Source: Solirubrobacter phytolaccae
GTDB taxonomy: Bacteria; Actinomycetota; Thermoleophilia; Solirubrobacterales; Solirubrobacteraceae
Assembly: GCF_027587195.1 (NCBI RefSeq)
Contig: NZ_JAPDDP010000051.1
Coordinates: forward strand, 1-52,581
Direction: 5' to 3'
Length of the DNA stretch: 52,581 bases
Shown here: one piece after another, positions 1-52,581 of the stretch
Position numbering within the stretch: the first letter of the stretch is position 1
Layout of the letters: every line of letters begins with the position of its first letter
Notes under the pieces: generated by a model
What the model was told of the DNA's origin: nothing
The model's database searches: none
The model's input: the letters and a program-made list of their open reading frames with translations, nothing else
Translations under genes and position numbers: made by a program

Positions 1-2116
1 CATCGGCGTCCGCCGACGCGCCGACGCCGGCCGTCGTCGCCGGCTCGCCGCCCGCGAGCTCGGCGTCCGCCGTCGCCGCCGCGACGCGCGTCCCGTCGAC
101 GCCGCCCGTCTCGGCCTCGAGCGCCACGCCCAGCGCGTCCGGGTCGACGGTCAGCACGTCCGCGAGGCTCTTGCCGGACACCGGCTCGGCGGCGGTGAGC
201 AGCAGCTGGCCGTCCGCGGTGCGCACGCCCTCTCCCGCCGGCACGGCGGTGAGCAGGCCGCTGGCCTCGAGCGCCGCTTCCAGCCCGTCGCGTTGGGCGG
301 CGGTCAGGCCGTCCGCGAAGTCGACCAGCTCCCACAGCGCCGGGCCGTCGGCGTCGTCGCGCCACTCGGCCAGGCCGGGCCGGCCGTTGACGCCGCGCGC
401 GAGCTGCTCGAGCTCCTCACGCGCCGCGACGAGCGCCGCGTCGATCCCCGCCAGGCCATGCTCGGCCGCCGCGCGCGCGGCGCCGATCCGCTCGCGGTGG
501 TCGTCGTGGATGATCGCGACCGGCGCGAGGTCCAGCGCGGCGCTCTCGCCTTCGAGCCCGGCGACGATCTCCGCGACGCGCTCGCCGTCCGCCACGAGCT
601 CGACCAGGTCGCCCGCCCACCAGCGCACCTGTTCCTCGACGTCGTTGCGCGCCGCCGCCACGGCCTCGCTCGCCGCTGCCGCTTCCGCCTGCTTGGCCTC
701 CAGCGCGCCGACAAGCGTGCCGGCGTGCCGCTCGGCCCGCTCCAGCGCCTCGACGCTGCGGTCCAGGTCGGCGTCCAGCTGCGCGGCGCGGGAGAGGAGC
801 TGCTCGCGATGGCGGCGGTCGCGCTCGGTCTCCTCCACGTGCGCCGTGAGGTCGTCCAGGGACTCCGGCCACGGCTTGACCGGCACGCCGGACGCGTCCA
901 GCCCGACCTCGATCGCGGTCTGCGCGGCCCGCAGCTGCGCCTCCGCCTCCTCGGTGTCGGACGTCAGGCGCTGCAGCTCGCCGCGCCGCTCGTCCAGGTC
1001 CTCCCGGAGGCTCAGCGCGCGCTGGTTGAGCGCGACGTAGGTCTTCTCGGCGGCCTGCGCGGCCGCGGTCGCCTCGTTGAGCCGCTGCGCGCCCGGGCTG
1101 TTGAGCTTGCGCATCAGCGCCTCGCGCTGGCCCTCGAGGCGCTCGCGGCGCGCGTCGGCGTCGACGAGCTGCTCGTCGTGGCGCACCTGGTCGCGCTGGA
1201 GCTGCTCGCGGTCGGCCTGCAGCCCGGCCTCGGCCTTCTCGGCCGACGCGCGGATCCGCTCCGTGTCGAGCAGCCGCGTCGCGCGCTCATGCGCGAGCCG
1301 TGCCACGTACCGCTCGTAGACCTCGCCGAACGCGACCGCGGCGTCCCGATCCGCGCGCAGGCCCTCGATCCGCCCGCGCATCCGCTCGAGCATGTCCAGC
1401 CGGTCCGCGCCCTCCTTGACCAGCGTCAGGTCCAGCTCCGGCAGCGAGTTCGTCAGCTGCTCGTCGAAGACCTCGGGCGTGAGCACCTCGGCCAGCTTCG
1501 GGCGACGCAGCAGGAACAGCAGGTTGACCATCGACTGGTACGCGTCCATCGACGGGAACCCGAACAGCGCGTCGTTGACGGCGCGGCGGTAGTCGATCGC
1601 GGTCGTGTACGTGCGCCCGCTGGTGCCGAGCGCGGTCGGCAGCGAGCGGCGGCCGAGCGGCTGCCCGTCCGGCGCGAGATCGACCTCGCCGACCGCACGC
1701 GCGGGATCGAGGATGCGCGCGCCACGCAGGATGAAGAACCACGTGCTGTCGGTCGTCTGGCTTCCGCCCGACTGCCCACCGGACGCGCCCATGCCGATCG
1801 TCACGTACTCGGTGTCGCCGTCCTCGCCGACCGGCATCAGCGTCTCCAGCCACACGTACCCGACACGCTTGGTGTAGACGTCGCCGAGCGACAGGTTCCA
1901 GGCGAACGGCCGGCCCTGCTTGCCCGACGTGTCCACGCGGTACTCGGCGATGTTGCCTTCGAGCAGCAGCGGGAACGTGAGCTCCAGCGCGCGCGACTTG
2001 CCGACGCCGTTGGCGCCCTTGATCACGAGCTTGCCGTCCTCGAAGACGAAGACCTCGTTGGCGTACTCGTAGAGGTTGATCACGCCCATGCGCGTGAACT
2101 GGCCGCGCGTGGTCAC
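1..2116 (-). CDS. jetC: JetC, SMC/MukB-like ATPase of Wadjet system (partial, 3' end off window)
   Basis: This is the N-terminal 705 codons of an SMC-like ATPase of the TIGR02680/JetC family. A Walker A motif GANGVGKS lies at residues 34-41, after an N-terminal block (INLYEYANEVFVFEDGKLVI) typical of SMC heads that begin with the P-loop. From about residue 290 the chain is a long Glu/Arg/Ala-rich coiled coil, interrupted by a globular, hinge-like part near residues 560-680. The GTG start overlaps the jetB stop (GTGA at 2113-2116), so translation is coupled. In known type I Wadjet systems JetC forms a condensin-like complex with JetA (kleisin) and JetB (KITE) that extrudes plasmid DNA for cleavage by JetD. 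The C-terminal head (signature and Walker B) and jetD should lie left of base 1. Family assignment rests on the motif, the coiled coil and the neighbouring jetA and jetB. Confidence 0.88.
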   Translation of the reverse strand, partial: MTTRGQFTRMGVINLYEYANEVFVFEDGKLVIKGANGVGKSRALELTFPLLLEGNIAEYRVDTSGKQGRPFAWNLSLGDVYTKRVGYVWLETLMPVGEDGDTEYVTIGMGASGGQSGGSQTTDSTWFFILRGARILDPARAVGEVDLAPDGQPLGRRSLPTALGTSGRTYTTAIDYRRAVNDALFGFPSMDAYQSMVNLLFLLRRPKLAEVLTPEVFDEQLTNSLPELDLTLVKEGADRLDMLERMRGRIEGLRADRDAAVAFGEVYERYVARLAHERATRLLDTERIRASAEKAEAGLQADREQLQRDQVRHDEQLVDADARRERLEGQREALMRKLNSPGAQRLNEATAAAQAAEKTYVALNQRALSLREDLDERRGELQRLTSDTEEAEAQLRAAQTAIEVGLDASGVPVKPWPESLDDLTAHVEETERDRRHREQLLSRAAQLDADLDRSVEALERAERHAGTLVGALEAKQAEAAAASEAVAAARNDVEEQVRWWAGDLVELVADGERVAEIVAGLEGESAALDLAPVAIIHDDHRERIGAARAAAEHGLAGIDAALVAAREELEQLARGVNGRPGLAEWRDDADGPALWELVDFADGLTAAQRDGLEAALEASGLLTAVPAGEGVRTADGQLLLTAAEPVSGKSLADVLTVDPDALGVALEAETGGVDGTRVAAATADAELAGGEPATTAGVGASADAD

Positions 2117-3354
2117 AGCAAACTCTCCTGGGGATCAGCGGGTTCTTCGGTCGTGCCGACCGCCTCGCGGAAGCGCCCGAACGCGGGCAGCAGCCGCAGC
2201 GTGGCGCCGTCGGTGGCGAGCAGGTCCAGCGCCGCGAGCTGCTCGACGGCGTCGCGCGCCATCGTCTCCTCCGGCTTGGCGAAGTACTTGGGGTGCGCGG
2301 TCAGCAGGTCGCGCGCGGCGCGGCGGACGTCCTCGGTCGTGAACCCGGTGCGGCCGTGCTCGGCGGCGAGTCCCGCGCCGATCAGCAGCGCCGCCTGCCG
2401 GTCGCGCTGGAACGTCGGGAAGCGCACGTCGGTGGCCTCGGCCGCGGTCGGGTCGATCAGCGCCGTGCCCTCCTGCCGGTGCTCGGCGACGAGCCCGGTC
2501 AGCGCGCACACGCGGTCGGCGATCGCCCGCCGCTGGTGGCGGAAGTGCAGCTGCTCGTCCAGCGAGAGGTCCTTGAAGTAGACGGCCGGGTCCTCGGCGA
2601 GGCGGCGGGCGGTGCTCAGGCGCAAGCGGGTGCGGCGACCGTCCTCCGACGGCGGGAACGGCTCCGCGAGCGCGCGCCGCTGCATCTCCTCGCGGTCGGC
2701 GTCGGCGATCAGGAAGCTCGGGGCGAGCCGGTCCAGGCGGACGCGATCGATGTTGTAGAGCGCCTCGACCGCGCGCGGGTCGCCGGTCGCGAACGCCTCG
2801 CGGTCGCCGTCCACGACCGCCAGCACGCCGTGGTCCTCCAGCCAGCGCAGCACGTCGCACAGCACGCGGCGATGGGAGGACTGGGTGTAGTCGAGCGTCT
2901 CGCCCTGCTGCGTGACCGCGCGCCGGACCTCCTCGGCGAGCGTGGAGATGAGCGCCTGCGGGCGCGCGGCGTCGCGTTCGAGCTCGGCCAGCAGGCAGAA
3001 CAGCACGAGGTAGTGGCGGTAGCCGAAGCTCGCCCACCAGTCGCGGGTCGGGCCGCCCTTGGCCTCGGGGCGCACGCGCGGGCCGCGACCACGGGGATCG
3101 GCGATGCGCGGCCGCTTGCGCAGGCGCGCCATGTCGCGCTCCACCTCCAGCCGGTAGCCGAGCACCTCGAAGACCTCGGCGATCACGTGCTCGCGCTCGC
3201 GCCAGAGGACCTCCATCAGCTCGGGCTCGTCGCGGCGCTCCAGCCAGCCGTCGCGCAGCAGCAGGCGCAGGGCCTTCTGCCGGGCCTCGAGGGAGTCGGG
3301 CGAATCGCTTCGCGGATTCGCTCTCACGCCGCTTCGCGTCGTCCCGTCGCTCAC
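2113..3354 (-). CDS. jetB: JetB, DUF2398/TIGR02678 KITE-like subunit of Wadjet
   Basis: A 413-residue protein of the TIGR02678 (DUF2398) family, the MukE-like partner of the JetC SMC ATPase. Family-like features are the start LEARQKALRLLLRDGWL, the segment ASFGYRHYLVLFCLLAELER in the middle, and a charged winged-helix-type C-terminal half. I chose the GTG at 3354 because it overlaps the jetA stop as GTGA, exactly as jetC overlaps jetB; an ATG at 3393 would add 13 Arg-rich residues and a 43-nt overlap. The first 20 codons or so cover a small inverted repeat (3301-3320) and are poorly conserved in character, so the true N-terminus is uncertain. It works with JetA and JetC in recognition and extrusion of plasmid DNA (family knowledge). 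Confidence 0.87.
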   Translation of the reverse strand: MSDGTTRSGVRANPRSDSPDSLEARQKALRLLLRDGWLERRDEPELMEVLWREREHVIAEVFEVLGYRLEVERDMARLRKRPRIADPRGRGPRVRPEAKGGPTRDWWASFGYRHYLVLFCLLAELERDAARPQALISTLAEEVRRAVTQQGETLDYTQSSHRRVLCDVLRWLEDHGVLAVVDGDREAFATGDPRAVEALYNIDRVRLDRLAPSFLIADADREEMQRRALAEPFPPSEDGRRTRLRLSTARRLAEDPAVYFKDLSLDEQLHFRHQRRAIADRVCALTGLVAEHRQEGTALIDPTAAEATDVRFPTFQRDRQAALLIGAGLAAEHGRTGFTTEDVRRAARDLLTAHPKYFAKPEETMARDAVEQLAALDLLATDGATLRLLPAFGRFREAVGTTEEPADPQESLL

Positions 3355-4907
3355 GCGGGCTTGACCTCGAGCTTGAGGTCGTCGAGCTCCCACTCGCCCG
3401 CAGCGGTGCGCAGCCGCGCGCGACCGGGCTGCGGGGTGAGCTCGACCGTGAGCTCACGGCCGGCGTCCACGTGCCGCCACGGGCCGGGATCCTCGATGCT
3501 CGTCGCGCGGGTCCCGCACTCCATGATCCACTCGTCGATCGCGGCGATCGTCTCCTCATCGAGGATGTGGAACTCGCTGAGGCGCTTGCCGTGCAGCGCG
3601 AGCAGCCGGGTGCGCAGTGCGGCGTCCGCGCGGGCGTCCTCCTCGGCTTCCACGCGCGCGAGCTGCCGCGCCTGCGTGACGTCGGGGATGCGCGTCGTGC
3701 GGCCCTGGTTCGTGCGGCTCGACGGCAGCCGCAGCGTGCGGTCCATCAGCAGGCCGGGCACGGTCCACCACGACTGCGTGGCGCCGTTCTCGAGCTGGTC
3801 CTCGTCGGGGTCGGGCACCGAGAGGTGGCGCGCGGGGGACATCGCGAACGCGAGGTGGAAGAGCTCCGGGCCGGAGTCGGGGTCCTCGACCAGCATCGCC
3901 GCCAGGCGCCGGTAGTCGCTGGAGCGGTCCAGCCGGCCCGACTGCTCGGACGCGAGCCGGTTCCACGTGTCCAGCAGCCAGTCGACCGCGCCGTTGATCG
4001 ACCGGCGCAGCTGCTCCCACGGCGTCGTCTCGCCGCGGCCGACGAGCCAGTCGTGCGCCTGGCGCCACTCCTCGCGGACGGCCTCCGCGCGAATGCGGTC
4101 CGCCTGCTCGGGCGCCTGACGGTAGCCCGCGACCTGCCCGCCGGCGGCGACCACGGCCGCGACCAGCGCGTCCAGGTGCTCCTCCACCGTGCGCGCGGCG
4201 ACGGTGAACCGCGCGTGCGACTCGCGCTGCATCGGATCGAAGTGCTGCAGGTGGTCGACGACGCGCGCCTTGTAGGCCAGGAACGGCTCGCGCTCCAGCC
4301 GTTCGCCGAGCGTCATCACCTCGCCCAGCTCGCGCATGAAGGCCGAGATGCCCTGCACCGTGTCGGCGATCTCCGCGCGCAGCGTGACCAGCAGCTGCTC
4401 GGCGCGCTGGCCGTCCACGGGGCTGGTCTGGGAGAGCTGCGCGAGCTCGTCCAGCGTGCCCGCGATCCGGCGCAGGCGCTGCTGGCCGAGCGACGCGACC
4501 CGGCGCTCGAGCGTGAGCACGCGCTGGGCCGCCTCCCACGAAGCCTCACCCGCCGCGGTGATGTCGTACGTGTTGCGGGCGCGCTTGAACTCGGCGGTGC
4601 TGCCGGCGCGGCCCGTGTCCGCCTGGCGGTCGACGGCCTCCCACTCGTAGAGCTGCTCGAGCGCGACGACCAGCTCGTCCACCGTGGGTGCGCTGTCGGG
4701 CGCGACGTCCTGCCACATCACGAGCAGCTCGCGCGGCGCGAGGCGCAGCCCGAAGCGCCGCTTGTGCGTGACGAACAGCTCCATGATCTGCACGTACCGC
4801 TCGGCGTGCGGCGCCGTCAGGTAGGCGAAGACCTTGAAGCGGCCGGGTTCCGGCGCAGGCTCCGGCGCGGGCGCGAAGTCGGGGACGTGGACGTCGAGTT
4901 CGGACAC
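3351..4907 (-). CDS. jetA: JetA, DUF2397/TIGR02677 kleisin-like subunit of Wadjet
   Basis: A 518-residue protein of the TIGR02677 (DUF2397) family, the MukF/kleisin-like first gene of type I Wadjet operons. Recognisable parts are the N-terminal winged-helix region (FAYLTAPHAERYVQIMELF near residue 25), the helical middle with GISAFMRELGEVMTLGERL, and the late segment FHLAFAMSPARHLSVPDPDE. The start is a GTG; a TAGCCT -10-like box at 4919-4924 lies 11 nt upstream, so the operon mRNA may be almost leaderless. Gene order jetA-jetB-jetC with 4-nt overlaps is the canonical order, which supports the call more than any single motif. Known function: links the two JetC heads in the plasmid-restricting complex. 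Confidence 0.88.
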   Translation of the reverse strand: MSELDVHVPDFAPAPEPAPEPGRFKVFAYLTAPHAERYVQIMELFVTHKRRFGLRLAPRELLVMWQDVAPDSAPTVDELVVALEQLYEWEAVDRQADTGRAGSTAEFKRARNTYDITAAGEASWEAAQRVLTLERRVASLGQQRLRRIAGTLDELAQLSQTSPVDGQRAEQLLVTLRAEIADTVQGISAFMRELGEVMTLGERLEREPFLAYKARVVDHLQHFDPMQRESHARFTVAARTVEEHLDALVAAVVAAGGQVAGYRQAPEQADRIRAEAVREEWRQAHDWLVGRGETTPWEQLRRSINGAVDWLLDTWNRLASEQSGRLDRSSDYRRLAAMLVEDPDSGPELFHLAFAMSPARHLSVPDPDEDQLENGATQSWWTVPGLLMDRTLRLPSSRTNQGRTTRIPDVTQARQLARVEAEEDARADAALRTRLLALHGKRLSEFHILDEETIAAIDEWIMECGTRATSIEDPGPWRHVDAGRELTVELTPQPGRARLRTAAGEWELDDLKLEVKPA

Positions 4908-4910
4908 GGA

Positions 4911-4925
4911 CCTAGCGAGGCTAGG
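4911..4925. promoter_or_regulatory. Inverted repeat and -10-like box upstream of jetA
   Basis: CCTAGC-GAG-GCTAGG is a perfect 6-bp inverted repeat in the 37-bp gap between the methyltransferase stop and the jetA start. On the minus strand it contains TAGCCT (4924-4919), a plausible actinobacterial -10 box, placed so that transcription would start within a few bases of the jetA GTG. It could also bind a repressor. No good -35 is visible. Confidence 0.35.
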
Positions 4926-4944
4926 GGCCGCATCGGCGGACCCG

Positions 4945-5727
4945 CTACGGATTCTCGCTGTTTGCGGTGATGATCCAGCAGGCCGCCGTGTAGCGAACTT
5001 CGCCGTTTTGCAGGAAGGGATCGAACGCGGGACGCACGACCTCGATCACCCGCGCGCGGGTGGTGTCGTTGGCCTCCTGCAGGGCCATCCCGACCGGGCC
5101 GAGCCGCGTGTAGTAGCCCTCGAGGGCGTCCTCGGGCATCGTGCTCTCGACGTCGAGCGGCTGCAGTTCGACGTCGCTCCAGCCGGCTTGGGTGAGAATG
5201 CCGCGCACCCGGTCGGCGTTCCCGAACGCGAACTGCCCGGCGGCCTCGTTCGTGCGGTCGGGAAGGTCGGGCATCAGCGGCTTGGCCGCGCGCTCCGCGG
5301 TGGTGTGGAACGGGTTGTCCTCGGCGCCGCGCCAGGCGATCACGCGCAGGTGCGTGCCCGCCCGCGCCAGGTTCGTGAACGCCGCGACCGGGTCTTCGAA
5401 GAACATCACGCCGAAGCGCGAGATGACGAAGTCGAACCGCTCGTGGAACGGGTGGGACTGCGCGTCGGCGACGATGAACTCGGCCGCGTCCGTGCGCTTG
5501 CGCGCGGCCTCGATCATCGGCGCGGAGATGTCGACGCCGACCGCGCGGTCGGCCTGGCGCGCGACCGCCTCTGTCGTCGATCCCGTGCCACAGCCCACGT
5601 CCAGCACCGAACCAGCCACGCCGTCGATGAGCGGCGGGATGAACGGCGCCATCGCCCGATCGAGCAGGTCCTGCATCTCGACCCACGCGTTCCCGCCGGT
5701 CGTGTTCCACCGCGTCTTCTGATCCAT
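4945..5727 (-). CDS. class I SAM-dependent methyltransferase (UbiE/COQ5-like)
   Basis: A 260-residue methyltransferase with the AdoMet-binding motif I VLDVGCGTGS at about residues 41-50, followed by an acidic motif II (VGVDISAPMIE) and the motif IV-like segment FDFVISRFGVMFFEDP. The SRFGVMFF segment is typical of UbiE-like small-molecule methyltransferases; the substrate cannot be read from the sequence. It is divergent from a MerR regulator, and a near-perfect MerR operator lies in the 42-bp intergenic region, so this gene is probably the regulator's target. The ATG at 5727 is close behind that promoter. Confidence 0.85.
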   Translation of the reverse strand: MDQKTRWNTTGGNAWVEMQDLLDRAMAPFIPPLIDGVAGSVLDVGCGTGSTTEAVARQADRAVGVDISAPMIEAARKRTDAAEFIVADAQSHPFHERFDFVISRFGVMFFEDPVAAFTNLARAGTHLRVIAWRGAEDNPFHTTAERAAKPLMPDLPDRTNEAAGQFAFGNADRVRGILTQAGWSDVELQPLDVESTMPEDALEGYYTRLGPVGMALQEANDTTRARVIEVVRPAFDPFLQNGEVRYTAACWIITANSENP

Positions 5728-5742
5728 GTCGGCTACCGTGCC

Positions 5743-5762
5743 ACTTCAAGTCGACTTGAGGT
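5743..5762 (-). promoter_or_regulatory. MerR-type operator/promoter
   Basis: ACTTCAAG-TCGA-CTTGAGGT is an inverted repeat with one mismatch in 8-bp arms. It matches the ACCTCAAGTTnACTTGAGGT pattern bound by many MerR-family activators. On the minus strand TTGACC precedes it as a -35, and a -10-like CACGGT/ACGGTA follows at the unusually long spacing typical of MerR-activated promoters, pointing toward the methyltransferase gene. The repeat sits between the two divergent starts. Confidence 0.7.
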
Positions 5763-5769
5763 CAAGGTC

Positions 5770-6165
5770 ATGGACATCGGCGAAGTCTCTCGCACCACGG
5801 GCGTCGCGCCCTCCGCGCTCCGCTACTACGAGCAGCGTGGCCTGATCGAGCCGGTCGGCCGGACCGGTCTGCGCCGCCAGTACGACGACGCGGTCGTGGA
5901 GCGTCTGCGCCTGATCGCCCTCTGGCGCCGCTCGGGCTTCTCGCTCGACGAGATCACGGGGATGTTCGGCGCGGACGGCGAGCCACGCATCGAGCGCGCG
6001 GCGCTGACCGCGAAGGCCGACGAGCTGGACGAACGCATCCGCGAGCTGACCGCGCTCCGCGACGGCCTGCGCCACGCCGCCGACTGCCCCGCGCCGTCGC
6101 ACCTGGAGTGCCCGACCTTCCGGCGTGCCCTCGCGGACGCGACGTTCCCCGCGCAGCTGAGCTAG
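5770..6165 (+). CDS. MerR-family transcriptional regulator
   Basis: A 131-residue MerR regulator. The N-terminal winged helix begins MDIGEVSRTTGVAPSALRYY and includes EQRGLIEPVGRTG and the Arg-rich wing RRQYDDAVVERLRLIALWR, followed by the GFSLDEI segment. A coiled-coil dimerisation helix (KADELDERIRELTALRDGL) leads into a short C-terminus with two cysteines (DCPAPSHLECPTF). Some MerR proteins sense metals or oxidants through Cys, and the CPxxxxxxCP arrangement resembles SoxR/HmrR-type C-termini, but the ligand is unknown. The ATG at 5770 is used because the MerR fold starts there and the operator lies just upstream. Its stop overlaps the convergent gene's stop by 4 nt. Confidence 0.88.
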   Translation: MDIGEVSRTTGVAPSALRYYEQRGLIEPVGRTGLRRQYDDAVVERLRLIALWRRSGFSLDEITGMFGADGEPRIERAALTAKADELDERIRELTALRDGLRHAADCPAPSHLECPTFRRALADATFPAQLS

Positions 6166-7325
6166 TCAGCCCCGTCGGACAGCACCACATCGAGGTGCTC
6201 CTGGATCAGCTCGTTCTGGCGGAAGTGCAGCCCGACCAACGTTCCCCATGTGTGATCGGACATCGGGCCGTCGACGCGCCACAGCTTCCGAGAGCGTGTC
6301 GGCACGCCGAGCGGAGCATCCGGCCGCGCCCCGGTGGGCTCGTACGTGGTGGCGTCGTACTCGCAGAGCTTGCCGTCAACATGGGTGAACCGGCGCGCGG
6401 CGGTGTCACGTTCGGCGTGCAACTCGCGGTTGGCCGCAGCCACGAGCGGCTCACCGTGGCGGTCGGCGGCGGGACGTACCTCGCGGATGTACAAGCGCTT
6501 GACCCGGTCGGCGCCGTCATGACGACTGCGCCGCTCCCAGTCGAACCAGGTGCCCAGGAGCGGGTCGAAGAGCCGCTCGACCGTGTCCTGACGAGCGGCG
6601 TGGAAGGTGCGAACCCCCACGTCGTGCGGGTCGAGCGAGTCCAGGTTCCCCGCGTCGATCTTGATGCCGTACCAGTAGTCCTCCAGCAGACGGGCCGGCA
6701 CCGAGTCCGTGTCGGTGATGCGAAACGGATGGACCGCAAGCGCAACGGTCAACTCCTCCTGCCGCGCCAGCTCGAGCAATGTGTCGACGAGCTCCCGCGC
6801 GGGAGCGAGCAGCGGGTGCGGGTAGATCGCCGCGTTGCCGTAGGCGAAGGCCGCCTCGCCGAGCAGCGCCTCGTCGACCACGTCTGCGGGCTCCAGTCGA
6901 ACCAACCCGTCCTTGGTGACGCGTTCCCAGAGCGTTGGATACTCCGCGAACGTCGGGTCGGCCGGCGACGGCAGGTCGAACGAGCGGTCGATCAGCGCCT
7001 GCCACGCACCGTCGAGGGCACGCTGCAGGGCGGCGAAGGCCACCTGCCGGGCTCCCACCACGACATCGGCATGACCACGACTGAGCTCCTCGGGCGGGAA
7101 CATCGCACGCAGATAGGGCTCAAGATCGTCCGCAAGGCGCTCCGCGTGGCCGGCGGTGATGGCACCGACCACCGTCGCGACATAGGCTTCGGCTTCGTCC
7201 TTTTCCACGCGATGAGACGGGTACGCACCGTCGGCCATGTACTCCGTCACCTGGAAGTAGTCGTCCGCGACGCTGGTTCGCAGCAGTTGCGAGTCTGGGT
7301 CCAGCGGGGGCGGCCGAAACGGCAT
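6162..7325 (-). CDS. hypothetical protein, 387 aa
   Basis: A 387-residue protein I do not recognise. It has no signal peptide and no membrane segment, and is rich in Asp/Glu, Arg and aromatic residues. Distinct stretches are DYFQVTEYMADGAYPSHRV near the start, YPHPLLAPARELVDTLLELA in the middle, DYWYGIKIDAGNLDSLDPHD, and a C-terminal part with a tyrosine/histidine-rich SDHTWGTLVGLHFRQNELIQ. It could be a cytoplasmic enzyme or a substrate-binding protein of an unrecognised family. It is convergent with the MerR gene (4-nt overlap of stops) and divergent from the DUF4177 gene, so it is probably monocistronic. Coding character is good: high third-position GC and no competing frame. Confidence 0.75.
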   Translation of the reverse strand: MPFRPPPLDPDSQLLRTSVADDYFQVTEYMADGAYPSHRVEKDEAEAYVATVVGAITAGHAERLADDLEPYLRAMFPPEELSRGHADVVVGARQVAFAALQRALDGAWQALIDRSFDLPSPADPTFAEYPTLWERVTKDGLVRLEPADVVDEALLGEAAFAYGNAAIYPHPLLAPARELVDTLLELARQEELTVALAVHPFRITDTDSVPARLLEDYWYGIKIDAGNLDSLDPHDVGVRTFHAARQDTVERLFDPLLGTWFDWERRSRHDGADRVKRLYIREVRPAADRHGEPLVAAANRELHAERDTAARRFTHVDGKLCEYDATTYEPTGARPDAPLGVPTRSRKLWRVDGPMSDHTWGTLVGLHFRQNELIQEHLDVVLSDGAD

Positions 7326-7356
7326 TGAGTCAATGGTGACGGACTAGTCTGCCGCC

Positions 7357-7566
7357 ATGGCCAGCTACGAGTACCGCACCGACGTGATCACCCACGGCTT
7401 CCTCGGACGGAAGGATGAGGAGCTGGACCGCGGCGCGCTGGAGAAGCGGCTGAACGAGCTCGGCGCGGAAGGCTGGGAGTTCGACAAGCTGCTGCCCAAC
7501 CTCGCGCTGCACGGAGAGAAGGACGGACACCTGCTCGTGTTCCGCCGCGCTTCGCACGGCTCATGA
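7357..7566 (+). CDS. DUF4177 domain protein
   Basis: A 69-residue protein with the small DUF4177 fold: YEYRTDVIT at the start, then LEKRLNELGAEGWEFDKLLP, ending in a beta strand HLLVFRRAS. The AEGWE motif is typical of the family, whose function is unknown. A TAGTCT -10-like box (7345-7350) lies exactly 6 nt before the ATG, which implies a leaderless mRNA. The whole gene is antisense to the 3' end of the acyltransferase gene on the other strand. Confidence 0.82.
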   Translation: MASYEYRTDVITHGFLGRKDEELDRGALEKRLNELGAEGWEFDKLLPNLALHGEKDGHLLVFRRASHGS

Positions 7567-8524
7567 TCGGCTGCTCGAGGGCGTGCCAGGTGAGCGCGGC
7601 GGCCGCGATCGACAGCGCGCCGACGAGCGCGCACGTGGCCGCGAAGTCGCGCTCGGGGAGCAGGTCGTGGGCCTGCAGGCCGAGCAGGATCGGGTAGTGC
7701 CACAGGTAGACGCCGTAGGAGAGCGTGCCGAGGTCGGCAAGCGGGCGCGCTGAGAGCAGCCGCGGGGCGTGCGGGGTCGAGCACGCGACGACGATCGCCG
7801 CGAAACCGACGCCCGCGGGGAGCGGGCCGAGCGCGTTCCCGAGTCGGCCGATCGCGTAGGTGACGACCAGTGCCGCGCCGCCCACGAGCAGCGCGCGGAC
7901 GAGCCATTTCGGCACCGCGCGGCCCTCGGTCAGCACCCGCGCGATCATCCCGACGCCGAAGAGCCCGAACACGTCCAGCAGCGTCTGCTGGACGACCGCT
8001 GGCTCCGGCGTGAGCTTCGACCACGCGACGCTCGCCGCCGTGAGCGCCACGAGGACAGACAGCCGCCGTCGCGCGACCAGCCCGATCAGCGGCACGAATG
8101 CGTAGAACGTGACCTCGATCGCGAGCGTCCAGGTCGGCGGGTTCAGGTGCCCGGCCAGCTCCGGCGAGTAGTTCTGGGCGAACACCGCGAAGCCGAGCAG
8201 CTGCGGCCAGTGGTCGATGTCCCGCGCGTGGCCGGTTCCGGCGAGCAGCACGAGCGCGGCGACGACCGTCAGGTAGTAGAGCGGCAGGATCCGCGCCGCC
8301 CGCAGCGCGTAGAAGCGACCGACCCGGATCTGCCGCCCGGAAGCCCACGGCCCGTACACCAGGAAGCCGGACAGGCAGAAGAACAGCGCGACCCCGAGCG
8401 ACAGCTGCAGCCACAGGTTCCACGGCTCCGGGTTGCCGGAGTACTGCCAGCAGTGATGGACGACCACGCCGAGCGCCGCCAGCGCCCGGAGTCCATCGAG
8501 CGCCGGGCGTCGAGTGCGATCCAC
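7388..8524 (-). CDS. acyltransferase family 3 (OafA/YrhL-like membrane O-acyltransferase)
   Basis: A 378-residue polytopic membrane protein. The N-terminal ALDGLRALAALGVVVHH, with the conserved His pair, and the following FFCLSGFLVYGPW are diagnostic of acyltransferase-3 proteins that O-acylate cell-surface sugars. About ten hydrophobic segments follow, and the family core ends at WHALEQPIMS (near base 7565). The frame then runs on for about 58 Arg/Pro-rich residues of no family resemblance, antisense to the DUF4177 gene, to a stop at 7388. That tail is probably either a recent stop loss or an untranslated artefact. It lies 45 bp behind the polysaccharide deacetylase on the same strand, and both act on envelope glycans. 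Confidence 0.85.
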   Translation of the reverse strand: MDRTRRPALDGLRALAALGVVVHHCWQYSGNPEPWNLWLQLSLGVALFFCLSGFLVYGPWASGRQIRVGRFYALRAARILPLYYLTVVAALVLLAGTGHARDIDHWPQLLGFAVFAQNYSPELAGHLNPPTWTLAIEVTFYAFVPLIGLVARRRLSVLVALTAASVAWSKLTPEPAVVQQTLLDVFGLFGVGMIARVLTEGRAVPKWLVRALLVGGAALVVTYAIGRLGNALGPLPAGVGFAAIVVACSTPHAPRLLSARPLADLGTLSYGVYLWHYPILLGLQAHDLLPERDFAATCALVGALSIAAAALTWHALEQPIMSRAKRGGTRAGVRPSLRAARGWAAACRTPSLPRRARSAASPARRGPAPHPSVRGSRG

Positions 8525-8569
8525 CCTTCAACCGTGGCCGCCGACCCTCGGAGTTCCCTGGGAGCCGCC

Positions 8570-9205
8570 TTATCGAGCGATGACGATCGGCCCGGTGCAG
8601 AGCCCGCGCGCGGCCAGCTCGTCGGCGATCCGCGGCACGGCGTCGACGGCCTCGGGCCGGTCGTGCAGCAGCAGGATCCCGCCGGGCCGCAGGTGCTCCG
8701 CGGCGTCGGCGATCGCGTCCGCCGACGCGCCGCGCGAGTCGTGCGTGTCCACCGTCGCGAGCACCTGCCGCAATCCAAGCCGCGCTGCCACGCGCTCAAC
8801 CCGCGCGTCCGTCGCCAGGTACGGCGGGCGCATCAGCGTCGGCGTCCGTCCGGTCAGCGCGCCCAGCACCCGCTGCGCCTCTGCCAATTCGAACGCCACC
8901 CGTGCGTCATCGAGCGCGGTGAGCCGCCGATGCGTGAACGTGTGGTTCTCGACCCACATCCCCGCGCGCGCCTCCGCCCGCACGAGCTCCGGATGCGCCG
9001 TGGCTCGCACCCCCACGTTGAACATCGTCGCGCGCAACCCACGCCGCTGCAACGCTTCCAACAGCGCCGGCGTCGTCGGCGCGGGCCCGTCGTCGAACGT
9101 CAGAGCGACGGACCCGCCACTGCATCGCGCCGGCGTGGCGGGCCGTGCCGAGGCGACGAACACCAGCAGGCAACAGGCCACGAGCACGGCAGGGCGCAAC
9201 AACAC
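8570..9205 (-). CDS. polysaccharide deacetylase (NodB homology domain), secreted
   Basis: A 211-residue carbohydrate esterase family 4 protein with an N-terminal signal peptide (LLRPAVLVACCLLVFVASA). NodB motifs are all present: motif 1 TFDDGP with the catalytic and metal Asp, motif 2 HTFTH with the two zinc His, motif 3 RPPY, and a C-terminal LLLHD carrying the second catalytic His. It should deacetylate N-acetyl sugars of peptidoglycan or another wall polymer outside the membrane. The GTG start at 9205 is preceded by TAGGCT (9210-9215) only 4 nt away, suggesting leaderless expression. It is followed by the acyltransferase gene and probably forms an operon with it. Confidence 0.88.
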   Translation of the reverse strand: MLLRPAVLVACCLLVFVASARPATPARCSGGSVALTFDDGPAPTTPALLEALQRRGLRATMFNVGVRATAHPELVRAEARAGMWVENHTFTHRRLTALDDARVAFELAEAQRVLGALTGRTPTLMRPPYLATDARVERVAARLGLRQVLATVDTHDSRGASADAIADAAEHLRPGGILLLHDRPEAVDAVPRIADELAARGLCTGPIVIAR

Positions 9206-9230
9206 GTCCAGCCTACGCCCAGGAACGACA

Positions 9231-9254
9231 AAAGCCGCCCATCTGGACGGCTTT
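9231..9254 (-). terminator. terminator downstream of tRNA-fMet
   Basis: On the minus strand AAAGCCGTCC-AGAT-GGGCGGCTTT forms a 10-bp hairpin with one G-T pair, followed by TGTCGTT. It lies a few bases past the 3' end of tRNA-fMet and before the deacetylase gene, so it should end the tRNA transcript. Confidence 0.6.
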
Positions 9255-9260
9255 CGTGCA

Positions 9261-9334
<74 letters not shown>

Positions 9335-9345
9335 GCGGACGTAAA

Positions 9346-9373
9346 AGAATAGCAGCGCTTCAGCGCCCCTCAA
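9346..9373 (-). promoter_or_regulatory. promoter of tRNA-fMet, inside the 3' end of the CoA-binding gene
   Basis: On the minus strand TTGAGG (9373-9368) and TATTCT (9351-9346) are separated by 16 bp, and the start would fall about 5 nt before the mature tRNA end. The -35 uses the last codons of the upstream CoA-binding protein gene, so the two units overlap. Confidence 0.5.
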
Positions 9374-9758
9374 GGCGCGGAAGCTCGATCGCTGGGCAGC
9401 GATTCATGACCACGCGCAGACCCGCGGCACGCGCGCGCGAGGCCGCTTCCTCGTCGATCACGCCGAGCTGCATCCAGACCGCCTTGGCGCCGATCGCGAT
9501 CGCCTCGTCGACGTGCGCGGACACCGCGGAGGAGCGGCGGAAGAGGTCGACGACCTCGATGCCCTGGTCCGCCGGCAACGCCGGATGGCAGCGTTCGCCG
9601 AGCAGCTCGTCGCCCGCGTCGGGGTTGACCGGGATGACCCGGTAGCCGCGCGACTGCAGCATGGACGCGATCCGATGCGAGTCGCGCCACGGCTGCGGCG
9701 AGCAGCCGACGACGGCCCAGGTCTTCAGCTGCGTGAGGATGAACTCGACGTCGTCCAT
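9360..9758 (-). CDS. CoA-binding domain protein (YccU-like)
   Basis: A 132-residue protein with a single Rossmann-type CoA-binding domain. The nucleotide loop AVVGCSPQPWRDSHRIASML is at about residues 15-34 and is followed by GYRVIPVNP. The C-terminal part has the family segments VDLFRRSSAV and AVWMQLGVIDEEAA. The family resembles the N-terminal domain of acyl-CoA synthetases (NDP-forming), but its own role is unknown. Its ATG shares one base with the stop of the DUF72 gene (TGATG at 9756-9760), so the two genes are coupled. The 3' end carries the promoter of tRNA-fMet. Confidence 0.88.
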   Translation of the reverse strand: MDDVEFILTQLKTWAVVGCSPQPWRDSHRIASMLQSRGYRVIPVNPDAGDELLGERCHPALPADQGIEVVDLFRRSSAVSAHVDEAIAIGAKAVWMQLGVIDEEAASRARAAGLRVVMNRCPAIELPRLEGR

Positions 9759-10483
9759 CAGAGGAGCGCCTCCAGCCGTTTGGCGTTGCGGGGCGCGAAC
9801 GCCTCCCAGTCGTTGTTGAAGTAGGCGAACACCTCGGCCGAGGTTCGCACGTCGCGCAGCCGGGCCGCCCACTCGCGCAGCTCGGTCTCGCTGTAGTTGC
9901 CCCGCCGGCCGCGATGGCCGTAGTGGAAGCGCACGAAGGTCCAATCCGTGGTGAGCTCGAGCGGCTGCCACGGCCGCTCCGGATGGTCGCCGTAGACGAG
10001 CGCGCAGCCGTACGCGCGCAGGATCGAGTAGACGTCCTCCGTGAACCAGGACTCGTCGCGAAACTCCCAGGCGTGGCGTCCCGGCGGCAGCAGGGCGCAG
10101 GTCTCGGCGAGCCGGTCCTCGTCCCGGTTGAAGTTCGCGGGCAGCTGCCAGAGCACCGGGCCGAGCTTCGGCGAACCTACGAGTGGCGCGATCGCGTCGT
10201 AGTACTTGCCGATGCCCTCCTCCACATCCTGCAGCCGGCGCACGTGCGTGAGGTACCGGGAGGCCTTGACCGTGAAGATGAAGTCCGCGGGCGTGTCCTG
10301 CACCCAACGCGACACGGCCTCCGGCTTCGCCAGCCGGTAGAAGGTCGAGTTGACCTCGACGGTGCCGAACTCGCTCGCGTAGTGCGACAGCCAGGCGCGC
10401 TGCGGCAGCTTCGGCGGGTAGAAGGCCTCGCGCCAGTCCTTGTATTGCCAGCCCGAGCAGCCGACATGCACCGGGCGATCCAT
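9758..10483 (-). CDS. DUF72 family protein (YecE-like)
   Basis: A 241-residue DUF72 protein, a TIM-barrel-like family of unknown activity. Typical elements are the start VHVGCSGWQYKDWREAFYPP, then FGTVEVNSTFYRLAK, FTVKASRYLTHVRRL, and the glycine/aromatic FVRFHYGHRGRRGNYSETEL near residue 200. Family length is usually 230-290 residues, so it looks intact. It is first in a two-gene unit with the CoA-binding protein and divergent from the dehydrogenase gene, with about 20 bp between the starts. Confidence 0.9.
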   Translation of the reverse strand: MDRPVHVGCSGWQYKDWREAFYPPKLPQRAWLSHYASEFGTVEVNSTFYRLAKPEAVSRWVQDTPADFIFTVKASRYLTHVRRLQDVEEGIGKYYDAIAPLVGSPKLGPVLWQLPANFNRDEDRLAETCALLPPGRHAWEFRDESWFTEDVYSILRAYGCALVYGDHPERPWQPLELTTDWTFVRFHYGHRGRRGNYSETELREWAARLRDVRTSAEVFAYFNNDWEAFAPRNAKRLEALL

Positions 10484-10503
10484 CCTGCGACCCTACCCAC
10501 GAC

Positions 10504-11427
10504 ATGGCCCGCGTCTTCATCTCTCGCGACCTGCCGTTTCCCGCGCTCGACCGCCTGAAGGAGCAGCACGAGGTGGACGTGTGGGAGGAGCGCACGCCGC
10601 CGCCCGCCGACGCGTTCCTCGCGCGTGCGCAGGAAGCCGACGCGCTGCTGCTGACGGTGACCGAGAAGGTCGACGGCGACTTCCTCGACCAGGCGCCGTC
10701 GGTGCGTGCGATCGCGAACTGCGCCGTCGGTACGGACAACATCGACCTCGAAGCCGCGGCCCAAAGAGACATCCCGGTCGGCAACACGCCGGGCGTGCTC
10801 ACCGACGCCACCGCGGACATCGCCTTCGCGCTCCTGCTCGCCATCGCGCGCCGGCTGCCCGAGGGCGAGGCGGAGGTCCGTGAAGGCCGTTGGGCGCCGT
10901 GGCACCCGGGCCACATGCTCGGCGGCGACCTCGCCGACACGACGCTCGGCATCATCGGCTGGGGCCGGATCGGCCAGGCGATGGCGCGCCGCGGCGAGGG
11001 CTTCGGGATGAAGATCGTCCACTCCTCGCGCTCGTCGGGCATCCCACTCGACGAGCTGCTCGAAACCAGTGACCACGTCTCCCTGCACACGCCGCTCACT
11101 CCGGAGACGAAGCACCTCATGGGCGCTCCGCAGTTCGCGCGCATGAAGAAGACCGCCTACTTCGTCAACACGAGCCGTGGCGGCACGGTCGACCAGGCAG
11201 CCCTGAAAGACGCCCTCAAGAACGGCGAGATCGCCGGCGCGGGCCTCGACGTCACCGACCCCGAGCCGCTCCCGGCCGACGACCCGCTGCTCACCGCGCC
11301 GAACCTGCTCGTCGTCCCGCACGTGGGCAGCGCGACCGTCCGCACGCGTTCGCGGATGGCCGACCTCGCCGTGGACAACTTGCTCGCCGCGCTCGCCGGC
11401 GACGAGATGCCCAACCGGGTCGCATGA
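10504..11427 (+). CDS. D-isomer-specific 2-hydroxyacid dehydrogenase (glyoxylate/hydroxypyruvate reductase type)
   Basis: A 307-residue NAD(P)-dependent dehydrogenase. The Rossmann motif is LGIIGWGRIGQAMAR near residue 143. The catalytic residues of the family can be placed: Arg in VNTSRGGTVDQ, Glu in DPEPLPADDPLL and His in VVPHVGSAT. The N-terminus VFISRDLPFPALDRLKE resembles glyoxylate/D-glycerate reductases (GRHPR type). It should reduce glyoxylate or hydroxypyruvate, or oxidise D-glycerate, in the cytoplasm; exact substrate and cofactor preference are open. Its stop overlaps the ATG of the ppx/gppA-like gene (ATGA), so the two are cotranscribed. Confidence 0.9.
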   Translation: MARVFISRDLPFPALDRLKEQHEVDVWEERTPPPADAFLARAQEADALLLTVTEKVDGDFLDQAPSVRAIANCAVGTDNIDLEAAAQRDIPVGNTPGVLTDATADIAFALLLAIARRLPEGEAEVREGRWAPWHPGHMLGGDLADTTLGIIGWGRIGQAMARRGEGFGMKIVHSSRSSGIPLDELLETSDHVSLHTPLTPETKHLMGAPQFARMKKTAYFVNTSRGGTVDQAALKDALKNGEIAGAGLDVTDPEPLPADDPLLTAPNLLVVPHVGSATVRTRSRMADLAVDNLLAALAGDEMPNRVA

Positions 11428-12290
11428 AGCGCGTCGCCGCGGTCGACATCGGCTCGAACTCCACGCGTCTGCTGATCACGGACGGCACGCGCGAGTCGAT
11501 CGTCACGCGCCTGGGCGAGGGCGTCGACGCGACCGGCCGGCTCGGCGAGGCGCCGATGCAGCGCGTCCTCGACGTCCTCCACCGTTACAAGGAGCAGATC
11601 GACGGCGCGCCCGCCGCCGCGGTCATGACCTCCGCCGTCCGCGACGCGCAGAACGGCCCCGAATTCGCGCGCCGCGTCCAGGACACCCTCGGCTTCCCGG
11701 CCCGGATCCTGTCCGGCGACGAGGAGGCCGAGCTCACCTTCACGGGCGCGACCGCACAGCGCGACGACCAAGATCCCGTCCTGGTGATCGACATCGGCGG
11801 CGGATCGACCGAGCTCGTGATCGGCCGGCGCGACGCCGTGACCTTCCACGTGTCCACCCAGATCGGCGTCGTGCGCCACAGCGAACGCCACCTACGCAAC
11901 GACCCGCCGACGGCCCAGGAGCTCCAGGCGCTCCGCGCGGACGTCACGCTCCCCGAGCACCCGCCCGCCACGCGCGCGATCGCCGTCGCCGGGACACCCA
12001 CCCAGTGCGCCGCGATCGACCTCGGGCTGGACGAGTACGACCCCGCGCGGATCGAGGGCCACATCCTCACCGCCACGCGCCTGAACGAGCTCTACGCGGA
12101 CCTCGCCTCCAAGCCGCTCGCGGAGCGCCAGAAAACGCGCGGATTGGACCCCGCCCGAGCGCCCGTGATCGTGGCGGGAATCGCCATCCTGCTCGAAGTG
12201 ATGGCGTCCTTCGGGTTGGCCCAGGTCGAGGCGTCCGAGCACGACATCCTCTACGGACTCGCGCTCTCAACCCTTGCCGACGCTCCGTAA
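11424..12290 (+). CDS. Ppx/GppA family exopolyphosphatase
   Basis: A 288-residue member of the ASKHA superfamily. The first phosphate-binding loop is AAVDIGSNSTRLLI at residues 4-17 and the second is VIDIGGGSTELVIG near residue 120. AGTPTQCAAIDLGLDEYDP near residue 190 is typical of short actinobacterial Ppx1-type proteins. It should hydrolyse polyphosphate or pppGpp, linking phosphate store to the stringent response. It is short compared with E. coli Ppx (513 residues) because it lacks the C-terminal HD-like domain, as do actinobacterial Ppx1 proteins. It overlaps the dehydrogenase stop by 4 nt. Confidence 0.9.
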   Translation: MKRVAAVDIGSNSTRLLITDGTRESIVTRLGEGVDATGRLGEAPMQRVLDVLHRYKEQIDGAPAAAVMTSAVRDAQNGPEFARRVQDTLGFPARILSGDEEAELTFTGATAQRDDQDPVLVIDIGGGSTELVIGRRDAVTFHVSTQIGVVRHSERHLRNDPPTAQELQALRADVTLPEHPPATRAIAVAGTPTQCAAIDLGLDEYDPARIEGHILTATRLNELYADLASKPLAERQKTRGLDPARAPVIVAGIAILLEVMASFGLAQVEASEHDILYGLALSTLADAP

Positions 12291-12299
12291 ACCGGTCCA

Positions 12300-12510
12300 A
12301 ATTGTCCGTGTATGGACATGTGTTCGATTGGCAGTCGGAAGCGTCAAGGTGGAGAATCCTGCCTGTCGGAAGGGCGGTCGTGCCTCCCGCCGCCGTCCAC
12401 CGACGCATAGGTCCGGGCGATGCCGCATCATCGGCGCCTCCCGCCGCCTGGACCACCCAATAAGGCCCCATCAAGGCACGTACCCCTGCCCGTCCTGACG
12501 GGGCCATTTT
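12300..12510 (+). ncRNA. candidate small structured RNA with two CCUCCC hairpins
   Basis: This stretch lies between the ppx-like gene and the next small gene and has no convincing reading frame. Two hairpins can be drawn: GGTGGA (12348-12353) with TCCACC (12396-12401), containing GGCGG/CCGCC, and GGTCC (12410-12414) with GGACC (12450-12454). Each contains the same 13-nt sequence GCCTCCCGCCGCC (12382-12394 and 12436-12448). A third hairpin, GGCCCC/GGGGCC (12464-12505), is followed by ATTTT and looks like an intrinsic terminator. Paired C-rich hairpins recall the actinobacterial 6C RNA idea, but the six-C loops of that family are absent. I found no tmRNA, RNase P, SRP or riboswitch core. Strand is inferred from the terminators. 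Confidence 0.4.
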
Positions 12511-12545
12511 GAAGCCGCCCGCCCCCGCCGCGGGCGGCTTCTCTT
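12511..12545 (+). terminator. strong intrinsic terminator
   Basis: GAAGCCGCCCGC (12511-12522) pairs perfectly over 12 bp with GCGGGCGGCTTC (12530-12541) around a 7-nt loop, followed by TCTTT. With the preceding hairpin ending at 12505 it makes a tandem terminator closing the candidate RNA or the ppx unit. Confidence 0.75.
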
Positions 12546-12571
12546 TAAGGGGTCATAGCTACATTCGGGAC

Positions 12572-12835
12572 ATGGCCGATCGAGAGTTCGAGCTTCCCCC
12601 GACGGTCACCCACGCCGCGATCTCGCAGGTACTCGCCGGGCAAGCGCCGTATGACGAGCTCAGCGACTACGCACAGGCCGTCGTGCGTGCCTCCTGGACT
12701 GAGCGGACCGCCGCGCGCGTTGCCAGCGCGGATTTCACCGAGCGTCTCCGGGCCGCGGGGCGGCCCTGGCATGAGGCGGACGTCGAAGGCGCCACCGTCG
12801 TGCGTGGCGACGATTCAACGTCGCCGGAGGCCTAG
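12572..12835 (+). CDS. hypothetical protein, 87 aa
   Basis: An 87-residue acidic protein of no recognised family. It begins MADREFELPPTVTHAAISQV and contains ELSDYAQAVVRASWTERTAA, which could form two helices, then RLRAAGRPWHEADVEG and a polar tail. No signal peptide or membrane segment. A TAGCTA box 10 nt before the ATG (12556-12561) could be a -10, again close to leaderless. The ATG at 12572 is preferred over an upstream one at 12509 that would read through the terminator hairpin. An IS481-like relic starts two bases after its stop codon. Confidence 0.6.
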   Translation: MADREFELPPTVTHAAISQVLAGQAPYDELSDYAQAVVRASWTERTAARVASADFTERLRAAGRPWHEADVEGATVVRGDDSTSPEA

Positions 12836-12836
12836 C

Positions 12837-12990
12837 TGTAGTGTTCCTGAGCACGTTGTTCATCCGGGCCTCCTTGGAGGCTGGTGGTTCTCGAGGCCGC
12901 CAGACCCAAGGAGGACACCGGATGAAGTTGCACGGTAACGCAGCTCTGTCATTGCGACAGCGGCTGCGCACGCGAGTTGATCGCACGTGC
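12837..12990 (+). mobile_element. IS481-family insertion sequence relic (left end and 5' end of transposase)
   Basis: TGTAGTGTTCCTGAGCACG at 12837 has the TGT...CCTGAGCAC form of an IS481-type terminal inverted repeat. A good ribosome site (AAGGAGG at 12908-12914) precedes an ATG at 12922 that encodes MKLHGNAALSLRQRLRTRV. This closely resembles the start of IS481 transposases (MKLHANAALS... is characteristic). The resemblance ends after about 20 codons, and the stop of the TPP-enzyme gene follows at 12999, so everything beyond the first 5 percent of the element is gone. No DDE residues and no right inverted repeat are visible. Confidence 0.6.
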
Positions 12991-12998
12991 CCAGGCGT

Positions 12999-14627
12999 TC
13001 AGGCCAGGTTGGCAGAACGCGGGTACACGACGGTCGGGTCGGTGGAGACGTTGACGAGCGCCGGCTTGCCCGCCGAGAAGGCGCGGTCCAGCGCTCCCCG
13101 TAACGCGCCCGCCTCGGTCACGAGCTCGCCGTGGCCGCCGAGCGCCTCGACGACGGTGTCGTAGCGCGTCTCCGGCCGCAGGTCCGCCGCGACCGACCAG
13201 CCGTTGTACAGGTACTCCATCGGGTGCTTCTCGAGCGCCCAGATCCCGTTGTTGCCCATCACGGCGACGACGTTCACGCCGTGGCGGGCGAGCGTGTCGA
13301 ACTCCATGCCGCTGAAGCCGAACGCGCCGTCGCCGACGAGCAGCACGACCTGGCGGTCCGGGTACGCGAGCTTGGCAGCGAGCGCGTAGCCCGGGCCGGA
13401 CCCCAGGCACCCGAACGGACCCGGGTCCAGCCAGCAGCCCGGCTCGTACGAATCCACGACGCGGCCCGCGAAGGACACGAAGTCGCCGCCGTCGCCGATC
13501 ACGATCGCGTCCCGGTCGAGGACCTGGGCGAGCTCCCCGTACACGCGCATGGGATGGAGCGGCGAGCGGTCGTCCCGCAACTGCTCGCGCTCGCCCTCGC
13601 GCTTCGTCGTCTCCTCTGCCCGCAGCTTCTCGACCCACCCGCGAGTGGACGGCCCGTCGCCGACCAGCCCGCGCAGGATCGTCGTGAGGTCGCCGTAGAG
13701 CTCGGCGGCGACCCCGCGCGGATGCTCGCGCTGGGGCTCGGCGACGTCGATGATCACGACGTCGGCCTCCTCGGCGAACGCCTTGCCGAAGCCGAGCCGG
13801 AAGTCCATCGGCACGCCGATCACCAGCGCCACGTCGGCCTCGGACAGCGCCGTCTTGCGGGCGCGCGCGAAGGCCAGCGCATGGTCGGCCGGCAGGCACC
13901 CGCGCCCCAGCCCGTTGAGGAAGACGGGGATCCCGCGCCGCTCGACGAGCTCGCGCAGCGCGCCCTCGCCGTGCCCCCAGTACAGGTCGGTGCCGGCCAT
14001 CACGACCGGCCGCTCGGCCTCGCTCAGCAGTGCGAGCACGCGCTCGATCGCGTCACCGTCGGGCTGCTCGGCCCGCGGCGCCTGCACCTCCCGGGCTTCC
14101 TCGACCTCGGCCTCCGAGAAGACGACGTCCAGCGGGAAGTCCAGGAACACCGGGCCGGTGTGCGGCTTGCCGGCGACCGCGAACGCCTCGTCGACGAGGC
14201 CGGGGATCTCGGGCGTGGCGCCCGCGGTGGCGGCGAGCTTGACGACGGGCCGGACGAACGGCACGTGGTCGATCTCCTGCAGCGAGCCCTGCCCCCAGCG
14301 GAACGCGGGCGCGCGCCCGCCGAGCACGATCATCGGCGAGTGGTTCTGCTTCGCGCTGGCCATGGCGCTCATGCCGTTGGTGACGCCGGGCCCGGCGGTC
14401 AACGCCGCGACCCCCGGTTGACGCGTGACCTTCGCCCACCCTTCGGCGGCGAACGCGGCCGTCTGCTCGTGCCGGGTGTCGACGATCTCGATCCCCTCGG
14501 TCGTGCAGCCCTCGTAGATCGAGAACAGGTGTCCGCCCGAGAGCGTGAAGAGGCGGGATACGCCGTGCGCCTTCAACCGGCGGGCGATGAGGCGGCCGCC
14601 GTGCAGCCGCGTGGCTTCGTCGTCCAT
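12999..14627 (-). CDS. thiamine-diphosphate-dependent enzyme, acetolactate synthase/oxalyl-CoA decarboxylase-like
   Basis: A 542-residue TPP enzyme. The N-terminal PYR domain has the catalytic Glu in [19 protein letters not shown], and [16 protein letters not shown] follows. The middle TPP-enzyme-M domain spans about residues 190-330. The C-terminal PP domain has the metal/TPP motif [20 protein letters not shown]...VMGNN near residues 430-465. The GHLFSIYEG and [14 protein letters not shown] segments place it among the acetolactate synthase-like large subunits of uncertain substrate (also resembling oxalyl-CoA decarboxylase or benzaldehyde lyase). No small regulatory subunit gene is adjacent, which argues against valine biosynthesis. 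An IS relic abuts its 3' end. Confidence 0.87.
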
Positions 14628-14643
14628 AAGCGCGGCGGAATCT

Positions 14644-14663
14644 ATCCCCCCGGGCGGGGGGAT
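14644..14663. repeat. perfect C/G inverted repeat in a divergent intergenic region
   Basis: ATCCCCCC-GGGC-GGGGGGAT, 8-bp arms around a 4-base loop, lies 17 bp upstream of the TPP-enzyme ATG and about 50 bp upstream of the small gene on the other strand. It could be a leader hairpin of the TPP-enzyme mRNA or a protein site. No T tract follows, so it is not a terminator. Confidence 0.5.
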
Positions 14664-14714
14664 CGCGCCGCCTGCGCCTATCGCGGCACCGCGTGTGTGA
14701 TTAGCGTCACTGGG

Positions 14715-14879
14715 GTGAACGACGAGCCCACCCTCAGCTTCACCGACGCCGACCTGGAGCTGCTGCTCGCCGAGGCCGACCGCGAGGATCCGATCCTGCG
14801 CGACGGCCGCCCGGGGAACATCGAGCAGCCGCGCGAGTCGCTGGACGCGCAGATCCTGGCTGCGCTCGTCAGCCCGTAG
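14715..14879 (+). CDS. small acidic hypothetical protein, 54 aa
   Basis: A 54-residue acidic protein starting at a GTG. It reads [20 protein letters not shown], continues with [20 protein letters not shown] and ends [12 protein letters not shown]. The patterned Leu/Asp content suggests two amphipathic helices, and no family is recognised. A GTG 18 nt further upstream (14697) is an alternative start. It ends directly against the stop of the convergent DsbA-like gene. It is short, so the call rests on amino-acid composition unlike the Arg-rich random frames around it. Confidence 0.5.
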
Positions 14880-15524
14880 CTAACGTCCGGCAGCGGCAGC
14901 GTGCAGACGCGCGGTCGCGGCCGCGTCGCCTACTCGGTCCTCGCCCCAGAAGACACCGCGATCAACCCAGAGCGCGGGCAAGCGGTCCGCGCCTGAGCCG
15001 AGCAGACGGCGCGAAGCCGCCTCCATCGCCCCGTCGCGGCGCTCCTCGCGCGCGGCCTTCAGGCACCCGTCGAGCCGCAGCCCGGCGGCGGCGGCCGCCT
15101 CGGTGAGGATCTCCAGGTCGTCCAGATCGAACCCGCCCGCAAACGCGAGCCGGGTCGCGGCCAGCACGAACGCGCCCCCGCGCCCCTGCTGGGCGGCGTA
15201 GTGCGCGACGCGCATCGCGGCCGGGACGGCCATCGGCCAGCGCTCGGGCCATTGCAGCGGAAGGCGCAGCGCAGCGGCGCGCTCTTCAGCGTGGTCGACG
15301 ATCTCTTGGACATCGCCGAAGTCCGCGGGCATGGACGCGCATCGCAGCGTGCGCGAGCACGCCGGCGTCCATGTCACCTCATCAAATGCTCGTTCGACTC
15401 GTTCCGCCGCCAAGTAGGTAAACGGCGACGCGAGGTCGAACAGGAACTCCGCCCTAACGGCGTCCCCCATCGCCTCCGGCCGGCGCCGCGCGCGGCGGTC
15501 CTCCAGCCGTATGACCTCACCCAT
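14880..15524 (-). CDS. DsbA-family/2-hydroxychromene-2-carboxylate isomerase-like protein
   Basis: About 214 residues with a thioredoxin-like fold of the DsbA/HCCA-isomerase group. The core begins EFLFDLASPFTYLAAERVE, which corresponds to the first beta strand and the SPFTYL segment of HCCA isomerases and GST-kappa proteins; there is no CXXC motif. WPMAVPAAMRVAHYAAQQGR and the end LPALWVDRGVFWGEDRVGDA (containing the cis-Pro region) fit the family. It may act on glutathione-like or other thiol conjugates, but the substrate is unknown. The ATG at 15524 is chosen because the upstream extension to 15584 is basic and lacks family character. Confidence 0.75.
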   Translation of the reverse strand: MGEVIRLEDRRARRRPEAMGDAVRAEFLFDLASPFTYLAAERVERAFDEVTWTPACSRTLRCASMPADFGDVQEIVDHAEERAAALRLPLQWPERWPMAVPAAMRVAHYAAQQGRGGAFVLAATRLAFAGGFDLDDLEILTEAAAAAGLRLDGCLKAAREERRDGAMEAASRRLLGSGADRLPALWVDRGVFWGEDRVGDAAATARLHAAAAGR

Positions 15525-15724
15525 TCCGTGCATCCTCGATCTCGTGTCGTTCCCCAGACGCGAAAGCAATTGCCCCCGTCGCATGCATACAACGTGCGAA
15601 GCGGCGGGAACTTGCGCTCGTGATCACATTCCTGTCATCGGCCGTAATTGTCGATACCAGCAACCTTCCGTCGGAGAAACAGGTATTCTGCGCGCACTTC
15701 AAGGCCGCATCAGGGAGGCCTCTC

Positions 15725-16414
15725 ATACCACCAGTTCCACCGCCCAAACGTCACCCATACGATCAGTGGTCGCCAGATGCGCGCGCCTTGGATCTCGTGG
15801 GCGATAAATGGACGTTACTCATCATCCGTGATCTCGCCGCCGGGCCGCGCCGGTTCGTCGAGCTGCAACGTGTTCTGCCCGGGATCTCAACGGAGCAACT
15901 CCGTTCCCGGCTGAACCGCATGGTCGCGGACGGCCTGCTCACACGCCAGCGCTACCGCGAGGTACCGCCACGCGTGGATTATGAGCTGACGGAGCGTTCA
16001 CGCGAGCTCATCCCCGTCCTGGGCGCGCTCGCGCAATGGGGCTACGACTGGACTTGGAGCGCTCCGCGCCCAGGCGAGGACGTCAACGTCGGCGCGATCT
16101 TCCGCCTGGCTCCGGGCATCCTGCAGCCGCCCGCGGGCCTCGAGGGAACGGTCGAGCTGATCGTCGAGGCCGAGGGTGACCAGCCGGAGCGTCAGTACCT
16201 GGTGACGATCAAGGGCGGTGGTGTCGAGGTCTCCGAGGTCGGTGGCGCGCAACCCACCGCGACCGTCCGCGGCACCGTGGCGGCATGGGTGCGTGCGCTC
16301 GGCCCCGAAGGCTCCACCGAATCGCTCCAGATCTCGGGTCGCGACGGCCTCGCCGGCGCGGTTCTCAGCGGCTTCGCCCGAAAGGGCACCGGCGCCGCTT
16401 CGGCGGCGGCGTAG
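15725..16414 (+). CDS. HxlR-family regulator with C-terminal SCP2-like domain; apparent AUA start
   Basis: About 229 residues. An HxlR-type winged helix starts HPYDQWSPDARALDLVGDKW, continues TLLIIRDLAAGPRRFVELQR, and has TEQLRSRLNRMVADGLLTRQ as recognition helix. The C-terminal third, from about GLEGTVELIVEAEGDQPERQ to the end, resembles a sterol-carrier-protein-2-like domain that may bind a lipophilic ligand. No ATG/GTG/TTG is present at the family-typical start. The nearest is a GTG at 15620, which adds 35 unrelated residues. A near-ideal ribosome site GGGAGG (15713-15718) lies 6 nt before an in-frame ATA at 15725, which would give an N-terminus of normal length. I use that position, with caution. 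Confidence 0.7.
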   Translation: MPPVPPPKRHPYDQWSPDARALDLVGDKWTLLIIRDLAAGPRRFVELQRVLPGISTEQLRSRLNRMVADGLLTRQRYREVPPRVDYELTERSRELIPVLGALAQWGYDWTWSAPRPGEDVNVGAIFRLAPGILQPPAGLEGTVELIVEAEGDQPERQYLVTIKGGGVEVSEVGGAQPTATVRGTVAAWVRALGPEGSTESLQISGRDGLAGAVLSGFARKGTGAASAAA

Positions 16415-16487
16415 TCCGCGCTCTGACCCAGCGGCACGCGCTGCAAGGCGCGTTGCCGCCGGTGTCCGTTGCCGGACAAAAGCGCTT

Positions 16488-16748
16488 TTAGCGGAGCAAC
16501 GCGGCGCGGACGTCGTCCGCGGAACTTCCGTTCACCCGGATGATCTTGTCGCGCGAGGTCTGACCGCGGACAACCTCGACGGCCGACCCGGGCACGCCGA
16601 CGGTCTTGGCCACGAACGCGCACAGCGCGGCGTTCGCCTTCCCGTCCACGGGCGGCGCGGTGACGCGGATCACGATCGCCTCGCCGCGCGCCCCGACGAC
16701 CTCGTTCCGCTTGGATCGAGGCTGCAGTCGAATTGCCACATCAGCCAT
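16488..16748 (-). CDS. DUF167/YggU-family protein
   Basis: An 86-residue YggU (DUF167) protein. It begins ADVAIRLQPRSKRNEVVGAR and has the family core IRVTAPPVDGKANAALCAFV, followed by VEVVRGQTSRDKIIRVNG. The fold is known but the function is not. The ATG at 16748 is only 4 nt after the 3' end of tRNA-Leu on the same strand, so the tRNA and this mRNA must be cotranscribed. Removal of the tRNA would leave a leaderless message. No ribosome binding site other than tRNA sequence precedes it. Confidence 0.88.
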   Translation of the reverse strand: MADVAIRLQPRSKRNEVVGARGEAIVIRVTAPPVDGKANAALCAFVAKTVGVPGSAVEVVRGQTSRDKIIRVNGSSADDVRAALLR

Positions 16749-16752
16749 GAAG

Positions 16753-16837
16753 TGCCCGGGGTGGGACTCGAACCCACACGCTCCAAAGAACAATCGGGTT
16801 TAAGCCGATCGCGTCTGACCAATTCCGCCACCCGGGC
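16753..16837 (-). tRNA. tRNA-Leu (UAA)
   Basis: Minus-strand sequence starts GCCCGGGTGGCGGAATTGG. The anticodon loop CTTAAAC contains UAA, a long class II variable arm (TGTTCTTTGGAGCG region) follows, the T arm is GTGGGTTCGAGTCCCAC, and the acceptor closes with CCCGGGC plus A73. CCA is not encoded. Length is 85 nt. The yggU-like gene follows after 4 nt. Confidence 0.96.
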
Positions 16838-16948
16838 CGGGACGGGAGTTTAGGCGCCCACAGGCAGTCGCTAGCCTGGGCAACGCCGCAACTTCCCCGC
16901 CTGCCGACGGTTCTCGCAGGTGGCAACGTTCTGCCGCTCTGTATTCGC

Positions 16949-18511
16949 TTGGAAGCTTCCGCTCTACAGCACTCTGGCCTGCACGGCCGCTCCCCCCTGC
17001 TGCGCCTGCAGTCGGATGAGCGCCTCGTCGCGCTGATCCGCCGTGGCAACCACGGGGCGTTCGAGGCCCTGGTCGCGCGCTACCAGTCGCGGCTGCTGGC
17101 GTTCTGCCGGCACATGCTGTCCTCGAAGGAGGACGCGGAGGACGTGCTGCAGGAGGTGTTCGCAGCCGCGTTCAACGCGATGCTGGCGGACGAGCGTGAG
17201 ATCAACGTGCGGCCGTGGCTGTACCGGATCGCTCGCAACCGTTCCCTGAACCACCTGCGGCGCACGCAGGCGGTCGGGATGGACTCGATGGACATCCACC
17301 TGTCCGAGGGTGGGCTCACCACCGCCGACAAGGTGCACAAGCGCGAGGAGTTCCGGCTCCTGATCGCGGACGTCCAGGACCTGCCGGAAACCCAGCGCAC
17401 GGCGCTGCTGCTGCGGGAGATCGACGCGCTCTCCTACGAGCAGATCGCCGAGGCGATGGAGACCACGGTCCCGTCGGTCAAGTCGCTTCTCGTGCGCGCC
17501 CGCGTCTCGCTCGCCGAGGCCGCCGAGGCGCGGCTGCTCTCCTGCGAGGAGGTCCGGATCGAGCTGGGCGAGGTCGCCGAGGGCCTCAAGCGCACGACCG
17601 CCCCGGTCCGCCGCCACCTGCGCACGTGCGAGCGCTGCGCGACCTTCCGCAAGCACCTGCGCACGAACAACAAGGCGCTCGCCGCGCTGTTCCCGATCGG
17701 GCCGCTGCTGATCCTCAAGAAGCTGCTGGTCACGAGCCATCTCGGTGGCGCGGCCGCCGCCACGGGCACGGGCGCCGCCGCGGGCGCGAGCACGGCCGGC
17801 GCCGGCGCGGCGCTGCAGGTCGGCTTCGGCACCGTCGCCTCCAAGGTCGGCGCGGGCCTCGCCGCCGCGGCGATCGTCACCGCCGGTGCCGTCGAGGTCC
17901 AGCACGCGACCAAGCCGACCGAGTCCAAGACGCAGGTCGCGAAGGTCGAGTCGGCGCCGAAGGCCGCCGCGCCCGCCGCCGTCGCGACCACCGCCCCGGT
18001 GCCGGTCGCCTCCTCCCCGCAGCCGATCACGGCCACGGACGAGCGCAAGATCCTCACCCCCGATCCCGGCAAGGACAAGGACGCGGCCGAGCCGAAGGCG
18101 ACCGCCACGTCGACGCCGTCCGCCACGGGCACGCCGTCGGCCACCGGCACGCCCGCCGCGACCGGCACGGCCACGCCGACGGCCCCCGCCGCCGAGGGCC
18201 GCGGCGGCGACACCACGGCGCTGCCGACCGACACGCAGGGCACCGCCGAGACCGGCAACCCGACCTTCCAGCCGACCACGCCGCCGCCGAGCACCAGCAC
18301 CGGCCCGGCGTTCGCGAACACGCCGCCGGCGCCGAGCCCGCAGCCCGAGCCGACCCCGACGTCGACGCCCGAGCAGACCGCGACGCCCGAGGCGCCGCCC
18401 GCTCCGGTCACGACGCCCGCGCCGGACGCCGGCTCGCCGACCCCGACGCCCGCCGCGCCCGAGCCGTCGTCGACGACGGTCGACGAGCAGCCGCCCGCGG
18501 GCGACGAGTAG
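16949..18511 (+). CDS. ECF sigma factor fused to zinc anti-sigma-like domain, membrane segment and Pro/Thr-rich tail
   Basis: A 520-residue one-piece regulator. Residues about 25-190 are an ECF sigma factor: region 2 FEALVARYQSRLLAFCRHML and EDVLQEVFAAAF, then WLYRIARNRSLNHLRR, and region 4 LSYEQIAEAMETTVPSVKSL. A zf-HC2-type zinc anti-sigma motif follows, C199 with H223-xxx-C227-xx-C230. A hydrophobic segment LAAAAIVTAGAV (about 300-318) probably spans the membrane. The remaining 200 residues are a low-complexity Pro/Thr/Ala stalk that would lie outside. Such fusions are known in actinobacterial ECF groups; release of the sigma part would require proteolysis or a conformational signal. The start is a TTG at 16949; no closer start fits. 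Confidence 0.85.
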   Translation: MEASALQHSGLHGRSPLLRLQSDERLVALIRRGNHGAFEALVARYQSRLLAFCRHMLSSKEDAEDVLQEVFAAAFNAMLADEREINVRPWLYRIARNRSLNHLRRTQAVGMDSMDIHLSEGGLTTADKVHKREEFRLLIADVQDLPETQRTALLLREIDALSYEQIAEAMETTVPSVKSLLVRARVSLAEAAEARLLSCEEVRIELGEVAEGLKRTTAPVRRHLRTCERCATFRKHLRTNNKALAALFPIGPLLILKKLLVTSHLGGAAAATGTGAAAGASTAGAGAALQVGFGTVASKVGAGLAAAAIVTAGAVEVQHATKPTESKTQVAKVESAPKAAAPAAVATTAPVPVASSPQPITATDERKILTPDPGKDKDAAEPKATATSTPSATGTPSATGTPAATGTATPTAPAAEGRGGDTTALPTDTQGTAETGNPTFQPTTPPPSTSTGPAFANTPPAPSPQPEPTPTSTPEQTATPEAPPAPVTTPAPDAGSPTPTPAAPEPSSTTVDEQPPAGDE

Positions 18512-18650
18512 CCCGCCGCGACGAACGCCGGCGAGCGCCGCCGACGGTCGCGTCGCCGCGGCAAGCGCCGATGCCCCGCCTGCGGTCGTCGCCCCGCCGC
18601 GTCGTCCGCCGACGGCGCCGAGTGCATCCCGCCGACCGTGCTCGCGTCCG

Positions 18651-20894
18651 CTAGTAGAGCGCCAGCGCCTCCGCGTGCTCGCGCTGGCGCGCCGAGGCCG
18701 GCTCGTCACCCGCCGCTTCCGCCAGCGGCAGCCACGTGAACGGGCCATCCCAGTCCGCGGTCAGCTCGCCCAGGCGCGCGTGCGCGGCCTCGTCGCTCAC
18801 GTCGTCCGGCACCGCGAGGTGGCCGTAGATCCCGCGGCACGTCTCGCCGTCGACCTCGAGCTCGTAGTCGGTGCTGTAGCGGACGTCGATGACCCAGCCC
18901 TCCTCGCCGAGCGTCTTCGCGAAGGCGGCCCAGGCGTCGTCGCCGGGGTCCACGCCGTCGAACGGGTACGCGCGCCGCGGTCCTTCCGCCAGCACGTGCA
19001 CGACCGGGAACGTCACCAGCTCGCCCTCGGCGGCGGTGCCGATCGGCCCCGCGTCGAACACGACCCGGTCGCCGGCGTGCTGGGGCTCCTTGCCCAACCC
19101 GACGTTGAGCACGCGCGCGCTCACGGGCCCGGTCCGCAGCGCCACCACGAAGTCGTCCACGGCGAAACGGAGTCGGACCAGCCCGTATTCCTCGTCGATC
19201 GGCCCGGAGTCGGACTGGAGCTCGATGTCGAGCGCGGCAGCCGACTCGCGCGCCGCGTCCCAGTCCCCGACGATCGTCGCCGGCACGAGCCGGTCCCAGT
19301 GATCGCTGTCGGTCACCTCATCGCCCGCGTGCTCGAGGACGCCGTTGCGGTGGACGAGCGCGGCGTCGAAGTCCTTGAGCTCCTCGCAGGCCAGCGCGGC
19401 GAGCCGGCGCGCGTTGAGCGCCTCCGGGTCGCGCTCGAGGATCAGCTCGCACAGCTCGCGGGCGCCCTGGCTGTCGTCCGCCCGGTACGCGGCGCGCGCG
19501 CCGAGCCACGCCGCGTGCAGCTCGTCCAGCGGCCGCACGCGCTCCGCGAGCGCCTCGACCTCCTCGCCGACCTCGCCCGCGTCGATCAGCGCGTGGCCGA
19601 ACGTCGCCTGCGCGTCGACGTCGTCCGCGTGGGCGTCGGCGAACGCCCGCAGCACCTGCAGCGCGTCCTCGCGCCGGCCGACCGCGTGCAGGGCGCGGTG
19701 CAGCCCCCAGGCCACGGCCAGCTCGTCGGGCCAGCGCCGGCGTGCCGCCTCCAGCCGCTCGAGGTCCTGCTCCGGGCCGCTGCCCACGTCGGCCTGCCAC
19801 GCCTCCAGGAACGCGTCGGCGGTGTCCGGCAGCACCGGCTCGCGCTCGCGCATCCGCTCCAGCCCGGCCGCCAACGCCCGGAGCTGCTCCTCCGCCCGCT
19901 CGGGCTCGCGCAGCCGCGCCGCCAGGGCACGCATGTCCTCGAGCGCCCGCTCCGCCGTCACGCGCGCGCCGCGCCACAGCGCGAGCCGCCCGTGGACTGC
20001 CCCGATCCGCACGCCGTCCCACGCGCGCCCGCGCTCGACCTGCGCCGCCACCATCCGCTCCAGCAGCCCGCCGAGACGCCAGTCGTTGGTGAACCGGCCA
20101 CGCCGCACGAGCCGCTCGACGGACTGCACCCAGCTCCGCTGGTAGCGCGGCTCACGCAGCGCGACCTCCGGCTCGAGCAGCTCGTCGAGCGCTTCGTCGA
20201 GGCGCCCGAGCCCGATCAGCGCGTCCGCGCGCGACAGCCGGCGCCAGCGCGCGAACGTGTCGTCCTTCTCGTTCGGCCGCGGGCGCGCCGACTCGAGCGC
20301 CTCCTCGTAGCGACCGAGGCCGAGCAGCGGATTCGTCACGTCGGACTCGGCGTGGCTGAAGTCCCGCCCCGCCGCGGCCGCCGCGGCCCGCCCCTCGCGC
20401 GCGACCGTCAGCGCCTCCTCGTGACGCTCGAGGTCCGTCAGCGCCTCGACCTTCTCCACGATCATGCAGTGGAAGCAGTCCCAGGACGGATCGATCCGCT
20501 CCAGCGCCTCCTCGACCACCGCCAGCCGCTCGTGCGCGTAGCCCGGGCCGTCCGCGCCGCTGTAGGCGCGCGCGAGGTCCTGCACCGTGCACACCGACTG
20601 CGGGCACGCGCGGTGCTCGTCCTGGTGGCTGAAGTCGAGCGTCTCGACGGCGTACGGGACCTTCTCGAACCCGTCGCCCGTGGCCTGCAGGTGCCAGTGG
20701 CGGATGAAGATCTCCACCCACGGCAGCCCGGCCGAGCGCGCCAGCCCGAGCGCCTCCGGGACGATCGCCTCGACCTCGGCGTTCTGGTCGTCGAGCGCCG
20801 CCGTGGGGAGCCGCTCGATCAGCTCCGCGAGCCGCTCGTTGCCGCTCTCCTCGAGCTTCTCCTGCGTGTCCCACACCCAGGCCCAGATGTTCAC
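18651..20894 (-). CDS. large TPR-repeat protein coupled to HSP90-like ATPase
   Basis: A 747-residue cytoplasmic protein. It begins VNIWAWVWDTQEKLEESGNE. Tetratricopeptide-like helical pairs are seen through most of the chain, for example LTDLERHEEALTVAREGRAA, LLGLGRYEEALESARPRP, LIGLGRLDEALDELLEP and HRALHAVGRREDALQVLRAF. The last 170 residues form a separate alpha/beta domain (VSARVLNVGLGKEPQHAGDR, then EGWVIDVRYSTDYELEVDGE) that I cannot assign. An early pair of Cys segments (ACPQSVCTVQD and DCFHCMIVEKV) is notable. Its GTG overlaps the stop of the HSP90-like gene (GTGA, 20891-20894). TPR proteins are classic HSP90 cochaperones, so a cochaperone or client-adaptor role is an attractive inference. 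Confidence 0.82.
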   Translation of the reverse strand: MNIWAWVWDTQEKLEESGNERLAELIERLPTAALDDQNAEVEAIVPEALGLARSAGLPWVEIFIRHWHLQATGDGFEKVPYAVETLDFSHQDEHRACPQSVCTVQDLARAYSGADGPGYAHERLAVVEEALERIDPSWDCFHCMIVEKVEALTDLERHEEALTVAREGRAAAAAAGRDFSHAESDVTNPLLGLGRYEEALESARPRPNEKDDTFARWRRLSRADALIGLGRLDEALDELLEPEVALREPRYQRSWVQSVERLVRRGRFTNDWRLGGLLERMVAAQVERGRAWDGVRIGAVHGRLALWRGARVTAERALEDMRALAARLREPERAEEQLRALAAGLERMREREPVLPDTADAFLEAWQADVGSGPEQDLERLEAARRRWPDELAVAWGLHRALHAVGRREDALQVLRAFADAHADDVDAQATFGHALIDAGEVGEEVEALAERVRPLDELHAAWLGARAAYRADDSQGARELCELILERDPEALNARRLAALACEELKDFDAALVHRNGVLEHAGDEVTDSDHWDRLVPATIVGDWDAARESAAALDIELQSDSGPIDEEYGLVRLRFAVDDFVVALRTGPVSARVLNVGLGKEPQHAGDRVVFDAGPIGTAAEGELVTFPVVHVLAEGPRRAYPFDGVDPGDDAWAAFAKTLGEEGWVIDVRYSTDYELEVDGETCRGIYGHLAVPDDVSDEAAHARLGELTADWDGPFTWLPLAEAAGDEPASARQREHAEALALY

Positions 20895-22678
20895 AGCAGC
20901 CTCCTCACCGCATCGCCGACACCGCTCAACGCCTCCAGCAGGTCCACCCCGGCGCGGGTCTCGCGCTCGCCCGCCGCCATCAACGCGAGCACCGCGCGCA
21001 GCAGCCCGAGCGCGACCTCGACGTCCCGCCCGTCCCGCCGCGCCTGGAGCAGCGCGGCGATCGCCGGCGAATCCACGTTCACGTACAGCCGCGCTTCGTA
21101 GGTCCCGTCGATCGTCGCCGTGTGCGAGCGCGCGAGGTGCAGCGCGGCGGACGCGATCCGCTCTTGCGCCGCGTCCGCTTCCAGCCGCGCCTTGAGCTCC
21201 GCCTCGCGGTCCGGGACGAGCACGAACGGCATCTCGACCGGCTCGAAGCGCGCCGGAATGAGCTCCTGGCGCTCCTTCGCGAGCTGCTCGGCCAGCCAGC
21301 CCGCCTCCTCGAGCTCGACGCGCTGGAACAACGCGCGGTCGCCGGTCGAGGTGCCGAGCTCGACGACGTCGACGCCGTGCCGCGCGCACCAGCGCCGCAC
21401 GAACGGCACGACGGCGTAGCGCGTCCCGGTGGCGATCGGGCGCTTGAGCGCGCGGAAGCGCATCTCCTCGAACCCGCCCGTGCCGAGCCCGACGTGCGCG
21501 CGGCCGTCGCCGCCGTCGACGAGCTCGCGCACGGTCAGCTCGCCCTCGCTCGTCGGCACGCGCAGGTCGGCGGCGAGCAGCGCCTCCAGCCCTTCGTCGG
21601 CGAGCGCGGCGCCCAGCAGCCCCTCGTTGTGGCGAGCGAGCACGCGCGACCAGGCCTCCGGCTGCTCGGACGCGACCCGCGCGAGCCCGGACACGAGCGC
21701 CTCGTGCAGCGCGGCCCGCGCCGCCTCCCACGCGTCGTCGCGTTGCAGGTCCTCGCGGCTGGCGGTCGGCGTGAGCACGTCGGACTCGACCGCACCGGAG
21801 ACGAAGCCCGCCCAACGCGGCAGCAGGTCGCGGGCGTCGTCGTCGAGCAGCATCCCGCGCACGTAGACCGCGAGCCGCCGGTTGTCCCAGGAGCCGTACG
21901 TCAGCACGTCCTGGAGCCACAGCAGCCCGCGCACGCCGCCGCCGTCGACCTCGAGCGTGCACAGGGGCCGGAAGGACGGGTCCATCCGCTCCGCGAACGC
22001 CAGCGCCTGCTTGCGCGCCTGCACGGGATGGACGGCCACCGCTTCCCCGGTCGCCCGCCACGGCGGCGCGTCGGCGTTGACCGGCTCGCCGTTGACCTGC
22101 ACCGGCACGCCGAGCAGCGCGCAGTAGCGGCCGACGATGCCGGCGAGCACCGCGGGGTCGGCCAGCTCGCGGTGGTCGGCGGTGAGCTTGAGCACGACCT
22201 CGGTGCCGACCGGCCGCTCCGCGCACGGCTCCACGCTGTAGCGCTCGCCGGTGGTGCTCGTGTACTCGTGCGCCGCGTCCGGCGCCTGGTAGGACGCGGT
22301 GCGCACGACGGTGCGCTCGCCGATGATGAACGCGGAGAGGAAGCCCAGGCCGAACTGGCCGATCAGCTCGTCCGAGCGCTCACGCAGCCCGCGCGTGTAG
22401 CCGACGCCGACCGTCGCGAGGAAGCGGTCGATCTCCTCGCGGGTCATGCCCGCGCCGTCGTCGCTGACGGTCAGCGTGCCGGTCCGCGGGTCCGACGTGA
22501 CGTCGATCCGCCCGCCGCTGAACGCGGGGTCCTCGATCCGGCGGCGCGTGATCGAGTCGTGCGCGTTCTGCACCAGCTCGCGGACGGCGACCGCGGGCGT
22601 CGAGTAGAGATGGCCGCCGAGCACGGTCATCAGACCGGCGAGGTCGACCTGCGTGGATTGGAGCTCCGTGGTGGCCAC
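20891..22678 (-). CDS. HSP90-like (GHKL) ATPase, divergent HtpG-type
   Basis: A 595-residue protein with a complete GHKL nucleotide pocket: ELVQNAHDSI at residues 34-43 (catalytic Glu34, Mg-binding Asn38), DDGAGM at 73-78 and GQFGLGFLSAF at 107-117. The following VVLKLTADHRELADP and the middle domain with YVRGMLLDDDARDLLPRWAG resemble HSP90 middle-domain folds, including SREDLQRDDAWE (HtpG-like SREVLQ). The C-terminal part is diverged, and the chain is slightly shorter than canonical HtpG (about 620). It differs enough from htpG to be a separate clade of HSP90-like proteins. Start GTG at 22678. Translationally coupled to the TPR gene and 27 bp behind csaA. Confidence 0.88.
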   Translation of the reverse strand: MATTELQSTQVDLAGLMTVLGGHLYSTPAVAVRELVQNAHDSITRRRIEDPAFSGGRIDVTSDPRTGTLTVSDDGAGMTREEIDRFLATVGVGYTRGLRERSDELIGQFGLGFLSAFIIGERTVVRTASYQAPDAAHEYTSTTGERYSVEPCAERPVGTEVVLKLTADHRELADPAVLAGIVGRYCALLGVPVQVNGEPVNADAPPWRATGEAVAVHPVQARKQALAFAERMDPSFRPLCTLEVDGGGVRGLLWLQDVLTYGSWDNRRLAVYVRGMLLDDDARDLLPRWAGFVSGAVESDVLTPTASREDLQRDDAWEAARAALHEALVSGLARVASEQPEAWSRVLARHNEGLLGAALADEGLEALLAADLRVPTSEGELTVRELVDGGDGRAHVGLGTGGFEEMRFRALKRPIATGTRYAVVPFVRRWCARHGVDVVELGTSTGDRALFQRVELEEAGWLAEQLAKERQELIPARFEPVEMPFVLVPDREAELKARLEADAAQERIASAALHLARSHTATIDGTYEARLYVNVDSPAIAALLQARRDGRDVEVALGLLRAVLALMAAGERETRAGVDLLEALSGVGDAVRRLL

Positions 22679-22705
22679 GGAGTGTGTTGATGCCCCGCTT
22701 TGCGG

Positions 22706-23041
22706 TCAGTGAATCCGCGCGCCGAGCGGCACGTCGGTGTCGGGCGCGAGCAGGATCACGCGCCCTGCCTCGTCCGAGGCGCCGAGGACGAGCACTTCCG
22801 AGCGCACCGGGCCGATCTGACGCGGCGGGAAGTTCACGACCCCCACCACGCGCCGCCCGAGCAGCTCGTCGCGCGAGTAGTTCGTGATCTGCGCGCTGGA
22901 GCGCTTCTCGCCGAGCTCCGCGCCGAAGTCGATCGTGAGCTTCCAGGCGGGCTTGCGCGCCTCCGGGAAGTCCTCGACGCCGACGATCCGGCCGACGCGC
23001 ATGTCGACGGCGGCGAAGTGGTCGTAGTCGATCTCGGTCAT
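22706..23041 (-). CDS. csaA: CsaA-like tRNA-binding/chaperone protein
   Basis: A 111-residue single EMAP-II-type OB fold. It starts FAAVDMRVGRIVGVEDFPEA, then KPAWKLTIDFGAELGEKRSS, QITNYSRDELLGRRVVGVVN and ends ILLAPDTDVPLGARIH, all family hallmarks. CsaA proteins bind tRNA in structural work and were proposed to act as export-related chaperones. Its ATG overlaps the stop of the upstream membrane-protein gene (ATGA at 23038-23041). It precedes the HSP90-like gene, which makes two chaperone-like proteins in one unit. Confidence 0.88.
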   Translation of the reverse strand: MTEIDYDHFAAVDMRVGRIVGVEDFPEARKPAWKLTIDFGAELGEKRSSAQITNYSRDELLGRRVVGVVNFPPRQIGPVRSEVLVLGASDEAGRVILLAPDTDVPLGARIH

Positions 23042-23661
23042 GGGCCCTCGGTGCCGAAGCGGAACGAGCGGTACGGCGTCTTGAGCTCACCGGTGGTGCC
23101 GACGTCGCGCGCCTTGTTCGCGCCGCCACCCGGCGTGGCCAGCAGCAGCAGCTTCACCCCGGTGCGCGCGCCGGGCACCGGCTCGGGCAGGAGCACCACG
23201 CGGCCGTAGAGGCGCGGTTTGCGGGAGGCGCGGAACGCGAGCGAGTACCCCGCGACACGGTTGATGCGCACCTTGCCTTCCTCGACCGGCTCGAGGTCCG
23301 GGAAGCGCTCCTTGAGGCGGTCGATCTCCCGCGAGGCCTCGATCGGCAGCACGCCGCCGACGTCGCCCTCGTAGGCGGGCAGCTCGAGCGGCTCGACGAT
23401 GAAGTCGTCCTTGCCCTCGCGCTGGAGGTGGAACAGGGTGTCGTCCTCGACGCGCTGCATCGAGTCCGGGTAGCGCAGGTTGAAGGCGATCGGCTCGCGG
23501 ACGACCGTGCGCGTCCCGTCCTCGGTCGACCCGCGCAGCAGGAGCACCGCCGCGGCCAGCACCAGCAGCGCCAGGATCGCGATCGCCACCCAGCGCGAGC
23601 GCGAGGGAAGACCTTTGAGCTCCTCCTGGAGCGTCGGGCGGTGTTCAGGCGCGACGAGCAA
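23038..23661 (-). CDS. single-pass membrane protein, unknown family
   Basis: A 207-residue protein with a short basic N-terminus, one transmembrane helix (WVAIAILALLVLAAAVLLL, about residues 24-42) and an extracytoplasmic beta-rich domain of about 160 residues containing IAFNLRYPDSMQRVEDDTLF and YSLAFRASRKPRLYGRVVLL. I do not recognise the family; it resembles small Thermoleophilia membrane proteins in layout. Start TTG at 23661, two bases after the stop of the upstream RAM-domain gene. Coupled downstream to csaA. Confidence 0.75.
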   Translation of the reverse strand: MLVAPEHRPTLQEELKGLPSRSRWVAIAILALLVLAAAVLLLRGSTEDGTRTVVREPIAFNLRYPDSMQRVEDDTLFHLQREGKDDFIVEPLELPAYEGDVGGVLPIEASREIDRLKERFPDLEPVEEGKVRINRVAGYSLAFRASRKPRLYGRVVLLPEPVPGARTGVKLLLLATPGGGANKARDVGTTGELKTPYRSFRFGTEGP

Positions 23662-23663
23662 GC

Positions 23664-23939
23664 TCAGTTGCCGATGGAGAACAGGGCCTCGAGGTCGTGC
23701 TGCGAGAACGCCTCGAAGGCGACCATCGTCTCGGTGTCCTTGATGCCCGAGAGCGCGGAGAACCGGGAGGTCACGACGTCCTGCACTTCCTTCTGGTCAC
23801 GCACCCGCAGGATCGCGACGAAGTCCCAGTGCCCGGTGACCGAGTACGCCTCGGCGACGCCGTCGACGTCGGCCAGCTGGCTGCCGAGCGTCGCCAGGCC
23901 CTCACGCTCGGCCTTGATGAGAACGACGGCGTGGGTCAT
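23664..23939 (-). CDS. stand-alone Lrp/AsnC ligand-binding (RAM) domain protein
   Basis: A 91-residue protein consisting only of the effector-binding RAM domain of Lrp/AsnC regulators: AVVLIKAEREGLATLGSQLA, VAEAYSVTGHWDFVAILRVR and VVTSRFSALSGIKDTETMVA. No DNA-binding helix-turn-helix precedes it. Such SARDs (stand-alone RAM domains) bind amino acids and may modulate other proteins. Its ATG overlaps the stop of the metallo-hydrolase gene by 4 nt. Confidence 0.85.
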   Translation of the reverse strand: MTHAVVLIKAEREGLATLGSQLADVDGVAEAYSVTGHWDFVAILRVRDQKEVQDVVTSRFSALSGIKDTETMVAFEAFSQHDLEALFSIGN

Positions 23940-24622
23940 TTGACGTGATGGGTGTCGCCGGGGTTGAGCACGTACACCTGCGAGTAGCCGGCCTGCTCGA
24001 CGTCCTGCTTGAACGCCTGGGCGTCCGTCGCCACGAGCGCGAAGGTGTCGTAGTGGATCGGGATGACCTGCGACGGGTTGATGAACTCGACCGCGGTCAC
24101 CGCGTCGTAGCGATCCATCGTGTAATGGCCGCCGATCGGGACGAGCGCGAGGTCGACCTTGTCGCCGCGCTGGCCGATCAGCTTCAGGTCGCTGAACAGC
24201 GCCGTGTCGCCGAGGTGGTAGATGAGGTGGCCGCCGTAGTGGATCAGCAGGCCCGCCGGCATGTGCGCCGTGCCGGCCGGTGACACCGCCGTGTGCCACG
24301 CCGGCACGAGCTTGACCCAGCCCCAGTCGAACTGGACCGTGCCGCCAAGGTTGGGGTCGCGCACGTCGACGCCGGACTCCCGGATCTCCGCGGCGAGCTC
24401 GACGATGGCGACGACGACCGCGCCGGTACGCGTGGCGATCTCGACCGTGTCGCCGAGGTGATCGCCGTGCCCGTGCGTGACCAGGATCACGTCGGCCGGG
24501 ACCTCGTCGGGCTTGGCCGCGGCCTTCGGGTTGTGGTTCAGGAACGGATCGACGAGGACGTCGGCCCCGCCACCGGAGAGATGGAAGGCCGAATGGCCCA
24601 GCCACCGCACGTCTGCAGGCAT
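23936..24622 (-). CDS. UPF0173 metal-dependent hydrolase (metallo-beta-lactamase fold)
   Basis: A 228-residue MBL-fold protein. VRWLGHSAFHLSGGGADVLV starts the fold, and the metal motif is THGHGDHLGD near residue 49. Other ligands lie in AWHTAVS, LGDTALFSD and PIHYDTF. It matches the YtkL/UlaG-like UPF0173 group of about 225 residues. The substrate is unknown; related proteins hydrolyse lactones or phosphoesters. It begins directly after the preceding stop codon, in an operon of five or more genes. Confidence 0.9.
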   Translation of the reverse strand: MPADVRWLGHSAFHLSGGGADVLVDPFLNHNPKAAAKPDEVPADVILVTHGHGDHLGDTVEIATRTGAVVVAIVELAAEIRESGVDVRDPNLGGTVQFDWGWVKLVPAWHTAVSPAGTAHMPAGLLIHYGGHLIYHLGDTALFSDLKLIGQRGDKVDLALVPIGGHYTMDRYDAVTAVEFINPSQVIPIHYDTFALVATDAQAFKQDVEQAGYSQVYVLNPGDTHHVK

Positions 24623-24952
24623 CTAGCTGTCCTCCTTGTCGATCAGCTGGTGCGCGAGCTCGAAGCCCACCGCCGCCCCGATCATCATCGTGACGCGGAT
24701 CTCCTCCGCGAGCAGCGTCTGCACGGCCTGGAGCCGTTCCTCGATGTCCGCCTTGCCGGCGGCCTCCAGCACCTGCGCGTGGTGCGCGGAGCCGAACCAC
24801 TCGGCTTCGTTGAGCGCGATGTTGAGGATCCGCTGCAGCGTCGGGGCGTTGGCCGCCACGATCCGCTGGGCTTGGTCGAGCTGCTCGGGGTCGGTGAGCG
24901 CCTGGACGGCGGCTTCGACCTCAGCCTCGGTGTACGCACGGCGTTCGGCCAC
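24623..24952 (-). CDS. hypothetical protein, 109 aa
   Basis: A 109-residue helical protein. It begins AERRAYTEAEVEAAVQALTD and includes QRILNIALNEAEWFGSAHHA and EERLQAVQTLLAEEIRVTMM, giving a heptad-like pattern. No family is recognised. TATGAT (24966-24961) lies 8 nt before the GTG start, so it heads a probably leaderless operon (this gene, hydrolase, RAM protein, membrane protein, csaA, and perhaps the HSP90-like and TPR genes). It is divergent from the TetR gene. Confidence 0.75.
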   Translation of the reverse strand: MAERRAYTEAEVEAAVQALTDPEQLDQAQRIVAANAPTLQRILNIALNEAEWFGSAHHAQVLEAAGKADIEERLQAVQTLLAEEIRVTMMIGAAVGFELAHQLIDKEDS

Positions 24953-25015
24953 TGCAGGCCATCATACGAGCGTGATGGCTTTCTTCCGCCCGGCCGACCC
25001 GCGCGCGCTCGTCGG

Positions 25016-25606
25016 ATGACGAGCCGCAAAGGCCAGGCGCGCCGCGCGCAGGTGGTCGACATCGCGCTCCATCGGTTCGCGGCGCACGGCTACCGCGGCG
25101 TGTCGCTGGCGACGATCGCGCAGGAGGCGGGGATCTCCGAGGCGGGACTGATCCACCACTACCCGACCAAGCCCGCCCTGTTGCTGGCCGTGCTCGATCA
25201 CTACGAGGCCGGCTCGATCGAGCTGATGAAGGCGGCGCGGGAGACCTCCGACGGCTCGTTCACCGGCGCATGGCTGGCGCTCGCGGCCAGTCACGAGGCC
25301 GATCCGACCTACATCCGCCTCTTCACGGTCCTCGCCGCGGAGAGCGTGGCGCCCGAGCATCCGGCGCACGTGTGGTTCGTCGAGCGCTACGAGCGCGTCC
25401 GCGGGCGGATCACCGAGGCGTTCGCGGCCGACCAGGCGGCCGGCCGCATCCGCCCCGAGCTGAGCCCCGAGCTGTGCGCCCGCCAGCTCGTGGCGATGTT
25501 CGACGGGATCCAGCTCCAGTACCTGCTCGCGGGCGGGGCGCTCGACCTCGTCACCCCGCTCCGCGAGCTGCTGGACTCGTTTACGGACTCGTCGTCGAGA
25601 GCGTGA
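25016..25606 (+). CDS. TetR-family transcriptional regulator
   Basis: A 196-residue TetR regulator. The HTH is QVVDIALHRFAAHGYRGVSL followed by ATIAQEAGISEAGLIHHYPT, and a ligand-binding helical domain follows, with LAALVFTV-like helices (YIRLFTVLAAESVAPEHPAH) and LCARQLVAMFDGIQLQYLL near the end. Ligand and targets are unknown. Its last codons (DSSSRA, stop at 25604-25606) are encoded antisense to the end of the sugar dehydrogenase gene, a 26-nt convergent overlap. The same arrangement occurs at the nadR end (48056). Confidence 0.88.
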   Translation: MTSRKGQARRAQVVDIALHRFAAHGYRGVSLATIAQEAGISEAGLIHHYPTKPALLLAVLDHYEAGSIELMKAARETSDGSFTGAWLALAASHEADPTYIRLFTVLAAESVAPEHPAHVWFVERYERVRGRITEAFAADQAAGRIRPELSPELCARQLVAMFDGIQLQYLLAGGALDLVTPLRELLDSFTDSSSRA

Positions 25607-25935
25607 ACGTCACCGTCCGGCTGTAGGTGCCGGTGCGCAGCGCGTCGTTGGCGCCGATCGCCTGCTTGAACGTGATCGGCACCTTGGCGTTGGCCACCGG
25701 CGCGGTCCACTGCGCCGTGCCGAGCTCCACCCGCAGCGGCTGCGGGAGGCTGAACGCGCCGTTGGTCAGGCGGCCGGGGTCGCTCACGCTCAGCGTCGCG
25801 TCCCCCGCGCTGGAGGTCACGGTCGCCTCGCTCGTCGCCGTGTACTCCTTCGCCACGCCCGGCTGGAAGGGCGCGAACGTGGCCGGCCCGCTCAGCGCGA
25901 GCGAGAGCGTCGCCGGCACCGTGCCGCCGACCGTC
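25581..25935 (-). repeat. copy A of a shared C-terminal module (about 110 residues)
   Basis: The C-terminus of the sugar dehydrogenase reads, with the other copy, NGAFSLPQPLRV, ITFKQ, GAND-LRTG-YS-TVTFTLSTT-P. The module is beta-rich, with VEYT/VAKEYTATSEATV and SAGDATLSVSDPG segments. Located at the end of secreted proteins, it may attach them to the envelope. I know no named family for it. Confidence 0.7.
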
Positions 25936-28439
25936 CCCGGTGTCTCGACCGACGCCGCGTAGGGCACGAGCGTGAACGTGTTGAAGAAGATCTCCGGGAA
26001 CGGGTCGTTCGGACCGTGCTCGGCCGGGTTGGTCCACTTCGTCACGAAGTACAGGTCGTGCGCGCCCTGCGGCTTGCGCGCGTCGAGCAGGGCCGTCTGC
26101 ACCTGGTAGATGCGCTGGAGCGAGGCGGCCGGCTTGGTGTCCGGCATCACGACGCTCGTGATCAGCGGGCCGGTCGGCGAGTCCGCGCGGACCTCCATCG
26201 TGCCGCCCGAGCCGCGCGAGCTGATGCTCATCCGGATCGCGCCGATCGTGGCGAGGTCGTAGTTGCGGAACATGAACCAGTGGCCCGGGCCCTGCATGAA
26301 CGTCTGGCCCGTGTAGAGGCCCGTGCCCTCGCCGAGCGGGTAGACGTTCGTGGCCTGCGTGGGCGGGGAGTACTCGGCCGCGTCGGTGGCGGTGAGCGCG
26401 GGCGCGTCGCCGTTGCCGAGGTCGGTGTACGTCGCCTCGAGCACTGTGAACAGGTACAGGTTGCCGTTGTGCGCGGAGTCGCGGTCCGGCGTGACCGTGG
26501 CCGTGCAGTCGGCGCCCGGGTTGACCGTCACGTCCGGGTGCGCGTGCGAGTTGTGGCCGAGCGAGAGCGTCACGGCGATCTTCGTGCAGTCGGCCTTCGT
26601 GCCGTCCTCGGCGTCGCTGACCGCGACCTTGAAGGTGAGCGGCTGGCCGAGCGCGCGCGGCGTGCCGTCGGCGGGCGAGACGATCTTCACGACCGGCCGC
26701 GTGTTGCCGACCGTGATCGGGAAGTTCTGGATCGAGGTCGCGCCATTGGCGTCCGTCACCGTCAGGCGGGCCACGTACTGGCCGGCCGTCGTGTACGTGT
26801 GGCTCGCCGTGACGCCGGTGGCGTCGGCCGTGCCGTCGTTGGTCCAGTCCCAGCTGTAGGTGAGCGCGTCACCGTCGGGGTCGGTCGAGCCGGTCGCGTC
26901 GAAGCTGACCGTGAGCGGCGTGCCGCCGGAGTCCTTGTCCGCCTTCGCCTTGACCGTCGGACGGCGGTTGCCGGCCGCGTAGGTGACGCGGTAGAGCCCG
27001 GTGTCGTCGTTGTTGGCGCCCCAGCCGTTGCCGTAGGCGAGCACGTAGAGCGCGCCGTCGGCGCCGAACTGCATGTCCATCGGCTTCACGAACGTGTGCA
27101 CCGGCAGGAAGAACTCATGGTCCTTGACGGAGCCGTCGCCGTTGAAGGCCGCGGTCGCGACCCAGTCCGTGGTCCAGTCGAAGAAGAAGTAGCGGCCGTC
27201 GAACCACGCCGGGAACTTGGACGTCGACGGGTTGCTCGCGTCGTAGGTGTACTTCGGCCCGGCCATCGCGCCGCCGCCGAACAGGTCCTCGAAGGGGGTC
27301 GTGGGCGAGCCCGCGCTGTAGGTCCACCACATCGTGCGCGCCGTGTTGTCCGGGATGTCGAGCAGGCCCGGGTTGACGAACGTGCCCGCGGCCGGGGTGA
27401 GGTTGTTCGGCGAGTTGTTGACGAGGTTGCCGCAGTCGTAGAAGCCGCGTGACGCGCCCGCGACGTAGTCCCAGTCGCCGTAGGGCTGGCCGGGCACGTA
27501 GCAATAGGGCCAGCCGAAGTTGGCGGGCTTGGTCGTGCGGATCATCGAGACGTGGCCGGCGGGCCCGCGCGTGGCGTCGGCGAGCGTCGCGTCCGGGCCG
27601 TAGTCGGCGAACCACAGCTCGCCGCTGGAGGTCGCGTCGCCGATCGTGAACGGGTTGCGCAGCCCCATCGCGTAGATCTCGCGCAGGGTCTTGCCGCCGC
27701 CGTCCTCGGCGCCGGTGAACAGGTTGCCCGCCGGGATGTCGTACGTGCTGCCCTCGCCCACGGTCGCGCCCGGCTCGCTGCGCGGATGGATGCGCAGGAT
27801 CTTGCCGTTCGGGTTGTTCGTGTTGGCCGAGGTGGCCTGGGCGTCGTTGGCGATCTGGCCCGGGCGCTCGTCCATCGGCGGGTAGCCGAAGCTCGCGCAG
27901 CAGCCGGTGTTGTCGCCCGTGGCGATGTAAAGGTCGCCGTTGGGCGCGAACTCGAGGTCGCCCGCGCTGTGGCCGCCACCGGCGTAGGCCGGGTGCTGGA
28001 CGTTGTAGATCGGCTTCTCGGAGGCGAGGTCGAGCGTGTCGCCGGTGAGCGTGAAGCGGCTCACGCGGCTGATTCGGCTGACCGCGTAGGCCGGCGCCGT
28101 CGGGACGTAGTGCGCGTAGATGTGGTGCGAGGTGGCGAAGTCGGGCGCCGCCGCGAGGCCGACGAAGCCCAGCTCGCCGGGCACGCCCGTCGCGAGCTGC
28201 CCGGCGACGACGGTGGTGCCCGTGGCGGGCTTGAAGAGCTTCAGGCGGCCGTCGCGCTCGGCGAGCAGGACACGCCCGTCGGGCAGCGTCTCGATCCGGA
28301 TGCCCTGCGTGATGTTGCGGTCCAGCAGGCTGACCTCGAAGCGGTCATCCGCCGGGGGTGCACCTTGCGCGCTGGCCGTCGCAGGCACGCCGACGAGTGC
28401 CGTGGCTGCGAGCAGCAGCCCGGTCATGGTCCGTCTCAC
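25581..28439 (-). CDS. secreted PQQ-type glucose/sorbosone dehydrogenase with PKD domain and C-terminal module
   Basis: A 952-residue secreted protein with a signal peptide (TGLLLAATALVGVPATASAQ). Residues about 35-480 are a six-bladed beta-propeller of the GSDH family (GIRIETLPDGRVLLAERDGR, GELGFVGLAAAPDF, FAPNGDLYIATGDNTGCC, REIYAMGLRNPFTIG), which use PQQ to oxidise sugars. A PKD domain follows (DATGSTDPDGDALTYSWDW). After a spacer comes a roughly 110-residue C-terminal module shared with the glycerophosphodiesterase at 48-49.5 kb. GTG at 28439, with GGGAG ahead, is preferred to an ATG at 28427; both keep the signal peptide. Divergent from padR, with shared operators. Confidence 0.87.
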   Translation of the reverse strand: MRRTMTGLLLAATALVGVPATASAQGAPPADDRFEVSLLDRNITQGIRIETLPDGRVLLAERDGRLKLFKPATGTTVVAGQLATGVPGELGFVGLAAAPDFATSHHIYAHYVPTAPAYAVSRISRVSRFTLTGDTLDLASEKPIYNVQHPAYAGGGHSAGDLEFAPNGDLYIATGDNTGCCASFGYPPMDERPGQIANDAQATSANTNNPNGKILRIHPRSEPGATVGEGSTYDIPAGNLFTGAEDGGGKTLREIYAMGLRNPFTIGDATSSGELWFADYGPDATLADATRGPAGHVSMIRTTKPANFGWPYCYVPGQPYGDWDYVAGASRGFYDCGNLVNNSPNNLTPAAGTFVNPGLLDIPDNTARTMWWTYSAGSPTTPFEDLFGGGAMAGPKYTYDASNPSTSKFPAWFDGRYFFFDWTTDWVATAAFNGDGSVKDHEFFLPVHTFVKPMDMQFGADGALYVLAYGNGWGANNDDTGLYRVTYAAGNRRPTVKAKADKDSGGTPLTVSFDATGSTDPDGDALTYSWDWTNDGTADATGVTASHTYTTAGQYVARLTVTDANGATSIQNFPITVGNTRPVVKIVSPADGTPRALGQPLTFKVAVSDAEDGTKADCTKIAVTLSLGHNSHAHPDVTVNPGADCTATVTPDRDSAHNGNLYLFTVLEATYTDLGNGDAPALTATDAAEYSPPTQATNVYPLGEGTGLYTGQTFMQGPGHWFMFRNYDLATIGAIRMSISSRGSGGTMEVRADSPTGPLITSVVMPDTKPAASLQRIYQVQTALLDARKPQGAHDLYFVTKWTNPAEHGPNDPFPEIFFNTFTLVPYAASVETPGTVGGTVPATLSLALSGPATFAPFQPGVAKEYTATSEATVTSSAGDATLSVSDPGRLTNGAFSLPQPLRVELGTAQWTAPVANAKVPITFKQAIGANDALRTGTYSRTVTFTLSTTSP

Positions 28440-28478
28440 TTCTCCCTCTCCCCTTTTGCGTGAGTACCAGACCAAAGT

Positions 28479-28531
28479 ACCGAGCGATCACTCGGTTTGA
28501 CAAGTGGATACTCGGTATATATAACGAGTAT
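28479..28531 (+). promoter_or_regulatory. padR promoter with two PadR-type operators
   Basis: TTGACA (28497-28502) and TATAAC (28520-28525) are exactly 17 bp apart, giving a start near 28531-28533, 3-5 nt before the padR ATG. The inverted repeat ATACTCG...CGAGTAT (28508-28514, 28525-28531) overlaps the -10, and ACCGAG...CTCGGT (28479-28484, 28491-28496) abuts the -35. The shared CTCG core suggests one regulator, most likely PadR itself. On the minus strand TTGTCA and TACTTT, 18 bp apart, may drive the sugar dehydrogenase gene. Confidence 0.75.
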
Positions 28532-28535
28532 CTAG

Positions 28536-29042
28536 ATGCGTTTCCCGCTCCTCGCCTTGCTTGCCGGTGGACCCGCTCACGGGTACGAGCTCAAGCAGGC
28601 GCTGGAGCAGCGGTTCGGATCCGTGCTCCCGCCGATCAACGCGGGGCAGATCTACACGACGCTCTCGCGCCTGGAGCGCGACGGGCTGGTGGGCGACGAC
28701 GCCGTCGCGCAGAATGGGCGGCCGAACAAGCGCGTGTACTCGTTGACCGAGGCCGGCCGCGCGGAGCTGGGCGGCTGGGTGGCCGACGCCACCCCCGCGG
28801 CGCGGCTCAAGGACGACTTCTTCATCAAGCTGGTGCTCGCCCGGGCCGCGGGGATCGCGGACCCGGCCGAGTTGATCGCCCGCCAGCGCGACGCCTACCT
28901 GCAGGCCCTGCGGGAGCTGGACGACGTCGCGCTTACCACCAACGGCGACGAGACCGCCGCGCTGCTGATCGAGGGCGCGGCCCTGCACCTCGAGGCCGAT
29001 CTGAAGTGGCTGGACCTCTGCGAACAACGACTGGGGAGCTGA
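28536..29042 (+). CDS. PadR-family transcriptional regulator
   Basis: A 168-residue PadR regulator of the two-domain type. The winged helix is RFPLLALLAGGPAHGYELKQ, then INAGQIYTTLSRLERDGLVG and the wing RPNKRVYSLTEAGRAELGGW. A C-terminal four-helix dimerisation domain follows (DDFFIKLVLARAAGIADPAE). It ends 3 bp before the ABC ATPase gene and heads that operon. It is likely an autorepressor that responds to a drug- or lipid-like compound handled by the transporter; the operators upstream support this. Confidence 0.92.
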   Translation: MRFPLLALLAGGPAHGYELKQALEQRFGSVLPPINAGQIYTTLSRLERDGLVGDDAVAQNGRPNKRVYSLTEAGRAELGGWVADATPAARLKDDFFIKLVLARAAGIADPAELIARQRDAYLQALRELDDVALTTNGDETAALLIEGAALHLEADLKWLDLCEQRLGS

Positions 29043-29045
29043 CCC

Positions 29046-29771
29046 ATGGAGCCCGTGATCGTCACGCGCGGCCTCACGCGGGAGTACGAAGGCGGCGTGC
29101 GTGCGCTGGCCGGCATCGACGTCTCGGTGGAAGAAGGCGAGTTCGTCGCCGTGACCGGCCCGTCCGGCTGCGGCAAGTCGACGCTGCTGAACCTGCTCGG
29201 CGGGCTGGACCGGCCGACCGCGGGTGAGATCGAGTTGGGCGGCCGCCGCGTCGACGGCTTCTCCGAGGCCCGTTGGGCGCACGTGCGCCGCGACGAGCTC
29301 GGCTTCGTCTTCCAGTTCTTCAACCTGATCGGGAACCTGTCCGTGGCCGACAACGTCGAGCTGCCGGGCCTGCTCGCGGGTCTGTCGGCGCGGGAGGCGC
29401 GGGTGCGACGCGGCGAGCTGCTCGAGTCGCTGGGCATCGGCGAGCTCGCGGACGCGTCGCCGACCCGTCTGAGCGGCGGCCAGCAGCAGCGCGTGGCGAT
29501 CGCCCGCGCGCTGATCAACCGCCCGAAGGTGCTGCTCGCCGACGAGCCGACCGGTGCGCTGGACTCCGCGAGCGCCCGCGAGGTGATGGCCGTCCTGCGC
29601 GAGGCACACGACGAGCGCGGCCAGACGATCGTGCTCGTCACCCACGATGCCCGGGTCGCCGCCCGCGCCGACCGCGTGCTCGCGATGCGCGACGGCGCGG
29701 TCGCCCACGAGACGCGCCTGGAGCAGGGCGACGCCACGTCCGTCTCACGCCTGATGCAGCTGGAGGTGTGA
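29046..29771 (+). CDS. ABC transporter ATP-binding protein (MacB/LolD type)
   Basis: A 241-residue ABC ATPase. Walker A GPSGCGKST is at about residues 38-46, the Q-loop is in FVFQFFNLIGNLSVADNVEL, the signature is LSGGQQQR, Walker B VLLADEPTGALD and the H-loop VTHD. The FQFFNLI and TGALD motifs are typical of MacB/LolD/YvrO-type transporters, which pair with FtsX-like permeases. It acts as a dimer on the inner face of the membrane with the next gene's product, one base downstream. Confidence 0.95.
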   Translation: MEPVIVTRGLTREYEGGVRALAGIDVSVEEGEFVAVTGPSGCGKSTLLNLLGGLDRPTAGEIELGGRRVDGFSEARWAHVRRDELGFVFQFFNLIGNLSVADNVELPGLLAGLSAREARVRRGELLESLGIGELADASPTRLSGGQQQRVAIARALINRPKVLLADEPTGALDSASAREVMAVLREAHDERGQTIVLVTHDARVAARADRVLAMRDGAVAHETRLEQGDATSVSRLMQLEV

Positions 29772-29772
29772 G

Positions 29773-31983
29773 ATGCGCACCGCCTTCTTCCGGCTCGCTC
29801 GCGCCGACCTGCTCGCGCGGCCCGGCCAGACGGCCCTCACCGCGGTCGCGATCTTCGCCGCCGCGACCGCGCTCGTCGTCACGCTCGCGCTTCGGGCCGG
29901 GCTCGACGATCCGTTCGCGGACGCGATGGCCGAGACGCGCGGCGCGCACATGGCGGTGTACGGCGAGCTGAGCGACGCCGACGTCGCGCGGCTCGCCGCG
30001 CTCCCCGGGGTCGTCGCGTCCGACGTGCGTTCCCGCCGCAACGATCAAGCGCGCCTCGGCGGGACGACGGTCGAGGTCGGGCTCGAGACGCTGCCGGCGA
30101 CGAACGCGCCCGTGGACCGGCCACACGTCACCGAGGGCCGGCGCCCGGCCGCGCCCGGCGAGCTCCTGGTCGAACGCAGCTTCGCGCGCGAGACGGGCCT
30201 CCACGTCGGGGACCGGTTCGCCCTCGGCACGGTCGTCGGGCTGGCGGTCACGACCGAGCAGGCGACCTATCCGCGCTGGGACCCGGGCCTCGTCTGGGCG
30301 CCGGCCGTCGACGCGCCCGGCCGCCGGGTCGGCGTGCGCCTGCAAGACCCCGAGGCCACCGACGCGTTCGCGGCCGCCGCCCGGCGCGCGTTGCCGGGCA
30401 CGCGGCTCGCGTTCACCGACTGGCACGGCGTGCGCGACACGATCACCGACCAGACGCGCACGAACGCGATCGTGATCGGGATCAACACGCTGCTCGCGCT
30501 GTTCGCGGTCGGCTTCACGGTGGCGACGGTCATCAGCGGACGCGTGCTCGCGCAGCGGCGCGAGATCGGGATGCTCAAGGCGGTCGGCTTCACGCCGCGC
30601 GGCGTCGTCGCGCTGCTCGTCGGCGAGTACCTCGCGATCGGGCTCGTGGCCGCGCTGCTCGGGCTGATCGCGGGCGCGGCGATCGCGCCGCTGCTGCTCG
30701 AGCCGATGGCGAACGTGCTTGCGACGCCCACGCCGAGCGCGCTCCGTCCGCTCCCGCTGCTGCTCGCGCTGGTCCTCGTCCTCGCCGCCGTCGCGCTCTT
30801 CACCGCCATCCCGGCGCTGCGGGCCGGCCGCGTGAACACGGTCGACGCGCTCGCGCTCGGCCGCGCCGGCGGCTCCGGCCACGCCTCCCGCGCCGCGCGG
30901 CTCGCCGCCGCACTGCGCCTGCCGACGGTCGCCCGGCTCGGCGTCAAGGACGCGTTCACGAGCCGCTCGCGGGCGACGCTGACGATCGCCGCGCTCACCT
31001 TCATGGTCGTCACGCTCGTCGCCGCGCTGTCGGTCGAGGCGACGTTCCACCGCGTGATCGACGACCCCGCGCTGCGCGCCAAGCCGTGGGACGTGCGCGT
31101 GGAGGCCCCGCAGGCGCTCGCGGCCGTGCAAGACGACGCGGACGTCGCGGCCGCCACCACCGTCGCCGGCCTGCAGGTCACCGGCCCGCGCGGCGAGCTC
31201 GAGGCGCGCGTCCTCGGCGACGGCTTCCAGGCCTTCTCCTACGCCGTCCCCGACGGCCGGATGTTCGCCAAGCCCGGCGAGGCGATCGCGGGCCGCGGGC
31301 TCTACGACGCGCTCGGCCTGGACGTCGGCGACCGCCTCACCGTCCAGGTCTCCGGCCGCCCGGTCACGCTCACGCTCGTGGGCCGCCACGTCGAGCCCGA
31401 CAACGACGGCGAGGTCCTGATCTTCCCCGCCGCAAGCCTTCCCGAGCCGGTCGAGGCCGCCGCCGTGATCGCGAACTTCACCCCCGGCTCCGACCAGGCC
31501 GCCGCCGCCCGCCGGATCGAAGGCGCGACCGGCGCCCAGGCCGAGCTCCCCGAGGAGGAGGTCCGCGGCGAACGCGCCGACATCCGCCCGATCCTGTTCG
31601 GCTCGAGCCTCCTGCTCGTGGCCGTCGGCCTCGTGAACCTGCTCGCCACGCTCCTGCTCGTCACCCGCGAACGTGCCCGGGACTTCGCGATCTTCAAGGC
31701 CGTCGGCCTGACGCCGCGCGGCGTGCTGGGCGTCGTCAACGCCGGCGGGGCGGCGCTGGGCGCGATCGCGATCGTGGTCGGCATCCCGCTCGGGCTGCTG
31801 ATCTTCCGCGGCGTGATGACCGGGATGAACCCGAGCGAGGGCACCGACGTGATCGGCACGCCCGGCCCGTTCGCGCTCGCCCTGTGCGTGCCGTTCGTGC
31901 TCGCCGTCACGGCGCTGGCGAGCTTCGTGCCCGGCCGCACCGCGGCGCGCACGTCGACCGCGACCGTGCTGCGGGCCGAGTAG
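29773..31983 (+). CDS. FtsX-like permease of MacB-type ABC transporter
   Basis: A 736-residue permease with two FtsX-type halves. Each has one N-terminal helix, an extracytoplasmic MacB periplasmic-core-like domain and three to four helices. Key segments are LARPGQTALTAVAIFAAATA (TM1), AVGFTVATVISGRVLAQRRE with EIGMLKAVGFTPRGVVALLV, and the duplicate RARDFAIFKAVGLTPRGVLG in the second half. The family moves peptides, lipids or antibiotics rather than sugars. With the PadR regulator and the ATPase it forms a three-gene operon, a common arrangement for antibiotic- or envelope-stress efflux. Codon position usage is strongly GC. Confidence 0.92.
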   Translation: MRTAFFRLARADLLARPGQTALTAVAIFAAATALVVTLALRAGLDDPFADAMAETRGAHMAVYGELSDADVARLAALPGVVASDVRSRRNDQARLGGTTVEVGLETLPATNAPVDRPHVTEGRRPAAPGELLVERSFARETGLHVGDRFALGTVVGLAVTTEQATYPRWDPGLVWAPAVDAPGRRVGVRLQDPEATDAFAAAARRALPGTRLAFTDWHGVRDTITDQTRTNAIVIGINTLLALFAVGFTVATVISGRVLAQRREIGMLKAVGFTPRGVVALLVGEYLAIGLVAALLGLIAGAAIAPLLLEPMANVLATPTPSALRPLPLLLALVLVLAAVALFTAIPALRAGRVNTVDALALGRAGGSGHASRAARLAAALRLPTVARLGVKDAFTSRSRATLTIAALTFMVVTLVAALSVEATFHRVIDDPALRAKPWDVRVEAPQALAAVQDDADVAAATTVAGLQVTGPRGELEARVLGDGFQAFSYAVPDGRMFAKPGEAIAGRGLYDALGLDVGDRLTVQVSGRPVTLTLVGRHVEPDNDGEVLIFPAASLPEPVEAAAVIANFTPGSDQAAAARRIEGATGAQAELPEEEVRGERADIRPILFGSSLLLVAVGLVNLLATLLLVTRERARDFAIFKAVGLTPRGVLGVVNAGGAALGAIAIVVGIPLGLLIFRGVMTGMNPSEGTDVIGTPGPFALALCVPFVLAVTALASFVPGRTAARTSTATVLRAE

Positions 31984-31986
31984 GAG

Positions 31987-32778
31987 CTAGCGGACGCGGA
32001 GCCGCGCGAACACGACCCCGAAGATCATGCCCGCGACGCCGCCGACGATGCCGGCGATCCCGGACGCCTCCGTGGAGGCCAGCGGCAGCAGGACGAGGAC
32101 GGCCGCGATCGCGAGCACGCCGAGCAGGTCGCTCTCGTCCTCACGACCACTGCGGCGGCCGAGCACGTCGCGCATCGCCCAGGCCGCGAGCAGGCCGAGC
32201 GCCGCGCCGTTCGCGCCACGCGCGATGCCCTCGTCCGCAAACTCGACGGCGACGTACGCGCCGCCCGCGCCGCACACGAAGAAGACCAGCAGGACCGCCC
32301 ACCAGCCGTGGCGCTTCTCGAGCAGCCAGCCGAACAGCGCGATCGCGCCGACGCTCACGAACTCATAGCCCGAGGCCGAGACGATCTGGAACTTGTCGTT
32401 GACGCGCGCATAGCCGAACAGCGACGTGAACGCGCGCCACGGCTCGTCGATCCCCTGCCCGTAGTTGAACGGCCCGAGCGGGATGAGGCTGGAGATGATC
32501 CCCACGGTCACGACGAGCGGCGCCAGGACGAGCAGCCAGACGGCCCACGCGCGCTGATCGGCGCGGATGCCGGGGATCTCGTTCGGCCGCAGGCGCGGCA
32601 GCTGTGGACGCGCGCGCTTGGCCTTCGCCGCCTTGGGCACGCCACCACGATCGAGCTTGGGCGCGCGCTTCTGGATCCGGGTTCCGCAGTACGGACACTC
32701 GGTGATGTACGGCGACACCTCGGCGCCACAGCTCTTGCAGACGAGGTAGAGGTCTGGACCGCTGCTCATGAGGGGCAT
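31987..32778 (-). CDS. zinc-ribbon rhomboid-like membrane protein lacking catalytic residues
   Basis: A 263-residue protein. The N-terminus is a zinc ribbon with C14-xx-C17 and C28-xx-C31, followed by a basic linker. From residue 78 there are about six transmembrane segments in the rhomboid order. At the place of the rhomboid GxSG active site it has GANG (188-191, with Asn190 for Ser) in the segment EGIARGANGAALGLL. The last segment SGIAGIVGGVAGMIFG lacks the catalytic His. So it is a pseudo-rhomboid, if rhomboid at all. It may bind membrane clients or lipids without cleaving them. Convergent with the permease gene. Confidence 0.75.
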   Translation of the reverse strand: MPLMSSGPDLYLVCKSCGAEVSPYITECPYCGTRIQKRAPKLDRGGVPKAAKAKRARPQLPRLRPNEIPGIRADQRAWAVWLLVLAPLVVTVGIISSLIPLGPFNYGQGIDEPWRAFTSLFGYARVNDKFQIVSASGYEFVSVGAIALFGWLLEKRHGWWAVLLVFFVCGAGGAYVAVEFADEGIARGANGAALGLLAAWAMRDVLGRRSGREDESDLLGVLAIAAVLVLLPLASTEASGIAGIVGGVAGMIFGVVFARLRVR

Positions 32779-32823
32779 CCAAGTCTACGCCGCCCGCGCG
32801 CCCGGCTCGACGCCAATTGGTGC

Positions 32824-33960
32824 TCAGCTACCTGTGGCCTCGACGATGTCCTGCAACAGCTCGCTGTAGTCGCGGTTCGCCTCGTACACCTTGCGCTGCC
32901 TCTGGGCGCCGTTGCCGCGCTCCAGGAGGTCCTTGATCCCGTCCAGCTCGGCCTCGGCTCCGAGGTCCTGCGCGTGCTCGCGCAGCCGGTCCAGCAGCCG
33001 CTCCGCGAGAGCCTTCGCGGACACCGTCTCGCGGTGCGGGAGGTCGACGAGGTTGCCTTCGAGCCCGTGCCGGGAGGCGAGCCACTTGTTCTCGTCGAGC
33101 ATCTCGTACGGGTACGGGGCGAGCTCCTTGCCCGCCTCGAAGTGCTCGGAGAGCTCCTTGACCATCGCCTGGATCAGCGCCGCGAGGGCGAGCGTGTGCT
33201 CGACGTGCGTCTGCGCGTCCATCGCGCGGATCTCGACCGTGCCGAAGTTCGGATGCGGCCGCACGTCGTACCAGAGCCAGGTGTAGTCCTCCATGACGCC
33301 GGTGTCGACCATGAACGCGATTCGCTCCTGGTAGTCGTCCCAGTCCTTGTAATAGGGCGGGATGCCGACGCGCGGGAAGGCGCGGAAGATCGGCATGCGC
33401 GTGGAGGCGAGCCCGGTGTCGTCGCCGCGCCAGTAGGGCGAGTTGGCGCTCAGGGCGAGCAGGATCGGCACGTGCACCCGCATCCCGTTGGCGACGTGGA
33501 TCGCCTTGTTCGGGTCGTCGAGCCCGATGTGCACGTGCAGGCCGAAGATGATCTCCTGGCGGGCGACGAAGCGCAGCTCCTGGACGAGGTCGCGGTAGCG
33601 CGGCGCGGCCGTGATCCGCTGGTCCTCCCAGCGCGCGAGCGGGTGCGTGCCGGCCGAGCCGATCGCGAGCCCCTTCTTGTCCGCGGTGTCTCTAACCTGA
33701 CGCCGAAGCGACCGCAGCGCCGCCCCGGCCTCGCGCAGATCCGCGCACGGGTTGGTCGAGATCTCGAGCACGGACTCCATCAGCTCCGGCTTGATCTGGC
33801 CGTCCGGCGAGTCTTCCAGCAGGTCGTCGATGGCGTTGACCAGCGCGTACGAGTCGGGGTCGAGGATCATCAGCTCTTCCTCGATGCCGACCGTGTACGC
33901 GGGGCCGGTGAACTTCGGCTCCATGTGGTCGGGAAGAGTACGAGCCCAGAGAGCGTTCAT
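32824..33960 (-). CDS. GCS2/YbdK-family carboxylate-amine ligase
   Basis: A 378-residue member of the glutamate-cysteine ligase type 2 family (YbdK). The diagnostic start is YTVGIEEELMILDPDSYALV. Other family parts are LMESVLEISTNPCADLREAG, IGSAGTHPLARWEDQRIT, EIIFGLHVHIGLDDPNKAIH and VEIRAMDAQTHVEHTLALAA. It should ligate an amino group to glutamate or a similar carboxylate with ATP; in actinobacteria its product is unclear (they usually make mycothiol, not glutathione). ATG at 33960 gives the family length. It is divergent from the DUF2090 gene, with only 39 bp between the start codons. Confidence 0.9.
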   Translation of the reverse strand: MNALWARTLPDHMEPKFTGPAYTVGIEEELMILDPDSYALVNAIDDLLEDSPDGQIKPELMESVLEISTNPCADLREAGAALRSLRRQVRDTADKKGLAIGSAGTHPLARWEDQRITAAPRYRDLVQELRFVARQEIIFGLHVHIGLDDPNKAIHVANGMRVHVPILLALSANSPYWRGDDTGLASTRMPIFRAFPRVGIPPYYKDWDDYQERIAFMVDTGVMEDYTWLWYDVRPHPNFGTVEIRAMDAQTHVEHTLALAALIQAMVKELSEHFEAGKELAPYPYEMLDENKWLASRHGLEGNLVDLPHRETVSAKALAERLLDRLREHAQDLGAEAELDGIKDLLERGNGAQRQRKVYEANRDYSELLQDIVEATGS

Positions 33961-33999
33961 ACTTGGTCCGGGTTCTAAGCAAAAGAGGAGTGAAGACTG

Positions 34000-34923
34000 A
34001 TGGCCCTCGGTTACGACGGGAAGCTCTACATCTTGGCCTTCGATCACCGAGGGTCGTTCCAGAAGAAGATGTTCGGGATCGAGGGCGACCCCACGCCTGA
34101 CGAGACCAAGATCATCGTCGACGCGAAGCAGCTGATCTACGAAGGCGTCGAGAAGGCCGTCAAGGCCGGTCTCGATCCCAAGACGGCGGGCGTGCTGGTC
34201 GACGAGCAGTTCGGCGGCACGATCCCCGAGACGTCCAAGGAGCACGGCCTGTCGCTCACGATGCCGGCCGAGAAGTCGGGCGTCAACGAGTTCCAGTTCG
34301 AGTACGGCGAGGACTTCCCCGCCCACATCGAGAAGTACGACCTGCTCGCCACCAAGGTGCTCGTCCGGTACAACCCGGACGGCGACGCCGAGATGAACGA
34401 GCGTCAGACCAAGCGCCTGAAGGAGCTCGCCGACTGGCTGCACGCCAACGGCAAGAAGTTCCTCTTCGAGCTGCTCGTCCCGGCCGAGCCGGCCCAGCTG
34501 GAGTCCGTCGGCGGCGACACCGACCGCTACGACGCCGAGCTGCGCCCGGAGCTCATGCGTCGCGTCATCGAGCACTTCCAGAACGAGGGTGTCGAGGTCG
34601 ACATCTGGAAGATCGAAGGCGTCGACACGCAGGAAGACGCGCAGCTGCTCTCCGACCAGGCCCGCAAGGGCGAGGGTCGCGAGAACGTCAAGAGCGTCCT
34701 CCTCGGCCGTGGCGCGTCGGACGAGAAGGTCGACCAGTGGCTGCAGGCCGCCGCGCCCGTCGAGGGCTTCATCGGCTTCGCCATCGGCCGCTCGATCTGG
34801 TGGAACCCGCTCAAGGCCTACCTCGACGGTGGCGACCGTGAGGAGCAGTCCCAGAAGATCGCCGACAACTACCTGCGCTTCGTGAAGGTCTACGACGAGG
34901 CTTCCTCGTCGGTCAGCGCCTAG
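34000..34923 (+). CDS. DUF2090 (IolC C-terminal-like) TIM-barrel protein
   Basis: A 307-residue protein of the DUF2090 family, which is also found fused to the sugar kinase IolC, where it is thought to act as the aldolase for 5-dehydro-2-deoxyphosphogluconate. Landmarks are YILAFDHRGSFQKKMFGIEG, GVLVDEQFGGTIPETSKEHG, ATKVLVRYNPDGDAEMNERQ and IGFAIGRSIWWNPLKAYLDG. Lys in the second or third of these would be the Schiff-base lysine of class I aldolases. A good ribosome site (AGAGGAG) lies 8 nt before the ATG. Codon use is unusually uniform (AAG, GAG, GAC), which suggests high expression. Substrate in this host is unproven; no iol genes are adjacent. Confidence 0.85.
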   Translation: MALGYDGKLYILAFDHRGSFQKKMFGIEGDPTPDETKIIVDAKQLIYEGVEKAVKAGLDPKTAGVLVDEQFGGTIPETSKEHGLSLTMPAEKSGVNEFQFEYGEDFPAHIEKYDLLATKVLVRYNPDGDAEMNERQTKRLKELADWLHANGKKFLFELLVPAEPAQLESVGGDTDRYDAELRPELMRRVIEHFQNEGVEVDIWKIEGVDTQEDAQLLSDQARKGEGRENVKSVLLGRGASDEKVDQWLQAAAPVEGFIGFAIGRSIWWNPLKAYLDGGDREEQSQKIADNYLRFVKVYDEASSSVSA

Positions 34924-34925
34924 CT

Positions 34926-36407
34926 CTAGAAGCCCGGCAGCTTCATCTCCTCCGTGGGCGGCGCTCCCTGCACCGGGAGCCGCTCACGGCGGGCGATGCC
35001 CGACTCGATCGCCGCGGCGGCCACCGCCGCGGCGACGGCCGGCGCCACGTTGCGGTTGAACACGCTCGGCACGATGTACTCCGGCCCGAGCTCCTCCTCC
35101 GGGATCACGCTCGCGATCGCGCGGGCGGCGGCGAGCTTCATCGCCTCGTCGATCCCCCGGGCGCGCACGTCCAGCGCGCCGCGGAAGATGCCCGGGAACG
35201 CCAGGACGTTGTTGATCTGGTTCGGGTAGTCGCTGCGGCCCGTGGCCATGATCGTCACGTGCTCCCAGCACGCCTCGGGCTGCACCTCGGGCGTCGGGTT
35301 GGCCATCGCGAACACGATCGCGTCCTTGGCCATCGTCTTGACCGCGTCGGCGGAGAACGCGCCGGGCGCGCTCACCCCCACCACGACGTCCGCGCCGACC
35401 AGCGCGTCGTTCGCGGTGCCCCTGAGGCCGCGCTTGTTCGTGCGCGCCGCCATCGCCGCCAGCTCGCCTTCCAGGTCCGGGCGATCCGGGTGCAGGATGC
35501 CGTTGATGTCGCACGAGATGAGGTCCTCGACGCCGTGCTCGAGGATGATCTTCGCGCACGCCAGGCCCGCCGCGCCCGCGCCGACGACGACCACACGCAC
35601 GTCCTCGGCGCGCTTGCGCACGACGCGCAGCGCGTTCAGTAGCGCCGCCAGGACGACGACCGCGGTGCCGTGCTGGTCGTCGTGGAAGACCGGGATGTCC
35701 AGCGATTCCTTCAGCCGCCGCTCGATCTCGAAGCAGCGCGGCGCCGCGATGTCCTCGAGGTTGATGCCGCCGAACGTCGGCGCGACCTGCTCGACGAGCT
35801 TGACGATCTCGTCCACGTCGGTGGTGTTCACGCACAGCGGGAAGGCGTCGACGCCGCCCAGCTCCTTGAAGAGCATCGCCTTGCCCTCCATCACCGGCAT
35901 CGCGGCCTCGGGGCCGATGTCGCCGAGGCCGAGCACGGCGGTGCCGTCGGAGACGACCGCGACCGTGTGGCCCTTGATCGTCAGCGTCCAGGCGGCCTCC
36001 GGGTCGGCGGCGATCGCGCTCGAGACGCGCGCCACGCCCGGCGTGTAGGCCATCGAGAGGTCGTCGCGGGTCTTGATCGGCACCTTGCCGACGACCTCGA
36101 TCTTGCCGCCCTTGTGCATCAGGAACGTGCGGTCGGAGACGCTGACGACCTTGATGCCGTCCAGCGCCTTCACGGCGTTCACGACGCGCTCGCCGTGCTG
36201 CGCGTCCACGCAGGCGACGGTCACGTCTCGGGTCACGCCGCGCTGGTCGACGCGGACGAGGTCGATCGCGCCGAGGATCGCGCCCTCGGCTCCGACCGCG
36301 TGCGCGACGGAGGCGAACGCGCCCGGCAGCTGGCGCAGCTCGATGCGCATCGTGAAGGAGTAGGAGGCCGAGGGTTGAAGCCCCGCGGGCGCCTGCAGGC
36401 TGGACAT
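34926..36407 (-). CDS. malic enzyme with N-terminal ACT domain
   Basis: About 493 residues. Residues about 20-95 form an ACT domain (RIELRQLPGAFASVAHAVGA, then DVTVACVDAQHGERVVNAVK). The malic domain follows with AYTPGVARVSSAIAADPEAA (Tyr/Lys acid-base region), GLGDIGPEAAMPVMEGKAML and the metal-binding NLEDIAAPRCFEIE and FHDDQHGTAVVVLAALLNAL. The NAD domain has VVVVGAGAAGLACAKIILEH. It decarboxylates malate to pyruvate; the ACT domain suggests allosteric control by an amino acid. ATG at 36407 is used; GTG at 36425 is also possible. Convergent with the DUF2090 gene, with stops 2 bp apart. Confidence 0.92.
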   Translation of the reverse strand: MSSLQAPAGLQPSASYSFTMRIELRQLPGAFASVAHAVGAEGAILGAIDLVRVDQRGVTRDVTVACVDAQHGERVVNAVKALDGIKVVSVSDRTFLMHKGGKIEVVGKVPIKTRDDLSMAYTPGVARVSSAIAADPEAAWTLTIKGHTVAVVSDGTAVLGLGDIGPEAAMPVMEGKAMLFKELGGVDAFPLCVNTTDVDEIVKLVEQVAPTFGGINLEDIAAPRCFEIERRLKESLDIPVFHDDQHGTAVVVLAALLNALRVVRKRAEDVRVVVVGAGAAGLACAKIILEHGVEDLISCDINGILHPDRPDLEGELAAMAARTNKRGLRGTANDALVGADVVVGVSAPGAFSADAVKTMAKDAIVFAMANPTPEVQPEACWEHVTIMATGRSDYPNQINNVLAFPGIFRGALDVRARGIDEAMKLAAARAIASVIPEEELGPEYIVPSVFNRNVAPAVAAAVAAAAIESGIARRERLPVQGAPPTEEMKLPGF

Positions 36408-36449
36408 GACGCCTGATGGTGTCACGCCAGACGTTATGGTTACTCCATC

Positions 36450-36695
36450 ATGCGCATGCGTCAGAGCATCGCCGAGATCGAGGACCAGTTCTTCGAAGAG
36501 ATCGAGGACGACCGCGAGCGTCGCGAGAACCTCCGCAAGCGAGCGGAGCGCCGCGCGGCCGAACGGCACGCGAAGCGCACCCACCGCCACGGGTCGATGC
36601 GCTTCTTCCTGCTCGTGCTCGTCCTGATCGCGACCGCCGCGATCGTGACGTACGCGATGTTCACGACGCTGTATTACGTGCTCAGCCCCAGCTGA
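36450..36695 (+). CDS. small single-pass membrane protein, 81 aa
   Basis: An 81-residue protein. Residues 1-45 are very charged and probably coiled coil (RMRQSIAEIEDQFFEEIEDD, then RERRENLRKRAERRAAERHA). One transmembrane helix follows (FFLLVLVLIATAAIVTYAMF, about 52-71), then a short outer tail. This is the reverse of the FtsB layout and I do not recognise a family. A terminator hairpin overlaps its stop codon and separates it from convergent csrA. The start lies 43 bp from the divergent malic enzyme start. Confidence 0.75.
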   Translation: MRMRQSIAEIEDQFFEEIEDDRERRENLRKRAERRAAERHAKRTHRHGSMRFFLLVLVLIATAAIVTYAMFTTLYYVLSPS

Positions 36696-36700
36696 GCACG
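36679..36700. terminator. hairpin between convergent genes
   Basis: GTGCTCAGC-CCCA-GCTGAGCAC, a perfect 9-bp stem, overlaps the stop codon of the small membrane protein and lies 8 bp from the csrA stop. It is followed by GTCCCTGTCTATTTG on the plus strand. It could stop transcription in both directions. Confidence 0.6.
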
Positions 36701-36707
36701 TCCCTGT

Positions 36708-36941
36708 CTATTTGTTCGCGCTCAGACGCTTGAGCGCGTCGTCGACCTCGGCGCGCGCACTCGCGCCCGCGGCCACGTTCTCCTGCTGGATCTCCAGGTA
36801 GACCTCCTTGCGGAATACCGGAATATCCCGAGGGGCCTGAATGCCGATACGGACCTTCTCGCCCATGATCGACAGGACGGAGACCTCGATGTCGTCGCCG
36901 ATCATGATCGACTGGTTGGACTTACGTGTCAGTACCAGCAT
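36708..36941 (-). CDS. csrA: carbon storage regulator CsrA
   Basis: A 77-residue RNA-binding protein. It begins [20 protein letters not shown], continues [20 protein letters not shown] and has the RNA-contacting RKEVYLEIQ, all as in CsrA/RsmA; the last 20 residues are a variable tail. It binds GGA-containing mRNA leaders and blocks translation. Its own ribosome site, AGGGAGG just upstream of the ATG at 36941, contains GGA, so autoregulation is possible. In flagellated bacteria csrA usually sits beside fliW; no flagellar gene is here. Confidence 0.93.
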
Positions 36942-37107
36942 GCCGCCGCCTCCCTGGCGAATTCTGACTCGTCCCACGGGGCAGACCCGCTTCTGTCCGC
37001 GTGGTGAGCACTGGTGAGGCTAGTAGTGGTTGGAGTATCCGGTATGGGGCGTGCACCCGATGAGCCCCTTAGAGGTTGGACCCTATGCGCTAGTCTCCGG
37101 GCCTCTT

Positions 37108-37710
37108 ATGAGCCGCCGGTCCCTGCGTCCTCAGCTTAACCAGATCCGCGGGTGGGTGCGACAGGGTCGCACCGACGCGTGGATCGCACACCAGCTGGAA
37201 GTGACCGTCCAGCAGATCCAAGCCTTCAAGCGCGAGCAGGGCCTTGAGCCCGACGCCGATGAAAACGGCGCCGCCGTCGAGGAGGTGGACCTGCGCGCAG
37301 AAGATGACGCGCAGATCGCCGCCGAGCTCGAAGCGGATGCCAAGCGCAAGGCTGAAGAAGAGGCCCGTGCCGCCGAACAGGCAGCACGTGAAGCCGCTGA
37401 AAAGGAAGAAGCCGCCGCCGCCGCTGCAGCTGAGGCAGCCGCCGCCGCGGATGATGAAGATGACAAGCCCAAGCGCGGTTCGCGTCGTCGGGGTGGCCGG
37501 TCACGGCGCCGCTCCGCACCCGCGGGTCCGCTCGAAGGCACGTTCGACCATGGCGAGGAGGGCTACGGACTGTGGCTCGACCCCGCTGTGCAGGATGATC
37601 CGATCTACGCCGAGCATTGGGCGGGCCACCGTCCTGTCGAGATCACGATCGAGGAAGACCAGATCGTGATCCGCCGCGCCGGCGCGAGCGAGGACTCCGA
37701 CGAAGACTGA
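37108..37710 (+). CDS. HTH-like protein with Ala/Glu coiled coil and basic patch
   Basis: A 200-residue protein of no recognised family. Residues 1-45 look like a helix-turn-helix (LRPQLNQIRGWVRQGRTDAW, then IAHQLEVTVQQIQAFKREQG). Residues 60-125 are an Ala/Glu/Lys coiled coil with long Ala runs, followed by a very basic RNA/DNA-binding-like patch (RGSRRRGGRSRRRSA). A folded C-terminal part follows (EGTFDHGEEGYGLWLDPAVQ, EHWAGHRPVEITIEEDQIVI). The layout suggests nucleic-acid binding. Base composition in the first half is less GC-rich than the neighbours. ATG at 37108 is preferred over one at 37030; TAGTCT (37091-37096) may be its -10. Confidence 0.72.
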   Translation: MSRRSLRPQLNQIRGWVRQGRTDAWIAHQLEVTVQQIQAFKREQGLEPDADENGAAVEEVDLRAEDDAQIAAELEADAKRKAEEEARAAEQAAREAAEKEEAAAAAAAEAAAAADDEDDKPKRGSRRRGGRSRRRSAPAGPLEGTFDHGEEGYGLWLDPAVQDDPIYAEHWAGHRPVEITIEEDQIVIRRAGASEDSDED

Positions 37711-37750
37711 CGCGTCTGCCGCGATCGCCTGGCGGCGGTCGCAGGATGCG

Positions 37751-38419
37751 TTGCAATGTGACAGCGTCGAGCCGTGGCGACACGGCTCGGTGCTGCGCAC
37801 ACCCTCCGTCCCGAACTACTGGGACATCAACGTGGTGCGCGTCGAGGAAGCGGGCGTGCCCGCGGAGACGATGCTCGCCGCCGCGGACCGGTACCTGGCC
37901 GACTGCGAGCACCGCAAGCTCTACGTCGAAGACGAGGCCACGGGGGAAGCCACGCGGCCGTTCTTCGACGCCGCGGGCTGGCTGACCGAGCGCTACACGA
38001 TGATGCGCCGCGTGGGCCCTCCCTCGCCGGTCGCACACGACGTGCGCGAGGTGCCGCTGGACGCCACCCGCCCCCTGCGCCTCGAGTGGTACGGCGAGCA
38101 CGGTGACGCGGCCTTCATGGCCGCCCAGGAGCCCGTGTGGGCGCGGCGTGGCATGCGGGCGTTCATGGTCGGCGCCGACGGCTTCGTCACGTTGGCTCCC
38201 GGACCGGGGGCGATCGAGATCGAAGGCCTCTTCGTCACGCCGGATGCTCGCGGGGACGGTGTCGGCGCGTCGCTGGTCGGCGCGGCGCTGGCGGCGGGCG
38301 GCGAGGACGTCGCGTGGATCGTGACCGACGACGAGGGTCAGGCACGGCCGCTCTACGAGCGCCTCGGGTTCGTCACCGCGTGGCGCTACTACAACTTCGT
38401 GCGCACGCCGGCTAGGTGA
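37751..38419 (+). CDS. GNAT-family N-acetyltransferase
   Basis: A 222-residue acetyltransferase-like protein. The N-terminal half (PSVPNYWDINVVRVEEAGVP) resembles degenerate GNAT repeats. The C-terminal half has the acetyl-CoA-binding motif A: IEIEGLFVTPDARGDGVGAS, with DARGDGVGASLV in place of the usual R/QxxGxG/A. It ends ARPLYERLGFVTAWRYYNFV. It probably acetylates a small molecule or a protein N-terminus. The only available start near the family limit is a TTG at 37751; CAGGA lies 6 nt before it. Its end overlaps the convergent gene by 8 nt. Confidence 0.85.
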   Translation: MQCDSVEPWRHGSVLRTPSVPNYWDINVVRVEEAGVPAETMLAAADRYLADCEHRKLYVEDEATGEATRPFFDAAGWLTERYTMMRRVGPPSPVAHDVREVPLDATRPLRLEWYGEHGDAAFMAAQEPVWARRGMRAFMVGADGFVTLAPGPGAIEIEGLFVTPDARGDGVGASLVGAALAAGGEDVAWIVTDDEGQARPLYERLGFVTAWRYYNFVRTPAR

Positions 38420-38759
38420 TGCGGCGCCCGCCGGCGAAGTCGCGCGCCCCGCGGGCGTAGCGACCGAACGCGGCGTCGGCGACGATCCGCGCGTCCCACG
38501 CGAACGGCTCGTCCGGCGCTTCCTCGACCGCGAGGTCGGTGCACCAGCCGGTGCCCTCGTCATAGAGCTCGACGAGCTCGTCGAGGGTGAACGCGCCGCC
38601 GACCCGGCGGCGGATCTCGCTCTGGATGGCGCGAGTCACGCGTTCCAGCGTGGGGACCTGCTCGGGGTACGCATCGTCGAGCCGGCGCACCCCCTGATCC
38701 CACTGCTCCCGTGCAGTCTCGTACGACGACACAAAGAACAGTGTATTTCGCCCTCCCAT
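38412..38759 (-). CDS. hypothetical protein, 115 aa
   Basis: A 115-residue protein of unknown family. Features are SSYETAREQWDQGVRRLDDA, VTRAIQSEIRRRVGGAFTLD and ELVELYDEGTGWCTDLAVEE, giving two to three helices; the C-terminus RYARGARDFAGGRRIT is basic. A similar protein lies near ftsB/eno in other Thermoleophilia by general memory, unchecked. ATG at 38759 or GTG at 38732 could start it. Upstream (38769-38800) lies a repeat of CTGGGCCCCGGC that can fold. Confidence 0.65.
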   Translation of the reverse strand: MGGRNTLFFVSSYETAREQWDQGVRRLDDAYPEQVPTLERVTRAIQSEIRRRVGGAFTLDELVELYDEGTGWCTDLAVEEAPDEPFAWDARIVADAAFGRYARGARDFAGGRRIT

Positions 38760-38832
38760 CGTCTTCGCCCCTGGGCCCCGGCTGTGTCTGGGCCCCGGCG
38801 GCGAATCCGACGTCCGGTCGACGTTACGGGGG

Positions 38833-39126
38833 CTACTTCAAGCCCTCAACGATGTAGGCCCGCTCACCGGCCTTGACCATGCCGAGGCGGCGCGCCTCGC
38901 GCTCGATCGCGCCGGGGGCGCGCAGCTCGGCCTTGCGCTCGCGCAGCTTGTCGTTCTCGGCGCGGAGCGTGGCCACGGCGTCACGTTGACGCGCGGCCTC
39001 CTTGTAGGTGGAGATCCAGGTCAGCGCGGGACCGATGTAGAGGTAGAGGACGAGCGCGAAGACACCAAGGAGCGCCCAGCGTCCAAGGCGGTCCCAGCGA
39101 ATCCCGAGGGTACGGCGGGGAGGCAT
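38833..39126 (-). CDS. FtsB/DivIC-like septum formation initiator protein
   Basis: A 97-residue single-pass protein. A basic N-terminus (PPRRTLGIRWDRLGRWALLG) leads to a transmembrane helix (ALLGVFALVLYLYIGPALTW). An outer coiled coil follows (EAARQRDAVATLRAENDKLR) and then the DivIC-type end AIEREARRLGMVKAGERAYI. FtsB/DivIC joins FtsL and FtsQ in the divisome at midcell. It directly follows eno on the same strand, the usual actinobacterial order eno-ftsB. Confidence 0.9.
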   Translation of the reverse strand: MPPRRTLGIRWDRLGRWALLGVFALVLYLYIGPALTWISTYKEAARQRDAVATLRAENDKLRERKAELRAPGAIEREARRLGMVKAGERAYIVEGLK

Positions 39127-39178
39127 ACCTGCCGCGTTCGTTCGACGCGGCAGGCGTCCTTCCTCTGCAACGAATGGA

Positions 39179-41217
<2,039 letters not shown>

Positions 41218-41228
41218 GCGCCCGAAGG

Positions 41229-41702
41229 CTAGTGCCCCGAGTGGGAGACGACGAAGTACTGCTCGGGCCCGAAGGTGTCCTCGCGCACGCGCACGATCCG
41301 GCCACCGTGGGCGCGCTCCCAGCGCGTGATCGCCGTGGCGCGAGCGAACGCCAGGAGGGCGACGCCGAAGAGCAGGGCGACGGTGAGAAAGAGGAACGGC
41401 GGGAAGATGAAGGCGACACAGGCCGTGCACAGCGCGGACACGAAGGCCATCGGTACCCGCCCGAGCAGTTGCCACCGGGTCGGCGGACGCGTGTCGGCCG
41501 GGAGCGGCTCGGCCCTGGCGAGCGCGCGGGCCTCCACGCGGAGGCGCCATACCGTCGATGCGAGCAGGACGGCGACCACGACGCCCGCCAGCCACAGGTA
41601 GTCCGCGCCGGTCGTGAGCGCCACCACGAGCACGCACAGGCCGACCAGGCCCTCGACCACGCCCTCGAGGCGCAGCTCCTTGGCGGCAGGCCAAGCGGTC
41701 AC
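41229..41702 (-). CDS. membrane protein, 157 aa
   Basis: A 157-residue polytopic protein with four hydrophobic segments (GLVGLCVLVVALTTGADYLW, LAGVVVAVLLASTVWRL, VPMAFVSALCTACVAFIFPP, LTVALLFGVALLAFA) and basic loops. It ends with a cytoplasmic GGRIVRVREDTFGPEQYFVV. I recognise no family. GTG at 41702 overlaps the stop of a 33-codon reading frame upstream (GTGA). It is 11 bp ahead of mazG and probably in the same transcript. Confidence 0.75.
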   Translation of the reverse strand: MTAWPAAKELRLEGVVEGLVGLCVLVVALTTGADYLWLAGVVVAVLLASTVWRLRVEARALARAEPLPADTRPPTRWQLLGRVPMAFVSALCTACVAFIFPPFLFLTVALLFGVALLAFARATAITRWERAHGGRIVRVREDTFGPEQYFVVSHSGH

Positions 41703-41800
41703 GTGCGCTCCGCCCGGCGAGACGCGATCAGGCCGTACGCGAGCAGCGGCAGCCCGAACGCCAGAGTGAGCGCACTGCTCAGTCGTTGATCCTTGACCAC
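41699..41800 (-). CDS. possible 33-residue membrane peptide coupled to the next gene
   Basis: A GTG at 41800 opens a 33-codon frame: VVKDQRLSSALTLAFGLPLL, then AYGLIASRRAERT. It contains one hydrophobic helix and a basic end, and its TGA overlaps the GTG of the 157-residue membrane protein (41699-41702), the coupling found at other real gene pairs here. There is no clear ribosome site. A terminator lies 22 bp upstream. Plausible, not certain. Confidence 0.45.
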   Translation of the reverse strand: MVKDQRLSSALTLAFGLPLLAYGLIASRRAERT

Positions 41801-41821
41801 TGCCGCGCAGCTTAAACAGAA

Positions 41822-41845
41822 AACGCCGCCCCGAGGGACGGCGTT
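41822..41845 (-). terminator. terminator of the SurA-like lipoprotein gene
   Basis: Minus strand: AACGCCGTCC-CTCG-GGGCGGCGTT, followed by TTCTGTTT. The stem is 10 bp with one G-T pair and ends in a T-rich tract. It lies about 70 bp past the lipoprotein stop and isolates the mazG-eno unit from it. Confidence 0.75.
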
Positions 41846-41910
41846 CACGCTGAACCTATGAAGGTCGGATGATCGGGGTGGGGCGGAGGGGCCGCCCCAC
41901 CTTCGAATGA

Positions 41911-43044
41911 CTAGGAGCCCTCGGGCACCGTGCCGGTCACCGACGGGGTCGGGGTGGCCTTCGGGCCGTTCTTGCAGTCAGAGGTCTTGTAGCCCTCGGA
42001 GCACTCCGTCTTTTCCTTCCAGCGAGCGGTGAAGTCCTTGACGAACGTGTCGAGGGCCTTCTGCTGGTTCTGAGACTGGAGCGTCTGCTTGATGGTCTCC
42101 TTGGCCTCGGCGAGCGTCTGCTGCGAAGCGGCGGTGACGTTCGTGACCGTGAAGACGTAGTAGCCGTACTGGGTCTTGACCGGACCGACGAGCTCGCCCT
42201 TCTTGGCGGAGAAGACGGCGTCGTCGAGCTCCTTGTCGAGCGTGCCCTTGGCCTGGGCCGGGAGCTTGCCGCCGGAGGCCTTGGAGGTGTCGTCGATCGA
42301 GTACTTCTTGGCGACCGCGGTCCAGGAGTCGCCACCGTCGAGCGCGGCCTTGGCCTTGTCGGCTTCCGCCTTGCCCTTGGTCAGGACGACGCGGAGGTCA
42401 CGCTTCTCGGGCTGCGCGAAGCGCGCCTTGTTCTTGTTGTAGAAGTCCTGGATCGCCTTGTCGGAGACCGTGTCCTTGCCCTTGACGACCTTGTCGCGGA
42501 TCTTGTTCGACAACAGGTCGAGCTTGACGCGCTGCAGGATGTCGGCCTCGGTCTGGCCCGAGGTGGCGATGAACTTCTTGTAGTCCTCTTCCTTGGGGAA
42601 GGACTGCTTCTTCTGCTCGTTGAAGGACTTCTTGACCTCGGCGTCCGTCACCTTGACGTCCAGCGAGCCGGCCTCGCCCTGAATCCACTGGAACGAGATC
42701 AGCAGCTGCATGACCTGGCTGCGGAGCTGCTCGTACTCCTGCTTGCACTGGGTCTTGAGCTGGTCGTCCGTCACCTTCGGCTGACCCTTGGCGGGCGCCG
42801 GCGTCGCCTTGCGCTTCGCGGCGATGCACTTCTTGTAGTCGGCTTCAGGGTCCGGGACGGCCGCGTTGGCCTGGCCCGTCGACTTCGCCGCCACCGTCAT
42901 CCAGTGGGTGAATTCCTTCTTATCGATGGCTTCACCGTCGACGGTGGCCACGGCGTTACCGGGCACACCACCACATGCGGCGAAGGTCGCCCCAACGCCG
43001 ACAACGGCGGTGAGGCTAAGAGCGATGCGAGCAGCCTTGATCAT
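41911..43044 (-). CDS. SurA/PrsA-like peptidyl-prolyl isomerase lipoprotein (copy 1)
   Basis: A 377-residue exported foldase. The signal IALSLTAVVGVGATFAAC has a lipobox (FAAC) at about residues 20-24. A SurA_N-like helical domain with VTDDQLKTQCKQEYEQLRSQ and VTDAEVKKSFNEQKKQSFPK follows. The parvulin (PpiC-type) domain is EKRDLRVVLTKGKAEADKAK and DDAVFSAKKGELVGPVKTQY...YVFTVTNV. It ends in a Thr/Pro tail. It should help proteins fold outside the membrane. A close paralogue lies at 50.35-51.44 kb. Start ATG 43044, with AGGACAAC ahead. Confidence 0.9.
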   Translation of the reverse strand: MIKAARIALSLTAVVGVGATFAACGGVPGNAVATVDGEAIDKKEFTHWMTVAAKSTGQANAAVPDPEADYKKCIAAKRKATPAPAKGQPKVTDDQLKTQCKQEYEQLRSQVMQLLISFQWIQGEAGSLDVKVTDAEVKKSFNEQKKQSFPKEEDYKKFIATSGQTEADILQRVKLDLLSNKIRDKVVKGKDTVSDKAIQDFYNKNKARFAQPEKRDLRVVLTKGKAEADKAKAALDGGDSWTAVAKKYSIDDTSKASGGKLPAQAKGTLDKELDDAVFSAKKGELVGPVKTQYGYYVFTVTNVTAASQQTLAEAKETIKQTLQSQNQQKALDTFVKDFTARWKEKTECSEGYKTSDCKNGPKATPTPSVTGTVPEGS

Positions 43045-43182
43045 GTTGTCCTGAGAAGGGGTTCGTTGGACGTACGGTATTGCCGAGGCAGAACCGCCCG
43101 GCGCAAGCGAGGAAATTGACCTTCTCCCGGCTGGGCATGGTAGCGGCGGGTTCTGGGTACCCGACATCTTTTGACTCGACCT

Positions 43183-46100
43183 TTAGGCAGCTACGTAGAC
43201 ACTCAACAAAGCGTCGGCTGCCCGTACTACTGCGGGGAATCTCTCTGACGGATCGTCAGGGACGCGAAGTGACAGCTGCGAACGCCCCGCCTCGTAGTTC
43301 GCGCCGGGCAGGATCTCCCGCAAACGGCGCGCGGTGGCGGCGTCGAGCTCGATCGGCGTGACCGCGAGCCGGCCCTGCTTGAACGACACCGCGGTCGCCC
43401 CCGCACGGCCGAGCTTGATCCGCGCCTGCTGGAGCGTGATCAGGTTGTCCAGGGGGTCAGGGATCTCACCGAAGCGGTCCTCGAGCTCGGTGCGCAGCTC
43501 CATCAGCTCGCTGTTCTCGCGCGCGCCCGCGATGCGACGGTGCACATCGACCTTCGCCTGCTCGTACGGGATGTAGTCCGCGGGGACGTACGCGTCGACG
43601 TTGATGTCCAGACGCACCGGCTCGGGCGGCTCCGCACCGTCCTCCTCCGGATCCATCGCGCGCACGGCCTCGTCGAGCATCTGCATGTACAGCTCGAAGC
43701 CGAGCGCCGCGACGTGGCCGGACTGCTCGTCGCCGAGCAGGCTGCCGGCGCCGCGCAGCTCGAGGTCGCGCATCGCGACCTTGAAGCCCGCGCCCAGCTC
43801 GGTGTAGTCGCTCAGCGCGCTCAGGCGATCCGCCGCCTCGGGCGTGAGCGCGGCGGCGGACGGATACAGCAGGTACGCGTAGGCGCGCTCGCGCGAGCGG
43901 CCGACGCGGCCACGGATCTGGTAGAGCTGCGACAGGCCGAAGAGGTCCGCGCGGTCGACGATCAGCGTGTTGGCCTGCGGGATGTCGATGCCCGACTCGA
44001 TGATCGACGTCGACACGAGCACGTCGGCCTCGCCGCGCAGGAAGGCCATCATCCGCTCTTCGAGCGTCTTCTCGTCCATCTGCCCGTGCGCGACGGTGAA
44101 CGTCATCTTCGGGCACAGCGAGCGCAGCCGCTCGGCCGTCTCCTCGATGTCGTCGACGCGGTTGTGGAGGAAGAACGCCTGGCCCGTGCGCGCGATCTCG
44201 CGCTCGAGCGCCTGCTTGACCAGCTGCTCGTCGTACTCGCCGACGTACGTCTTGACGGGGCGGCGCCCCTCGGGCGGCGTCTCGATCACGGAGATGTCGC
44301 GCAGGCCCGCGAGCGACATCTGCAGCGTGCGCGGGATCGGCGTCGCGCTCATCGAGATCACGTCGACCTTGAGCTTGAGCTGACGCATCAGCTCCTTCTG
44401 CTTGACGCCGAAGCGCTGCTCCTCGTCGACGATCAGCAGCCCGAGCTCCTTCGCGCGCACGTCGCGCGAGAGCAGGCGGTGCGTGCCGATCAGGATGTCG
44501 ACCTTGCCGTCAGCAAAGCGCTTGACGGCGTCGCGCTGCTCGGCGGCGGAGCGGAAGCGCGAGACGTGCTCGATCTCGAACGGCTGGTCGCGCAGGCGCT
44601 CGGCGAACGTGCCGTAGTGCTGCTGGGCGAGGATCGTCGTCGGCACGAGCATCAGCACCTGCTTGCCGTCGCTCGCCGCCTTCACCGCCGCGCGCAACGC
44701 CACCTCGGTCTTGCCGTAGCCGACGTCACCGCAGATCAGCCGGTCCATCGGCCGGTCGGACTCCATGTCGGCGATCACGTTGTCGATCGCGTCGCGCTGA
44801 TCGGGCGTCTCGCGGTACGGGAACGCCTCCTCGATGTTCCGCAGCTCCTCGGAGAACTCCGGGAACGCGTGGCCGCGGCGGCGCTTGCGCTCCGCGTAGA
44901 GGTTCAGCAGCTCGCCGGCGAGCTCCTGCGCGGCGCGGCGGGCGCGGGCCTTGACCTTGTCCCAGCGCGTGCCGCCGAGCTTGGACAGGGTCGGCGCGCC
45001 GCCGTCGGCGCCGAGGTAGCGCGAGATCTTCGCCAGCTGGTCGACCGGCATGAAGACCTTGTCGTCGCCCTGGAACTCGAGGTTCAGGTAGTCACGCGTC
45101 GTGCCGGCGACGGTCTTGGTGTCGAAGCCGGCGAAGCGCGCGACGCCGTGGTCCTCGTGGACGATGAAGTCGCCGGTCCGCAGGTCCGTGAAGCTGCGCA
45201 GCAGGCCGCGGCCCTTGCGCGTGGGCCGGGTGGAGGCCTTCTTGCGGTGGATGAGCCGGTGCTCGGGGAAGGCCGCGAGCTTCAGGCCCGGCGCCACGAA
45301 GCCGTCGCGCAGGTTGGCCTCGGTGAAGATCAGGCCCTTGCGCGCGCCGTTCAGCGACGCCTTGACGCGATCCAGGTTGTACGCGGCGCGCTCGGCGGCG
45401 CCGATCTGCGGCCAGGCGACGACGGTCGTGTAGTCGCTGCGGACGAGCTTCTCGAGCTCGGACTCCGCCTCGCCGAGGTTGCGCGCGGCGAAGTCGGCGG
45501 CCTGCCCGCGGATCTCGATCGGCTGGTCCTGCGAGATGCTCGAGAGCCGCACCTGCGCGCGCTCGGCGAGCGCGGCGTTGATCGTCTTCGGGTTGACGTA
45601 GAGGTCGCGCGCGTCCTGGTCGTCGAACGCCGTGCAGACGTCCTCCCAGTGGTCGCGCAGCGTCGGCTCGACGTCCTCCTCGGCGGCGACGATGATCTGC
45701 GTGCGCTCCGGGATCACGTCCAGGAGCGCCTGGAACTGGTCCACCGGGAGCAGCTCGGCGATGTCCGGCCGGTCCTCGGGCGCGTCGGACGCGGCGATCT
45801 CGGCCATCTCGCGGTGCTCGGGCGCGAGCTCGGCCGCGGGCGAGATCTCGACGCACTCCGTCTCCCCCAGGCTGCGCTGGGTGAAGGTCGAGAACCAGCG
45901 CAGCGCCTCGATCTCGATGTCGAAGAGGTCCACGCGCACGGCGCGTTCCTCCGTGGCGGGATAGACGTCGAGCAGGCCGCCGCGGATCGCGAACTGCCCG
46001 CGCTCGTCGACCTGGTCCACGCGCTCGTAGCCCGCGGCGACGAGCTGCTGCGCCGTCTCCTCCAGGTCGATCAGGTCGCCGACGCGGAGCATGAAGCCGT

Positions 46101-46506
46101 GCGGGCGCAGCTTCGGGTCCGGGACCTTCTCGGAGAGCGCGGTCGCGGAGACCACGACGACGGGCTGCTCGGAGCCCTCGGGCGTGTCCGTGAGCGCGTC
46201 GAGCGCCGCGACGCGCAGGCCGACGAGGTGCGGCGGCGGGGTGAGGTGCGACTCGTAGGCGACGCCGCGACTCGGGTAGTACCGGACCGGGCGCGGGTTC
46301 AGCCACGCCTTCAGGTCGGACGCGAGATCACGCGCGGCGCGGTCGTCGCCGACGACGATCAACGCGGGGCGCTTGGCGTCCTGGTCCGCGAGCGCGGCCA
46401 CGACGAACGGGCGCAAGGACTGTGAGACGAACGCCGTCCCGCCTTCGCTGGCCAGCTGCGCGGCGGCGGGATCATGTTCGAGATGGCTTAGAAAGCTCCG
46501 GAGCAA
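43183..46506 (-). CDS. mfd: transcription-repair coupling factor Mfd
   Basis: About 1107 residues. The N-terminal UvrB-like region begins LERLLRSFLSHLEHDPAAAQ. The RNA-polymerase interaction domain is RTGDFIVHEDHGVARFAGFD. The RecG-like translocase has Walker A GDVGYGKTEVALRAA, DEEQ box LIVDEEQRFGVKQ, SMSATPIPRTLQMSLAGLRD and the helicase motifs SGIDIPQANTLIVDRADLFG and YQIRGRVGRSRERAYAYLLY. A C-terminal TRCF domain ends the protein. Mfd removes stalled RNA polymerase and recruits UvrA to lesions. No ATG/GTG is near; TTG at 46506 gives the expected N-terminus. Divergent from pnuC across 36 bp with a shared CTATAG box. Confidence 0.95.
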   Translation of the reverse strand: MLRSFLSHLEHDPAAAQLASEGGTAFVSQSLRPFVVAALADQDAKRPALIVVGDDRAARDLASDLKAWLNPRPVRYYPSRGVAYESHLTPPPHLVGLRVAALDALTDTPEGSEQPVVVVSATALSEKVPDPKLRPHGFMLRVGDLIDLEETAQQLVAAGYERVDQVDERGQFAIRGGLLDVYPATEERAVRVDLFDIEIEALRWFSTFTQRSLGETECVEISPAAELAPEHREMAEIAASDAPEDRPDIAELLPVDQFQALLDVIPERTQIIVAAEEDVEPTLRDHWEDVCTAFDDQDARDLYVNPKTINAALAERAQVRLSSISQDQPIEIRGQAADFAARNLGEAESELEKLVRSDYTTVVAWPQIGAAERAAYNLDRVKASLNGARKGLIFTEANLRDGFVAPGLKLAAFPEHRLIHRKKASTRPTRKGRGLLRSFTDLRTGDFIVHEDHGVARFAGFDTKTVAGTTRDYLNLEFQGDDKVFMPVDQLAKISRYLGADGGAPTLSKLGGTRWDKVKARARRAAQELAGELLNLYAERKRRRGHAFPEFSEELRNIEEAFPYRETPDQRDAIDNVIADMESDRPMDRLICGDVGYGKTEVALRAAVKAASDGKQVLMLVPTTILAQQHYGTFAERLRDQPFEIEHVSRFRSAAEQRDAVKRFADGKVDILIGTHRLLSRDVRAKELGLLIVDEEQRFGVKQKELMRQLKLKVDVISMSATPIPRTLQMSLAGLRDISVIETPPEGRRPVKTYVGEYDEQLVKQALEREIARTGQAFFLHNRVDDIEETAERLRSLCPKMTFTVAHGQMDEKTLEERMMAFLRGEADVLVSTSIIESGIDIPQANTLIVDRADLFGLSQLYQIRGRVGRSRERAYAYLLYPSAAALTPEAADRLSALSDYTELGAGFKVAMRDLELRGAGSLLGDEQSGHVAALGFELYMQMLDEAVRAMDPEEDGAEPPEPVRLDINVDAYVPADYIPYEQAKVDVHRRIAGARENSELMELRTELEDRFGEIPDPLDNLITLQQARIKLGRAGATAVSFKQGRLAVTPIELDAATARRLREILPGANYEAGRSQLSLRVPDDPSERFPAVVRAADALLSVYVAA

Positions 46507-46525
46507 CCTCTCCAGGTTAGAAGGG

Positions 46526-46531
46526 CTATAG
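46526..46531. promoter_or_regulatory. CTATAG, shared -10 of divergent mfd and pnuC
   Basis: The palindrome CTATAG gives TATAGT for pnuC (10 nt before its start) and TATAGC for mfd (about 20 nt before its start). Both -10 boxes coincide, so RNA polymerase could serve only one gene at a time. No -35 consensus is clear on either side. Confidence 0.4.
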
Positions 46532-46542
46532 TTTCGGTCCTG

Positions 46543-47124
46543 TTGACCAAAACTGTGTTCGAGCTCTTCGGGGAGCCAGTCTCCTGGGCCGAGCTGTTCG
46601 GCTTCATCACCGGCATCGCCTGCGTGGCGCTCGCCGTCGCCCAGCGGATCGAGACGTTCCCCGTCGGCATCGCCAACAACGTCTTCTTCGTGATCCTGTT
46701 CACGGATGCTCGCCTGTACGCCGACGCGGCGCTCCAGTTGGTCTACATCGCCCTCGGCGTGATGGGCTGGATCGCGTGGGCGAAGTTGAAGCCCCAGGGG
46801 CTCTCTGTGCGGCGCGCGGGGTCCCGGCTGCTGCTCGCGACCGCGGCGGGAGTCGGCGTCGCGACGCTCATCCTCATCCCGATCCTGCGCGCGGCGCACG
46901 GTGCGGCGCCCGGGTGGGACGCGCTGACGACGTCGATGTCGCTCGGCGCGCAGCTGCTGCTGAACCTCAAGCGGCTGGAGACCTGGTACGTGTGGATCGC
47001 CGTGGACGTGATCTACGTCCCGCTGTACTTCAGCCGTGACTTGAACCTGACCGCGCTCGTCTACATCGTCTTCCTCGCGTTGTGCATCCAGGGATGGAGG
47101 CAATGGCGCACCGTCACGGTCTAG
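46543..47124 (+). CDS. pnuC: PnuC nicotinamide riboside/mononucleotide transporter
   Basis: A 193-residue membrane protein of the PnuC family with about seven helices. SWAELFGFITGIACVALAVA and FPVGIANNVFFVILFTDARL are at the start, and the family signature LKRLETWYVWIAVDVIYVPL precedes LYFSRDLNLTALVYIVFLAL. It ends LCIQGWRQWR. PnuC imports nicotinamide riboside for conversion by NadR, the next gene. TTG at 46543 or GTG at 46555 starts it; the first is used. It overlaps nadR by 22 nt, so the two are cotranslated. Confidence 0.93.
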   Translation: MTKTVFELFGEPVSWAELFGFITGIACVALAVAQRIETFPVGIANNVFFVILFTDARLYADAALQLVYIALGVMGWIAWAKLKPQGLSVRRAGSRLLLATAAGVGVATLILIPILRAAHGAAPGWDALTTSMSLGAQLLLNLKRLETWYVWIAVDVIYVPLYFSRDLNLTALVYIVFLALCIQGWRQWRTVTV

Positions 47125-48056
47125 TCCTCGGCAAGTTCCTGCCGCCGCACGGCGGGCACCACGAGCTCGTCGACCACGCGCTGGAGCGGTGCGACCGGGT
47201 CACGGTGCTCGTGCTCGGGTCGGTGACCGAGCGGATCCCGCTGGCCCTGCGCCGCGAGTGGATGCGCGCCCGGCATCCCGCCGCCCGCGTCGTGGCGGGC
47301 TGGAACGAGCTCCCGATCGACTTCGAGGACCCGCACGTCCACGACCTGCACATCGCGCTGATGGAGCGGCTGCTCAACGAGCCGATCGACGCCGTCTTCA
47401 CCGGCGAGGCGTACGGGGACATGCTCGCCGAGCGCTGGGGTGTCGAGCACGTCTGCAACCCGCGCTCCGGCCTCATCTCCGGGACGCAGGTGCGCGCCGA
47501 TCCCGCCGCGTTCTGGGACCAGCTGACGCCGCCGGTCCGCGCGTACCTGTGCCGGCGCGTGGTGATCACGGGCGCGGAGTCGACGGGGACGACGACGCTC
47601 GCACGCGCGTTGGCGGACCGACTGGGCACGAGCTGGGTCCCGGAGGTCGGCCGCGAGGTCACCGAGCAGCGCGGACTCGAATACACGTGGACCAACGCGG
47701 ACTTCGCGATGATCGCCCGCCGCCAGCAGCGCAACGAGGACCGGGCGGCGTTGACCTCCGGCCCGATCCTCGTCTGCGACACCGACGCGCTCGCCACCTG
47801 CATCTGGCAGGAGCGGTACCTCGGCCGCTCGACCGCGGACGTGGAGGCGATCGCCGCCTCACGCACCTACAACCTGACGGTGCTCACCGCCGACGACATC
47901 CCGTTCGTGCAGGACGGGTACCGCGACGGCGAGCACATCCGCGGCTGGATGACTCAGCGCTTCCGCGAGCGGTTGCGCCAACCCTGGATCGAGGTCCGCG
48001 GCACCGTCGACGAGCGCGTCGAGGCCGTGCTCACGGCGCTGTCGTCGAGAGCGTGA
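47103..48056 (+). CDS. nadR: NadR-like bifunctional NMN adenylyltransferase/ribosylnicotinamide kinase
   Basis: A 317-residue two-domain enzyme. The nucleotidyltransferase domain has GKFLPPHGGHHELVDHALER (HxGH at residues 16-19) and NPRSGLISGTQVRADP (the ISG/T-type second motif). The kinase domain has the P-loop GAESTGTTTLARALA (157-171), where Thr stands in the place of the usual Lys, then a lid region EQRGLEYTWTNADFAMIARR. It makes NAD from nicotinamide riboside delivered by PnuC. GGAGG lies 4-8 nt before the ATG at 47103. The last codons (LSSRA, stop) are antisense to the end of the glycerophosphodiesterase gene. Confidence 0.92.
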   Translation: MAHRHGLVLGKFLPPHGGHHELVDHALERCDRVTVLVLGSVTERIPLALRREWMRARHPAARVVAGWNELPIDFEDPHVHDLHIALMERLLNEPIDAVFTGEAYGDMLAERWGVEHVCNPRSGLISGTQVRADPAAFWDQLTPPVRAYLCRRVVITGAESTGTTTLARALADRLGTSWVPEVGREVTEQRGLEYTWTNADFAMIARRQQRNEDRAALTSGPILVCDTDALATCIWQERYLGRSTADVEAIAASRTYNLTVLTADDIPFVQDGYRDGEHIRGWMTQRFRERLRQPWIEVRGTVDERVEAVLTALSSRA

Positions 48057-48380
48057 AGGTGACGGTCGTGCTGTAGCTGCCGGTGCGGAGCGGGTCATTC
48101 GCGCCGACCGACTGCTTGAACGTGATCAACGACTTCGCCGCCGTCACCGGGCCGGGCCAGAAGCTCGGGGCGATGTCCACCCGCAGCGGCTGCGGAAGGG
48201 AGAACGCGCCGTTCTTCAGGTGGCCGGGCTCGGAGACGGAGAGCGTCGCGTTGCCGGCCGTCGAGAGGACGGTCGCCTCCGTCGACGCCGTGTACTCCTT
48301 CTCCACGCCGGGGAGGAACGTGCCGAGCGACGGGGCGGTGCCGAGGGTCAGCTCGAGCGCGCCGCCGACCGCGCCGCCCA
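48031..48380 (-). repeat. copy B of the shared C-terminal module
   Basis: Second copy of the module described at 25581-25935. Shared signatures include TLSVSEPG, NGAFSLPQPLRVD, ITFKQSVGAND and RTGSYSTTVTFTLSTT. Nucleotide identity is strongest over the last 90 bases, where the same antisense stop TGA occurs (nadR here, tetR in copy A). The intervening segment differs in length and in residues. Confidence 0.7.
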
Positions 48381-49542
48381 CGTTGCCGGTGACACCGGTC
48401 ACGGCCGCCGTCGACGGCGTGACCGCGCCGCTGCCGGCGAAGCTGACCTTGGCCGCGCCCGGGGCCGCGACGCAGCCGCCCTTGCCCGTCGTGCGCTCGA
48501 CACCGTCGACGAGCAGCGTCTTGCCCGGGAAGCCCAGGTCGGTGTGCTCGCGGTTGACGAGGCAGACCTCATTGTCGTGGCGCAGGATCGTGGACGGGGC
48601 CGGGATGCCGGCCGCGGCGACGATCAGCTCGGGCTGGTTGGTCTGGACGCCGTCGGCGCCCATGGCGCGGGCGCGGTGGAACTCGTTGACCTCCTCGGCC
48701 TCGCCCGCGTCGTACGCGTGCGGCATGACGACGCCGCAGTTGTCGTGGATGGCGGCGATCGACTCGGCGTCGTACTCGTCGCGGCGCGAGCCGAAGACCG
48801 GCGCGACCTTCGCGATCTCGTACATCAGGAACGACGGCTCCCAGCGATCGCGGTTGTAGATCATGCGCGCGCCCGGGGCAGCCGACCAGATGTTGATGTC
48901 GGCCGAGTTGAAGATCGACTTCGCGACGAGCCCGTACTGCTGGACGAGCTCCGCCACGCCACGCGCGTTGCGGATCTGCTTGAAGTCCAGCTCGACGCCA
49001 CCGCCGACGCGCTTGGCCAGCGCCAGCACCTCTTCGAGCGAGGCGACCTGCGAGCCGTCGTACGGGCCGCCCGTCCAGGGCGCGTAGTCGGCGGCGTTGA
49101 GCGCGCGGACCTCGTCGTAGGTGAGCTCCGTGACGTTGCCGGTCCCGTTGGTGGTGCGGTCGACGGTCGAGTCGTGCAGCGCGACGAACTTGCCGTCCTT
49201 GGTCTCCTGGATGTCGACCTCGACCAGCTCCACGCCGAGCGCGAACGCGTACTCGTAGGCCGCGAGCGTGTTCTCGGGCGCGTACGTGAGCGAGCCGCGA
49301 TGGGCCGAGATGATGGGGCGCTCACGGCCCTTGTCGGGCGTGCCGACGTTGGTCCAGCGGGCCGGCTCGGCCGTCTGGTCACACGCCGGGAGCTGGACGA
49401 TCGGCGTGCGCTCGGCGATCAGCGCGCGCATGCCGATCACCTGCGGGTCGTCGGACGGGGGCGGAGTCGTCTGCGCCTGCGCCGCGGCGACGGGCATCGC
49501 GAGCAGCGATGCCGCCACCGTGAGGGCGAGTCTGATGTTCAT
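48031..49542 (-). CDS. secreted glycerophosphodiester phosphodiesterase with C-terminal module
   Basis: A 503-residue secreted GDPD. Signal peptide NIRLALTVAASLLAMPVAAA. The TIM-barrel catalytic residues are present: ISAHRGSLTYAPENTLAAYE (HRG and the first Glu), VELVEVDIQETKDGKFVALH (ExD) and HDSTVDRTTNGTGNV (second His). The family cleaves glycerophosphodiesters to glycerol-3-phosphate and an alcohol. After about residue 330 comes an Ig-like linker (GKGGCVAAPGAAKVSFAGSG) and the roughly 110-residue module also found in the sugar dehydrogenase. Its 3' end overlaps nadR by 26 nt. Confidence 0.9.
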   Translation of the reverse strand: MNIRLALTVAASLLAMPVAAAQAQTTPPPSDDPQVIGMRALIAERTPIVQLPACDQTAEPARWTNVGTPDKGRERPIISAHRGSLTYAPENTLAAYEYAFALGVELVEVDIQETKDGKFVALHDSTVDRTTNGTGNVTELTYDEVRALNAADYAPWTGGPYDGSQVASLEEVLALAKRVGGGVELDFKQIRNARGVAELVQQYGLVAKSIFNSADINIWSAAPGARMIYNRDRWEPSFLMYEIAKVAPVFGSRRDEYDAESIAAIHDNCGVVMPHAYDAGEAEEVNEFHRARAMGADGVQTNQPELIVAAAGIPAPSTILRHDNEVCLVNREHTDLGFPGKTLLVDGVERTTGKGGCVAAPGAAKVSFAGSGAVTPSTAAVTGVTGNVGGAVGGALELTLGTAPSLGTFLPGVEKEYTASTEATVLSTAGNATLSVSEPGHLKNGAFSLPQPLRVDIAPSFWPGPVTAAKSLITFKQSVGANDPLRTGSYSTTVTFTLSTTAP

Positions 49543-49584
49543 GGCCGCATCCTTCGCGGAGACGGCGGGTCATCGGGTGAAGAT

Positions 49585-50325
49585 CTAGTTGGCGCGTCGG
49601 GCGAGCAGGTTCAGCCTGACGTAGTTCGCGCGGACCGGAGCGTCCATTTTCTCTAGGACCGCGTCCACGAACGGCGCGCGCTCGTCCTCGGACAGGCGCT
49701 CGAGGTGCGAGCCGAGGATCACGGTCGTGAAGTACTCGCGCGGGTCCGGCGGGTCGACCGGCCACGGCTGCAGCCACGTCCAGATGTCCGTGAAGCCGGC
49801 GCGGGCCAGCCGCTGGGTGGTCTCCTCGGGCGCGGCGAAGTTCCACGGGCCGGGCCACCCGCGCAGCGCCGGGTGGTCGACGGCGTCGATCGCGACCTGC
49901 ACGTTGGCGATGTTGCCCGCGCCGCCGCACTGCACGGCGAGGCGACCGCCGGGCCGCAACGCGTCGTGCAGCCGGGTGAACAGCCGCTCGTGGTCGCCGA
50001 TCCAGTGGAAGGTCGCCGTCGAGAGGATCGCGTCGAACGGCTGCGTCACGGTCAGGTCGAGCAGGTCGACGGCGAACGCCTCGACGCGGTCCCCGAGGCG
50101 CTCACGCGCCTGGTCGACCATCGCCTGGCTGCCGTCGACGGCGATCACGGTGCCGTTCGGGACGCGCTCGAGCAGCGCCTCGGTCACGCGGCCGGAGCCG
50201 CAGCCGGCGTCGAGGACGCGCTCGTCGCCCCGGAGGTCCAGCCGGTCGATGACGTCCCGCGCCATCGCCAGCTGGGGGTCGGACATGCGGTCGTAGGAGG
50301 CGGCATTCCATTCACGGGGCGGCAT
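49585..50325 (-). CDS. SAM-dependent methyltransferase (trans-aconitate methyltransferase-like)
   Basis: A 246-residue class I methyltransferase. Motif I is VLDAGCGSGRVTEALL at about residues 37-52, the acidic end of strand 2 is VIAVDGSQAMVDQAR, and motif IV is FDAILSTATFHWIGDHERLF. The FHWIGDH segment and the C-terminal PREYFTTVILGSHLERLSED resemble trans-aconitate 2-methyltransferase (Tam). The natural substrate may be another short acid. Upstream a TACATATGTA palindrome (50325-50334) overlaps the start region and may be an operator. Convergent relation: none; it follows the parvulin operon on the same strand. Confidence 0.87.
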   Translation of the reverse strand: MPPREWNAASYDRMSDPQLAMARDVIDRLDLRGDERVLDAGCGSGRVTEALLERVPNGTVIAVDGSQAMVDQARERLGDRVEAFAVDLLDLTVTQPFDAILSTATFHWIGDHERLFTRLHDALRPGGRLAVQCGGAGNIANVQVAIDAVDHPALRGWPGPWNFAAPEETTQRLARAGFTDIWTWLQPWPVDPPDPREYFTTVILGSHLERLSEDERAPFVDAVLEKMDAPVRANYVRLNLLARRAN

Positions 50326-50352
50326 ACATATGTACGTTATCGCATACGCGCG

Positions 50353-51441
50353 TTACTCGACGGACGGCGTGGGCGTGGGCTTCGGGCCGTTGGCGCAGTC
50401 GCTGGTGCGGTAGCCCTCGGCGCACTCGGTCTTCTCGCGCCAGCGTGCGGTGAAGTCCTCGAGCCACGCCGTGAACGCCTTCTGCTGAGCCTCGGCGCCG
50501 AGCGTCTGCTGGATCGTCGGCTTGGCCTCGGCGAGCGTCTGCTGCGTCGGCGCGACCATGTTCGTCACGGTGAAGACGTAGTAGCCGTACTGCGTCTTGA
50601 CCGGACCGACGAGCTCGCCCTGCTTCGCGGAGAAGACGGCGTCGTCGAGCTCCTTGTCCAGCGTGCCCTTCGCCTGAGCCGGGAGCTTGCCGGCGGAAGC
50701 CTTGGACGTGTCGTCGATCGAGTACTTCTTGGTCACGGCCTTCCACCCGTCCCCGCGCTCGAGCGCCGCGTGTGCACGGTCGGCGGCGGCCTTGTCCTTC
50801 GTCAGCACCACGCGCAGGTCGCGCTTCTCAGGCTGCCCGAAGCGAGCCTTGTTCTTGGCGTAGAAGTCGCTGATCGCCTGGTCGCTGACCGTGTTCGCAC
50901 GCTTGACGACCTGGTCGCGGATCTTGCCACCCAGCAGCTCCGAGCGGACACGAGCCTTGACGTCGGCCTCGCTCTGCGTCGTCTGCTTGAGGAACGCCAG
51001 GTAGTCGGACTCCTTCGGGAAGGCCTGGCGCTTCTGCTCGGCGAACGCTCTGTCGACCTCGGCCTTGGTGACCTTCACGTCACGCGCCTCGGCCTCGCCG
51101 TCGATCCAGCGCAGGGACACGAGCAGCTGCACCACCTGGCCGCGCGCCTGGTCGTACTCCTGCTTGCACTGGGTCTTGAGCTGCTCGTCGGTGACCTTCG
51201 GCTGCCCCTTCGCCGGGGTCGGCGTCAGCTTGCGCTTGGCCGCGACGCACTTCACGTAGCCCGGCGCGTCGAGCGGTGGCGGCGACGGCTGCCCCGCGGA
51301 GCGCGAGACGACCGTCATCCAGTGCTGGAAGTCCTGCTTGGTGATCGGGTCACCGTCGACGGTCGCGACCGAGTTTCCGGGCACGCCGCCGCACGCGGCG
51401 AGCACGAGGCACGCCGCGCCGAGGGGGAGGAGCTGCTTCAT
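50353..51441 (-). CDS. SurA/PrsA-like peptidyl-prolyl isomerase lipoprotein (copy 2)
   Basis: A 362-residue paralogue of the gene at 41911-43044. The signal ends LGAACLVLAACGGVPGNSVA with lipobox LAAC. N-terminal SurA_N-like helices (VTDEQLKTQCKQEYDQARGQ) and the parvulin domain (EKRDLRVVLTKDKAAADRAH; DDAVFSAKQGELVGPVKTQY) follow with the same Thr/Pro tail. Its ATG overlaps the stop of the small membrane protein (ATGA), which in turn overlaps the sigma factor's stop. This copy is therefore under direct control of an ECF-type operon, unlike copy 1. Confidence 0.9.
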   Translation of the reverse strand: MKQLLPLGAACLVLAACGGVPGNSVATVDGDPITKQDFQHWMTVVSRSAGQPSPPPLDAPGYVKCVAAKRKLTPTPAKGQPKVTDEQLKTQCKQEYDQARGQVVQLLVSLRWIDGEAEARDVKVTKAEVDRAFAEQKRQAFPKESDYLAFLKQTTQSEADVKARVRSELLGGKIRDQVVKRANTVSDQAISDFYAKNKARFGQPEKRDLRVVLTKDKAAADRAHAALERGDGWKAVTKKYSIDDTSKASAGKLPAQAKGTLDKELDDAVFSAKQGELVGPVKTQYGYYVFTVTNMVAPTQQTLAEAKPTIQQTLGAEAQQKAFTAWLEDFTARWREKTECAEGYRTSDCANGPKPTPTPSVE

Positions 51442-51692
51442 TGGCTGAGAGAGGAGAAGGGGTTGGAGGTGCAGGACCCCGCGCGCAGGAGCGCTTCCTG
51501 TGCCGAGCACGGCGGGGACGAGGCGGGCGCCGAGGGCGCGATGGTCGTCCCGCGCGGGACGAGGGCGAAGAGGGCGAGCGTCGCGGTGGCGACCGCGACC
51601 GCGAAGAGGGCGGGCGGGCGCCGGCGACGCGCCGCGGTGCGCCGGCGGGCGGCGGACAGTAGCTCCGCCTCGAGGGCGTGTTCGAAGCTCAT
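51438..51692 (-). CDS. small membrane protein between sigma factor and PPIase (possible anti-sigma)
   Basis: An 84-residue protein. An N-terminal helix SFEHALEAELLSAARRR is followed by a very basic RRRTAARRRRPPA, one transmembrane helix (LFAVAVATATLALFALV, about 30-46), and a Pro/Ser-rich outer part with two Cys (SPPCSAQEALLRAGSCTSNP). The position, directly after an ECF sigma gene with 4-nt overlaps on both sides, is where anti-sigma factors usually lie, but there is no zinc motif and only 30 cytoplasmic residues. Role unproven. Confidence 0.7.
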   Translation of the reverse strand: MSFEHALEAELLSAARRRTAARRRRPPALFAVAVATATLALFALVPRGTTIAPSAPASSPPCSAQEALLRAGSCTSNPFSSLSQ

Positions 51693-52246
51693 ATCCCGCT
51701 CTCCAGTCGCTGCCGCAGGCCGGTGAGCCCGCGGCTGACACGTTTGCGGATGACGGACTCGGTCGTCGCGGCGCGGCGGGCGATCACGGCGTAGTCGTCC
51801 TCGTCGAGGACGCGGGCGAGCACGGCCTCCCGCTGATCGGCGGGGAGCGCGGCTAGACCTTCGCGCAGGATCGGCGAGGCCGCGTTCGCGGTGGCGAGCG
51901 CCTCGACCCGGTCCAGTGCCTCGTCGGTGAGCGGGATCGCCTGCATCCCGAGCCGCGTGCGGGCACGATCCTCGACGGCGCCCTTCTGCGTCGCGTGGGC
52001 GAGCTGCCGGCGGGCGATCCCGTACAACCACGCGATTGCGGGACCCTTGTCCGGACGGTGACGATGCGCGCCGCTCAGCGCAGCCGCGAACGTCTCCGCG
52101 GTCAGGTCGGCGGCGGTCTCCGCGCAGCGCGTGCGACGGGCGAAGTAGGCGAGCACGCCCGCGACATGGCGGCGGTAGAAGACCGCGAACGCCTCGGGCT
52201 GCGCCTTCGTCGCCGCGAGCAGGTCGTCGTCGGAGCGCACATCCAT
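51689..52246 (-). CDS. ECF-type RNA polymerase sigma factor
   Basis: A 185-residue sigma-70 family protein. Region 2: DLLAATKAQPEAFAVFYRRH, then YFARRTRCAETAADLTAETF and AIAWLYGIARRQLAHATQKG. Region 4: EGLAALPADQREAVLARVLD, then DYAVIARRAATTESVIRKRV. It lacks any C-terminal extension. It heads a three-gene operon with a small membrane protein and a parvulin lipoprotein, so it probably answers to envelope or protein-folding stress. Upstream minus strand has TGACTAAGT about 25 nt ahead as a weak promoter. Confidence 0.9.
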   Translation of the reverse strand: MDVRSDDDLLAATKAQPEAFAVFYRRHVAGVLAYFARRTRCAETAADLTAETFAAALSGAHRHRPDKGPAIAWLYGIARRQLAHATQKGAVEDRARTRLGMQAIPLTDEALDRVEALATANAASPILREGLAALPADQREAVLARVLDEDDYAVIARRAATTESVIRKRVSRGLTGLRQRLESGI

Positions 52247-52581
52247 TCTGCAAAGGACTTAGTCACCGCGCGACGGCTTGTGACCTAAGGATTCGATTAA
52301 TCCCACGGGCGCCGTGCCCGCTGTTCTTCGTCCTGCTGGCCCCCACGGCCGGCGCGACCGTCACCGCCGTGCCCGAGCCACCCTTCCCGAAGGGCACGTC
52401 GAACACCTTCTGGTTCCGGCGTCGCGGTGCCGGGGCCTGGCGTGGCCGTGCTGGTCGGCGCCGGCCCCGGCGTTGCCGGGCGTCGGCGACCCGCCCGGGG
52501 TGGGAGTCGGCGTGCTGCCGGGGCCGCGCGGCACGAGCGGCGGCGGCTCGGCCTGCGCCACGCCGGTGACCGGCGGGCCGG
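52247..52581. other. right-edge segment, unresolved
   Basis: These 335 bases hold the promoter region of the sigma-factor operon (52247-52310) and a GC-rich remainder. A GGATT-CGATT-AATCC repeat lies at 52289-52303. On the minus strand a frame reads Pro/Thr-rich (GSTPTPTPGGSPTPGNAGAG) before shifting, and the plus strand has a signal-peptide-like stretch (CPLFFVLLAPTAGATVTAVP) without a start codon. I cannot decide which, if either, is the end or start of a real gene. Confidence 0.3.

What the first reader, a model, noticed from the sequence alone, without database searches (positions are those of the whole stretch)
25581..25935. Shared C-terminal module whose antisense strand ends two unrelated genes
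The last 110 or so residues of the sugar dehydrogenase and of the glycerophosphodiesterase (48031-48380) share NGAFSLPQPLRV and GAND-LRTG-YS-TVTFTLSTT-P. In both places a convergent gene (tetR at 25606, nadR at 48056) overlaps by exactly 26 nt and ends SSRA-stop, because the module's DNA contains TCGTCGAGAGCGTGA in antisense. The same geometry twice suggests that the module moved as a DNA segment into gene 3' ends, or that its end is under unusual dual-strand constraint.
Basis: seen in the sequence. Interest (0 to 1): 0.68.

Follow-up and report, generated by a model that had tools for sequence, protein, structure and literature searches.

The report
Shared tail of Solirubrobacter secreted proteins
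Two unrelated genes end in the same protein tail because this soil bacterium puts that tail on more than a hundred different, probably secreted proteins, likely as a handle for holding them at the cell surface together with a partner protein, while the matching overlaps with neighbouring genes are a side effect of the tail's sequence.

Summary
The antisense geometry is ordinary: the module's conserved Phe-Thr is read TTC-A.. in 120 of 134 copies, which always gives an antisense TGA. Of 67 convergent neighbours 8 end there, and overlaps are rarer than at other convergent pairs (13/67 against 43/69).

The module is the real finding. It ends all 134 examined carrier ORFs of this Solirubrobacter genome, on many protein families, and no Pfam or NCBIfam family describes it. 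Outside the genus it is rare. In six other family members it lies with a Large secreted protein and a two-Ig-domain partner, mostly also a Small protein. Partner and module co-occur: 14 genomes both, 1 and 2 alone, 129 neither, of 146. The partner resembles WxLIP, the WxL-interacting protein (hhalign 77%); the module is an all-beta, pilin-like fold with no demonstrable WxL membership. Best reading: a WxL-like surface-retention system, hugely expanded. Secretion is probable; attachment is inferred, not shown.

The parts
25584..25931 (-). C-terminal module of the GSDH-like carrier (116 aa, ends ..TYSRTVTFTLSTTSP-stop)
   Evidence: 134 such carrier ORFs in the genome; AF2 model of this copy, mean pLDDT 94
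25581..28475 (-). Carrier gene: glucose/sorbosone dehydrogenase-like protein with PKD and CBM6 domains plus the module (5' start uncertain; own gene caller puts it at 28427)
25016..25606 (+). Convergent tetR-family gene; its last 26 nt lie inside the module's coding end
   Evidence: two 78% orthologues (two assemblies of one strain) with the same overlap
25581..25606 (.). 26-nt convergent overlap; the tetR TGA (25604-25606) is the antisense of the module's TTC-ACG (Phe-Thr)
   Evidence: sequence
48034..48381 (-). C-terminal module of the glycerophosphodiesterase carrier (116 aa, ends ..SYSTTVTFTLSTTAP-stop)
48031..49542 (-). Carrier gene: GDPD-family protein with an N-terminal signal-like stretch and the module
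47082..48056 (+). Convergent nadR-like gene (nucleotidyltransferase plus AAA_28 kinase; AAA_28 match ends at residue 312 of 324)
   Evidence: 6 of 7 genus genomes hold it, all 6 with a 26-nt overlap
48031..48056 (.). 26-nt convergent overlap; the nadR TGA (48054-48056) is the antisense of the module's TTC-ACG (Phe-Thr)
   Evidence: sequence

Best explanation
The module is a C-terminal surface-retention domain shared by well over a hundred proteins of Solirubrobacter, most of them probably secreted. It belongs to a dedicated system: many carriers that end in the module, a Small protein that is only signal peptide plus one module, a Large secreted protein, and a WxLIP-like partner of two Ig-type domains. 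Proposed working: carriers are exported by their signal peptides; the C-terminal module folds as a pilin/WxL-like all-beta domain whose last strand is the conserved tail GTYSKTLTFTLSTTxP; the partner binds and stabilises it and holds it at the cell wall, with the Small protein occupying the same sites. Shown here: the C-terminal position, the expansion, the cluster, the co-occurrence and a predicted fold. Inferred: export of most carriers, wall attachment, partner binding and the role of the last strand. The 26-nt overlaps with tetR and nadR are by-products: a convergent gene that enters the module in one of the three antisense frames meets the TGA made by the conserved Phe-Thr codons.
For: All 134 carrier ORFs end in the module tail and in Pro; 78 of 79 named Solirubrobacter loci end likewise, though they were found partly by that tail. 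A signal-like N-terminus is found in 128 of 134 carriers against 204 of 413 other genes if starts up to 60 codons either way are allowed (p 1e-25). Carrier bodies are diverse: 67 Pfam families at E <= 1e-5 in 61 sampled carriers of 134. No sortase-type tail: top 19-residue hydropathy in the last 120 residues is 1.6, 1 of 134 has an LPxTG-like motif in the last 60. Clusters of module carrier, Large and partner outside the genus in G100, G121, G404, G499, G527 and G502; a Small protein is recognised by profile in G499 and G527, by single-sequence likeness in G404, by position and ends only in G100 and G121, and not in G502. Own genome: Large - partner - Small - partner at about C80:42520-46382; same or similar in G522, G523, G524. 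Co-occurrence in 146 family genomes: 14 both, 1 module only, 2 partner only, 129 neither (Fisher p 1.5e-16, by genus 7/1/1/16 p 1.3e-4). Leaving out the three genomes where the partner was discovered: outside the genus 4/1/2/129, p 5e-6; by genus 5/1/1/16, p 0.001. Phylum samples of 396: the 4 module genomes all have the partner, plus 1 genome with the partner only. Partner against seven DUF916/WxLIP-type proteins: hhalign 77%, E 2e-5, 210 columns; against the WxL and module profiles under 1%.
Against: No localisation or binding data exist. With the starts that my gene caller chose, a signal-like N-terminus is found in only 38 of 134 carriers against 89 of 413 controls, no difference. The module is not demonstrably a WxL domain (hhalign 1-5%). 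In the genus the partner has 3-4 copies per genome, and in the own genome only one of four lies near a carrier (C119, 3.3 kb), so partnership rests on co-occurrence and on the clusters outside the genus. The three discovery genomes are 'both' by construction; G272 counts as both on weak matches (module 2.5e-9, partner 4.6e-26). G398 has a weak module match without partner, G444 and G503 weak partners without module. Only 28 (module) or 18 (partner) candidates per genome were scored in the family searches and 10 or 6 in the phylum samples, so absences are non-detections. None of the 18 aligned partners shows the membrane helix usual for WxLIP. General Ig-fold resemblance may add to the WxLIP match. 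The 99.95% match of the module to the Small/outlier set is partly circular, as most of that set was found with the module profile.
Confidence: 0.6

Rival explanations
1. The module is a carbohydrate- or substrate-binding accessory domain of secreted enzymes, not an anchor. It would add a common polysaccharide affinity and have no dedicated partner.
For: Many carriers look like carbohydrate- or peptide-acting enzymes, and 10 of 61 sampled carriers match CBM6; beta folds are common in binding modules.
Against: It is always last, with a Pro end, and sits on amidases, carboxypeptidases, phosphodiesterases and dehydrogenases alike. A stand-alone Small form and a co-occurring partner are not expected for a binding module.
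Confidence: 0.15
2. The module is a pilin-like assembly domain: carriers polymerise or are chained by strand exchange, with the Ig-type partner as a chaperone, as in chaperone-usher pili.
For: The best solved-structure matches of the module model are archaic chaperone-usher pilins CsuA/B (Z 8.4, rmsd 2.6 over 105, 6fqa_D; Z 8.4, rmsd 3.6 over 109, 7zl4_B) and CfaB (Foldseek E 2.6e-3). The partner has two Ig-type domains, and a few of 18 members hit ASH or HYDIN-type families, which I recall as PapD-like.
Against: I noticed no usher gene in the clusters read, but no usher profile was run. Carriers are mostly large proteins (median 852 residues) with the module at the end. The Z values are near the level that a common arrangement gives (note).
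Confidence: 0.2
3. One reading: the 3' end is under special dual-strand constraint, or the module spreads as a mobile DNA segment that supplies a stop to convergent genes.
For: Same 26-nt overlap in 8 of 67 convergent neighbours and at all 6 NadR genes of the genus; module replacement in some orthologues; slight excess of long identical codon runs, 44 pairs of 12 or more codons against 22, 19 and 11 in three permutations.
Against: The stop follows from TTC-A.. of Phe-Thr; overlaps are rarer than at other convergent pairs (13/67 against 43/69; p 3e-7); synonymous choice between copies is random on average.
Confidence: 0.05

Closest known systems
WxL system of Bacillota (small WxL, large WxL, WxLIP = DUF916-DUF3324)
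   Same: Stand-alone small domain protein, larger proteins with the domain at the C-terminus, and an Ig-type interacting protein in one cluster; domain always C-terminal; last strand of the type Y..T(L/I)T....P (A10); partner profile matches WxLIP over both domains. WxL features from PMC9772566 and PMC10599100 (abstracts and some sections).
   Different: Module profile does not match WxL; the two Trp positions, aligned by eye, are Ala and Phe in the consensus; the 18 aligned partners show no C-terminal membrane helix; an extra Large protein; more than a hundred carriers per genome.
Archaic chaperone-usher pilins (CsuA/B) and their chaperones
   Same: The predicted fold of the module is nearest to these among solved structures; the partner is a small, probably secreted two-Ig-domain protein.
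   Different: No sequence-family match; no usher noticed (not searched by profile); the domain is a C-terminal part of larger proteins, except in the Small protein.
PEP-CTERM, GlyGly-CTERM, MYXO-CTERM and LPXTG sorting
   Same: Many-to-one logic: one C-terminal element on dozens of proteins and a partner found by co-occurrence (PMC1569441, PMC3237569, PMC11980579: search listing with start of abstract only).
   Different: As I recall them, those signals are short motifs with a membrane helix and a processing peptidase; this is a folded domain of about 115-140 residues with no hydrophobic tail.

Membership tests
WxL domain (PF13731) | Profile match to the family | tested here: not met
   Of 48 module members scanned none matches WxL; the 11 families that ring at E <= 10 each ring in 1 member, best E 0.0022 for SpaA_2. 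The only own-genome PF13731 hit is another gene, below cut-off. hhalign to WxL sets 1-5%
WxL domain (PF13731) | Two Trp-x-Leu motifs | tested here: not met
   Consensus has A-T-L and F-T-L at the positions that I take as equivalent by eye; outlier relatives L143 and L158 keep one W-T-L (by eye)
WxL domain (PF13731) | Domain always at the C-terminus, with small and large forms | tested here: met
   134 of 134 carriers; Small protein of signal peptide plus module
[quoted passage not shown]
   Analogous clusters outside the genus: G404, G499, G527 with module, Small and partner; G502 with two module genes and partner, no Small found; G100 and G121 with a Small judged by position and ends only. 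The domain itself is not WxL
WxLIP (PF06030 plus PF11797) | Profile match of both Ig domains | tested here: inconclusive
   hhalign 77% over 210 columns, 75% with a set of three; Pfam only weak: WxLIP_HBD in 4 of 18, best E 0.0021, WxLIP_PGBD in 1 of 18, 0.011
WxLIP (PF06030 plus PF11797) | C-terminal transmembrane helix | tested here: not met
   None visible at the ends of the 18 aligned partners (by eye); the longer relatives in L348 and L350 were not aligned
Archaic chaperone-usher pilin | Fold | tested here: inconclusive
   Z 8.4 with rmsd 2.6 over 105, near the level of common arrangements
LPXTG sortase substrates | LPxTG, hydrophobic helix and basic tail at the end | tested here: not met
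   1 of 134 with an LPxTG-like motif in the last 60 residues, top 19-mer hydropathy 1.6 in the last 120, module runs to the stop

The most novel reading that the evidence does not exclude
A previously undescribed C-terminal protein-retention system of the family that holds Solirubrobacter: a folded tag domain on more than a hundred secreted proteins per genome, a stand-alone copy of the tag, and a dedicated two-Ig-domain partner that captures the tag's last beta strand, evolved in parallel to or far diverged from the WxL system and exchanged between genes as a 3' cassette.
Probability: 0.42. Interest if true: 0.8.

Novelty: new variant of a known kind. Interest (0 to 1): 0.62.

Why it matters
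In the order of 2% of the genes of this soil bacterium would be explained at once (134 carriers; about 7,000 genes guessed from the genome size): many unannotated protein ends become members of one system with a partner to test. It gives a candidate many-to-one tag and partner pair outside Bacillota, a handle for predicting the surface proteome of Solirubrobacter, and a possible display tag. It also shows that a striking repeated antisense geometry can be a trivial result of a conserved dipeptide.

Tried and rejected
Dual-strand constraint and recent DNA mobility: tested and not supported. The control of 43/69 overlapping convergent pairs comes from my own simple gene caller, which may add short false genes that overlap, so the difference to 13/67 is indicative. 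Three of the eight 26-nt cases have weak caller scores (21, 26, 27). Four of the 112 copies with an antisense stop at 26 nt have another codon than TTC there.

WxL membership: tested with three profile pairs and rejected. PF13731 was also sought in 296 phylum genomes: 1 with a match over cut-off. A DUF916-like membrane protein next to a module gene (C95, L137) as the general partner: its sequence matches only itself in the own genome at E <= 0.01, so it was dropped as main partner. PF06030 hits in the own genome are weak, and the family rings in 9 of 14 control genomes at that threshold. Partner against solved-structure sequences: chance matches, best E 0.3. Module likewise, best E 0.65.

G503's partner match was missed by my hmmsearch with default filters and appears with another profile or without filters (1e-13, 3e-16); so gene absences are soft.

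Module-swap ranks (the body orthologue's module was the best match in 6 of 47 pairs) overstate swapping, because the named loci were picked by likeness to one module type and modules of one type are all alike. I rely on changes of length class of 8 or more residues (8 of 45 pairs from named loci, 6 of 29 from G522/G525), measured by the place of one motif that may be misread in some pairs, and on the alignments (three pairs with a class change, one without).

Rows left out: 48 of 134 modules in A1; 46 of 81 (2 window, 44 of 79 named) in A2; 61 of 134 carriers; 56 distinct of 79 named loci; 18 of 25 distinct partners in A7. Of 171 matches only 150 were listed. One search kept the best 80 of 158 matches.

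Literature: Solirubrobacter, Thermoleophilia or WxL with surface or sorting terms. Of the 12 papers listed of 215 none holds both Solirubrobacter and WxL. I found no description of this module in these listings; subscription papers and preprints are mostly not held.

Full report
The observation. The window is one whole contig (C116) of a 7.74 Mb genome. The GSDH-like gene and the GDPD gene end in a shared module of 116 residues (25584-25931 and 48034-48381, minus strand), 63% identical. tetR and nadR each run 26 nt into it and end SSRA-stop. All as described.

The overlap explained. The whole-genome search gave 171 matches; the 150 listed fall in 134 ORFs. In the antisense, one frame meets its first stop exactly 26 nt in for 112 of 134. 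The complement of TTC-A, that is Phe followed by Thr or another A-codon, always holds TGA. TTC-A stands at this place in 120 of 134 copies; in 108 of these it gives the first stop and in 12 an earlier stop comes first; 4 further copies have a stop there without TTC. The SSRA ending depends on codon choice and would arise in 9 copies. With my own gene caller, 67 of 134 module genes have a convergent neighbour, 65 a same-strand one and 2 none; 13 of 67 overlap, 8 by exactly 26 nt. In the same regions 43 of 69 convergent pairs without a module overlap. So the geometry is what a convergent gene without an earlier stop gets when it enters the module in that frame. The tails concerned lie beyond the main conserved domain of NadR (AAA_28 match to residue 312 of 324) and at the edge of that of TetR (match to 191 of 197).

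Orthologues. NadR occurs in 6 of 7 genomes of the genus, the own included, and all 6 overlap a module gene by 26 nt, ending ALSSRA or ALSSTA. Two 78% TetR orthologues do the same. G520 and G521 have the contig lengths of two assemblies of strain CPCC 204708 and count as one; G525 has those of S. taibaiensis and G524 those of S. soli. Of 13 more distant TetR relatives read, 4 stand beside a module gene, at 35-38% identity, with overlaps of 4, -3, -3 and -19 nt. In G524 the GDPD gene is reduced to a remnant that keeps only the last part of the module, next to an intact nadR; in G525 the GDPD orthologue carries a more canonical module than the others (by eye).

The module. All 134 carrier ORFs end in it, with Pro last. 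The last 116 residues lack cysteine in 133 of 134, and there is no hydrophobic tail; one carrier has an LPxTG-like motif. Signal peptides are uncertain: with the starts of my gene caller a signal-like stretch is found in 38 of 134 carriers and 89 of 413 other genes, no difference; allowing starts up to 60 codons either way it is 128 of 134 against 204 of 413. I take most carriers as secreted, on this and on their families. The bodies of 61 sampled carriers match 67 Pfam families at E <= 1e-5, among the 25 shown carboxypeptidases, amidases, GSDH, GDPD, glycoside hydrolases, subtilases and phosphoesterases. The module matches no Pfam or NCBIfam family beyond chance-level hits in single members. 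The 79 best loci in named genomes are all Solirubrobacter, and 78 of 79 end in the same tail; the search used part of that tail, which favours this.

Distribution. In 396 genomes of the phylum it was found in 4, all of one family. In 146 genomes of the family it was found in 15: all 7 of the genus, with 136-233 first-look candidates each, of which 28 were scored, and 8 others with 1-3 matches.

Evolution of the copies. Between copies on unrelated bodies, codon identity at equal residues is 0.651, against 0.653 when codons are permuted within columns, so the likeness is kept at protein level; long identical runs are slightly in excess (44 pairs against 22, 19 and 11). Yet among orthologous carriers the module sometimes changes type: length class differs by 8 or more residues in 8 of 45 and 6 of 29 pairs, and identity falls sharply at the module border in L201, more gently in L165 and L219. 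Occasional exchange of the 3' cassette is likely; a recent burst is not.

Structure. The AlphaFold2 model of the window copy has mean pLDDT 94 and is all beta. Foldseek gives pilin subunits first (CfaB, E 2.6e-3); VIA-align gives CsuA/B at Z 8.4 with rmsd 2.6 over 105. Such Z values may reflect a common arrangement only.

The partner. In three family members outside the genus the module gene heads a compact cluster: module carrier, Large secreted protein, Small secreted protein, and a protein of about 255 residues with a signal-like start and two Ig-type parts (G100, G121, G404). In G404 a DUF916-like membrane protein lies between the carrier and the Large gene. The Small proteins of G100 and G121 are judged by position and ends only; a search with that of G100 found itself alone. 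The partners of G121 and G100 are 47% and 49% identical to that of G404. A search with the three found partners in 16 of 146 family genomes. Together: 14 genomes have both, G398 has only a weak module match, G444 and G503 only weak partner matches, 129 neither (Fisher p 1.5e-16; outside the genus 7, 1, 2, 129, p 1.7e-9; by genus 7, 1, 1, 16, p 1.3e-4). The three discovery genomes are in this by construction; without them, outside the genus, 4, 1, 2, 129, p 5e-6, and by genus 5, 1, 1, 16, p 0.001. Only 18 or 28 candidates per genome were scored. In the phylum sample the partner was found in 5 of 396: the 4 module genomes, two of them discovery genomes, and one distant genome. In the genus there are 3-4 partner genes per genome. 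The own genome has Large - partner - Small - partner at about C80:42520-46382 and further partners on C137 and C119, the latter 3.3 kb from a carrier. The C80 Small protein is 168 residues, a signal-like start plus one module ending SYRKVLLVTLSTDTP. Same or similar clusters are in G522, G523 and G524. Outside the genus, G499, G527 and a second place in G404 also hold module, Large, Small and partner; G502 has two module genes, Large and partner; G272 has a small module-like protein beside a longer partner relative.

Relation to WxL. From two papers of which I read the abstracts and a few sections (PMC9772566: 3.1, 3.2, 3.5; PMC10599100: 2.2 and 3): WxL domains are always C-terminal, occur as small and large proteins, and cluster with WxLIP, which has two Ig-type domains and nearly always a membrane helix; over 91% of 938 known sequences are from Firmicutes. 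The layout here is the same. The partner profile matches seven DUF916/WxLIP-type proteins (six from Bacillaceae plasmids, five of them annotated as DUF916, and one from an unnamed actinobacterium) at 77% over 210 columns, and the WxL and module profiles of this work under 1%. A mixed set that includes membrane proteins of this family gives 97%, but it was chosen by weak likeness to the same Pfam family. The module profile does not match WxL (1-5%). Two outlier relatives, L143 and L158, have a W-T-L where the module has A-T-L (by eye), which hints at a bridge but proves nothing. So it works like a WxL system; membership of the WxL family is not met.

How it most likely works. Shown: C-terminal position, scale, partner by co-occurrence and cluster, predicted fold. 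Inferred: export of most carriers, that the partner holds the module, that the last strand is the contact, that the result is retention at the cell surface. I put this at 0.60. A pilin-like assembly (0.2) and a carbohydrate-binding accessory domain (0.15) are the main rivals.

Verdict. The repeated antisense geometry is ordinary. The module behind it is, as far as these searches show, an undescribed C-terminal domain with a likely dedicated partner, expanded to more than a hundred carriers per genome in Solirubrobacter, and best seen as a new variant of the WxL kind of surface system.

Noticed in passing
L136 (C136:95063-96755, minus strand): A 213-aa protein with a signal-like start and a sub-threshold WxL match (E 2e-4) next to a 339-aa DUF916-like membrane protein, convergent to a module gene: a second, more WxL-like pair in the same genome.
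   Followed up: partly
L137 (C95:38548-39477) and L267:9515-10513: A DUF916-like membrane protein directly follows a metallophosphoesterase-type carrier both in the own genome and in G404 of another genus, so this gene pair seems conserved.
   Followed up: partly
L243 (G524 beside nadR): The GDPD carrier is a decayed remnant with most of its inside gone; only the end of the module, overlapping nadR, remains.
   Followed up: no
L265:7070-8326, L266:8810-10042: In two family members outside the genus the carrier body resembles an HtaA-type haem-binding protein (weak Pfam match for L265, E 0.0054; L266 by eye); in L265 it lies beside genes that look like a haem or iron transporter (by eye).
   Followed up: no
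L253, L256, L257, L259: Relatives of the window's tetR stand convergent to module genes at four other places in the genus, with an overlap of 4 nt or none.
   Followed up: no
L180 (Solirubrobacter taibaiensis): The only one of 79 named loci whose carrier ends in another sequence, as from a frameshift near the end.
   Followed up: no
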